Below the pieces are notes generated by a model that was not told the DNA's origin, did not search any database, and saw nothing but the letters and a program-made list of their open reading frames with translations. Below are positions 1 to 38,141 of a stretch of 38,141 nt of DNA, piece by piece. Each line of letters starts with the position of its first letter. Position 1 is the stretch's first letter. This DNA is from Anaerolineae bacterium (GTDB lineage Bacteria; Chloroflexota; Anaerolineae; DRVO01): positions 1 through 38,141 of the forward strand of contig JABLXR010000045.1 of the NCBI GenBank assembly GCA_013178015.1, given 5' to 3'. The translations under genes were made by a program, and so were the position numbers.

Positions 1-2433
1 GACGGGCTGGCGGCGGCAGCCTGGTGGTGGCTGGTGGCCTCGGCGGTGGGACTGGCGGCCTGGCCCTTGACCCATCGGCTGCTGGGGAGGCTATGGGCCG
101 GGGGATGGCCTCTTGCTCGGGTGGTGGGACTGGCCCTGACGGCCTATCCCGTCTGGCTGGGCGCGAGCCTGGGAGTGACGTCCAACACTGTGGGGGCCTC
201 GTTACTCTCCCTGGGCTGCCTGACCCTGATAGGGCTGGTGCTGGCCTGGCTGGGAAGGCGCAGCTTGACGGCCTTCCTGCGCTCCCGCTGGCGGGAGGCG
301 GCAGCGGCGGAAGGGGTGGCGCTGGTGGCCTACCTGATCTGGACCGCGGTACGTGTCCTCAACCCAGATCTGTGGCACCCGTGGTGGGGCGGCGAGCGCC
401 CCATGGAGATGGGCTTCTTCCTAGCCGTCCTCAAGAGCGGCCGCTTCCCCCCTTACGACCCCTTCTATGCCGGCGGGTACATCAACTACTACTACTATGG
501 ACTGCACCTGGCGGGCTCGCTCACGAAGCTGAGCGGCATTCGGCCTGAGGTGGCCTTCAACCTAGCCCTCTCGCTGTTCTACTCCCTCACCTTCTCTTCG
601 GCCATGGTTCTGGGCGCCAGCCTGGTACGCAGTAGAGCGGTGCTCGCTGGTCTGGCATCAGCGGCATTGGTGGCCATCGTGGGCAACGTGGAGGGCGGGC
701 TGCTGCTCATCCGCAGGTGGGCGGAGATAGGCCCCAATGCCCCGGGCGGCGGGGTGGCCCTGGTGGGGTGGCTGCCGCGAGTGGTGAGCGGAGTGGTAGC
801 GGTACTCACCGGGCAGCGGGCAGCTCCGGCCTACGACTTCTGGGCCCCGACCCGGGTGATCCCCGACACCATCAACGAGTTTCCCTTCTTCAGCTTCCTC
901 TACGGCGACCTGCACCCGCACATCCTGGACATGCCCGTGATCCTGACCGCCGCCGCGACGGCGTTCTGCCTGGTCGCCCGTCCCACCGGAGACGTGCCTC
1001 CACGGCTCGACCGGGCAGCGGTAGCGCGCCTCGGCCTGCTGGCCCTGCTCATCGGCACCGCCGTGGCCACCAACACCTGGGACGCACCGCTGCTGGTGGC
1101 CACGAGCCTGGGGGCGGTGGTGCTCCTGTGGGCCAGGAGCCGGCATCGGAACCGGATTCCCTGGTTGGTGGCTGTGGGTGTCATTGCGGCGGCGGTTGCT
1201 GGGGTGCTGCTCTTCCTGCCCTTCCTGAGCCTCTACCGGCCCCCTCCGGGAGGGTTCTCCTGGTCCGACGATGGCAGCCCGCTGATGCACTTCCTGCGAG
1301 TGTGGGGCCTGTTCGCCTTCCTGTCCGCTGCTCTCAGTCAGGAAGTGATCGCGGAGAGCCGGTTCCGACGCGGGGCGCTCGGGTTCCTGGCTCTGGCCGT
1401 GCGTCAGTGGCGGCGGCTACCCCGGTTGCTGGGCTTGGCGGAGCGCTCTACGGAGGGCCGCCGGGCTGCCGGGGCTGCCGGCTGGTTGCTCCTGGCATCG
1501 CTCGCGGCACTGGGAGGGCTGGTGTTGCTGGGACGGGCGGCCGCAGCCGTGGCATTGGCGCTGGCGCTGGTGAGCGGGCTGGGGGCAGTGGCGGCCCGGG
1601 GGAGAGGGACAGCCTTCGCTCAGGGGCTGGCGGCCTTGGGCTGGCTGGTTTTGCTGGGCACGGAGCTGTTTTACCTGAAGGACTGGCTTGCCGGCGGCGC
1701 CGCCTACCGCATGAACACCGTATTCAAGTTCGGGGTCCAGGCCTGGCTGCTTCTCGGGGTGGCCTGCGGTGCCCTGGCGCTCCGGCGGGGGACAAGGTCA
1801 GGGGACGGTAGACGAGCCGGCTGGCGACTGCCGGCGCTGGCCCTGGTGTGTCTGGCAGCGGTCTACCCAGTGCTGGGGACGCCCACGCGGCTGAGCGACC
1901 GTTTCCCCAATGCCCAACCTCCGATAGGTACGCTGGACGGCCTGGCGTATATGTCGGTGGGAGCCTACTTCTGGCCCGACGAGAACCATTTCATAGTTCT
2001 GGCGCCCGAAAAGGAGGCGCTGGACTGGCTGCGGGAAAACGTCTCCGGCACGCCGGTGGTGGCGGAGGCGGCGCTGGGCTACTACCGGGAGGGTGGGTCG
2101 CGGGTGGCGGCCTACACCGGGCTGCCCATACCCCTGGGGCCGCAGCACGAGGCGGAGCAGCGGCCCCAGGCACCGCTGGGCACGCGCCACGCGCTGGTGC
2201 GGCTTCTGTATGAATCGCCCGACCCGGCAGAGACTCTGGATCTGATGGAGCGGCTGGGCGTGTCTTACGTGTACGTGGGGCAGCTCGAGCGCATCGCCTA
2301 CGGCCAGGGGATCGGCGACAAGTTCGCCACTATGGCATCCGCCGGGCAGTTGGAGACCGTCTTCGACAACGCCGACGTCGTTGTCTACAGGTTACAGGTT
2401 ACAGGGGACAGGTTACAGGGGGAGAGGGAATAG
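1..2433 (+). CDS. DUF2298 / Chlor_Arch_YYY polytopic membrane protein (5' end outside window)
   Basis: The frame is open from base 1, so the gene begins upstream; about 810 residues are visible. The protein is strongly hydrophobic, with many membrane segments. It carries the diagnostic tyrosine run (GGYINYYYYGLHLAG, encoded near 472-517) that names the Chlor_Arch_YYY family, known from Chloroflexi and some archaea. Other conserved-looking stretches are NEFPFFSFLYGDLHPH (near 872-920) and YRMNTVFKFGVQAWLLLG (near 1705-1758), followed by a soluble C-terminal part that could lie outside the membrane. The family's function is not established; a lipid-linked glycosyltransferase-like role is only speculation. 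The last ~14 codons (YRLQVTGDRLQGERE) are read from a 7-bp tandem repeat, so the native C terminus appears extended or replaced by repeat DNA. The gene faces the aldolase gene convergently across that repeat. Confidence 0.85.
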   Translation, partial: DGLAAAAWWWLVASAVGLAAWPLTHRLLGRLWAGGWPLARVVGLALTAYPVWLGASLGVTSNTVGASLLSLGCLTLIGLVLAWLGRRSLTAFLRSRWREAAAAEGVALVAYLIWTAVRVLNPDLWHPWWGGERPMEMGFFLAVLKSGRFPPYDPFYAGGYINYYYYGLHLAGSLTKLSGIRPEVAFNLALSLFYSLTFSSAMVLGASLVRSRAVLAGLASAALVAIVGNVEGGLLLIRRWAEIGPNAPGGGVALVGWLPRVVSGVVAVLTGQRAAPAYDFWAPTRVIPDTINEFPFFSFLYGDLHPHILDMPVILTAAATAFCLVARPTGDVPPRLDRAAVARLGLLALLIGTAVATNTWDAPLLVATSLGAVVLLWARSRHRNRIPWLVAVGVIAAAVAGVLLFLPFLSLYRPPPGGFSWSDDGSPLMHFLRVWGLFAFLSAALSQEVIAESRFRRGALGFLALAVRQWRRLPRLLGLAERSTEGRRAAGAAGWLLLASLAALGGLVLLGRAAAAVALALALVSGLGAVAARGRGTAFAQGLAALGWLVLLGTELFYLKDWLAGGAAYRMNTVFKFGVQAWLLLGVACGALALRRGTRSGDGRRAGWRLPALALVCLAAVYPVLGTPTRLSDRFPNAQPPIGTLDGLAYMSVGAYFWPDENHFIVLAPEKEALDWLRENVSGTPVVAEAALGYYREGGSRVAAYTGLPIPLGPQHEAEQRPQAPLGTRHALVRLLYESPDPAETLDLMERLGVSYVYVGQLERIAYGQGIGDKFATMASAGQLETVFDNADVVVYRLQVTGDRLQGERE

Positions 2434-2565
2434 GGATGTGGTTGCGGCGACCACTCGTCACGCCCAGACGCAGTCTCCCTCTCCCCCACACCCTGTTCCC
2501 TGTAACCTGTCCCCTATAACCTGTCCCCTGTAACCTGTAACCTGTCCCCTGTAACCTACCCCCTA
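2385..2565. repeat. Heptanucleotide tandem repeats in inverted arms between convergent genes
   Basis: The left arm (about 2385-2428) is built from 7-bp units such as GTTACAG and GGGACAG, then a GGGGGAGAGGGA tail. The right arm (about 2472-2565) holds the reverse complement (TCCCTCTCCCCC, then CTGTAAC, CTGTCCC and CTATAAC units). The arms can form a long hairpin with a loop of about 40 bases. The left arm encodes the end of the DUF2298 protein, and the right arm contains the stop codon of the minus-strand aldolase. It could act as a bidirectional terminator, though it lacks a clean T-run. Confidence 0.85.
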
Positions 2566-3326
2566 GCCTTCCAGCCTCTGATGGCGGACATGGCCTGCCG
2601 GGCGCCAGCGCGCATGAAGCCGGCGTCGTTGGTGATGGCGATGAACCGGAAGCCCTGCTCTATGCGGCGGCTGACGTGCTCGGCGTCGGGAACGTGAATG
2701 CCAGCCGGAGTGCCCACCTTCTTCGCTGCCCGCAGCACCTCCTGGATGGCTTCCTCGTGGCGCGGGTCGCTGACGCTCATGTCGGGCTTGAGGCCCATGG
2801 AGCCGGCCAGGTCATTGGGGCCGATGAAGCAGGCGTCCACTCCCTCCACCGAGAGGATGGCCTCGGCATTGCGGACGGCCTCGATGTGCTCGATCTGGAC
2901 GATGCAGGCGACCTGGTCGTTGGCCCAGGCAAAGTAATCGTCTCCGTAGACCATGCAACGGCCACCGCCCAGTGAGCGGACGCCCTCGGGCGGGTACTTC
3001 ATAGCCGCTACCGCTTGCTCCGCCTGGGCCACCGTGTTCACCATGGGCACCACCAGCCCCAGGGCACCGGCATCCAGCAGCCGCTTGATCAGGGCGGGAT
3101 CATTCCACGCCACCCGGGCCATGGGGATCGTCGGCGTAGTGGCGATCGCCTGGAAGCACTGAACTGTGGTCTCGAAGCCGATGGGGCTGTGCTCGGTATC
3201 CACGACCAGCCAGTCCCAGCCCAGGTGAGCCATGTACTCGGCAGCGATGGGAGAGCACAGCGACAGCCAGGTGCCCACCGCTGGCTGGCCGGCGGCCAGC
3301 TTCTCTTTCACCGTGTTTACCTTCAC
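2556..3326 (-). CDS. HpcH/HpaI family aldolase (4-hydroxy-2-oxoheptanedioate / 2-dehydro-3-deoxyglucarate aldolase type)
   Basis: A 256-residue class II pyruvate aldolase. The family uses a divalent metal and cleaves 4-hydroxy-2-oxo acids to pyruvate and an aldehyde. Visible family residues are His46 in VVDTEHSP (the base), Arg71 in MARVAWNDP, Glu146 in IVQIEHIEA and Asp172 in CFIGPNDLAGSMG (metal or substrate ligands), plus the YPPEGVRS loop at 111-118. Length matches HpaI and GarL. The start is GTG at 3326, preceded by AGGAGGT (complement of 3330-3336) with a short spacer; no better start exists. It lies 50 bases downstream of the response regulator on the same strand and may be co-transcribed with it. 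The exact substrate cannot be read from sequence. The stop codon lies in repeat DNA. Confidence 0.88.
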   Translation of the reverse strand: MKVNTVKEKLAAGQPAVGTWLSLCSPIAAEYMAHLGWDWLVVDTEHSPIGFETTVQCFQAIATTPTIPMARVAWNDPALIKRLLDAGALGLVVPMVNTVAQAEQAVAAMKYPPEGVRSLGGGRCMVYGDDYFAWANDQVACIVQIEHIEAVRNAEAILSVEGVDACFIGPNDLAGSMGLKPDMSVSDPRHEEAIQEVLRAAKKVGTPAGIHVPDAEHVSRRIEQGFRFIAITNDAGFMRAGARQAMSAIRGWKARG

Positions 3327-3376
3327 CAGACCTCCTGTCGGCCTTAGCTAGCGGATCGGTATCAGTGCGGTCCTGG

Positions 3377-4477
3377 TCAGGCCCAGCCGTCGAGAGCCTC
3401 CTCGACACTAGCGAAGAGCGGAGGCAGATTCGCCAGGCTCTCCCCGCCGTTTTCGATCACCGAGAGGGGCACGGCCAGCCTCACCCTGAGGCCGCAGCCG
3501 ACCAGGTAGCTGAAGAAGGGGCCGAGCGCGCCTAGAGCGGCTCCAGCCCCGTCGGCGTAGGTCAGATCAATGACCACCCGGTTCAGGTTGGCTTGCTGGA
3601 AGTCGAGCATGGCGTCGCGCAGTCGACGGATGGCGGCTGCGCCGCTAAGGGAAAGCACAGCCAGGACCACTACGCCGTCGCGCACGCGGGCCAGTGACGA
3701 CCGTGGCTGCTTGGTGCGCTCGGCCAGGGATCGCACTTGGGCGGGCGTAGGGGGCAGCACGAGCACTTCGTCGAAGCCCGCGCCCAGCAGCCGGGCCCGC
3801 TCCGCCGGAGCCTGTGCTCTGTCTGCTAGGGCCACCAGATAGGCGGTCGCTGTCTGGAAGGGGCCTCGCAAACGTCGGACCAGATCCGGGCCGTCCAGAT
3901 CAGCCAAGAAGGGCTCCGCCAGGATCAGGGGTACGCAGTTGGCGATGGCGATGGCGAGAGCATCCAATCCGCTGGACGTGACCTCTACCGACCCGTGTTC
4001 GGCGAGGTACCGTGCCAGCAGGCTGACGCGCCAGTCGTCTCGGGCCGCCACCAGGGCGAAGACGTCCCGGCCGGCGACAGTTTCCGAGCCAGTCACGTTC
4101 GTGCGCCCGGGCTGGATCGGCACTATCCGCTTCAGGCGCTGGAGCAGGGCATAAGGCTCAAAAGGCTTAATGATGTAGTCGTCCGCGCCGCTACCTATCA
4201 GATCTTGCACCTGGCGGGCAGCCGTGACGGCAGTCAGCATGATGACCGGTATGGCCTTGGTTTCCGGCATGCTCTTGAGGCGGCGGAGGACTTGGTGGCC
4301 GTCCACCGTGGGGAGCACGACGTCCAGCAATATGAGATCGGGCTGATTCTCCCAGGCGAGGCGCAGCCCTTCCAGGCCGTCGGAGGCGAGCAGGACCTGA
4401 TGATCGGACTGGCTCAGGAACAACTGGAGCATCTCCCTGAGGTCAGGATCGTCGTCTATTATGAGGATCTTCGCCAT
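3377..4477 (-). CDS. Response regulator with receiver, degenerate receiver and STAS-like domains
   Basis: 366 residues. Residues 1-120 are a canonical receiver: acidic cluster DDD at 8-10, phosphoacceptor Asp52 in LILLDVVLP, Thr82 and Lys104 in YIIKPF. Residues about 130-255 look like a second receiver with the acid pocket lost (LILAEPFLADLDG where LILLDxxMPxxDG is expected, and GAGFDEVLVLPPTP where GADDYIxKP is expected). Residues about 265-366 resemble a STAS (anti-sigma antagonist) fold: VVIDLTYADGAGAALGAL, then GCGLRVRLAVPLSVIENGG and a terminal ASVEEAL. The usual phosphorylatable Ser of DSSG is not present. There is no DNA-binding domain, so output is probably by protein-protein contact. 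No histidine kinase is adjacent. The domain order is seen directly; the STAS assignment is moderate. Confidence 0.8.
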   Translation of the reverse strand: MAKILIIDDDPDLREMLQLFLSQSDHQVLLASDGLEGLRLAWENQPDLILLDVVLPTVDGHQVLRRLKSMPETKAIPVIMLTAVTAARQVQDLIGSGADDYIIKPFEPYALLQRLKRIVPIQPGRTNVTGSETVAGRDVFALVAARDDWRVSLLARYLAEHGSVEVTSSGLDALAIAIANCVPLILAEPFLADLDGPDLVRRLRGPFQTATAYLVALADRAQAPAERARLLGAGFDEVLVLPPTPAQVRSLAERTKQPRSSLARVRDGVVVLAVLSLSGAAAIRRLRDAMLDFQQANLNRVVIDLTYADGAGAALGALGPFFSYLVGCGLRVRLAVPLSVIENGGESLANLPPLFASVEEALDGWA

Positions 4478-4554
4478 CAGGTACCTCAGCGCGGGTAGCG
4501 TTCATGCGTTGGCGTGAGATCAGGGGCACAGTGGCCGGCCCCAGGGACTGAGCG

Positions 4555-4583
4555 ATGCTAGCATGGGGCCCGAGCGGCGTCAA
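4555..4583 (-). promoter_or_regulatory. Candidate sigma70 promoter for the response regulator
   Basis: On the minus strand, TTGACG (complement of 4578-4583) and TAGCAT (complement of 4555-4560) are separated by exactly 17 bases. This would start transcription near 4548, about 70 bases before the ATG at 4477. Confidence 0.5.
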
Positions 4584-4620
4584 CGGAGGACTGGCTTCAC
4601 CGCGGTTCACCCCCGGAGTT

Positions 4621-4804
4621 CACCGTGGAGGGCGCAGAGACCGCAGAGGAAACGCACTGAGGAAAGGGAGGAGGATAGGGAGGACGCAAGTCTGGAGGTG
4701 TATATGGACCGCCAGGGCTGCCGGACTCGCGGCGGGGTCTACCGACCCAGCCCTTCTCTACTATCCTCTGCGTCTTCCCTGCGGTCTCTGCGCCCTCGGC
4801 GGTG
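4621..4804. repeat. Long imperfect inverted repeat (GCAGAGACCGCAG type)
   Basis: The left arm (about 4621-4666) and the reverse complement of the right arm (about 4757-4804) both read CACCG, then GAGGGCGCAGAGACCGCAG, then a more divergent G/A-rich part. About 45 bases pair with few mismatches around a roughly 90-base centre. There is no gene in 4478-4854. The element lies between divergent promoters for the response regulator and pheST. It has no transposase, so it looks like a miniature dispersed repeat rather than an insertion sequence. Confidence 0.75.
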
Positions 4805-4819
4805 AGATCTACCCTGCGC

Positions 4820-4848
4820 TTGCGGAGCGGCGGACCTGCTGGTACTAT
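4820..4848 (+). promoter_or_regulatory. Candidate sigma70 promoter for the T-box/pheST operon
   Basis: TTGCGG at 4820-4825 and TACTAT at 4843-4848 are separated by 17 bases. The predicted start near 4855 lies immediately before the 5' strand of T-box stem I, which supports it despite the weak -35 box. Confidence 0.45.
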
Positions 4849-4856
4849 CAAGGGTC

Positions 4857-5140
4857 AAAGGCTGTGACGGAGAGGAGTAGGCCCAGGGGAAGTCCCCAGG
4901 GAGGCCGGGCCGCCGACTGAAAGCCCGGCTGGATGGAAGCTGGCTGAAGTTCGCTCCTGAGCCGACGGGTGAAGCGGCGCTGCCGTGTGTAGTCCGCTCC
5001 GGGAGCCTCCCGTTAGCGAGGCACCCAATAAGCCGCGCAGGCGGTCGTTGGGCCGAGTGGGTCCTGGTGACCAATTAGGGTGGTACCGCGAGGCCGTCGT
5101 CCTCGTCCCTAAGGGAGAGGCGGCGGCTTCTGTGTTATTG
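4857..5140 (+). promoter_or_regulatory. T-box riboswitch (tRNA-Phe sensing) in the pheST leader
   Basis: The consensus T-box AGGGTGGTACCGCG is at 5077-5090. Its UGGU bulge (5081-5084) is complementary to an ACCA tRNA end. In stem I, an AGTA on the 5' side (within GGAGTAGG near 4872-4879) faces GAA G TTC G on the 3' side (4946-4953), the usual S-turn and specifier layout. The specifier TTC at 4950-4952 is a Phe codon and is followed by a purine. A GC-rich terminator hairpin follows. Uncharged tRNA-Phe should stabilise the antiterminator and switch pheST on. The outer boundaries are approximate. Confidence 0.9.
5094..5130 (+). terminator. T-box-controlled terminator hairpin
   Basis: CCGTCGTCCTCGTCCC pairs imperfectly, with G-U pairs, with GGGAGAGGCGGCGG across a TAA loop, just 3' of the T-box sequence. 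The following CTTCTGTGTTATT is only moderately T-rich. It competes with the antiterminator that uses 5077-5090. Confidence 0.65.
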
Positions 5141-5176
5141 CCTACAACGGAGGCGGCGGGGCCAGGAGGTAACGAA

Positions 5177-6211
5177 GTGTCAAGAGACCTGGAGAGGCTG
5201 GAGCAGGAGGCATTGGAGGAGCTGGGCAGGGCTTCGAGCGGGCCGGAGCTGGAAGCCTGGCACCAGAAGTACCTGGGCCGGCGTGGCCAGCTGACGCTGT
5301 TCATGCGCGCCATCGGGTCCCTGCCGCCGGAGAAGCGGCCCCAGGCCGGACAGGCGGGCAACCGGCTGCGGGAGCTGCTGGAGGCCCGTCATCGCGAGCG
5401 CGAGGCGCAGGTGCGCGAGATCGAGCTGGCTCAGACTCTGGCGGCCCAGGCCGTGGACGTGACCCTTCCCGGCCGCCGGCCCTGGACGGGCGGGCTGCAT
5501 CCGGTCACGCTGACCCTGCGGCGGATGTACGACATCTTCGCCGAGATGGGCTTCCAGGTCTTCCGCTCCCGCGAGGTGGAGACCGACAGCTACAACTTCG
5601 AGCTGCTCAACATGCCGCCTCACCACCCGGCACGCGACATGTGGGACACCTTCTACGTGAGCGACACGGTGGTCCTGCGCACTCATACGTCGCCGGGGCA
5701 GATTCACGCTATGCGCACGTTCTATCCGGATCCTATCCGGGTCATCCTGCCGGGCAAGTGCTACCGCTATGAGCAGGTCACGGCGCGGTCGGAGTCCATG
5801 TTCTATCAGGTAGAGGGGCTGGCAGTGGGCCACAGCATCACCCTGGCCGACCTCAAGGGTGTGATGGCGACCTTCGCGCGGCGGATGTATGGGCCGGAGC
5901 GACGCATGCGGTTCCGAGCCAGCTACTTCCCCTTCACCGAGCCCAGCGTGGAGGTGGACATGGACTGCATCATCTGCGGGGGCGACGGCTGTCGGGTGTG
6001 CAAGCAGACGGGCTGGGTGGAGATCGCCGGCGCCGGGATGGTGCATCCGACGGTGCTGCGGAACGGAGGCTACGACCCAGACGAGTTCAGCGGGTTCGCC
6101 TTCGGCATGGGACCAGAAAGGGTGGCCATGATCCTTAACGACGTGGATGACATCCGCTACTTCTACGGCAATGACCTGCGCTTCCTGCGCCAGTTCGGCA
6201 GCCTGAGCTAG
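5177..6211 (+). CDS. pheS: Phenylalanine-tRNA ligase alpha subunit
   Basis: The catalytic alpha subunit of the alpha2beta2 synthetase that charges tRNA-Phe. The frame is open far upstream through the T-box, but the real start is GTG at 5177, preceded by AGGAGGTAA at 5164-5172. This gives 344 residues, the normal length. The N-terminal helical region is 1-90. Class II motif 2 is RASYFPFTEPSVEVD (248-262) and motif 3 is FAFGMGPERVAMI (308-320). The Phe-site loop RTHTSPGQIHAMR is at 168-180. Four Cys (264, 267, 272, 275) sit in the insertion before GWVEIAGAGMVHP. pheT follows after a 133-base gap that contains a heptamer-repeat hairpin. The T-box regulates it. Confidence 0.97.
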   Translation: MSRDLERLEQEALEELGRASSGPELEAWHQKYLGRRGQLTLFMRAIGSLPPEKRPQAGQAGNRLRELLEARHREREAQVREIELAQTLAAQAVDVTLPGRRPWTGGLHPVTLTLRRMYDIFAEMGFQVFRSREVETDSYNFELLNMPPHHPARDMWDTFYVSDTVVLRTHTSPGQIHAMRTFYPDPIRVILPGKCYRYEQVTARSESMFYQVEGLAVGHSITLADLKGVMATFARRMYGPERRMRFRASYFPFTEPSVEVDMDCIICGGDGCRVCKQTGWVEIAGAGMVHPTVLRNGGYDPDEFSGFAFGMGPERVAMILNDVDDIRYFYGNDLRFLRQFGSLS

Positions 6212-6215
6212 AGAA

Positions 6216-6312
6216 CGTGATGCGTGATACGTGACACGTGATGCGTGATGCATAGCGCATCACGTGTCGCTATTCACTCGTCACGTATCACGCATCACGT
6301 GTCACGTGTTAT
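6216..6312. repeat. Heptanucleotide inverted repeats inside the pheS-pheT operon
   Basis: Starting 5 bases after the pheS stop, 7-bp units of the type GTGATGC, GTGATAC and GTGACAC run to about 6250. They are followed by reverse-complement units (GCATCAC, GTATCAC, TGTCACG) to about 6312. The arms can form a large hairpin. Because pheS and pheT are on the same strand, a strong terminator here would uncouple the two subunits, so it is more likely a tolerated repeat or an mRNA-stability structure. Confidence 0.85.
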
Positions 6313-6344
6313 GTGCGACATCGAGCGGATGAGGAGAGCCTGTC

Positions 6345-8813
6345 ATGCGAGCACCATTGAGCTGGCTGCGCGAGTACGTGGATATTGACCTCCCGGTCGA
6401 GGAGTTGGCCGAGCGGCTCACCCTGGCCGGGCTCGAAGTCAAGGCTATAGACCGGATCGGTGACTGGTGGGACCGAGAACGGATCGTGGTAGGCCGAGTG
6501 GTGCGGGTGGAGCCACACCCCAACGCTGACCGACTGACGCTGCCGGTGGTGGAGTACGGAAACAACGAAGCCATCCAGGTCGTAACTGGGGCGCCCAACG
6601 TCGCGGTGGGATCATCGGGGCAGAAGGTGGCGCTGGCGATGGCCGGGGCCCGACTGATAGATGGGTATGCCGAAGAGAGACGCTGGATCACTCTCAAGCC
6701 CAGCAGAATCCGCGGGGTGGCCTCCGAGGGGATGGTCTGCTCGGAGAAGGAACTGGGGTTGTCGGACGAGCACGAGGGCATCCTCATCCTGCCTGACGAT
6801 GCCCCAGTGGGTGTCCCGCTGGTGGACTATCTGGGCGACATGGTGTTGGATATCGAACTCACGCCCAACCTGGCCCGGTGCCTTTCCATCATTGGGGTGG
6901 CGCGGGAGGTGGCTGCCCTAACCGGTCGGGAGCTTCGACTGACGGAGCCGGAGATGCTGGCCCAGGGCCCGCCAGCGGCAGGCCAAGTGTCGGTGGAGAT
7001 CGCCGACCCGGATCTGTGCTCCCGCTACACCGCCACCATCATCCGTGGCATCGAGGTGAGCGAATCCCCCTTCTGGATGCGGAGGCGACTGCAGCTCTGC
7101 GGGGTGCGACCCATCAACAACATCGTGGACATAACCAACTACGTGATGCTGGAGTGGGGCCAGCCGTTGCACGCTTTCGACTACGATCTGCTGCGCGGCC
7201 CTTCCGGCCGCAGGCCGCCGGAGGATACTCCCTGCATCGTGGTGCGTCGGGCCCGGCCGGGCGAAACCATGACCACGCTGGACGGCCAGCTTCGGCAGCT
7301 GGACGAGGACATCCTGCTCATCACCGACGGGGGCGGTCCGGTGGCGGTGGCTGGTGTCATGGGCGGGCTGGAGTCCGAGATCGGAGAGGCTACGCGGCAC
7401 GTGCTCCTGGAAGCGGCTTCGTTCGACATGATCGGCAACCGGGTGGCGGCCCAGCGCCTGCGGCTGAGCTCCGAGGCCGCCTACCGGTTTGGCCGGGGGG
7501 TGCCGCCGTCTCTAGCCGATCGGGCGGCGCGACGGGCGGCGGAGCTGATGCGTTCGCTCGCCGGAGGGGAGATCCAGGCGGGCGTAGTGGACGCCTACCC
7601 GGTGCCCCAACCGGTGATAGTGGTACCACTGAATCCGGAGCGAGCCCGGCGAGTGCTGGGGCTGGACGTGAGCGACGACGAGATCGAGGCCATCCTCTGC
7701 TCGCTGGAGTTCCGCGTGCAGCGAGCGAACGAAGAGTGGAGGGTCGAGGTGCCTCCGGAGCGGCTGGACGTGAGCATCGAGGAGGACCTCTACGAGGAGA
7801 TCGCCCGCCTCTACGGATACGAGCGGCTGCCCACCACCCGCATGCGCGACGAGTTGCCACCCGAGCATGACGACCGGTCGCTTCGGGCGGAGGAGGTGCT
7901 GCGGAACGCGCTGGTGGCCTCAGGGCTGCAGGAAGTCATCACCTACTCCCTAGTGGACTGGCGCCAGGAGCTGCCTCTGCATCCGGCGGGGGCGCTGACC
8001 GAGGACGACTACGTGCGGGTGCTCAACCCGCTGGCCACCGATCGACAGTGGCTGCGGCGTCTGGTGCTGCCCGGTGTCCTGGGGACAGTCCGCGACAACC
8101 TGCGCTTCACCGACGCCCTGCGCATCTTCGAGATAGGGCACGTCTACCTGCACCGTCAAGGGCAGGAACTCCCCGAGGAGCGGGCTAGACTGGCAGCTGC
8201 CATGACCGGATGGGCAGAGGAGCCCTCCTGGCAGGACCAGTCGCCGCGGGGGCTGGACTTCTTCGATGCCAAAGGAGCTCTAGAGGAAGTGGCCCAGCGA
8301 CTGGGGGTGAGTCTGTCTTTCTCAGCCGGCACCCGAGAGGGGATGCATCCGGGCCGAACGGCGAACGTGTCGCTGGAGGACGGCACCGAGATCGGCTATC
8401 TGGCCGAGCTGCATCCGGCAACGCGCGCCTTCTACGGCCTGCCGGAGCAGCCCATCATGGTGTGGGAGCTGGACCTGGTTCCCCTCCTGGAGCACTGGGT
8501 AGAACACCCCAAGGTGGAGCCGGTCTCGCGCTTTCCGCCGGTGATCCAGGATATGGCGGTGGTGTTGCCGATCGAGGTGCCGGAGGCCCTGGTGGAGGAG
8601 GAGATCCTGCGCGCCGGTGGGGCGCTTCTGGGATCGGCTCGGCTCTTCGACATCTACACCGGCGATCCCATCCCCGAGGGGGAGCGCAGTCTGGCCTTCC
8701 GCCTGGTCTACCGGGCTCTGGACCGGACGCCTGGGGAGGACGAGGTGCGGAGAGCGCACGAGCGCATCGCCCGGCGCCTGGCGGAGCGGCTGGGAGCGCG
8801 GCTGAGAGAATGA
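6345..8813 (+). CDS. pheT: Phenylalanine-tRNA ligase beta subunit
   Basis: 822 residues, the normal bacterial length. The start is ATG at 6345 with GAGGAGA about 8 bases upstream. Domains in order: N-terminal MRAPLSWLREYVDI; EMAP/OB tRNA-binding domain around 40-150 (IVVGRVVRVEPHPNADRL); B3/B4 editing and core domain (LTPNLARCLSIIGVAREVAA, then GVRPINNIVDITNYVMLEWG and the HAFDYD loop); B5 domain around 405-475; class II-like core; and a C-terminal FDX-ACB anticodon-binding domain from about 725 (VSRFPPVIQDMAVVLP). It pairs with PheS, and its B3/B4 region hydrolyses mischarged Tyr-tRNA-Phe in known members. The TGA stop (8811-8813) is the first three bases of a heptamer repeat array. Confidence 0.97.
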   Translation: MRAPLSWLREYVDIDLPVEELAERLTLAGLEVKAIDRIGDWWDRERIVVGRVVRVEPHPNADRLTLPVVEYGNNEAIQVVTGAPNVAVGSSGQKVALAMAGARLIDGYAEERRWITLKPSRIRGVASEGMVCSEKELGLSDEHEGILILPDDAPVGVPLVDYLGDMVLDIELTPNLARCLSIIGVAREVAALTGRELRLTEPEMLAQGPPAAGQVSVEIADPDLCSRYTATIIRGIEVSESPFWMRRRLQLCGVRPINNIVDITNYVMLEWGQPLHAFDYDLLRGPSGRRPPEDTPCIVVRRARPGETMTTLDGQLRQLDEDILLITDGGGPVAVAGVMGGLESEIGEATRHVLLEAASFDMIGNRVAAQRLRLSSEAAYRFGRGVPPSLADRAARRAAELMRSLAGGEIQAGVVDAYPVPQPVIVVPLNPERARRVLGLDVSDDEIEAILCSLEFRVQRANEEWRVEVPPERLDVSIEEDLYEEIARLYGYERLPTTRMRDELPPEHDDRSLRAEEVLRNALVASGLQEVITYSLVDWRQELPLHPAGALTEDDYVRVLNPLATDRQWLRRLVLPGVLGTVRDNLRFTDALRIFEIGHVYLHRQGQELPEERARLAAAMTGWAEEPSWQDQSPRGLDFFDAKGALEEVAQRLGVSLSFSAGTREGMHPGRTANVSLEDGTEIGYLAELHPATRAFYGLPEQPIMVWELDLVPLLEHWVEHPKVEPVSRFPPVIQDMAVVLPIEVPEALVEEEILRAGGALLGSARLFDIYTGDPIPEGERSLAFRLVYRALDRTPGEDEVRRAHERIARRLAERLGARLRE

Positions 8814-8950
8814 TACGTGATGCGTGATGCGTGATTCGTGATACGTGATGCGTGATGAGCGAGATGAGCGAGCGTCAGATATGGCGCCTGACGCGTCACC
8901 TATCACGCATCACTCTTCACGCATCACGTATCACTCTTCACGCATCACGC
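8811..8950. repeat. Heptanucleotide inverted repeats between convergent pheT and M20 peptidase genes
   Basis: The left arm 8811-8857 consists of 7-bp units TGATACG, TGATGCG and TGATTCG. The right arm (about 8891-8950) consists of the reverse-complement units (TATCACG, CATCACT, CTTCACG, CATCACG). The first unit supplies the pheT stop. On the other strand the array supplies the last residues (RDA) and the stop of the M20 peptidase. The arms can form a long hairpin that could terminate both transcripts. The unit family is the same as at 6216-6312. Confidence 0.85.
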
Positions 8951-10293
8951 TTCGCCACCGTCTCCCAGGCGACGGCAACGAGGGTCCGGAGCATGGTCCG
9001 CAGGCTCTCTACGGGCAAGCACTCGTCGCGCCCATGTACTCCTTCCTGGCCGCCCAGCTCTGGCCGGGGAGCCTGGGGAGCGAAGCCGTAGACCGTGGCC
9101 CCGAGGGGCCGGACGAAGCGAGAGTCGGTGAAGCCGGAGGTAATGCCGGGAAGCCAAGCCAGGTCGTGGTGGCCAGTGGCCGCGGCGGTGGCCCTCTGGA
9201 CCGCCTGGCTGAACGGGGTCGGGTAGTCCGAAGCACTGGGCTCGGCCGTGGTGCGCACTTGCACCTGGACGCCGGCCAGGCCCTTCAGTGCATCCGCGAG
9301 GGCACGCTCGACGTCGGCCTGTGTCTGACCGGGGAGGGTGCGCACGTCGCAGGTGAGCTGAGCGGTGGCCGGAATGGCGTTGGACTTGGAGCCGGCGCGT
9401 GCCATGGTGGGGGTCACCGTCATGGCCGAAGCACCGCGCAGGGCTGAGGCTATGCCCCTTTCGGCCCTGTCCAGGGCAGCGAAGTCCACCGAGAGGAAGC
9501 GGACCAGGTCCCGCGCCATCATCGCGCGGGCGGCATCGAATACCGGATGCGATAGGTCCACCCCGGGCCGGTAGGCCTGGAGGCGCTGAACGGCCGTGGC
9601 CAGAGGGTAGAGGGGGCTGTCCGCGGCCCAGGGAGCAGCGGCGTGTCCCCCCCGTCCGGTCAGGGTGATGGTGGCCTCTAGGCGCCCCTTCTCGCCGGTG
9701 TTGAGGATGTAGCCCAATCGCTCCCCCGTCTGGAAGCAAGTGCCTCCACCTTCATTCAGGGCGTAGTCGGCCGCGATCAAGTCGCGGTGCTGGCGGGCGA
9801 GCCACTCGAAGCCGTAGCGGCCGCCCGTCTCCTCGTCGGCCCCGGCGGCCAAGATGACTGTCCCTCTCAGGGGCAGGTTCACGCGGGCCAGAACCAGGAG
9901 GGCCATGGCGCCGGCGGCGGCGAGGCCCTTGCAGTCGGCGGCGCCCCGGCCGTGGATGGCCCCGTCCGCCACGGTGCCGGCGAAGGGTGGGAAGCGCCAC
10001 TGATCGGCGTCGTCCACCGGGACCACGTCGAGGTGGCTCATCAGAAGGAGGCGGGGACGGCCGCCGGACCCAAGGCTTGCCACCAGGTTGCCCCGGTCCG
10101 GTGCCGATTCCAGAATGCGGGCCTCGATGCCCTCCCGGGCCAGTTTGGCCTGCAGGACTCGACAGACATCCGTCTCGTGCCCGGGACCGTCTTCCCCGGC
10201 GTTGATGCTCGGAACCCGAATGAGCTCGGCAAGCAACTCCACGGCCTCGTCGAGAGACCGGTCGGCGTTCTCCAGGATGTGGTCCAGGGACAT
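8938..10293 (-). CDS. M20 family metallopeptidase (ArgE/DapE/ACY1-like)
   Basis: 451 residues from ATG at 10293, chosen because GGAGG lies 5 bases upstream. An in-frame ATG at 10326 that overlaps the stop of the preceding gene is possible but has poorly spaced ribosome-binding sequence. The family hydrolyses peptide or N-acyl amide bonds with two zinc ions. Visible ligands and catalytic residues are His87 and Asp89 in MSHLDVVPVDD, Asp120 in GRGAADCKG, Glu154/Glu155 in GADEETGGR, and a C-terminal His in HGRDECLPVE. The dimerisation (lid) domain lies between these. It forms a likely two-gene operon with the M42 peptidase upstream, suggesting peptide salvage. The substrate is unknown. Its last residues come from repeat DNA. 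Confidence 0.9.
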   Translation of the reverse strand: MSLDHILENADRSLDEAVELLAELIRVPSINAGEDGPGHETDVCRVLQAKLAREGIEARILESAPDRGNLVASLGSGGRPRLLLMSHLDVVPVDDADQWRFPPFAGTVADGAIHGRGAADCKGLAAAGAMALLVLARVNLPLRGTVILAAGADEETGGRYGFEWLARQHRDLIAADYALNEGGGTCFQTGERLGYILNTGEKGRLEATITLTGRGGHAAAPWAADSPLYPLATAVQRLQAYRPGVDLSHPVFDAARAMMARDLVRFLSVDFAALDRAERGIASALRGASAMTVTPTMARAGSKSNAIPATAQLTCDVRTLPGQTQADVERALADALKGLAGVQVQVRTTAEPSASDYPTPFSQAVQRATAAATGHHDLAWLPGITSGFTDSRFVRPLGATVYGFAPQAPRPELGGQEGVHGRDECLPVESLRTMLRTLVAVAWETVAKRDA

Positions 10294-10322
10294 GTCTGCC
10301 TCCGTGAGGGCTTCTGCCCCGG

Positions 10323-11420
10323 TCATTCCTCCAGGAAGGCCAGGGAGGGGAGACTTTCGAGCGCGCGCACCAGAGCCAGGAGCCAAAGGACGGCGTTGGC
10401 GGCATCGTTGAGGTCGCAGGTACACACGGGCGAGTGGGAGTACCGACGGGCGAGGCCGATGCCGCCGGTGGGGATGCCCCCCCGCGCCAGATGGATGGAG
10501 GCGGCGTCGGTGGCGGCTTTGCCCAGCACGGTGGCGCGCTGGTAGGGCACACCGGCGCTCTGGGCAGCCTGTTCCAGGAGACGGCGCATGGCCGGATGCA
10601 TGATGTTGCCGGCTGCAGCGTCGCCGCTCGCCAGGAGGAGCACCGGGCCCTTGCCGATGGCTGCCGGCATCTCGCGGTGGTAGTCCACGTCCGGTGTATC
10701 GCCGCTCATGAAGGTATCCACGGGCACGGCGCAGTCAGGCGCCAAGGAGTAGGCGGCCACGGCGGCACCGCGGAGACCGACTTCTTCCTGGGTGGTGATG
10801 ACGCAGGAGACCCGGGTGGCCGGCCGCTCCCGCTGCAGCCTGCGCATGGTAGCCAAGAGGACAGCACAACCAAGGCGGTCGTCAATGGCCTTGCCGGCCA
10901 CGATGTCCGGCCGTCCTAGCTCCACCAGCGGGCTGACGAAGGCCACCGCGTCACCGATGCGCACCCTGAGGGCAGCCACCTCATCGGCATTGGCGGCTCC
11001 GACGTCAATGTACAAGTCGTCGGGATCGGGCAGGCGGCCGCGGTCTTCGGGTCCCTGCAAGTGTCCGCTCTTGACCCCGATCACGCCGCGCACCGACCCA
11101 TTGATGCGGACCATGCGCCCGGGGAGAAGGGCGGGCTGGGTGCCACCGACAATGGAGAACCGAAGGTATCCCTCGGGCTCCACGCTCTTGACCATGAGCC
11201 CGATCTCGTCTGAGTGGGCGGCCAGCAGCAGGTGGTACCCCTCGGAGCCGCCGACCGTAGCGCAAACGTTGCCGAAGCAGTCCACGCTGATGGTATCGCT
11301 CAAGGGAGCGAGCTTGTGGCGCAGGGCGCGGATGACCGCTTCCTCGTGCCCCGATACCCCGTCCAGAGCGGTGAGCTCCTCCAGATCCGATCTGATCTCG
11401 GCTTTGACGTCCTCTAGCAT
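10323..11420 (-). CDS. M42 family metallopeptidase (glutamyl aminopeptidase / FrvX type)
   Basis: 365 residues from ATG at 11420, with GGAGGG 7 bases upstream; ATG at 11426 is the alternative. The frame extends further to 11525, but the candidate promoter at 11448-11476 argues against that. M42 enzymes are cytoplasmic di-metal (Zn or Co) aminopeptidases that form large tetrahedral assemblies. Visible signature residues are His69 and Asp71 in AAHSDEIGLMV, the bridging Asp in GKAIDDRLGCAVL, paired Glu in TTQEEVGLRGA, Asp in VPVDTFMSGDTPD, and the final His in RYSHSPV. Its stop is 30 bases before the start of the M20 gene, so the two are probably co-transcribed and work together on peptides. Confidence 0.9.
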   Translation of the reverse strand: MLEDVKAEIRSDLEELTALDGVSGHEEAVIRALRHKLAPLSDTISVDCFGNVCATVGGSEGYHLLLAAHSDEIGLMVKSVEPEGYLRFSIVGGTQPALLPGRMVRINGSVRGVIGVKSGHLQGPEDRGRLPDPDDLYIDVGAANADEVAALRVRIGDAVAFVSPLVELGRPDIVAGKAIDDRLGCAVLLATMRRLQRERPATRVSCVITTQEEVGLRGAAVAAYSLAPDCAVPVDTFMSGDTPDVDYHREMPAAIGKGPVLLLASGDAAAGNIMHPAMRRLLEQAAQSAGVPYQRATVLGKAATDAASIHLARGGIPTGGIGLARRYSHSPVCTCDLNDAANAVLWLLALVRALESLPSLAFLEE

Positions 11421-11447
11421 GGGCATTCCCTCCCCAGGTGGCAGGCA

Positions 11448-11476
11448 ATGGTAGGCCGCGGCAGCCATGCTGACAA
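11448..11476 (-). promoter_or_regulatory. Candidate sigma70 promoter for the M42-M20 peptidase operon
   Basis: On the minus strand, TTGTCA (complement of 11471-11476) and TACCAT (complement of 11448-11453) are separated by 17 bases. The start of transcription would be near 11441, leaving a leader of about 20 bases before ATG at 11420. Confidence 0.5.
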
Positions 11477-11637
11477 GTGTCGGCGAGCGAGCAGAGTGAG
11501 CGAGGAACCGGGGCTCGCCCCGCAATCGTCGTAGTGAGTCTTGGCGGACTGCGCCCCTCGCCCCCGACCATCAGCCTGAGCCTCAGCGTACCACTTGTGT
11601 GCCTCTGGTGCCGTTCTGAGCATCAGTGAGGCAGCCG

Positions 11638-11727
11638 TGTCCCCCGGGTGTCATGCTGAACCAAGTGAAGCATCTTCGATTTCCCAGTCCGAGGTTCTTC
11701 GCTGACGCTCCGAATGACACCGGGGGA
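11638..11727. repeat. Dispersed palindromic element with GAATGACA core
   Basis: The outer arms GTCCCCCGGGTGTCAT (left, near 11639-11654) and GAATGACACCGGGGGAC (right, near 11712-11728) are nearly perfect inverted copies. They enclose a Chi-like stretch with TTCTTCGCTGACGCTCC. The same TTC.TCGCTG.CGCTC.GAATGACA core recurs in the tandem array at 37941-38141. The wider gene-free interval 11477-11911 shows nothing else I can support. Confidence 0.65.
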
Positions 11728-11911
11728 CGCGGGCACGGGACTGGGGGAGCGGGCGTGACAAGGATATGAGAGGCATGGCTCTCGGAGCGGCCGCATGGGG
11801 GCACACGAGAAGCTTCAGCGATAGTAGTGCACCGTGCAGGAGAGGCGACGGGACCGATGTGGCCTGCGGCATCGGCCTCAGAGGCAGGACTGCGCCGGAC
11901 GACCCAGGTCT

Positions 11912-11940
11912 TTGACCCTCTCTGGCCCCAGACCTATAAT
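11912..11940 (+). promoter_or_regulatory. Near-consensus sigma70 promoter for yqeY-pgpH-ybeY-dgkA
   Basis: TTGACC at 11912-11917 and a perfect TATAAT at 11935-11940, with a 17-base spacer. The start would be near 11947, about 37 bases before the yqeY start codon. This is the best promoter match in the window. Confidence 0.75.
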
Positions 11941-11983
11941 CACCCTCTGACCTAGCGCATTCAGGGCAGTACTGGAGGAGGCC

Positions 11984-12436
11984 TTGGCTCTCACTGATGA
12001 CCTGTTGGCGGACATGCACGCCGCGATGCGCGCTGGAAATGTGCGGCGGCGCGAGACGCTGCGCATGCTACGGGCCGCCATCAGGAACGAAGAGGTGGCC
12101 CAAGGACACTCGCTAGACGAGGCGGCGCTGATAGAGGTGCTCCAGCGGGAGGCCAAGAAGCGGCAAGAGCCGTTGGAGATGTACCGCCGTGCGGGGCGGC
12201 AAGACCTGGTGCAGGAGATGGAGACCGAGCTTGCTATCATAGCCGAGTATCTGCCCGAGCCCATGAGTGCCGAGGAGGTTGAGGCTGTCGTCAGGGAGGC
12301 CATCGCCGAAACCGGCGCCGAAGACCCCCGCCAGCTAGGCCAGGTTATGAAACTGGTTATGCCCCGGGTGAGGGGAAGGGCCGACGGGCGGCAGGTGAGC
12401 GAGCTAGCTCGCAGGCTTCTCTCCCAGTCAAGCTAA
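11984..12436 (+). CDS. yqeY: YqeY / GatB-domain protein
   Basis: 150 residues, the usual length of the YqeY family, which resembles the tail domain of the GatB subunit of Asp/Glu-tRNA amidotransferase. Its own function is poorly defined, with a role in tRNA-dependent amidation often suggested. Matching features are the N-terminal MRAGNVRRRETLRMLRAAI, the middle REAKKRQEPLEMYRRAGRQD, EYLPEPMS and a C-terminal GQVMKLVMPRVRGRADGR. The start is TTG at 11984 with GGAGGAG at 11974-11980; no ATG or GTG is as well placed. It is the first gene of a tight four-gene run. The gene order yqeY ... pgpH-ybeY-dgkA also occurs in Bacillus. Confidence 0.9.
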   Translation: MALTDDLLADMHAAMRAGNVRRRETLRMLRAAIRNEEVAQGHSLDEAALIEVLQREAKKRQEPLEMYRRAGRQDLVQEMETELAIIAEYLPEPMSAEEVEAVVREAIAETGAEDPRQLGQVMKLVMPRVRGRADGRQVSELARRLLSQSS

Positions 12437-12443
12437 GGCAGCG

Positions 12444-14711
12444 GTGGCTTTCGCTTTCACTCAAGACCCCTACACGCTTCCCGAGCGAGAACTGACCCCC
12501 CTTGAGCGGCTGAGGGTTCTGGGTTCCGCGTTGCTGCTGTCCCTCGCCCTGGGGGCCGTTCTGGTCGTCCGAGGCTCCCCCGGGCCGGCCCTTGCTCTCG
12601 AGCTGGGCGACATAAGCCCACGCGACATAACCGCGCCCCGAAGCGTGACCTACATCAGCGATGTCCTCACAGAGCGGGCTCGTCAGGCGGCCGAGAGCGC
12701 AGTGGACGTGGTCTACGACGCTCCGGATGCTGGCGTCGCCCGGCGACAGGTCAGTCTGGCGCGACAGATTCTGGATCGCATTTCCTCCATACGCAGCGAT
12801 CTCGACATGACCGAGGACATGCGGCGCCAAGCCCTTTTGCGTCTGGACGGAGTCGAGCTCTCGGAAGAGATCGTGGGGGAGATACTGGCGCTCTCGGACG
12901 ACGAGTGGCTTGCCGTGGAGCGGGAGGTCGTCCGGGTGCTGGACCTCTCCATGCGGATGGTGATCCGCGACGTGGACGTTGCCGAGGCCAGGAGGCGGGT
13001 CCCGACCCAGCTCTCGTTCGACCTGTCCGATGCCCAGGCAGACGTGGTGCTGGACCTAGTGGCCGACCTGGTGGTCCCCAATACGCTTGCCAACGAGGAC
13101 CGGACCGCCGAGGCCCGACGCCGGGCGCGCGAGAGCGTGCAACCCATTTCCGTGGCTTACCAAGCGGGCCAGGCTGTAGTGAGGGCGGGGGACCGGGTTA
13201 CCGAGCTGCAGATGGAAGCCCTGCGCCACATTGGGCTCATGGAGCCCGACCACAACTGGATCGAGGACCTGTGCACTCTTGGGCTGATGCTCGTCGTGGG
13301 CCTGCTTCTCTTCGCCTACATTGCAGTGCACGAGCCGGCCCTCGGCCATGACTGGCGCCGCCTGGGGCTGGTGGGGCTGGGGACGCTCGCTTCGGCCATC
13401 GCCGCTCGACTGATGATACCCGGTCACGTGGTCCTTCCCTATGCCTACCCTGCTGCCGCCCTGCCCATGCTGGCGGCGGTTCTGGTCAGCCCCGGGTTGG
13501 CCTTCCTCCTTTGTGTACTTCCCTTCAGCTTCTACGTCGTGCTCGCCGATGGTGCCCTGCTGGAGCTGGGCACCATGGGGCTTCTCGGAGGGGTGGCCGG
13601 CGTGCTGCTGCTGGGTCGGCTTCGTCATTTGAAGGCATTCGTGTGGGCCTCCGCCGGGGTGTTGTTTGTGAACGTGACCGTGCCTTTGTTGTTCCGCTTG
13701 CCAGGAGGCAACTACGACGCCGTAGGGTTGGCCAGCCTGATGGGAGCGGGCACCATCAACGCGGCCCTGGCCGGGAGCATCGCCATCGTGGGCTACTTGG
13801 TGGTGAGCGGCTTCACCGGGGCAGTGACGTCCCTTCAGCTCCTCGAGTTGGCACGACCCACCCAACCTCTCCTGCGCGAGTTGATGCTCCGGGCTCCGGG
13901 CACCTACCATCACAGCGTCATGGTGGCCAACATGGCCGAGCAGGCGGCAGAACGGGTGGGAGCCAACGCCGTGTTGGCGCGTGTGGGAGCCTACTACCAC
14001 GACGTGGGCAAGGTGACGCGCCCCTACTTCTTCTCCGAGAATCAGGAAGAGGTGGGGAATGTCCACAACCGTCTGGATCCCCGAGCCAGTGCCGAGATCA
14101 TCATAGGGCACGTGGCGGAGGGAGTGGCGCTGGCGCGCAAGCATCGCCTTCCCTCGGCCATCGTTCGCTTTGCGGCCGAGCACCACGGCCGCACCCGGCA
14201 AGACTACTTCTATGAGGAGAGTGTGCGCCGTTACGGGGCCGAGAACGTGGATGAGGAAGGATTCCGCTATCCAGGGCCGCGCCCCCAGACCAAAGAGACA
14301 GCCATCGTCATGCTGGCCGACGCCTGTGAGGCCGCTACGCGGGCGGCTCGGCCCGCCAACGGGCAGGAGCTGTCCCGCATGGTGGAACGTGTGGTGGATG
14401 ATCGCCTGCTCGAGGGCGAGCTCGACGAGTGCCCCCTCACCCTGCACGACATCGCTGCCATCAAAGTCTCGTTCATCAACGTTCTCCAGGGCGTGTTCCA
14501 CCCGCGGGTGCAGTACCCCGAGGGCAGCTTAATTGAGCAGCGGTCGGAGAACGGTTGCCAGGTGCCGGCCGAGGAGCCGCAACCGAGACCGGAGCGGGCG
14601 GAACCGACCGATGAGGAAGATAGGGACGCCTTCCATGAGGAGCGACTGCCGAGGGAAGCGCAGCCCTCCCCTTCGCCTGAAGCAGGAAACGGGGAGGAGG
14701 TGGGGGCGTGA
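12444..14711 (+). CDS. pgpH: PgpH-type 7TM-HD phosphohydrolase (c-di-AMP phosphodiesterase family)
   Basis: 755 residues. Layout: one N-terminal membrane segment (about 27-43), an extracytoplasmic 7TMR-HDED domain (about 55-265), a seven-helix membrane block (about 275-475), then a cytoplasmic HD phosphohydrolase domain. Metal ligands are visible in TYHHSVMVANMAE (about 486-498), YYHDVGKVTRP (about 516-526), FAAEHHGRTR (about 575) and MLADACEAATRA. Characterised members (Listeria PgpH, Bacillus YqfF) degrade c-di-AMP to pApA, so this gene suggests the host uses c-di-AMP. The start is GTG at 12444, 7 bases after the yqeY stop, with a weak ribosome-binding site, implying coupled translation. 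The C-terminal tail after about 700 is acidic, Pro-rich and probably disordered. Confidence 0.92.
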   Translation: MAFAFTQDPYTLPERELTPLERLRVLGSALLLSLALGAVLVVRGSPGPALALELGDISPRDITAPRSVTYISDVLTERARQAAESAVDVVYDAPDAGVARRQVSLARQILDRISSIRSDLDMTEDMRRQALLRLDGVELSEEIVGEILALSDDEWLAVEREVVRVLDLSMRMVIRDVDVAEARRRVPTQLSFDLSDAQADVVLDLVADLVVPNTLANEDRTAEARRRARESVQPISVAYQAGQAVVRAGDRVTELQMEALRHIGLMEPDHNWIEDLCTLGLMLVVGLLLFAYIAVHEPALGHDWRRLGLVGLGTLASAIAARLMIPGHVVLPYAYPAAALPMLAAVLVSPGLAFLLCVLPFSFYVVLADGALLELGTMGLLGGVAGVLLLGRLRHLKAFVWASAGVLFVNVTVPLLFRLPGGNYDAVGLASLMGAGTINAALAGSIAIVGYLVVSGFTGAVTSLQLLELARPTQPLLRELMLRAPGTYHHSVMVANMAEQAAERVGANAVLARVGAYYHDVGKVTRPYFFSENQEEVGNVHNRLDPRASAEIIIGHVAEGVALARKHRLPSAIVRFAAEHHGRTRQDYFYEESVRRYGAENVDEEGFRYPGPRPQTKETAIVMLADACEAATRAARPANGQELSRMVERVVDDRLLEGELDECPLTLHDIAAIKVSFINVLQGVFHPRVQYPEGSLIEQRSENGCQVPAEEPQPRPERAEPTDEEDRDAFHEERLPREAQPSPSPEAGNGEEVGA

Positions 14712-15157
14712 TCGAGGTTCACAGCCGTCCCGAGGCCAACGTACCCGGCGCGGAGAAGGTAGTGGTGCGGGCTGCGGAGGCCGCCCTCCGCCAGGCGGGT
14801 CGGGCGCCTGAGGGCGTGGACATGACCGTAGTGCTGGCTGGCGACGACGAGATAGCAGAGCTGAACCGCCGCTTTCGGGGGGTAGATAGCGCCACGGACG
14901 TGCTTTCCTTCCAGACCGGGGACGAGGACTTGACCGGCGAGCTGGCCTCATACCTGGGCGATGTGATCATCTCCGCCGATCGGGCGCGGGCCCAGGCGGC
15001 GGAGGCGGGGCACCCTCTGGAGGAGGAGCTGGCGCTTCTGGTGGCTCACGGGACCCTTCACCTGCTGGGCTACGATCACTTGGAAGAGGCTGAGGAGCGC
15101 GAGATGTGGGCGCTGCAGCAGGCAGCGGTGCAGGAGGCGCTTGATGCCCGAGCGTGA
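14708..15157 (+). CDS. ybeY: Endoribonuclease YbeY (rRNA maturation factor)
   Basis: 149 residues. The zinc-binding motif HGTLHLLGYDH (His114, His118, His124) is intact, as is the upstream FRGVDSATDVLSF signature (57-68). Known members act in 16S rRNA 3'-end maturation and ribosome quality control. The GTG start at 14708 overlaps the pgpH stop by 4 bases (GTGA), a classic translational coupling. Length and gene position between pgpH and dgkA match the conserved Gram-positive order. Confidence 0.96.
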   Translation: MIEVHSRPEANVPGAEKVVVRAAEAALRQAGRAPEGVDMTVVLAGDDEIAELNRRFRGVDSATDVLSFQTGDEDLTGELASYLGDVIISADRARAQAAEAGHPLEEELALLVAHGTLHLLGYDHLEEAEEREMWALQQAAVQEALDARA

Positions 15158-15521
15158 GCGACCCTCACTTGTTGTTAGCTTCGTCTGTGCTGGGCGAGGG
15201 ATGTCTTCGGCGCTGGCGAGCCAGCGCAACCTGCGCATCCAAGCTGTCATCGGGGCGGTGGTGGTGATCGCCGGGCTGATTCTGAACTTGAGGGCGCTGG
15301 AATGGGCAGCGGTAGTGCTGAGCATGTCCGGCGTGTTCACGGCTGAGCTGATCAACACGGCAGTGGAGAGGGCGGTGGACCTGGCCTGCCCCCGCTACGA
15401 CGATGGCGCTCGCCTGGCGAAGGATGCCTCGGCTGCGGCAGCGCTGGTGGCTGCCCTCAGTTCGGTGGTGGTGGGGCTGTTGGTGTTCGTGCCCCGTCTT
15501 GCGGCGACCCTAAGCAGATAG
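15144..15521 (+). CDS. dgkA: Diacylglycerol/undecaprenol kinase family protein
   Basis: 125 residues, a small integral-membrane kinase with three hydrophobic segments (about 33-50, 55-72, 97-118). Family residues Glu68, Asn71 and Glu75 in FTAELINTAVERAVDL bind ATP-Mg, and AKDASAAAALV follows. In Gram-positives this enzyme phosphorylates undecaprenol to feed cell-wall synthesis. I chose ATG at 15144, which has GGAGG 6 bases upstream inside ybeY and overlaps ybeY by 14 bases; TTG at 15141 is less likely. It ends the yqeY-pgpH-ybeY-dgkA run. Confidence 0.92.
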   Translation: MPERERPSLVVSFVCAGRGMSSALASQRNLRIQAVIGAVVVIAGLILNLRALEWAAVVLSMSGVFTAELINTAVERAVDLACPRYDDGARLAKDASAAAALVAALSSVVVGLLVFVPRLAATLSR

Positions 15522-15546
15522 TGGTAGTCTTGCTGGACGTGGAGAA

Positions 15547-15586
15547 GGCTGCCGTAAGGGCAGCCGGTAGTCGGGCTCGCGCCCGA
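15547..15586 (+). terminator. Two tandem hairpins after dgkA
   Basis: GGCTGCC-gtaag-GGCAGCC at 15547-15565 and TCGGGC-tcgc-GCCCGA at 15571-15586. Both are perfect stems, but no T-run follows, so they may end or attenuate the dgkA transcript or be processing structures. Confidence 0.4.
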
Positions 15587-15620
15587 ACCTATCCGTCGTG
15601 ATTGGCTGATGAGGAGACTA

Positions 15621-16448
15621 ATGTCGGACGCGCTTAGTTATGATCTGGCTTACTCGAGTGCCTGTTTCCCACCCGAGTCGCGGGAACAGGAGATGCTCCG
15701 AGCCCCGGAGCTAGGGGTCAACAGGTGCGAGATCGCGCTCAGACTGGAGGACTTGAACGGCACCGGCCGGTGGCCAGCACTGCTCGACCGGACCGGGCTC
15801 GTCTGCTGGTCGGTTCACACGCCCTTTGGCGCCTCAGTGGACTTGTCGGCGCTGGAGCGCCGGACAGAAGCGGTGGGCGTGGTGCTGGAGTCGGTCGACC
15901 TGGCAGCCTCCCTAGGAGCCGGGATGGTGGTAGTGCACGGGGGTGCCGAACCCATTCCCGCTGACTTGCGTTGTCAGCGGCTGCGCGCTGCTCGGGAGAG
16001 TCTGCGATCGGTGGCGGAGCGCTGCGAGATCCTTGGCTTGCGGATGGCGCTGGAGTACCTGCCCCGCACCTGTCCGGGAAACAGCGTGGCCGAGCTGGAG
16101 TACCTGCTCTCGGGCATCAGTCCCGATGTGGCCGGCATCTGTCTCGACCTGAACCACGCCAACCTGCGGCAGGACTTGACCAGCCGCATCCTAGCTCTGT
16201 CCGGCCGCATCATCACCGTCCATGTCTCCGACAACGACGGGCTGGACGAGAGGCATTGGCTGCCCGGGCAGGGCGTGATCGAGTGGGAGGCAGCCTTGAG
16301 GGCCCTGGTACAGGCTGGCTATCGAGGCCCGTTCATGTACGAGGCCTCCCGCGATCGGAGCGGCGGAGCGGTCAGCTCTGAGGTTCTGTTCCGCAACTAT
16401 GAACGGCGGATCCGCCCCCTGCTGGATCAAGGAGTAACCGGTGCCTAG
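15621..16448 (+). CDS. Sugar phosphate isomerase/epimerase-like TIM-barrel protein
   Basis: 275 residues of the AP-endonuclease-2/xylose isomerase-like superfamily. Metal and catalytic positions expected for such epimerases are visible: His in VVVHGGAE, Glu in MALEYLPRTCPG, Asp and His in ICLDLNHANL, His in ITVHVSDNDG, the HWLPGQGVIEW loop, and the last Glu in FMYEASRD. The start is ATG at 15621 with GAGGAG 5 bases upstream; an in-frame ATG at 15609 lacks such a site. The end overlaps the next gene by 8 bases, so the two are co-translated. Substrate is unknown. The neighbours suggest it feeds a hydroxy-acid or sugar-acid to the dehydrogenase. Confidence 0.85.
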   Translation: MSDALSYDLAYSSACFPPESREQEMLRAPELGVNRCEIALRLEDLNGTGRWPALLDRTGLVCWSVHTPFGASVDLSALERRTEAVGVVLESVDLAASLGAGMVVVHGGAEPIPADLRCQRLRAARESLRSVAERCEILGLRMALEYLPRTCPGNSVAELEYLLSGISPDVAGICLDLNHANLRQDLTSRILALSGRIITVHVSDNDGLDERHWLPGQGVIEWEAALRALVQAGYRGPFMYEASRDRSGGAVSSEVLFRNYERRIRPLLDQGVTGA

Positions 16449-17511
16449 ATACGAGATCGCCGTCATCGCCGGAGATGGCATCGGACGGGAGGTCATCCCG
16501 GCCGGCATGGATGTCCTGGACGTGGCCGCGGACGTCGTGGGCAACTGCGAGCTCAAGTGGCAGCGTTTCGATTGGGGCTGCGACTACTACCTGCGGACGG
16601 GCCGGATGATGCCTGATTCTGGACTGACCACGCTGGCTCAGTTCGATGCCATTTACCTGGGCGCCATCGGCACCCCGGGAGTGCCGGACCACGTCTCCCT
16701 CTGGGGGCTGCTGTTGCCCATTCGCCAGCACTTCCAGCAGTACGTGAACCTGCGCCCGGTGCGGCTCCTACCCGGGATACCGGGTCCGCTGCGGAACAAG
16801 GGCAGCGACGACATCAACTTCGTCTGCGTGCGGGAGAACACCGAGGGGGAGTACAGCGGGGCCGGTGGCCGAGTTCATCGAGGGCACCCAGAAGAGGTCG
16901 TGGTTCAGACGGCCATCTTCACCCGCAAGGGCACCGAGAGGATCATACGCTACACCTTCGAATACGCCCGCCGGCATGGTCGCTCCCGGGTGGCCAGCGC
17001 CACTAAGAGCAATGCCATCAACCACAGCATGGTCTTCTGGGATGAGGTGTTCGAGCAGGTGGCCTCGGAGTACCCTGATATCACTGCCGAAAGGTACCAC
17101 GTGGACGCCCTAGCGGCTCGGTTTATCACCCATCCGGAGAGCCTGGACGTCGTGGTGGGCAGCAACCTGTTCGGGGACATCCTCACCGACCTGGGTGGGG
17201 CGTTGCAGGGTAGCCTGGGGGTGCCGGCAAGCGCCAACCTCAACCCCGAGGGTCGCTACCCGTCCATGTTCGAGCCCGTCCACGGCTCCGCGCCCGACAT
17301 CGCCGGGAAGGGCATCGCCAACCCCATAGCCTCCATCTGGGCGGGGGCCATGATGCTCGAGCACCTGGGTCAGCGCGACGCGTCCGACCTGGTCATGCGC
17401 GCCCTGGAGCGGGCCACGGCGGAGGGCCGGACGCTCACGCCCGACCTGGGCGGGCAGAGCACTACCGAGGAGTTCACCAGAACCGTGATCGGGAATCTTC
17501 GCAGTTTGTAG
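16441..17511 (+). CDS. Tartrate dehydrogenase / D-malate dehydrogenase (decarboxylating) family
   Basis: 356 residues, a beta-decarboxylating NAD-dependent dehydrogenase of the isopropylmalate/isocitrate superfamily. The stretch LGAIGTPGVPDHVSLWGLLL (72-91) is typical of the tartrate/D-malate branch rather than LeuB. Substrate arginines Arg94, Arg104 and Arg130, Tyr137, Lys188, and metal aspartates Asp221, Asp245 and Asp249 (NLFGDILTDLGGALQGSLG) are all in place. The HGSAPDIAGKGIANP NAD loop is intact. The start is GTG at 16441 with AAGGAG 7 bases upstream, overlapping the isomerase gene. Likely reactions are oxidation and decarboxylation of D-malate, tartrate or a related 2-hydroxy acid. The true substrate is uncertain. 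Confidence 0.88.
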   Translation: MPRYEIAVIAGDGIGREVIPAGMDVLDVAADVVGNCELKWQRFDWGCDYYLRTGRMMPDSGLTTLAQFDAIYLGAIGTPGVPDHVSLWGLLLPIRQHFQQYVNLRPVRLLPGIPGPLRNKGSDDINFVCVRENTEGEYSGAGGRVHRGHPEEVVVQTAIFTRKGTERIIRYTFEYARRHGRSRVASATKSNAINHSMVFWDEVFEQVASEYPDITAERYHVDALAARFITHPESLDVVVGSNLFGDILTDLGGALQGSLGVPASANLNPEGRYPSMFEPVHGSAPDIAGKGIANPIASIWAGAMMLEHLGQRDASDLVMRALERATAEGRTLTPDLGGQSTTEEFTRTVIGNLRSL

Positions 17512-17523
17512 GGAGGTCTGGTC

Positions 17524-19404
17524 ATGCCTTACGGTTACACGGGCAAGCTCTTGAGAGTCAATCTGACCGAGCGCCGGGTGCAGGTGGAGGAGCGGGACGA
17601 GGTCTACTACCGGCGCTACTTCGGCGGCTGGGGCATCATCCTGGAAACGCTGTTGCGGGAGATGCCACCTGGGGTAGACCCCCTCGGTCCCGAGAACATA
17701 CTGGTCTTCGCTACGGGCGTGGTGTCGGGAGTGCCGCTCTCGGGCTCGGCTCGTAACGCCGTGGGGGCCAAGTCCCCCCTGACGGGCGGCTTCGGAGTGG
17801 GGGAGGTGGGCGGCTTCTGGGGCTCCGAGCTCAAGCGGGCAGGGTATGATGCTATCATCGTGGAGGGCCAGGCCTCTGAGCCGGTGTACCTGGCCATCAA
17901 CGACGATGCGGCCGAGCTGCGGGACGCCGGCCACCTGTGGGGCCTGAGCACCAAAGAGACTATGGAGAGGGTCCGGGAGGAGATGAGAGAGCCTCGGGCC
18001 CGGTTTGCCGGCATCGGTCCAGGCGGCGAGAACCTGGTGCGCTACGCCTGCATCATCAACGATCTTAAGGACGCCGCTGGGCGTTGCGGCCTGGGGGCGG
18101 TGATGGGTTCCAAGCGCCTGAAGTGCATCGCCGTGCGCGGCACTCAGGACATCCCGGTCGCCGACGCGGACAAGGTTCGGGAGCTGGCTCGGTTCATGGC
18201 CCGTGGGGTGGCCGAAGGAGAGCTGGCGGTCAACATGCACAAGTATGGCACTGGCGTGGACATGGCCGCCGGCGAGCTGTCCGGCAACTTGCCCGTCCGC
18301 AACTGGCAAGGCACGCGCTTCCCACAGGCCAAAGACATATCGGCGGAGACGCTGGCCGACACCATCCGCGTGGGGATGGAGGCCTGCTACGCTTGCGCCG
18401 TCCGGTGCAAGAAGGTGGTGTCGCTGGAGCAGCCTTACCGCGTGGACCCAGCCTATGGCGGGCCCGAGTACGAGACCATCGCGGCGGTGGGCTCCAACTG
18501 CGGGGTGAGTGACTTGGCCGCCATCTCCAAGGCCAGCGAGCTGTGCAATGCCTACTCCCTGGACACCATCGCTGCTGGCTCGGCGGTGGCCTTCGGCATG
18601 GAAGCCTTCGAGCGGGGGCTCTTGACCACGGACGACACCGGCGGGCTGGAGCTGCGTTTCGGCAGCGGCGAGGCCCTGGTGCAGGCGATCGAGCTCATCG
18701 CCCGGCGCCAGGGAATCGGTGACTTGCTGGCGGAGGGGCCGGCGCGCGCCGCTGAGAGGCTGGGGCGGGGGGCAGAGCAATTCGCCGTTCACGTCAAGGG
18801 TCAGGACCTGCCCATGCACGAGCCCCGGTACAAGCGGGCGCTGGCCATTAGCTACGCCATCTCGCCCACTGGGGCCGATCACTGCCACGCTGTGCACGAC
18901 ACTGGCTACACCGAGCCAGGCGGCTCCCTGGCGAAGGCGGCCGCCATCGGCATCCTGGAGCCCATCCCCCTGGAGAGTCTGGGTCCGGAGAAGGTCCGTT
19001 TGACCATCTACGGGACTTTGCAGAACACCCTGTACAACATTCTGGTCACTTGTATGTTCGTTCCGTGGACGCCCGACCAGCAGGTAGAGATCGTGAGAGC
19101 TGTCACGGGCTGGAACGCCACCTACTTCGAGCTGATGAAGGCAGCGGAGCGAGCCTTTGCCATGGCTCGGGCCTTCAACTACAGAGAGGGGTTCCGCGCC
19201 GAGGATGACAGGCTTCCTCCTCGCTCCCATGGGCCCCGCGCCGAAGGAGCGTTGACGGACGGGGGTATAGACCCGCAGGCGCTGCGCGACGCCCTGGACA
19301 TGTACTACGCCATGATGGGCTGGAACGAGGATGGCTGCCCGACGCGAGCGCGGCTGGCCGAGCTGGATGTCGCCTGGGTGGCGGACAGGCTGGAGAGCAG
19401 GTGA
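17524..19404 (+). CDS. Aldehyde:ferredoxin oxidoreductase (tungsten AOR family)
   Basis: 626 residues. AORs oxidise aldehydes to acids, or run in reverse, with a tungsto-bis-pterin cofactor and one [4Fe-4S] cluster, passing electrons to ferredoxin. The cluster ligands are visible as Cys288, Cys291 and Cys295 (ACYACAVRCKK), with Cys510 (LVTCMFVPW) as the likely fourth. The N-terminal domain carries YTGKLLRVNLTERR and NAVGAKSPLTGGFG. The cofactor-region motif SPTGADHCHAVHDT is at 447-460. The start is ATG at 17524, 12 bases after the dehydrogenase stop, with GGGAGGT upstream. The MoaD-like gene overlaps its stop by 4 bases. The physiological aldehyde is not readable from sequence. The operon suggests it oxidises an aldehyde made from a sugar-acid or hydroxy-acid. 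Confidence 0.92.
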   Translation: MPYGYTGKLLRVNLTERRVQVEERDEVYYRRYFGGWGIILETLLREMPPGVDPLGPENILVFATGVVSGVPLSGSARNAVGAKSPLTGGFGVGEVGGFWGSELKRAGYDAIIVEGQASEPVYLAINDDAAELRDAGHLWGLSTKETMERVREEMREPRARFAGIGPGGENLVRYACIINDLKDAAGRCGLGAVMGSKRLKCIAVRGTQDIPVADADKVRELARFMARGVAEGELAVNMHKYGTGVDMAAGELSGNLPVRNWQGTRFPQAKDISAETLADTIRVGMEACYACAVRCKKVVSLEQPYRVDPAYGGPEYETIAAVGSNCGVSDLAAISKASELCNAYSLDTIAAGSAVAFGMEAFERGLLTTDDTGGLELRFGSGEALVQAIELIARRQGIGDLLAEGPARAAERLGRGAEQFAVHVKGQDLPMHEPRYKRALAISYAISPTGADHCHAVHDTGYTEPGGSLAKAAAIGILEPIPLESLGPEKVRLTIYGTLQNTLYNILVTCMFVPWTPDQQVEIVRAVTGWNATYFELMKAAERAFAMARAFNYREGFRAEDDRLPPRSHGPRAEGALTDGGIDPQALRDALDMYYAMMGWNEDGCPTRARLAELDVAWVADRLESR

Positions 19405-19655
19405 GCCCCGCCCAGGGCGAGGTGCGGGTTACCGTTCGCTTTGGCCACGGGTTGCGTCACGCGGCCGGCGGTGAGCCCCAACGAGAGATGCGGGTGCCGT
19501 CCGGCACCCGCATCCGCGATCTCATAGATATGCTCGGCCTGCCGCAGGGAGAAGTCTCCATCGTGAGCCGATACGGAGCTCTTGCCTCTAAGGACGACGT
19601 CCTGCGGGATGGCGATGCCATCGGCCTGTACCCACCCATCGGCGGGGGGTGCTAG
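19401..19655 (+). CDS. MoaD/ThiS-family small sulfur-carrier-like protein
   Basis: 84 residues with the beta-grasp pattern: VRVTVRFGHGLRH, then a Gly/Thr turn (VPSGTRIRDLIDMLGLP), VSIVSRYGALASKDDVLRDGD and a terminal AIGLYPPIGGGC. Family members carry sulfur as a C-terminal Gly-Gly thiocarboxylate for pterin-cofactor or thiazole synthesis. Here a Cys follows the Gly run, so trimming would be needed for classic chemistry. The GTG start overlaps the AOR stop by 4 bases, strongly linking it to pterin cofactor supply for AOR. The stop TAG shares CTAG with the stop of the convergent regulator gene. Confidence 0.85.
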   Translation: MSPAQGEVRVTVRFGHGLRHAAGGEPQREMRVPSGTRIRDLIDMLGLPQGEVSIVSRYGALASKDDVLRDGDAIGLYPPIGGGC

Positions 19656-20104
19656 TCGGCTCTCCTCCCGTTGGAGTCCTGATTTACGATCTCTTGGCGG
19701 GCAGCCAGGTACACCGAGCACGAATAGCAGCTGCAATCGTCGGCCGAGCTGTGATCCCAGCAAGGTGCCGTCCGGCTGGCTCGGTCCCGGCAGGCATCAC
19801 CGTTAGGTGGGTCTCCGTCCATGACCCGCCAGTAGGTGACCATAGCAAGCATCCGTTTGAGCCCCTGCTGGTTGAGCCCCTCGTCGTGGATGAGGTGACG
19901 GACGACGCGCACCCATTCCAGGTCGGAGTTGGAGTAGAATCGGCGATTGTTCTTGCGCGCCGGCTTGATCAGGCCCGCCTGCTCATAGAGCCGCAGGGTG
20001 CGCGGATGCAACTCCAGAAGCTCGGCTGCAGTGGCGATAGTGTAGAGCGGCCGCCAGTCTTCGAGGGCCTTGCGATCCACCTGCACGGACATTGTCTGAT
20101 CCAC
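19652..20104 (-). CDS. MerR-superfamily (HspR-like) regulator with Cys-rich C terminus
   Basis: 150 residues from GTG at 20104, chosen because AAGGAG lies 7 bases upstream; the frame itself runs to 20131. Residues about 20-90 form a MerR-type winged helix-turn-helix: YTIATAAELLELHPRTLRLY, then EQAGLIKPARKNNRRFYSNS and DLEWVRVVRHLIHDEGLNQQ, closest in style to HspR. The C-terminal part has five Cys in a short span (105, 115, 124, 126, 129; CSCYSCSVY) that could bind a metal or Fe-S cluster, or sense redox. It converges on the AOR-MoaD operon, with stops overlapping. It may control that operon or the adjacent minus-strand operon; the target is unproven. Confidence 0.85.
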   Translation of the reverse strand: MDQTMSVQVDRKALEDWRPLYTIATAAELLELHPRTLRLYEQAGLIKPARKNNRRFYSNSDLEWVRVVRHLIHDEGLNQQGLKRMLAMVTYWRVMDGDPPNGDACRDRASRTAPCWDHSSADDCSCYSCSVYLAARQEIVNQDSNGRRAD

Positions 20105-20209
20105 TTCGCTACTCCTTCGACTGTTGGGCACAGCGAGACCCGTGACGCGGGTGGCCGAGGCCCAGTTTGTAGCGTGACAGTTCGCTGAGGGATTGGCCTA
20201 GTCTAGCCA

Positions 20210-20238
20210 ATAGGGCGATGAGTTGGCAAATGCCCTAT
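20210..20238. promoter_or_regulatory. Inverted repeat upstream of the MerR-like gene, possible operator
   Basis: ATAGGGC (20210-20216) and GCCCTAT (20232-20238) form a perfect 7-bp dyad with a 15-base centre, about 105-135 bases upstream of the regulator's start codon. The minus strand between the arms carries TTGCCA, a possible weak -35. It could be an autoregulatory site, but this rests on symmetry alone. Confidence 0.3.
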
Positions 20239-20331
20239 GATACTATCAAGTCAGGAGTGGTTGCCCGGCCATTTCCTTGGATCCCATAGCCGGCATTGCG
20301 CTCTTCGTGGGCCCCGGCAGGCTGGCTGGCA

Positions 20332-20360
20332 CCCCTTCTCCCACGAAGTGGGAGAAGGGG
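20332..20360 (-). terminator. Perfect hairpin downstream of the flavodoxin gene
   Basis: CCCCTTCTCCCAC-gaa-GTGGGAGAAGGGG is a 13-bp perfect stem with a 3-base loop, 13 bases past the flavodoxin stop in the direction of transcription. It is a good candidate to end the long minus-strand operon, although no long T-run follows. Palindromes of this type can also be dispersed repeats. Confidence 0.6.
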
Positions 20361-20373
20361 ATGGGGGCTGGAG

Positions 20374-20868
20374 CTAACCCCCGAAGAGCTCCAGAGCCTT
20401 GCGGGTGATGACTCTTCCCAATTGCAGGCAGCGCTCGCGGTAGAGAGAGTCCTCGGGAGCGCGGGTGGAGACGGCCCCCAGGTGCAGATAAGGGTAGCCC
20501 TGGGTGATGCCGCCGGAATACACCAGCATGCCTCTGACCAGGGCACCAGCGATCATCATCAACTCGGCGACGCTGCCACCGCCGCCGCCGGGCCAGTTCT
20601 GGGAGACGAAGAACCCGGCCAGCTTCCCCTCCAACTCCGAACCAGCCGTATCAAGATAGCGCTTCATCTGCCAGGAGCAGGTGGCTTCGTAGGTGGGGCA
20701 GCCCAGGATGATGGCCTTAGCCTGGCGGAGGTAGTCTACGTCCGGCTCGGAGACCGTCATTAGGCGGGCCTCCACGTCGTCACCTACCGAACGACAGCCT
20801 TCGGCCACCAGCTCGGCCATGCGCTCGGTGTTGCCAGTCTCGGAGTGGTAGACGATGGCCACCTTCAT
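20374..20868 (-). CDS. Flavodoxin-family protein (WrbA/flavodoxin-like)
   Basis: 164 residues with the FMN phosphate loop HSETGNTERM (8-17) right after the first strand (MKVAIVY). The second FMN loop is GCPTYEATCSWQMKRYLD (56-73) and the third region is FFVSQNWPGGGGGSVAEL. Length and motif order fit short flavodoxins or flavin-dependent quinone reductases; electron partner unknown. The ATG start is one base after the amidohydrolase stop, with GGAGGA inside that gene, so translation is coupled. As last gene of the operon it could carry electrons for the pathway that handles the imported substrate. Confidence 0.87.
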   Translation of the reverse strand: MKVAIVYHSETGNTERMAELVAEGCRSVGDDVEARLMTVSEPDVDYLRQAKAIILGCPTYEATCSWQMKRYLDTAGSELEGKLAGFFVSQNWPGGGGGSVAELMMIAGALVRGMLVYSGGITQGYPYLHLGAVSTRAPEDSLYRERCLQLGRVITRKALELFGG

Positions 20869-20869
20869 G

Positions 20870-21691
20870 TCAGTCCTCCAGCCCCAAGATCCTGGCTGCG
20901 GTGGCGTACCGTACGGCGTAGCGCAGATCAGGGCGCAGCTGGTTGGCTTTCATGAGCACTTCGTAGTCGTGAAGCACGTCCTTGATCTCGTAGTACTCCA
21001 CGTCGCTGCCGAACACTATCTTCTCCCAGGCGTTGCTGCCGTCGGGGCTGCCGTAGCGGGTAGTGCTGTCCCACCACAGCAGCTCTCCCAGGAACTCCGG
21101 CCTCTTCTTCTTGAGGGTGGAGCCGGAGAGGTCGAAGAAGACGTTGGGGTTCCAGCGGGCGGTCATGGTGGCTTCTTCGTACCAGGGGTTGCCCAGGTGA
21201 GCGCCGATGATGGTCCAGTCGGGGAAGGTGCGGGCAATGGAGTCCAGATAGATAGGCCGCATGAGGCTGCAATCAATGCGAACGTCGTGCCCGCTTACAT
21301 GGCGGGCCACGATGCCTAGGTGAAACAGCCCAGGCATCCCCAGTGCCTCCGCCTTCTCGTAGACGGGAAAGTAGGACTCGTCATTGTACTGCTTGCGCGG
21401 GGTCATGAACTTGAGCCCGGTGAAACCGCGGTCTTTCAGCTCCTGCACCTTCTCTGGGCCCTCGATGTCAGGGCGAACGTGCCCGAAGCCGCAGATGAGG
21501 TCCGGGTACCGATTGAAGGCGCGCTCGACAGCGTCGTTGCCGGCGAAGCCACCTCGGGGGCCCCACCCTTCCAGGGCCATGATGCAGACCTTTACCACGT
21601 TCAGGCGCTGGCAGATGGCAGCGAGTTTATCGGCGTACTCCGGGTCGGTGCCCAGGTGATGGTGCATGTCTATGACGGGTGTATCGGGCAT
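20870..21691 (-). CDS. Amidohydrolase-2 family metal-dependent hydrolase/decarboxylase
   Basis: 273 residues from ATG at 21691, with GGAGGGA about 7 bases upstream; the frame runs further but that part is not family-like. The N-terminal VIDMHHHLG gives the HxH metal motif (His10/His12). Later FHLGI, IIGAHLGNPW and IVFGSDVEYYE supply the other His and the catalytic Asp expected for the PF04909 TIM barrel. This family includes hydrolases and non-oxidative decarboxylases of aromatic or sugar acids. Placement behind an oligopeptide-type ABC transporter and before a flavodoxin suggests it acts on the imported compound. The substrate is not evident. Confidence 0.87.
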   Translation of the reverse strand: MPDTPVIDMHHHLGTDPEYADKLAAICQRLNVVKVCIMALEGWGPRGGFAGNDAVERAFNRYPDLICGFGHVRPDIEGPEKVQELKDRGFTGLKFMTPRKQYNDESYFPVYEKAEALGMPGLFHLGIVARHVSGHDVRIDCSLMRPIYLDSIARTFPDWTIIGAHLGNPWYEEATMTARWNPNVFFDLSGSTLKKKRPEFLGELLWWDSTTRYGSPDGSNAWEKIVFGSDVEYYEIKDVLHDYEVLMKANQLRPDLRYAVRYATAARILGLED

Positions 21692-21774
21692 TTCGCACTC
21701 CCTCCGCTGGCTGTGGGCGGATTCTAGCGCGGGAGGCCGACGGTGCCAACCGGGGTAGGCACGGTAGCCAGCCC

Positions 21775-22641
21775 CTACTGACCCTGCAGGCGGGGGTTGC
21801 TGACCTCGTCGAACCCCAGATGGATGAGGTATAGGGAGAGGAAGAGGAGGATGAGGGTTACCACTGGCGTGGCCCACCACCACCAGAGGTTCTGCAGGAT
21901 GGCGCCGTAGGTCAGGGCCCAGTAGATGAGCATGCCCAGGGTCATCTCCCTCTGCGGGCCCAGCCCCAGGATGGAGAGCCCGGACTCGGCCAAGATAGCC
22001 GCGATGAAGGCGTTGACGAAATTGGCGCCTAGCCACTGGAGCATGTGCGGGGCCAGCTCCCGGAAGATGATCTCCAGGCTGGGCATGCCAGACAGGCGGG
22101 CCACCTCCACGAACGGGCGCTCCTTCAGGCTCAGTATCTGCGCCCGAACCTGGCGGGCCGGCGAGGGCCAGGCGAACGCTCCGATGATGAGAGCCATCGT
22201 CTGCACCCCTACGCCTCTCACTAGGGCCGCGATCAGGATCAGGAAGAGGAGCGAAGGCACGGACAGGAAGACATCAATGAGGACGCGCAGCACAGCGTCA
22301 ATGGGCCCGCTGAAGTAACCGCTGGTGAAGCCGATTAGGGCTCCTACCAGGGTGCCGATGAGGGCGGCGATGAGGCCCACCTGAAGGGAATTGGGCACAG
22401 CCTGCGTCATCTGCACCGCGATACTGCGCCCCAGGGTGTCGGTCCCCAGGAAGGCCCTCGAGCTGGGCGGGAGGCGAGGGGGGAAGCGACCAGCCCCGCG
22501 CAACTGCGGATCCACGAACTCACCGCCTACCAGAGCCACAACCGCGATTAGGAGGAAGATCGTTAGGCCGGCCGCGAACTTGCGGTTTCGCAGCAGGGCG
22601 GAGACGTAACCCGTTGGGGGTCGAACGGCTACGGCTGCCAT
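21775..22641 (-). CDS. ABC transporter permease, DppC/OppC type
   Basis: 288 residues with an N-terminal membrane anchor (about 24-42), the LGTDTLGRSIAVQMTQ motif that marks DppC-type permeases, five further membrane segments, and the EAA loop ARLSGMPSLEIIFRELAPHM that contacts the ATPase. It would form the channel with the DppB-type partner encoded just upstream. Only 3 bases separate its ATG from the dppB stop, implying coupling. The substrate class (peptide, oligosaccharide, nickel or opine-like) cannot be told from the permease. Confidence 0.92.
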   Translation of the reverse strand: MAAVAVRPPTGYVSALLRNRKFAAGLTIFLLIAVVALVGGEFVDPQLRGAGRFPPRLPPSSRAFLGTDTLGRSIAVQMTQAVPNSLQVGLIAALIGTLVGALIGFTSGYFSGPIDAVLRVLIDVFLSVPSLLFLILIAALVRGVGVQTMALIIGAFAWPSPARQVRAQILSLKERPFVEVARLSGMPSLEIIFRELAPHMLQWLGANFVNAFIAAILAESGLSILGLGPQREMTLGMLIYWALTYGAILQNLWWWWATPVVTLILLFLSLYLIHLGFDEVSNPRLQGQ

Positions 22642-22644
22642 GTG

Positions 22645-23658
22645 CTAGCCCCTTCGTGCCTGCTCGTAGCGGATACGCGGGTCAACGATGGGGTAGAGTA
22701 TGTCTATGATGAAATTGGCCACTGCCACCGAGAGTATGATCAGCAAGACTGCACCCTGGATGACGGGGAAATCGAGGCTGGTGATGGAGGTGTAGATCAG
22801 CCATCCTATGCCGGGAAAGGCGAAGATGACCTCGGTGATGAGGGCGCCTCCCACAATGTGCCCCAGCGAGATGGCTAGCCCGGTCGCCTGAGGAAGCAGA
22901 GCATTGCGAAAGGCATAGCGCCACAAGATGCGCTGGTTGGAGAGGCCCTTGGCCTCGGCCTGGAGGATGTAGTCCTCGCCTTTGAGAGAGGTTATGAGGC
23001 TGCGCATGCTCAGAAACCACCAGCCGAGCGAGACCAAGATGATGCTGAGAGCGGGCAGGGTGGCATGACGGGCCACGTCGAGGGCGAAGTCGAGACTGAG
23101 CCCGGGCCTGAGGCCCACGGAGTAGGCCCCGGACAGAGGGAAGATGGGCCACTGGAAGGCCAGCAGGAAGATGAGAATGATGGCTAAGATGTAGTACGGA
23201 ATGGTGTAGAGCACCAGGGCCACCGGAACCAAAGCCTGCAGCGCCTTCGACTCCTCGCCTCTCCAGCCCACGGCGGCACCGATGATAGACCCGAGCACCC
23301 AGCTCACCACGGTGGTAACCGTGAGAAGGCCGATGGTCCAGGGGAGCGACGCTCGGAGCAGGTCGGCCACCTCAGAGGGGAAGCTGCTGATGGAGTAGCC
23401 CAAGTTCCCCCGCAGCAACTCCCGCACGAAACTGACGTACTGCTCCCACATGCTGCGGTCGAGCCCGAAGATCCGCTTGTACTCCTCGACTAGCTCTGGA
23501 GCGCCGGCGCTGCCTCCCATGGCGGCGAGCTTGAGGAAGACGGCACCCAGAGGATCACCCGGGACCATGCGGGGGACGAAGAAGACAACGGTGACCGAGA
23601 TCACCACCGTGGCGACCAGGATGACGGAGCGCTGCACTATGTATTTGAGGTAGCCCAC
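22645..23658 (-). CDS. ABC transporter permease, DppB/OppB type
   Basis: 337 residues from GTG at 23658, with GAGG about 8 bases upstream; a longer reading to 23700 lacks a site. The N terminus YLKYIVQRSVILVATVVISV and FFVPRMVPGDPLGAV are typical of DppB-type permeases. Six membrane segments, the EAA loop (AEAKGLSNQRILWRYAFRNA) and a terminal DPRIRYEQ are present. It pairs with the DppC-type protein. It follows the binding-protein gene after a 233-base gap holding a hairpin. Confidence 0.92.
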   Translation of the reverse strand: MGYLKYIVQRSVILVATVVISVTVVFFVPRMVPGDPLGAVFLKLAAMGGSAGAPELVEEYKRIFGLDRSMWEQYVSFVRELLRGNLGYSISSFPSEVADLLRASLPWTIGLLTVTTVVSWVLGSIIGAAVGWRGEESKALQALVPVALVLYTIPYYILAIILIFLLAFQWPIFPLSGAYSVGLRPGLSLDFALDVARHATLPALSIILVSLGWWFLSMRSLITSLKGEDYILQAEAKGLSNQRILWRYAFRNALLPQATGLAISLGHIVGGALITEVIFAFPGIGWLIYTSITSLDFPVIQGAVLLIILSVAVANFIIDILYPIVDPRIRYEQARRG

Positions 23659-23846
23659 TATGTTGTCCTCTCGGGCGTGCCCCGGGACTGGGCACACCAA
23701 GTGGTCCCGCCCGCTCGGCAGAACACGCGGGCCGAAGCCGCTTCCTGGTGAGGCAAGACCGACCTCTTCGGTGCCCTCTATGCGGGCTCAGCCTGGGTGG
23801 CCGGGGAGCCCCACCGAGGGCCGCCACCCCGGCCGGGTGGCTCAGG

Positions 23847-23874
23847 GGAGGGAGGGGACCCAGCCCCTCCCTCC
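23847..23874 (-). terminator. Stem-loop between binding-protein and permease genes
   Basis: GGAGGGAGGGG-acccag-CCCCTCCCTCC is an 11-bp perfect stem, 18 bases past the binding-protein stop on the minus strand. Such intercistronic stems usually protect or partly terminate the binding-protein mRNA so that more of it than of the permease is made. No T-run is present. The rest of 23659-23891 shows nothing supportable. Confidence 0.6.
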
Positions 23875-23891
23875 GGGCGCGACTGCCGGTG

Positions 23892-25790
23892 TTACTGGCT
23901 GGCCGGCCGGATGCCGCCTACCCATTCCCCGGTTTCGGGAGACGGATAGCCGGTGATCACCAGCTCGAACGTCGCCCACCAGCTCACGGGCATGTTCCAG
24001 GGGTTCTCGGCCGACGGCCAGCCTTCCCAGTAGGTGTAGTTGAAGGGCACCAGCGCCGGCGCCTGCACTATCGGGACTACCGGCAGCTCGTCGAGCCAGA
24101 TCTCCATGGCTCGATGGAACTGGTCGGCGATCGTCTCGATGTCTTCGGGCGGCGTGGCGGCCATCTCGTCCACTATGGCATCGAACTCGGGGTTGCTGTA
24201 GCGGAACGAGTTGCGCTCATACCACGGTGCCGGCTCGCCCAGCGGGACGTAGAACTTGCTGTGGAAGAGCTCCAAGTTCTCGAAGATGTAGCCGGGGCAG
24301 AAAGAGTGCAGCTTGATGTCGTACTCGCCCCGCAGGATAGTGTCGGACATCACCCCGCCGGTCAGGGCCTGCACCTCCACTTCGATGCCCTGGGCCTGGA
24401 GCTGATCCGCCAGGACGGCGGAGACCTTCATCTCCTCGGTTGAGTCTCCCTGCACCAGGTAGCGAACCCTCAGCGGCTCCCCCTCGGCCGAGACCCACAT
24501 GCCATCGGAGCCCTTGGTGTAGCCGATGGACTGAAGCAGCTCCTCGGCTCGGGCGGGGTCGTAGGTGGTGGTGGGGTACTGCGCCAGCAGGTCCTGGATG
24601 GCGTCGAAGTAGGGCTTCATCCCGTCGTAGTCGGGCCAGATGCCCCAGGCGGGGACGGTAGTGCCCTCGTAGGCTAGGTCAACGATGGCTTGCCGGTCGA
24701 TCATGTACGACAGGGCCCAGCGGGCTTCCTTCTGGTTCCACGGCGAGACGGCATTCTGCACCATCAGCGGCCGCGGGCACGGATCCAGCCAGGCATAGGG
24801 TGGCCCATCGTACCAGGCCCTGACGTTGGGGTTGCGCCGCATCACTTCCAGGAGCGAGCCCACCGAGAGTATGCCGATGAAGGGGGTGTCAATCTCGTTC
24901 GCTGCCAGGGCGAGGGCCACGGTGGTCTCCGGGCCGACGTACTGGAAGTTGACGATGCGCGGGGCCGGCGTGACGCCGAACACCTTGGTGCCCCACCAGT
25001 CATCCCGCCGCTCGTAAGTCATGGAAGTGGTGGTGGCGTTGACTAGCCGGTAGGCACCGGTCCCGATCGGATCTGAGCTCTTGAACGTGAGAGGATCCTG
25101 TCCCTCCCAGATGTGGCGAGGAAGTATGGTGATGCCGCCCCAGATGCCCACGGCCGGGAAAGCCTCGCGGTTCAGGTGGAAGCGGGGGCTGGGAGTCAGG
25201 AGATGGAACACCACGTTCAGGTCATCCACGGCCTCGACCGACTCCACCCACTTGGCCACCTCGGCGGCCCAGGTCATGCCCGGGTTGGCTAGGAGGGTGT
25301 CGTAGGTGAAGACGACGTCATCGGCAGTGAAAGGCTCGCCGTCGCTCCAGGTCACGCCCTCTCTCAGCTTCACGGAGAGGGTGGTGAAGTCTTCGTTATA
25401 CTCGTAGCTCTCAGCCAACCAAGGGATGTACTCCCCGGTCTGCAGGTTCTGATAGAAGAAGTACTCGTAGATCATCTGGTGGATGCCGGTGCCGGAACGG
25501 CTGACGCCAGGGGCATAGATGTTGAGGTTAGTGGGGTCAGCGATGCGCCCGCTCAGGGCTACATTGAGGGTCTCCAGCCGGCCCAGGTCCGCTGGAGGCG
25601 GGGCCGGCTCAGGGGTGGCGGTGACTACCACCTCCTTCTCCACCACGGTGGTGACTTCGACCGTCACTTCCCTAGTGACCTCTACCTTCTCGACCGTCAC
25701 CGGGCCGGGAGTGGCGGCACAGCCGACCAGCGCGATCGCGATCACGACCACCAGTGCTGCAGACACGATTGCTTTCCTGTCACGTAACAT
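23892..25790 (-). CDS. ABC transporter substrate-binding lipoprotein (SBP family 5)
   Basis: 632 residues. A signal peptide with lipobox ALVGC (Cys24) is followed by a long Val/Thr/Glu linker (about 31-60, ending VVVTATPEP) of the kind common in Chloroflexi binding proteins. The family-5 body shows LAESYEYNEDFTTLSVKLRE, VTWSDGEPFTADDVVFTYD, GTGAYRLV and WALSYMIDRQAIVDLAYEG. It should sit lipid-anchored outside the cell and deliver substrate to DppBC. The start is ATG at 25790 with AAGGAG (within 25799-25805) 8 bases upstream. A 169-base gap with no clear promoter separates it from dppF. The ligand is unknown; family members bind peptides, oligosaccharides and other compounds. Confidence 0.93.
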   Translation of the reverse strand: MLRDRKAIVSAALVVVIAIALVGCAATPGPVTVEKVEVTREVTVEVTTVVEKEVVVTATPEPAPPPADLGRLETLNVALSGRIADPTNLNIYAPGVSRSGTGIHQMIYEYFFYQNLQTGEYIPWLAESYEYNEDFTTLSVKLREGVTWSDGEPFTADDVVFTYDTLLANPGMTWAAEVAKWVESVEAVDDLNVVFHLLTPSPRFHLNREAFPAVGIWGGITILPRHIWEGQDPLTFKSSDPIGTGAYRLVNATTTSMTYERRDDWWGTKVFGVTPAPRIVNFQYVGPETTVALALAANEIDTPFIGILSVGSLLEVMRRNPNVRAWYDGPPYAWLDPCPRPLMVQNAVSPWNQKEARWALSYMIDRQAIVDLAYEGTTVPAWGIWPDYDGMKPYFDAIQDLLAQYPTTTYDPARAEELLQSIGYTKGSDGMWVSAEGEPLRVRYLVQGDSTEEMKVSAVLADQLQAQGIEVEVQALTGGVMSDTILRGEYDIKLHSFCPGYIFENLELFHSKFYVPLGEPAPWYERNSFRYSNPEFDAIVDEMAATPPEDIETIADQFHRAMEIWLDELPVVPIVQAPALVPFNYTYWEGWPSAENPWNMPVSWWATFELVITGYPSPETGEWVGGIRPASQ

Positions 25791-25959
25791 TTCACCTGCT
25801 CCTTTGCCAGCTCATGTCACGCACACGGACACACTTGGGATTGCCTCGTTCAAGAGGCGTCAGTCGGCTCCTGCCAATCTACTCGCCCTGGTCAACACCT
25901 CCCAACCGACGAACTACCACCTCCTTTCGCGGGCTAGCCTCCGCCCGCAGGCTATTGCT

Positions 25960-27033
25960 CTACGAGGGCCGACCTGCCGTTGCTGCCGGCCCACCTCCGC
26001 CCGGTTGCTCCAGTGAGGCTTTCTGGTTAGTCATCACCTGGCCCAGCTCCTCTGGGGGTAGGCTGGGGTGTTCCCGAAGCAGGTAACAGGCCGCCAGCCG
26101 GCGCGCCTCAGGTCGGAACAGGGGAGGAGGCTTCTCCAGGCACATGGGCATGGCGTAGGGGCACCGGGGAGCGAATTTGCATCCGCCCGGCGCAAGTGTC
26201 CTTGGCTGAGTTACCTCGGGAATCTCGCCTCCCCATTTTCGATCGGGGTCGGGCAAGGGTATGGAGCTGATCAGAAGCCTGGTGTAAGGGTGCTGCGGAT
26301 CCCTGACCACCAGCTCCACGTCGCCTGCCTCCGCCACCGAGCCCTGGTACAGGACGATGATGTCGTGGCTGATCTGATAGGCCGTGGTCAGGTCGTGAGT
26401 GATGTATATGAGCGAGATACCGAAGTCTTGGTTGAGTTGGCGCAGGTTGTCTAGGACGGTTGCCCGCAGGGAAGCATCTATCATGGAGACGGGCTCGTCA
26501 GCGATGATGAGCTTGGGCCGCATGAGGAGCGCCCTGGCCACCATTATCCGCTGGCGCTGCCCGCCGCTGAGCTGATGGGGGTAACGGCCGAGGGTCTCTT
26601 CCGGCCGCAGCCCCACGGCCTGGAGGGCCTCCTCGATCAGGCTGCGGGTTTGCCGCTTGCCGCGAGCCAGACGGAACTTGGCCACCGGGACGGCCAGGGC
26701 GTGATCCACCCTGTAGAAGGAGTTGTAGACCCCGAACGGGTCCTGGAAGATCATCTGCACATCGAGGCGGAATGAGTGGCGTTCGGAGCGCGACAGCTGG
26801 CGCAGGTCTTTGCCCCGGTACAGGACCTCACCTTCGGTCGCCGGCTCCAGCCCCAGGAGGAGCCGGGCCATGGTGGTTTTGCCACTGCCGCTCTCGCCTA
26901 CCACTCCGGTGATACTGGGCTGCTCCAGGCCGACGGAGAGGGAGAAGTCCTCTAGAGCCACGACCTCATGCCTGCGGATGAGGCCGCCTCCGAACACCTT
27001 AGTGACCCGCCGAGCCTCCAGCAGCGGAGTCAT
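25960..27033 (-). CDS. ABC transporter ATP-binding protein, DppF/OppF type
   Basis: 357 residues from ATG at 27033, which overlaps the dppD stop by 4 bases. Walker A GVVGESGSGKTT, Q-loop MIFQDPFGVYN, signature LSGGQRQRIMVARAL, Walker B LIIADEPVSMID and H-loop YITHDL are all intact. The C terminus has the oligo_HPY extension (HPYTRLLISSIPLPDP) and four Cys (GCKFAPRCPYAMPMC ... AACYLL), which in related transporters bind an Fe-S cluster. It works as a heterodimer with the DppD-type ATPase. The last ~30 residues are Gly/Pro-rich and probably unstructured. Confidence 0.93.
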   Translation of the reverse strand: MTPLLEARRVTKVFGGGLIRRHEVVALEDFSLSVGLEQPSITGVVGESGSGKTTMARLLLGLEPATEGEVLYRGKDLRQLSRSERHSFRLDVQMIFQDPFGVYNSFYRVDHALAVPVAKFRLARGKRQTRSLIEEALQAVGLRPEETLGRYPHQLSGGQRQRIMVARALLMRPKLIIADEPVSMIDASLRATVLDNLRQLNQDFGISLIYITHDLTTAYQISHDIIVLYQGSVAEAGDVELVVRDPQHPYTRLLISSIPLPDPDRKWGGEIPEVTQPRTLAPGGCKFAPRCPYAMPMCLEKPPPLFRPEARRLAACYLLREHPSLPPEELGQVMTNQKASLEQPGGGGPAATAGRPS

Positions 27034-28004
27034 GACGGCCCCGACCCGGATTCCAGGAGGAAGCAAGCGGCCCAATGACGCCCATCCGCTTGAAAGGCAG
27101 GTGGCACCTCGTGGGTGCACCGCTCCATGACGTAGGGGCAGCGCGGATGGAAGACGCAGCCGGAGGGAAGGTCGAGAAGAGAAGGCGGGGAGCCGGGGGC
27201 TCCCTGGAACTCGCCCTTCTTCTCCAGGGAGGGGAGGCTGGCCACGAGCAACTGAGTGTAGGGGTGTTGGGGCTGGTGGAAGATGTCCCGGGCTGAGCCC
27301 TCCTCCACCAGCCTGCTGGCGTACATGACCGCCACCCGGTCAACGAACTGAGCCATCAGCCCCATGTCGTGCCCGATTAGGATTACGGCGGCTCCGATGT
27401 CCTCCTGAACCTGGCGCAAGGTCTCCATCACCCGCCGCTGCACCACTACGTCCAGGGCGCTGGTGGGCTCATCGGCGATGATCACCCGAGGCTCAAGGCT
27501 GATGGCGATGGCGATGCAGACTCGCTGCTTCATCCCGCCACTGAGCTCGTGAGGGTAGCTGTCGGCTACGCCCGGGGCCAGGCCCACTCGGCCCAGTAGA
27601 GCCCGGACCCGATCTTGCCACCCGCGCCGAGACTCCCGGATGCCGTGGCTCCTCATGCCGTCTATGACTTGGTCGCGCACGCGCATGACCGGGTTGAGCG
27701 AGTTCATCGCTCCCTGGCTGATCAGGGCGATCTGGGCCAGCCTGACCTGCTGCATCCGCTCTGGGGGGAGGGACATGATGTTGAGCCCATCCAGAAGGAC
27801 CTCTCCCGATTCTATGCGCCCGGGGGGTTTGATGAGACGCATGAGGGAGAGGGCGGCGGTGGACTTGCCTGAGCCCGATTCCCCCATCAGCCCGAGCCTC
27901 TCACCGGGGTCGAGAGAGAAGCTCACGTCCTCCACCGCTCTGACCGGGCCTTGAGGGATATGGTAGTGGACCCGGAGGTCCTTCACCTCGAGAAGCGGTT
28001 GCAT
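27030..28004 (-). CDS. ABC transporter ATP-binding protein, DppD/OppD type
   Basis: 324 residues from ATG at 28004 (AGGGA just upstream); a longer reading to 28082 would start upstream of the predicted transcript and is rejected. Walker A GLMGESGSGKST, signature LSGGMKQRVCIAIAI, Walker B VIIADEPTSALD and H-loop LIGHDM are intact. The C terminus has the oligo_HPY region (HPYTQLLVASLPSLE) and the Cys cluster GCVFHPRCPYVMERC. It is the first gene of a seven-gene minus-strand operon (dppD, dppF, binding protein, dppB, dppC, amidohydrolase, flavodoxin) behind a good promoter. Confidence 0.93.
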   Translation of the reverse strand: MQPLLEVKDLRVHYHIPQGPVRAVEDVSFSLDPGERLGLMGESGSGKSTAALSLMRLIKPPGRIESGEVLLDGLNIMSLPPERMQQVRLAQIALISQGAMNSLNPVMRVRDQVIDGMRSHGIRESRRGWQDRVRALLGRVGLAPGVADSYPHELSGGMKQRVCIAIAISLEPRVIIADEPTSALDVVVQRRVMETLRQVQEDIGAAVILIGHDMGLMAQFVDRVAVMYASRLVEEGSARDIFHQPQHPYTQLLVASLPSLEKKGEFQGAPGSPPSLLDLPSGCVFHPRCPYVMERCTHEVPPAFQADGRHWAACFLLESGSGPS

Positions 28005-28085
28005 AGATCCCTGCCGCGGAGCTAACCGAGCCTGGTTACAGTCGAATCCCACCCGTCGGCAGTACACCACACTTGCGCACACATC

Positions 28086-28114
28086 ACTCTACTCGGTGTT
28101 AGAGAGGTTGTCAA
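28086..28114 (-). promoter_or_regulatory. Candidate sigma70 promoter for the dpp-amidohydrolase-flavodoxin operon
   Basis: On the minus strand, a perfect TTGACA (complement of 28109-28114) and TAGAGT (complement of 28086-28091) are separated by 17 bases. The start would be near 28079, giving a leader of about 75 bases before the dppD ATG. Confidence 0.65.
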
Positions 28115-28434
28115 TGGCGTTCATTTTCCCGGTGCGAGGGGGAATGGGGAGAAGCCGGTGGAAGCGCATGCCTCTCGGCGCTGAACCGAGGCCGGCGGTG
28201 CCCCAAGAGCGGGTCGTCAGGGATGGTGCCAGCCTGGCGACAGTGTCGACCGAAGCGGGCCGGTTCGGGGAGGCGGCCCTGAGGATGGGGGGAACGAGTG
28301 TGTTCAGGTGGCAGTCGCACGGGGGTAGACTCGCGTGCGCCGCTTCTGCGCAGGCCCTTAGAGCCCGCTTTCCCGCTGGCCACGAGGGCAAGACGAACTG
28401 GTCCAACTTGCCCTTGAGGAGTGAGCGCCCCCGG
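28115..28434. other. Gene-free stretch
   Basis: Overlapping open frames exist on both strands, but none has a ribosome-binding site, a recognisable family or consistent codon use. I see no RNA gene or repeat here. It separates the dpp promoter from the 67-bp repeats. Confidence 0.5.
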
Positions 28435-28740
28435 GGCGCGATAGGCACTAGGAGACAGAGCGCGCGTGGGCGCGCGCACTCCTCGGGTGCAGGGTGCACC
28501 AGGCGCGATAGGCACTAGGAGACAGAGCGCGCGTGGGCGCGCGCACTCCTCAGGTGCAGCGTGCACCAGGCGCGGTAGGCAGGCGGGGACAAGGCGCGCG
28601 TGGGTGCGCGCACTCCTCAGGTACAGCGTGCACCAGGCGCGGGGCAGGTCGAGACACGGCGCGCGTGGGCGCGCGCACTCCTCGGATGCAGGGTGCAGTA
28701 GGCGCCGTGGGTAGGTGGGGACAGAGCGCGCGCACTGCCT
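28435..28740. repeat. 67-bp tandem repeat array (four units plus a decayed fifth)
   Basis: Units begin with GGCGCG/GGCGCC at 28435, 28502, 28569, 28636 and 28701 (periods 67, 67, 67, 65). Each full unit contains a self-complementary GCGCGCG-TGG-GCGCGCGC core and a second palindrome like GGTGCAGCGTGCACC. The fifth unit has lost part of the first core. There are no unique spacers, so it is not a CRISPR array, and 67 is not a multiple of 3, so it does not encode a peptide repeat. The alternating CG tracts could adopt Z-DNA or cruciforms. Confidence 0.88.
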
Positions 28741-28861
28741 TTGGGCGGTCTGGCGGCAATGCAGTCGGGGCTTGCTCTCGTGATCTACGCGCAGCGATGC
28801 ACCTGGGCGGCGGTGCAGATCTCGGGATCAGCACGCCCGATCCTGAGAGGCATTAGGCGCT

Positions 28862-28890
28862 TTGACACCGTGGCGACCGGGGGTTAGAAT
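28862..28890 (+). promoter_or_regulatory. Near-consensus sigma70 promoter for the por operon
   Basis: A perfect TTGACA at 28862-28867 and TAGAAT at 28885-28890, with a 17-base spacer. The start would be near 28897, leaving a 168-base leader before porG. Confidence 0.72.
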
Positions 28891-28894
28891 GGCT

Positions 28895-29002
28895 TGACCG
28901 CAAGCCTGTTGGGCCGGTCACATTTCCTGTCAGGATGTCTCTGGGGGTTAGCCTGCGGCTTGCCACCGGGTTAGGCCGTGCGTGCGACCTAACCCCCTTT
29001 TT
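28895..29002 (+). terminator. Attenuator-like structured leader with intrinsic terminator before porG
   Basis: A 5' hairpin TGACCG...CGGTCA (28895-28920, with an inner GCC/GGC stem) is followed by GGGGGTTAG at 28943-28951 and a second GGGTTAGG at 28968-28975. Both can pair with CCTAACCCCC at 28988-28997, which is followed by TTTTT at 28998-29002. The two copies make mutually exclusive hairpins, each ending next to the T-run. Lying between promoter and first gene, this looks like a transcription attenuator or a possible riboswitch. I do not recognise a known ligand class. Confidence 0.65.
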
Positions 29003-29064
29003 GCGCCGTTTCAGCCGAGCTAGCTCCTGCATCGCGATCGGACCAGGTACTTAGGAGGCTCTTG

Positions 29065-29643
29065 ATGAATAACCTCACTGAGATCCGCTGGCACGGCCGG
29101 GCGGGTCAGGGATTGGTTACCGCTGCCAAGCTTCTGGGGGAGACCGCGCTGGGCACGGGCCAGTACTTTCAGGCATTCCCTGACTACGGTCCCGAGCGTA
29201 TGGGAGCGCCTATACGTGCCTACACGAGGCTCAGTCCCGAGCCCATCAGGATCCACAGTCAGATCAGCAGCCCTGACGTGGTGCTGGTGCTGGACCCGAC
29301 GCTGCTGGACCTGATAGACGTGACTGAGGGCCTGCAGGATGGCGGGGCCTTGCTGGTGAATACGGGCATGTCGCCGGGCGAGATTCGACGATTGCTGAAC
29401 CTGGAAGGACGCGACGTGCGCGTCTATACCGTGGACGCCAGCAACATCGCCATAGAGACCCTGGGGAGGGAGATAACCAACACGCCCATGCTGGGGGCTT
29501 TTGCCCGGGCGACGGGTCTGTTCCCCTTGGAGCAGATCATAGCAGACGTCCGTAGGAACTTCAGCAAGAAGCTGCGCCCAGAGATAGTGGAAGCCAACGT
29601 CGAGGCCGTCAGACGGGCGTACGACCAGGTACAGGAAGCCTAG
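29065..29643 (+). CDS. porG: 2-oxoacid:ferredoxin oxidoreductase gamma subunit
   Basis: 192 residues. The gamma subunit of pyruvate/2-oxoacid:ferredoxin oxidoreductase opens with the typical EIRWHGRAGQGLVTAAKLLG and has QAFPDYGPERMGAPIRAYTR plus VVLVLDPTLLDL. It is expected to bind part of the CoA site in the four-subunit enzyme. ATG at 29065 has AGGAGG 6 bases upstream (29053-29058); TTG at 29062 is less likely. It is the first of four genes in the order G, D, A, B. Confidence 0.94.
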   Translation: MNNLTEIRWHGRAGQGLVTAAKLLGETALGTGQYFQAFPDYGPERMGAPIRAYTRLSPEPIRIHSQISSPDVVLVLDPTLLDLIDVTEGLQDGGALLVNTGMSPGEIRRLLNLEGRDVRVYTVDASNIAIETLGREITNTPMLGAFARATGLFPLEQIIADVRRNFSKKLRPEIVEANVEAVRRAYDQVQEA

Positions 29644-29687
29644 GCGCCCCTCGGGTGCTAGCGGGCATAGGATAGAGGGAGGTTTAC

Positions 29688-29996
29688 ATGCCGAGAGCAA
29701 AGGGGTGGAGAGAGCTCCCCATCGGCGGCATCATAGATGAGCCGGGATCAGCGCGGGAACTGGAGACGGGGGCGTGGAGAGCTTTCCGCCCCGTCGTGGA
29801 CCAGGAGAAATGCATCAACTGCCTGCAGTGCTGGATGTTCTGCCCGGACATGTCCGTGCGGGTGGAGGACAGCAAGATGGTCGGCTTTGACCTCTACCAC
29901 TGCAAGGGATGCGGCATCTGCGCCAGCATCTGCCCGGTAGACGCTATCACCATGGTGGTGGAGACGGAAGCCGCCAAGGAAGGAGAGGTCAAGTGA
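29688..29996 (+). CDS. porD: 2-oxoacid:ferredoxin oxidoreductase delta subunit (2x[4Fe-4S] ferredoxin-like)
   Basis: 102 residues. Two CxxCxxCxxxC clusters are visible: Cys42/45/48/52 (CINCLQCWMFCPD) and Cys72/75/78/82 (CKGCGICASICPVDAI). These relay electrons from the catalytic clusters to external ferredoxin. The ~40-residue N-terminal region (GWRELPIGGIIDEPGSA) is typical of PorD. The ATG at 29688 has GGGAGG upstream. The stop overlaps the porA GTG start by 3 bases. Confidence 0.95.
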   Translation: MPRAKGWRELPIGGIIDEPGSARELETGAWRAFRPVVDQEKCINCLQCWMFCPDMSVRVEDSKMVGFDLYHCKGCGICASICPVDAITMVVETEAAKEGEVK

Positions 29997-31186
29997 GTGA
30001 CTTCAAAGCCCTCGACGGTAACCAGGCAGTGGCCGAGGCCATGCGGCAGATCAACCCGGACGTGGTGGCAGCCTACCCCATCACTCCGCAGACGGAAGCG
30101 GTGCAGGTCTTCTCTCAGTTCGTGGCCGACGGCGAGGTGGACACCGAGTTCGTCACCGTGGAGAGCGAGCATAGCGCCATGAGCGCCTGTGTGGGCGCAG
30201 GAGCGGCTGGGGCCCGGGTGATGACTTGCACCTCCTCCGCCGGCCTGGCGTTCATGTGGGAGATCACCTACATCGCTGCTTCCATGCGGCTTCCCATAGT
30301 GATGATGGTGGCTAACCGCGCTCTGTCGGGCCCCATCAACATCCACTGCGACCACTCCGACAGCATGGGCGCTCGGGACAATGGATGGGTGCAACTCTTC
30401 TCCGAGAGCCCGGAGGAAGCTTACGACAATATGATCCAGGCGGTGCGCATCGCCGAGCACCCGGACCTCATGTTGCCTGTGATGGTGATGCAGGACGGAT
30501 TCATCACTAGCCACGCCATGGAGCGGGTGGAGGTCTTCGACGACCAGGCAGTGAGGGACTTCGTCGGGACTTACACCCCGAGGTACTCGGTTCTGGACGT
30601 CGAGAACCCCTTGACCTTCGGTCCGCTCGACTTCTACGTCTACTACTTCGAGCACAAGCGCCAGCAGGTGGAGGCCTTCAGCCACGCCAAGGACGTTATC
30701 CTGGAAGTGGCGGCGGACTTCAACCGCCGCTTCAACCGCAACTACGGCCTCATGGAGGCCTATCGGCTGGACGACGCCGACGTGGCCCTGGTGGCTCTTT
30801 CGTCCACCGCCGGGACGGCCAAGGTGGTAGTGGATGAGCTGCGGGGGCAGGGAGTAAAGGCAGGCCTGCTCAAGCCCAGGGTATTCCGTCCGTTCCCAGC
30901 CGAGGAGATGGTCGAGGCCCTCTCCCACGTGAAGGCCGTGGCCGTCATGGATCGCTCAATCTCCTTTGGCAGCATGGCCAACGCCGGCCCCCTGTTCCTG
31001 GAGATGGCTGCTGCTTTCTACGTGAACGGTAACGGCTCCAAAGTGCCGATGGTGGACTACGTGTACGGCCTGGGCGGCAGGGACATCGGCCCGTCCGAGA
31101 TCGAGAGCGTCTACATGGACTTGCTCCGGATCGCCGATGGCGGCGAGGTGCCCAACCTGGTAACCTACCTGGGCGTGAGAGAGTGA
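29993..31186 (+). CDS. porA: 2-oxoacid:ferredoxin oxidoreductase alpha subunit
   Basis: 397 residues from GTG at 29993, with AAGGAG 7 bases upstream inside porD; the frame runs further upstream but those residues are porD in another frame. Family features are LDGNQAVAEAMRQINPDVVA, AAYPITPQTEAVQVF (the substrate/TPP-side domain), FVTVESEHSAMSACVGA and the transketolase-C-like domain with VKAVAVMDRSISFG. With the beta subunit it forms the catalytic centre that decarboxylates a 2-oxoacid to an acyl-CoA. Pyruvate is the most common substrate, but 2-oxoacid specificity cannot be fixed here. Confidence 0.95.
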   Translation: MSDFKALDGNQAVAEAMRQINPDVVAAYPITPQTEAVQVFSQFVADGEVDTEFVTVESEHSAMSACVGAGAAGARVMTCTSSAGLAFMWEITYIAASMRLPIVMMVANRALSGPINIHCDHSDSMGARDNGWVQLFSESPEEAYDNMIQAVRIAEHPDLMLPVMVMQDGFITSHAMERVEVFDDQAVRDFVGTYTPRYSVLDVENPLTFGPLDFYVYYFEHKRQQVEAFSHAKDVILEVAADFNRRFNRNYGLMEAYRLDDADVALVALSSTAGTAKVVVDELRGQGVKAGLLKPRVFRPFPAEEMVEALSHVKAVAVMDRSISFGSMANAGPLFLEMAAAFYVNGNGSKVPMVDYVYGLGGRDIGPSEIESVYMDLLRIADGGEVPNLVTYLGVRE

Positions 31187-31196
31187 GGAGTTAGGA

Positions 31197-32150
31197 ATGG
31201 CGACTCAGACCAGCACTCCGACCAGACTGACACTGCGGGACCTGTCCAAGAAGTCGGATCGGCTCACTTCCGGACACCGCATGTGTCCCGGCTGCGCCGC
31301 TCCCCTAGTGGTGAAGCAGGTGCTGATGGCCATAGATGAGCCGGTCGTGGTGACTTGCGCCACGGGCTGCCTTGAGGTGGCCACTACCATCTTTCCTCAG
31401 ACGGCGTGGAACGTTCCTTTCATCCACAATGCCTTCGAGAACTCGGCATCCACCGCCTCAGGCATTGAAGCGGCTTACCGGTCGCTGGTGCGCCAGGGGA
31501 AGATCGAGGACAACAACACCCGCTTCGTCGCCTTCGGGGGAGACGGGGGTACCTACGACATCGGCCTCCAAGCTCTGTCTGGAGCTATGGAGCGTGGCCA
31601 CCGTATGCTGTACGTCTGCTATGACAACAACGCCTACATGAACACGGGCATCCAGCGCTCCAGCGCTACGCCATTGGGGGCGAACACCACCACCTCTCCC
31701 GCGGGAAAGGTAGTGCCGGGCAAGCGAGGGATGCGCAAAGACCTGACCGCCATCATGGCGGCCCACAACATTCCCTACGTAGCTCAGGCTTCCCCTCACA
31801 ACTGGCGCGACCTGATGCAGAAAGTGCGCAAGGCGACAGCGGTAGACGGCCCTGCCTTCATGAACGTGCTGTCGAGCTGCAACCGGGGGTGGCGCCACGA
31901 TGCTGATGAGACCATCGAGATGCAGCGCCTGGCAGTTGACACCTGCATGTGGCCGCTGTATGAGGTGGAAGACGGCGAGTGGCGCGTGACGTACAAGCCC
32001 AAGGAGAAGTTGCCCGTCACCGAGTATCTCAAGCCGCAGGGCCGCTTCCGGCATCTGTTCCAGCCGGGCAACCAACACCTCATAGACGAGCTACAGCAGG
32101 AAGTGGACACTCGTTGGGAGCGTCTGCTCAAGCTTGCAGGTGAGTCCTGA
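31197..32150 (+). CDS. porB: 2-oxoacid:ferredoxin oxidoreductase beta subunit (TPP-binding)
   Basis: 317 residues. TPP/Mg motif: [16 protein letters not shown] (from 114), with Asn144/Asn145 in [10 protein letters not shown]. [4Fe-4S] ligands are Cys30 and Cys33 (MCPGC), Cys58 (TCATGCLE; the C-x24-C spacing from Cys33 is the family norm) and Cys228 (LSSCNRGW). It catalyses the TPP-dependent step with PorA. The ATG at 31197 lies 10 bases after the porA stop with GAGGAG upstream. A strong hairpin follows the gene. Confidence 0.95.
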
Positions 32151-32173
32151 GCCCGGATCCGAGTCACGCAGAG

Positions 32174-32198
32174 CGGGGCAGCCGTCAGGGCTGCCCCG
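32174..32198 (+). terminator. Hairpin after porB
   Basis: CGGGGCAGCC-gtcag-GGCTGCCCCG is a 10-bp perfect stem between porB and upp. With no T-run (ATCGGTT follows), it may be a weak terminator, a mRNA 3'-end stabiliser or both. Confidence 0.5.
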
Positions 32199-32226
32199 AT
32201 CGGTTCCCGGGCGAGGCGGGGAGGAC

Positions 32227-32853
32227 ATGGGCGCACTGCACGTTAGCGAGCATCCACTGGTGCAGCACAAACTGGCTCTCCTTCGGGATATCCGTACCGA
32301 GCCTAAGAAGTTCCGGGAGCTGGTCCGGGAGGTCAGCGTGCTCCTTGGGTATGAGGCCACGCGGGACCTAGGACTGCAGACCGTGACCGTGACCACTCCC
32401 CTGGGAGAGGTTCAGGGGCGAGTGCTGGCGGAGAAGATCGGCCTGGTGCCCATCCTGAGGGCGGGGCTGGGAATGGTGGACGGCATCTGGGAGATGATGC
32501 CCTCGGCCGAGGTGTGGCACGTGGGCCTCTACCGCGATGAGCGGACTCTGCAGCCGGTCCAGTACTACAGCAACCTCCCCGTGGCTCCTACAGTGCAGGT
32601 CTGCTTGGTTCTGGACCCCATGCTGGCTACCGGGGGATCCGCCGTGGCTACCGTCAACATACTAAAGGAGTGGGGAGCGCGCCGGGTCAAGTTTCTGGGG
32701 CTGATAGCCTCCTCTGAGGGGGTGATGCGGTTGCGCGATGTGCATCCGGACGTGGACGTGCATGTGGCTGCCGTGGACAGGCAATTGAACGACGCGGGAT
32801 ACATAGTCCCTGGCCTGGGCGACGCCGGGCATCGGCTCTTCGGTACCGGCTAG
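32227..32853 (+). CDS. upp: Uracil phosphoribosyltransferase
   Basis: 208 residues, exactly the usual length. It converts uracil and PRPP to UMP in pyrimidine salvage. The PRPP loop [13 protein letters not shown] (128-140), the N-terminal [27 protein letters not shown], and the C-terminal [17 protein letters not shown] that binds uracil are all intact. ATG at 32227 has GGGGAGG just upstream; an open frame reaches 32134 but the N terminus matches the family only from 32227. It follows the por genes after a hairpin, so it may be separately expressed. Confidence 0.97.
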
Positions 32854-32868
32854 CTGCTCTCGATAGCC

Positions 32869-33912
32869 ATGTGGCTCGCGTATGCGGTCACTTTCGCCGT
32901 CGCCTTCGGGATAGCTTTTGCCCTGTCGCCCTTGTGCGCCCGCCTGGGGCTGCGCCTAGGAATGGCGGATCACCCCGGAGGCAGGCGACGTCACGGGCGG
33001 GTGGTCTCTCGCCTTGGGGGCATCGCCCTCTACCTGGGGTTCGTGGGCGCTGTCCTGTTGTCGCAGACGCTGAACGTGCCCCGCTTCGACGTCAACGAGC
33101 CGCGGCGGCTGGCTGGTCTCTTGATCGGCACCACCATCGTGTGCGTGCTGGGCCTGGTGGACGACCGCTACGAGCTTGCTCCGGGCCCCCAGTACATCGT
33201 ACAGGCCCTGGCCACGGCCGTGGGCATGGTGGGGCTGATCTTCATCGAGTACGTCAACAACCCCTTTAGCTCTGACCCCAACTCGCGGCTAGACTTCCCC
33301 TGGTGGCTCACCATCGGCGTCACCTTCTTCTGGATGATGGGGATGATGCAGACGGTGAACTGGCTGGATGGGCTGGACGGTCTGGCGGCCGGAGTCACCG
33401 CCATCGCCGCTGTGGTGCTGTTCATCCACTCTGGTTTCCGGCTGAATCCCCCGCAGGAGAGTGTCTCGCTCCTGCCGCTAGCGCTGGCGGGAGCATGCCT
33501 GGGCTTCCTCCCCTTCAACTTCGCCCCTGCCCGGGTGTTCATGGGTGGGGGCGCCTACACGCTGGGGTACGCCCTGGGGGCGCTGGCCATCATCGGAGGG
33601 GCGAAAGTGGCCACCGTGCTCCTGGTGATGGGCATTCCCATTCTGGACGTGGCCTTCCTCATCGTCTGGCGCCGGCTCAAGGGGCGGCGGGCGGACATGG
33701 GCGACCGACATCACCTGCATTTTCGCCTACACGACATGGGGCTGTCTCAGAGAACAGTGGTGCTGGGCTACTACGCCTTCTCGGCTGCCTTTGGCACCCT
33801 CGCCCTGGTGGTGCCGCCACGGCAGTACAAGCTACTGGCCCTCGCGGTCCTGGGGTTGGTGGCTCTGGCGATTTTCGCCTTCACTGGGCGGCGGACGGCG
33901 ACGATCCAGTAG
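32869..33912 (+). CDS. WecA/TagO/MraY-like polyprenyl-phosphate glycosyl-1-phosphate transferase
   Basis: 347 residues with about ten membrane segments. The family transfers a HexNAc-1-phosphate from UDP-sugar to undecaprenyl phosphate. Conserved acidic motifs are present: Asp98/Asp99 in GLVDDRYEL, and Asn164, Asp167 and Asp170 in NWLDGLDGLAAG. The HxHxR-type motif is HHLHFRLHD (281-289). The usual FMGDxG motif reads FMGGGAYTLG (224-233), so the Asp that helps bind Mg in MraY is replaced by Gly. The start is ATG at 32869, 15 bases after upp, with a weak ribosome-binding site. Function is likely a surface-polymer initiating step, with reduced certainty because of the missing Asp. Confidence 0.88.
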   Translation: MWLAYAVTFAVAFGIAFALSPLCARLGLRLGMADHPGGRRRHGRVVSRLGGIALYLGFVGAVLLSQTLNVPRFDVNEPRRLAGLLIGTTIVCVLGLVDDRYELAPGPQYIVQALATAVGMVGLIFIEYVNNPFSSDPNSRLDFPWWLTIGVTFFWMMGMMQTVNWLDGLDGLAAGVTAIAAVVLFIHSGFRLNPPQESVSLLPLALAGACLGFLPFNFAPARVFMGGGAYTLGYALGALAIIGGAKVATVLLVMGIPILDVAFLIVWRRLKGRRADMGDRHHLHFRLHDMGLSQRTVVLGYYAFSAAFGTLALVVPPRQYKLLALAVLGLVALAIFAFTGRRTATIQ

Positions 33913-34036
33913 AGGAGGTTTCACCACCCGCACGCCACCGCACCAGTCGGTACCGAGCGCACCATTTTGCTGTCCGGTATCACCACATCGCTGACGCAAT
34001 GTATCAGGACATGGTTGGCACATAGGAACACCATGA

Positions 34037-34075
34037 CCTGCCCCGCGGCAGCTTGCACGTGCGTGTGGGGGCAGG
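34037..34075. terminator. Stem-loop between convergent genes
   Basis: CCTGCCCC (34037-34044) and GGGGCAGG (34068-34075) form a perfect 8-bp stem around a 23-base loop that itself contains the palindrome GCACGTGC. Its place between two converging genes suggests a bidirectional terminator. Nothing else is seen in 33913-34101. Confidence 0.4.
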
Positions 34076-34101
34076 AGCTGTGCCTGCGCTCTCGGCGTGC
34101 G

Positions 34102-35142
34102 TCAATCGCTCCGTACCACCGCCCTGACCACCCCCTCATAGCCAGCTCCCTCTTCGCATCGCAGGAGCAGTTCGTCCAGGTCTCTGAACTCGCCGCACAG
34201 GGTGAGCCGGGTGGCCTCGGTGGCGCCCTGAGGGTCGCGGACGCCGCTGCGCTGGAACTCGCGGCTCAGGCCGAGGACGTGGAAGGCCGAGGCGGGGCTG
34301 AACACGTAGGAGGTGTAGTAGGCCTTGGCGCCGACAGGGTCCTCCGCCAGGTGCCGGTCGTAGTAGCGGCGCACCGGGGGAGCCACCTGAATGCCGATGC
34401 GGAGGTTGCCCTCAGGCGTAAGGGCTAGATGGAAGCTGGTCCCCTCGGCCAGGTAGATAGGCCCCGGCTCGTCGGTGTAGAAGAGCTCCAACGGGCGGGC
34501 CGGGTCCACGCTCACGGCTTCGGGCGCTGCCCCACCGGAAGCCATGAGCGTGGCGAGCAGCGTGTATGACCGGTCCTGGCCCTGGCCCAGAGCGGCCAGG
34601 AACTGTTCAAAGCTCTCGCTGCGGTCGGGGTGCTGAGCTAGCCAGGCGTGCCAGTGGGCGCGCATCGCCGCCTCACCCAGGCGTGTAGCGCCGTCGGCAT
34701 AGGCTGTGGTATTGAGCGTCACCCTCTCCACCGCGAACCACTCCCGCTCTCCCAGACTGGCTCCCGTAATCAGGGACACGGAGACGGGGAGGCCGGCCAC
34801 TGTGGTGCTGACCTCCTCGCGCGCGCTCGTGGCGTCCTCAAGGACCCAGAGGGGGTCGGCTGTGGCCAAGGGCGTGGGGGTTGCAGTGGGGGCAGCGGTG
34901 GCAGTGGGCGAGGCGGTCGGGCTAGGGGTGTGGGTGACGGTAGGAGTGACCGTGCTCGTCACTGTGGCGGTGGGGCTGGCCGTGGGGCTGACGGCGACCG
35001 TCGCTGTGGGCGGCGGCAGGTCAGCAGGGACGAGCACCACCGTCCCCGTCGCTTCCTGAGGAAAGAGGCCGGGCCCGCCGCAGGCGACCAGCACCAGCAG
35101 GAGCGTGCCGAAGACACCGGCGTTCATCACCCTGGTGAGCAT
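34102..35142 (-). CDS. Predicted lipoprotein with Pro/Thr-rich stalk, function unknown
   Basis: 346 residues. A signal peptide ends in lipobox LVAC (Cys21), followed by a Pro/Ser/Thr-rich linker of about 50 residues (approximately 44-95, ending TPTPLATADP), then a 250-residue domain I do not recognise. That domain has Cys near the end (LTLCGEFRDLDELLLRCEEG) that could form a disulfide. The layout suggests an exported, membrane-anchored protein with a spacer lifting the domain off the surface. The start is ATG at 35142 with GGGGAG upstream; ATG at 35127 is an alternative. It is divergent from the small membrane protein gene at 35327. Confidence 0.8.
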   Translation of the reverse strand: MLTRVMNAGVFGTLLLVLVACGGPGLFPQEATGTVVLVPADLPPPTATVAVSPTASPTATVTSTVTPTVTHTPSPTASPTATAAPTATPTPLATADPLWVLEDATSAREEVSTTVAGLPVSVSLITGASLGEREWFAVERVTLNTTAYADGATRLGEAAMRAHWHAWLAQHPDRSESFEQFLAALGQGQDRSYTLLATLMASGGAAPEAVSVDPARPLELFYTDEPGPIYLAEGTSFHLALTPEGNLRIGIQVAPPVRRYYDRHLAEDPVGAKAYYTSYVFSPASAFHVLGLSREFQRSGVRDPQGATEATRLTLCGEFRDLDELLLRCEEGAGYEGVVRAVVRSD

Positions 35143-35326
35143 AGACTCCCCCTCGGCGCCCAGGTCTGGGCTCGCCAGCGGAGCAGACGGGCCCTGCGGG
35201 CAGTGTAGCGCCTTCTAGAGTGCAGGGGAAGCGTGGCCTGATGGCTGACGGCCTTTCGGCGACGGCGGTGACCGCCTAGAATGGCTCCCACGGAAGCGCA
35301 GAACCCTGGTCAGACGGAGGAGACCC

Positions 35327-35677
35327 ATGTCGTCGGACGTGGAGGCCAAGAGGAGACTCAACTCGCGACTAGAGACGATCGGCTGGGGCCTGTTCCTCAT
35401 CATGCTCGGTGGGCTGGGCCTGGTGCCGGACGAGCGGGTGCCCTCAGGGACGTGGTTGCTGGGCGTGGGGCTGATCCTGTTGGGGCTGAACGCGGCCCGC
35501 TACTACTACGGCATCAAGACCAGCGGCTTCACTATAGTTCTGGGCATTCTGGCCCTGGGCAGCGGCTTGGGCGACTTCGTGGGCGTGGATCTGCCTTGGT
35601 TCCCCATCATCCTCATCCTAGCCGGGGCCGCCCTGCTCTACCGCACCCTTCTCTCCGGACGGCGGGGCGGCACCTAG
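35327..35677 (+). CDS. Small multi-pass membrane protein (LiaF/DUF5668-like)
   Basis: 116 residues. A charged N terminus (VEAKRRLNSRLETIG) leads into about four hydrophobic segments: WGLFLIMLGGLGLVP, TWLLGVGLILLGLNAARYYY, GFTIVLGILALGSGLG and WFPIILILAGAALLYR. This resembles the membrane part of LiaF-type or DUF5668 proteins, which are of unknown or envelope-stress function. ATG at 35327 has GGAGGAG upstream. The gene is 68 bases before tex and may be co-transcribed with it. Confidence 0.75.
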   Translation: MSSDVEAKRRLNSRLETIGWGLFLIMLGGLGLVPDERVPSGTWLLGVGLILLGLNAARYYYGIKTSGFTIVLGILALGSGLGDFVGVDLPWFPIILILAGAALLYRTLLSGRRGGT

Positions 35678-35745
35678 AGGGGCGGGTGCGCGCTTCCAGG
35701 GCGAAGCGTCGGTCGTGGTAGCGAAAGAGGCGTGAGAGTGGTGGA

Positions 35746-37896
35746 ATGGGTGAGGGAATGCAGCCGGAGCGACTCATTTCGGAGCAGCTGAGGCTCGGTA
35801 CGGAAAAGGTGCAGGCGGCTATCAGGCTCCTCGACGAAGGGCATACCGTGCCCTTCCTGGCCCGGTACCGCAAGGAGGCCACCGGCGGCCTGGACGAGGA
35901 TCAAATCCGGCAGGTGGCGGCTGCCCTGGAGCGGCTCCGAGCCTTGGAGGAGCGACGCCGGTCCGTCGTGGCCAGCATCGAGGGCCAGGGCAAGCTGACG
36001 CCGGCACTGCGCCGGCGCCTGGCGTCGGCCCAGACCCTGACCGAGTTGGAGGACCTCTACCAGCCCTACCGACCCAAGCGCCGCACCCGGGCAAGCATCG
36101 CTCGCGAGCGGGGACTACAGCCCCTGGCGGACCTGATCCTCAAGCAGGCCCGTCCGAAAGGAGACGTGACGGCTCTGGCCGCGCCCTTCGTCTCAGAAGA
36201 GGTGACGACCCCGGAGGATGCCTGGGCTGGGGCCAGGGACATCGTGGCCGAGATGGTCAGCGACGATCCGGAGGTGCGGGGGGCGCTCAGGGAAAAGGCG
36301 GCGCGGTGGGGGCTGGTCGGGGCCAAGAAGTTGGTCGGCTCCGAGGATCCTAGGCGGGTCTACGAGCTGTACTACGAGTTCGAGGCCCGGGCCGACCGGT
36401 TGCGGCCCCACCAGGTGCTGGCCCTCAACCGAGGTGAGGCGGAGAAGGTCCTGCGGGTGCGCCTCGACGTGGCGGAGCGCGATTGGCGGAGCGTGGTGGA
36501 GGCCAGGTACCGGCCCGACCCCCGGTCCCCGCTGGCAGCGGAACTGGAGGCGGCGGTGACCGATGGAGTCCAGCGCCTGCTGCTGCCCGCGATCGAGCGG
36601 GACGTGCGGCGACAGCTCACCGAGGCGGCTGAGGATCACGCCATCTCGGTGTTCGCCTCCAACTTGCGGTCTCTGCTCTCTCAACCCCCTCTGAGCGGAC
36701 ACACTGTGCTGGGGCTCGATCCCGGCTACCGCACCGGGTGCAAGGTGGCGGTGGTAGACCCCACAGGCAAGGTGCTAGAGACGGCCACTATCTATCCTCA
36801 CCCGCCCCAGCGGCAGCGGGAGCGGGCTCTGGCCGACCTGGCCCGACTGATTCCGCGACATGGTGTCACTCTGGTGGCCATCGGCAACGGGACCGCCTCC
36901 CGAGAGACCGAGCAGTTGGTGGCGGCGCTGACCCAAGCCCTCGATGGGGTGCGGTACCTTCTGGTCAACGAGGCGGGCGCCAGCGTCTACAGCGCCAGCC
37001 CCCAGGCGCGGGAGGAGCTGCCGGACCTGGACGTCTCCCTCCGCGGGGCCGTGTCTATCGCCCGCCGGGTGCAGGATCCGCTGGCCGAACTGGTTAAGAT
37101 AGATCCCCGGTCCATTGGGGTGGGCATGTACCAGCACGACGTGGACCAGAAGCGGCTGGCGGCGGCCCTGACGGCAGTGGTGGAGTCGGTGGTGAACCAG
37201 GTGGGGGTGGACGTGAACACTGCCTCCGCCTCGCTGCTGACCTACGTGGCCGGGATAGGGCCCAAGCTGGCTCAATCCCTCGTGGCCTACCGGGACGCGC
37301 ACGGTCCTTTCCGAGACCGGCGGGAGTTGCTCAAGGTGCCCGGCCTCGGGCCGAAGGCGTTCCAGCAGGCGGCCGGGTTCCTTCGCATACGGGGCGGGCG
37401 CAACCCTCTGGACGCCAGCGCCATCCACCCCGAGAGCTACCCGGTGGCGGAAGCGGTGCTGGCCAAGGCGGGGGTGGGTGCCAAGGCCCCGATGGCGAAG
37501 CGGGAGGCCGGGATCAAGGCCCTCCTGGCCCGCCAGCCGGTGGCCGAGCTGGCGCGGGAGCTGGGGGCGGGCGTGCTTACGCTGACCGACATCCTGGAGC
37601 AGCTGGTGCGCCCGGGGAGGGACCCGAGAGAGGACCTGCCGGCACCCATCCTGCGCAGCGACGTACTGAGTATGGACGACCTCCGGCCCGGTATGCGGCT
37701 GCAGGGGACGGTGCGCAACGTGGTGGACTTCGGGGCCTTCGTGGACATCGGGGTGAAGCAGGACGGGCTGCTGCACCGCAGCCAGATCCCGCCGGGGGCC
37801 TCGCCGGGCGTGGGGGACGTGATCGGGGTGGCGGTGCTGGAGGTGGATCAAGATCGGGGGCGCATCAGCTTGGGGTGGATCGGTCAGGCGGACTGA
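35746..37896 (+). CDS. tex: Tex family RNA-binding transcription accessory protein
   Basis: 716 residues in the canonical Tex order. An N-terminal helical region has GHTVPFLARYRKEATGGLDE. Then comes a YqgF/RNase-H-like domain with GLDPGYRTGCKVAVVDPTGK near 325-345, and helix-hairpin-helix motifs YVAGIGPKLAQSLVAYRD and LKVPGLGPKAFQQAAGFLRI near 500-550. The C-terminal S1 domain starts about 648 (GTVRNVVDFGAFVDIGVKQD). Tex binds nucleic acid and affects transcription and virulence genes in other bacteria, but its exact job is unclear. ATG at 35746 is followed by a second in-frame ATG at 35758 with GAGGG close upstream; either could be used. Confidence 0.95.
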   Translation: MGEGMQPERLISEQLRLGTEKVQAAIRLLDEGHTVPFLARYRKEATGGLDEDQIRQVAAALERLRALEERRRSVVASIEGQGKLTPALRRRLASAQTLTELEDLYQPYRPKRRTRASIARERGLQPLADLILKQARPKGDVTALAAPFVSEEVTTPEDAWAGARDIVAEMVSDDPEVRGALREKAARWGLVGAKKLVGSEDPRRVYELYYEFEARADRLRPHQVLALNRGEAEKVLRVRLDVAERDWRSVVEARYRPDPRSPLAAELEAAVTDGVQRLLLPAIERDVRRQLTEAAEDHAISVFASNLRSLLSQPPLSGHTVLGLDPGYRTGCKVAVVDPTGKVLETATIYPHPPQRQRERALADLARLIPRHGVTLVAIGNGTASRETEQLVAALTQALDGVRYLLVNEAGASVYSASPQAREELPDLDVSLRGAVSIARRVQDPLAELVKIDPRSIGVGMYQHDVDQKRLAAALTAVVESVVNQVGVDVNTASASLLTYVAGIGPKLAQSLVAYRDAHGPFRDRRELLKVPGLGPKAFQQAAGFLRIRGGRNPLDASAIHPESYPVAEAVLAKAGVGAKAPMAKREAGIKALLARQPVAELARELGAGVLTLTDILEQLVRPGRDPREDLPAPILRSDVLSMDDLRPGMRLQGTVRNVVDFGAFVDIGVKQDGLLHRSQIPPGASPGVGDVIGVAVLEVDQDRGRISLGWIGQAD

Positions 37897-37940
37897 CCGG
37901 GGCGGCTGGATGCAGCCGCTTGCGCTGTCCCTTCTCCGGC

Positions 37941-38141
37941 GTCGGCAAGGGGGTTGCGGCTAACGGGGGTTGGAGATTCCTCGCTGGCGCTCGGAATGAC
38001 AATGGCCGCACACGGGTGTCGGCAAGGGGGTTGCGGCTAACGAAGGTCGGAGATTCCTCGCTGGCGCTCGGAATGACAATGGCGGCACTCGGGTGTCGGC
38101 AAGGGGGCTGCGGCTAACGAAGGTTGGAGATTCCTCGCTGG
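37941..38141. repeat. 77-bp tandem repeat (three units, last truncated by window end)
   Basis: Units start with GTCGGCAAGG at 37941, 38018 and 38095 (period 77 each). Each unit carries GCGGCTAACG and the core GATTCCTCGCTGGCGCTC followed by GGAATGACAATGG. The core resembles the right half of the element at 11638-11727. The array begins about 45 bases after the tex stop. 77 is not a multiple of 3, so it is not a coding repeat. Confidence 0.88.

Follow-up and report, generated by a model that had tools for sequence, protein, structure and literature searches.

The porGDAB operon of an uncultured Anaerolineae bacterium (phylum Chloroflexota) probably carries a leader attenuator, namely an intrinsic terminator standing directly behind the promoter, of a kind that recurs in por operons of other Anaerolineae. 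This reading is supported because the arrangement was found again before porG in several families, and because a covariance model built without this leader had its sole genome match at this very site. Judging from the sequences compared, the layout very probably marks a genuine control point and, as a recurrent leader terminator before por, a concrete and testable one. A first-pass annotation had proposed an attenuator or an unknown riboswitch at this place; the promoter-proximal terminator was borne out by its recurrence and by the sole genome match, but the riboswitch was not.

Architecture of the por leader

The window, i.e. the whole stretch of 38,141 nucleotides that was analysed, is one of 97 contigs in a genome of 4.57 Mb. 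The por operon, the product of which is an iron-sulphur enzyme splitting pyruvate-like acids, lies on its forward strand, as do all leader features given below. It starts with porG (29065-29643; 2-oxoacid:ferredoxin oxidoreductase gamma, PF01558), followed by porD, porA and porB (29688-32150) and, on the same strand, by upp (about 32134-32853), which may belong to the operon; genes after porG were assigned from the list of open reading frames (ORFs) and a family search. The upstream neighbour, an oligopeptide ABC ATPase gene assigned in the same way (27030-28082), is divergent to por, so the terminator of the window does not simply mark where that gene ends. Upstream of the por promoter (28435-28732), an imperfect repeat of about 67 bp was also observed in four tandem copies, each including a GCGCGCGTGGGCGCGCGC-like inverted repeat.

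A sigma-70-type promoter, TTGACA-17-TAGAAT (28862-28890), matched 11 of 12 consensus positions in the promoter scan. Counting 7 nt past the -10 hexamer, the RNA would start near 28897, and folding predicted a hairpin at its 5' end (about 28897-28918). Direct reading then gave a first GGGTTAG copy within GGGGGTTAG (copy 1, 28943-28951), a second within GGGTTAGG (copy 2, 28968-28975), a single 3' arm, CCTAACCCCC (28988-28997, also supported by folding), and a CC plus T5 tract (28996-29002, with T5 at 28998-29002), at which a short leader RNA is predicted to end. The leader of about 106 nt closes with an intrinsic-terminator hairpin, GGGTTAGG..CCTAACCC-CC-T5 (28968-29002), whose stem-loop GGGTTAGG-N12-CCTAACCC with copy 2 as 5' arm (28968-28995) was recovered by folding, alignment and covariance models. 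The AGGAGG ribosome-binding site of porG was read at 29053-29058. Promoter, 5' hairpin, GGGTTAG copies, 3' arm and T5 tract before porG are all present as first described, and the original observation is real. A third GGGGGTTAG copy, read directly at 28879-28887, can be added to that description; it overlaps the -10 hexamer and, being upstream of the presumed RNA start, is probably not in the RNA.

The two GGGTTAG copies had been described as competing for one 3' arm, and in the window they do: with copy 1 the arm forms 9 pairs that run right up to the T tract (probability about 0.36), with copy 2 it forms 8 pairs ending 2 nt short of the tract (probability about 0.64). The competition did not hold up as an on/off switch, because a terminator results whichever copy pairs with the 3' arm, and its T tract is the same in both cases. 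A second GGGTTAG copy was seen in none of the other por leaders inspected by eye. Likewise, no mutually exclusive antiterminator structure emerged from ranking 15 leaders against shuffles, the two alternatives of the window both being terminators; pairing of the 5' arm with upstream sequence ranked between 26 and 199 of 200 in these leaders (15 of the 16 discussed below, all except that of genome G010) and was not above shuffles.

The fold energy of the window leader was no better than that of its dinucleotide shuffles (z -0.43; matched by 64 of the 200), and a generic terminator scan with loops of 3-8 did not list the hairpin. Its significance therefore comes from comparison with relatives.

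Recurrence of the layout and conservation of the stem

In 396 genomes, 72 porG loci were recovered at E values up to 1e-55, of which 71 were used, the one at a contig edge (G244) being left out. Of 60 relatives, 21 had a DNA match, and in none of these did the similarity extend upstream of the ribosome-binding site, so leaders were compared by position. A promoter of the form TTGACn-16..18-TAnnnT was present within 330 nt of 30 of the 71 loci, always scoring 10 or 11 of 12. Between promoter and ATG, a terminator-like hairpin (energy cut-off -11) was found at 19 of these 30 loci, compared with 76 of 600 dinucleotide-shuffled leaders, a count confined to the promoter-bearing loci; the other 41 have no such promoter. 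The hairpin was present at all 16 promoter-bearing loci of eight families, a grouping made after the result was seen, consisting of the window's family f1 (1/1) and seven other Anaerolineae families: f2 (3/3), f7 (2/2), f9 (3/3), f13 (2/2), f18 (1/1), f23 (1/1) and f28 (3/3). Outside this group, the proportions were 0/3 in f25 and 3/11 in f36. Two of the 16 call for a remark: in G019 the hairpin counted is another, mid-leader one, its GGGTTAG hairpin (-10.7) missing the cut-off, and in G010 it is a weak G/C run. The terminator, a stem plus U tract placed after the promoter and ahead of the start codon, is conserved in relatives of the same operon, though it is absent in G001, the other f1 locus, which belongs to the same genus as the window, has a porG 82% identical and showed neither such promoter nor terminator. 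Six more porG loci (E up to 1e-55) were gained when the sample grew from 298 to 396 genomes, and all six lacked the layout; searches of family-level genomes gave nothing new because those families hold only one or two genomes each.

As a control, 771,664 bases of the window genome and eight related genomes were searched for promoters matching at least 11 of 12 positions before genes. A terminator-like site, and a poor one, followed one of the 12 promoters found; leaders of at least 90 nt were present in only three of the 12, and the one site falls within one of these three.

In all 16 leaders the terminator stands downstream of a near-consensus promoter. This weighs against a plain, unregulated terminator, serving to stop read-through from upstream or to fix a constant fraction of por transcription, as does the divergent orientation of the window's upstream gene. 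Such a role is possible, if doubtful, and overlaps with attenuation, so that the two do not exclude each other. It would agree with the lack of any sign of a switch and with the absence from G001; moreover, a same-strand ORF precedes the promoter in f9, f18, f23 and f28 as well as in G049 (f13) and G075 (f7), so the terminator could also end that upstream transcript. A small RNA gene, the terminator of which would have been mistaken for an attenuator, is unlikely. A transcript as short as about 106 nt, bounded by a promoter and a terminator of its own, would suit it, but all 16 cases lie before porG on the porG strand, the RNA body is not conserved between families, and the promoter scan of the window detected no further promoter in the interval 29002-29065.

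Other features upstream of por were noted in passing. In several families (loci L047, L048, L052, L018, L096, L026, L028 and others), por is immediately preceded by an ORF in the same orientation that was named by eye as a DksA/TraR-type C4 zinc finger. In f28 (L026-L028), the por promoter contains TTGTGAAGTGCGTTACAA (GCGCG in L028) between -35 and -10, which resembles the sequence bound by the redox regulator Rex. In f10 and f54 (L030, L033-L036, L041), a different stretch, which recurs in the form CTGGCGnAAA..TGTGGCAnAAT, and a short leader, both recognized by eye, precede por.

The sequence of the stem is conserved in part of the families. Its base, GGGTTRG/CTAACCC, was found in the window and in G075, G008, G014, G049 and G024, and is common to the window and three other families (f7, f13 and f23). 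In G019 (f18) this stem is weakened by two weaker basal pairs, and one f9 genome (G076) has a shifted variant, GGGTAG/CTACCC. The pattern GGGTTRG-N4..34-CTAACCC-N0..2-TTTT occurred at 15 distinct places in 15 of the 298 genomes of the class (18 rows, three of them duplicates). Six of the 15 places are within 170 nt before porG, each being the sole place in its genome. This pattern was written after six leaders had been seen, which makes its sensitivity circular, but not its rarity elsewhere. The backwards pattern gave 11 rows as control, the same number as was left of the 18 true rows once the seven from por were removed; outside por, the pattern is hence at background level. Among the nine non-por places, three are inside ORFs and five between ORFs with no such promoter in the preceding 200 nt. 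At the ninth (L179, genome G250) the whole layout was observed, TTGACA-17-TATTAT, a leader and a GGGGTTAG..CTAACCC terminator preceding an ORF named by eye as an EamA-like permease. A GGGTTGG..CCAACCC-T6 hairpin was further observed directly before an upp-like ORF, also named by eye, in L249 (G091); upp is the gene that follows por in the window.

A test free of this circularity used a covariance model of seven leader hairpins that left out the one in the window. With E values up to 5 allowed, it produced a single match in the 4.57 Mb window genome, at 28966-29002 (25.6 bits, E 0.013), in a search that scored 150 of 695 first-look candidates; over 809,805 bases, the next best score to the 25.6 bits of the window hairpin was 15.4. 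When all eight hairpins were used on the 396 genomes, the eight ranked first, as expected by construction, and 17 further rows had E values from 1.6e-4 up to 0.05. Sixteen of these were rejected as members, having no such promoter in up to 200 nt upstream, and the seventeenth is the G024 hairpin read on its opposite strand.

The first-pass annotation had called for a covariation check among relatives. In the eight hairpins, 89.2% of the cells are paired, a value reached by 2 of 500 shuffles, and the covariation score was reached by 3 of 500, as was the number of cells changed on both sides (seven). Pairs with double-sided change and the number of pair types were matched more often (26 and 45 of 500, respectively), and pairing fell to 37-58% once the partner was shifted by one, two or three columns. 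The RNAalifold covariation term was slightly unfavourable (+0.14). The set comprises eight sequences, four of them forming two pairs of close relatives, and the pairing evidence it provides for a hairpin is modest. The basal seven pairs are nearly fixed (G-C, G-C, G-C, U-A, U-A, A-U or G-U, G-C), the pair next above varies (A-U, C-G or G-C), and no conserved loop was seen in the aligned hairpins. A palindromic DNA operator was considered and rejected: in six members the stretch reaching from GGGTTAG to CTAACCC ranges in length between 28 and 36 nt, which makes a fixed dimer site unlikely. A chance hairpin would fit the unremarkable fold energy of the window leader; it is nonetheless extremely unlikely, given the rarity of the stem, the recurrence of the layout, the excess of pairing over shuffles and the single genome-wide match of the non-window model at the window site.

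To follow the history of the layout, 36 rows were selected for a porG tree with an untested root; they included 14 of the 16 leader-bearing loci. The layout was scattered, requiring nine changes, at least six of them forced by well-supported branches; labels shuffled on the tree did as well in 43 of 500 cases, so the layout is hardly more clustered than chance labels. Members with the GGGTTRG stem fall in two separate supported groups, one of f1 and f13, the other of f7, f18 and f23. The layout may be ancient and have been lost many times, or it may have arisen more than once; the shared stem sequence would favour the former.

Riboswitch and leader peptide as unlikely alternatives

A metabolite-binding riboswitch would imply an aptamer between promoter and terminator governing terminator formation. 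The similar leader lengths (measured as far as the last T of the tract, 102-137 nt in 14 of the 16) and the position of the terminator before an enzyme operon are features one could expect in this case. The window leader, said from the outset to resemble no known riboswitch or T-box, indeed had no Rfam match, T-box covariance model included. Of the 71 por loci, 40 were compared with Rfam, including every one of the 15 other terminator leaders of the eight families, and no riboswitch was detected in them; their only curated match was a tRNA in L030. Two matches below cut-off were taken as chance, one to a retroviral repeat (E 3.7, on the opposite strand of the window) and one to a microRNA family (E 0.56, in L076). 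The upstream parts of the leaders share no word of 8, 10, 12 or 16 nt above shuffles, and the 5' arm pairs with them no better than in shuffled sequence (best rank 26 of 200, see above). No conserved aptamer was found in these leaders. Riboswitches generally combine a conserved aptamer with a variable expression platform. The por leader shows the reverse, its terminator stem being conserved while its upstream part shares no words, and a riboswitch is for this reason unsupported and very improbable. This reversed conservation rather points to a factor acting on terminator or polymerase, or to fixed attenuation.

Attenuation mediated by ribosomes translating a leader peptide appears just as improbable. 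Short ORFs with a weak match to a ribosome-binding site, one or more per leader, do occur in seven of the 16 leaders, and those of three f2 genomes are alike, but the f2 reading frame shifts in G072, no peptide is common to different families, and the other nine leaders have no such ORF. The window is among these nine, in keeping with the initial impression that no leader peptide is evident. A conserved short ORF with a ribosome-binding site was accordingly not found among the 16 leaders.

Putative control of read-through and comparison with known systems

For the attenuator, we infer the following course from the sequence features. RNA polymerase would start near 28897 from the strong promoter and make a leader of about 106 nt; some polymerases would stop at the GGGUUAG/CUAACCC hairpin and its U tract, at about 29002, and those that pass would transcribe por. 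Since the terminator of the window forms with either 5' arm, read-through is more likely to be set by a trans factor on polymerase or hairpin, or to reflect a fixed partial termination, than to depend on aptamer-driven refolding. A tentative and rather unlikely extension is that a trans-acting RNA-binding factor of Anaerolineae reads the stem base GGGUURG/CUAACCC and decides on por read-through. If true, it would explain why seven basal pairs are kept across separate clades, why upper pairs covary and why leader words are unshared.

Comparative genomics has described riboswitches and T-boxes in Chloroflexi, including cobalamin, TPP, FMN and glycine riboswitches (PMC3766115). The por leader is similar in that cis-acting leader regulation exists in the phylum; it differs from the families named there in having no Rfam match, and the word 'ferredoxin' does not occur in the main text of that report. 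Among the matches listed for the open-licence literature, we found no report of such an element and nothing on the control of this ferredoxin-dependent oxidoreductase in uncultured Anaerolineae.

RNA-binding antiterminators of the BglG/LicT and ANTAR types act on a hairpin overlapping the terminator. Action of this type would account for a stem base conserved in sequence below a variable top. Unlike their targets, the aligned por hairpins have no conserved loop, and no regulator gene of these types was noticed by eye in the ORF list of the window beside por. The leaders of trp, pyr and ribosomal-protein operons are attenuators built on an intrinsic terminator. With these the por leader has in common a strong promoter, a leader of about 100-150 nt and a terminator before the first gene; it differs from them in showing no recognisable antiterminator, leader peptide or aptamer, its terminator stem being the conserved part. 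Leader attenuation as such is already known, and the por leader would be a new case of it with an unusual pattern of conservation.
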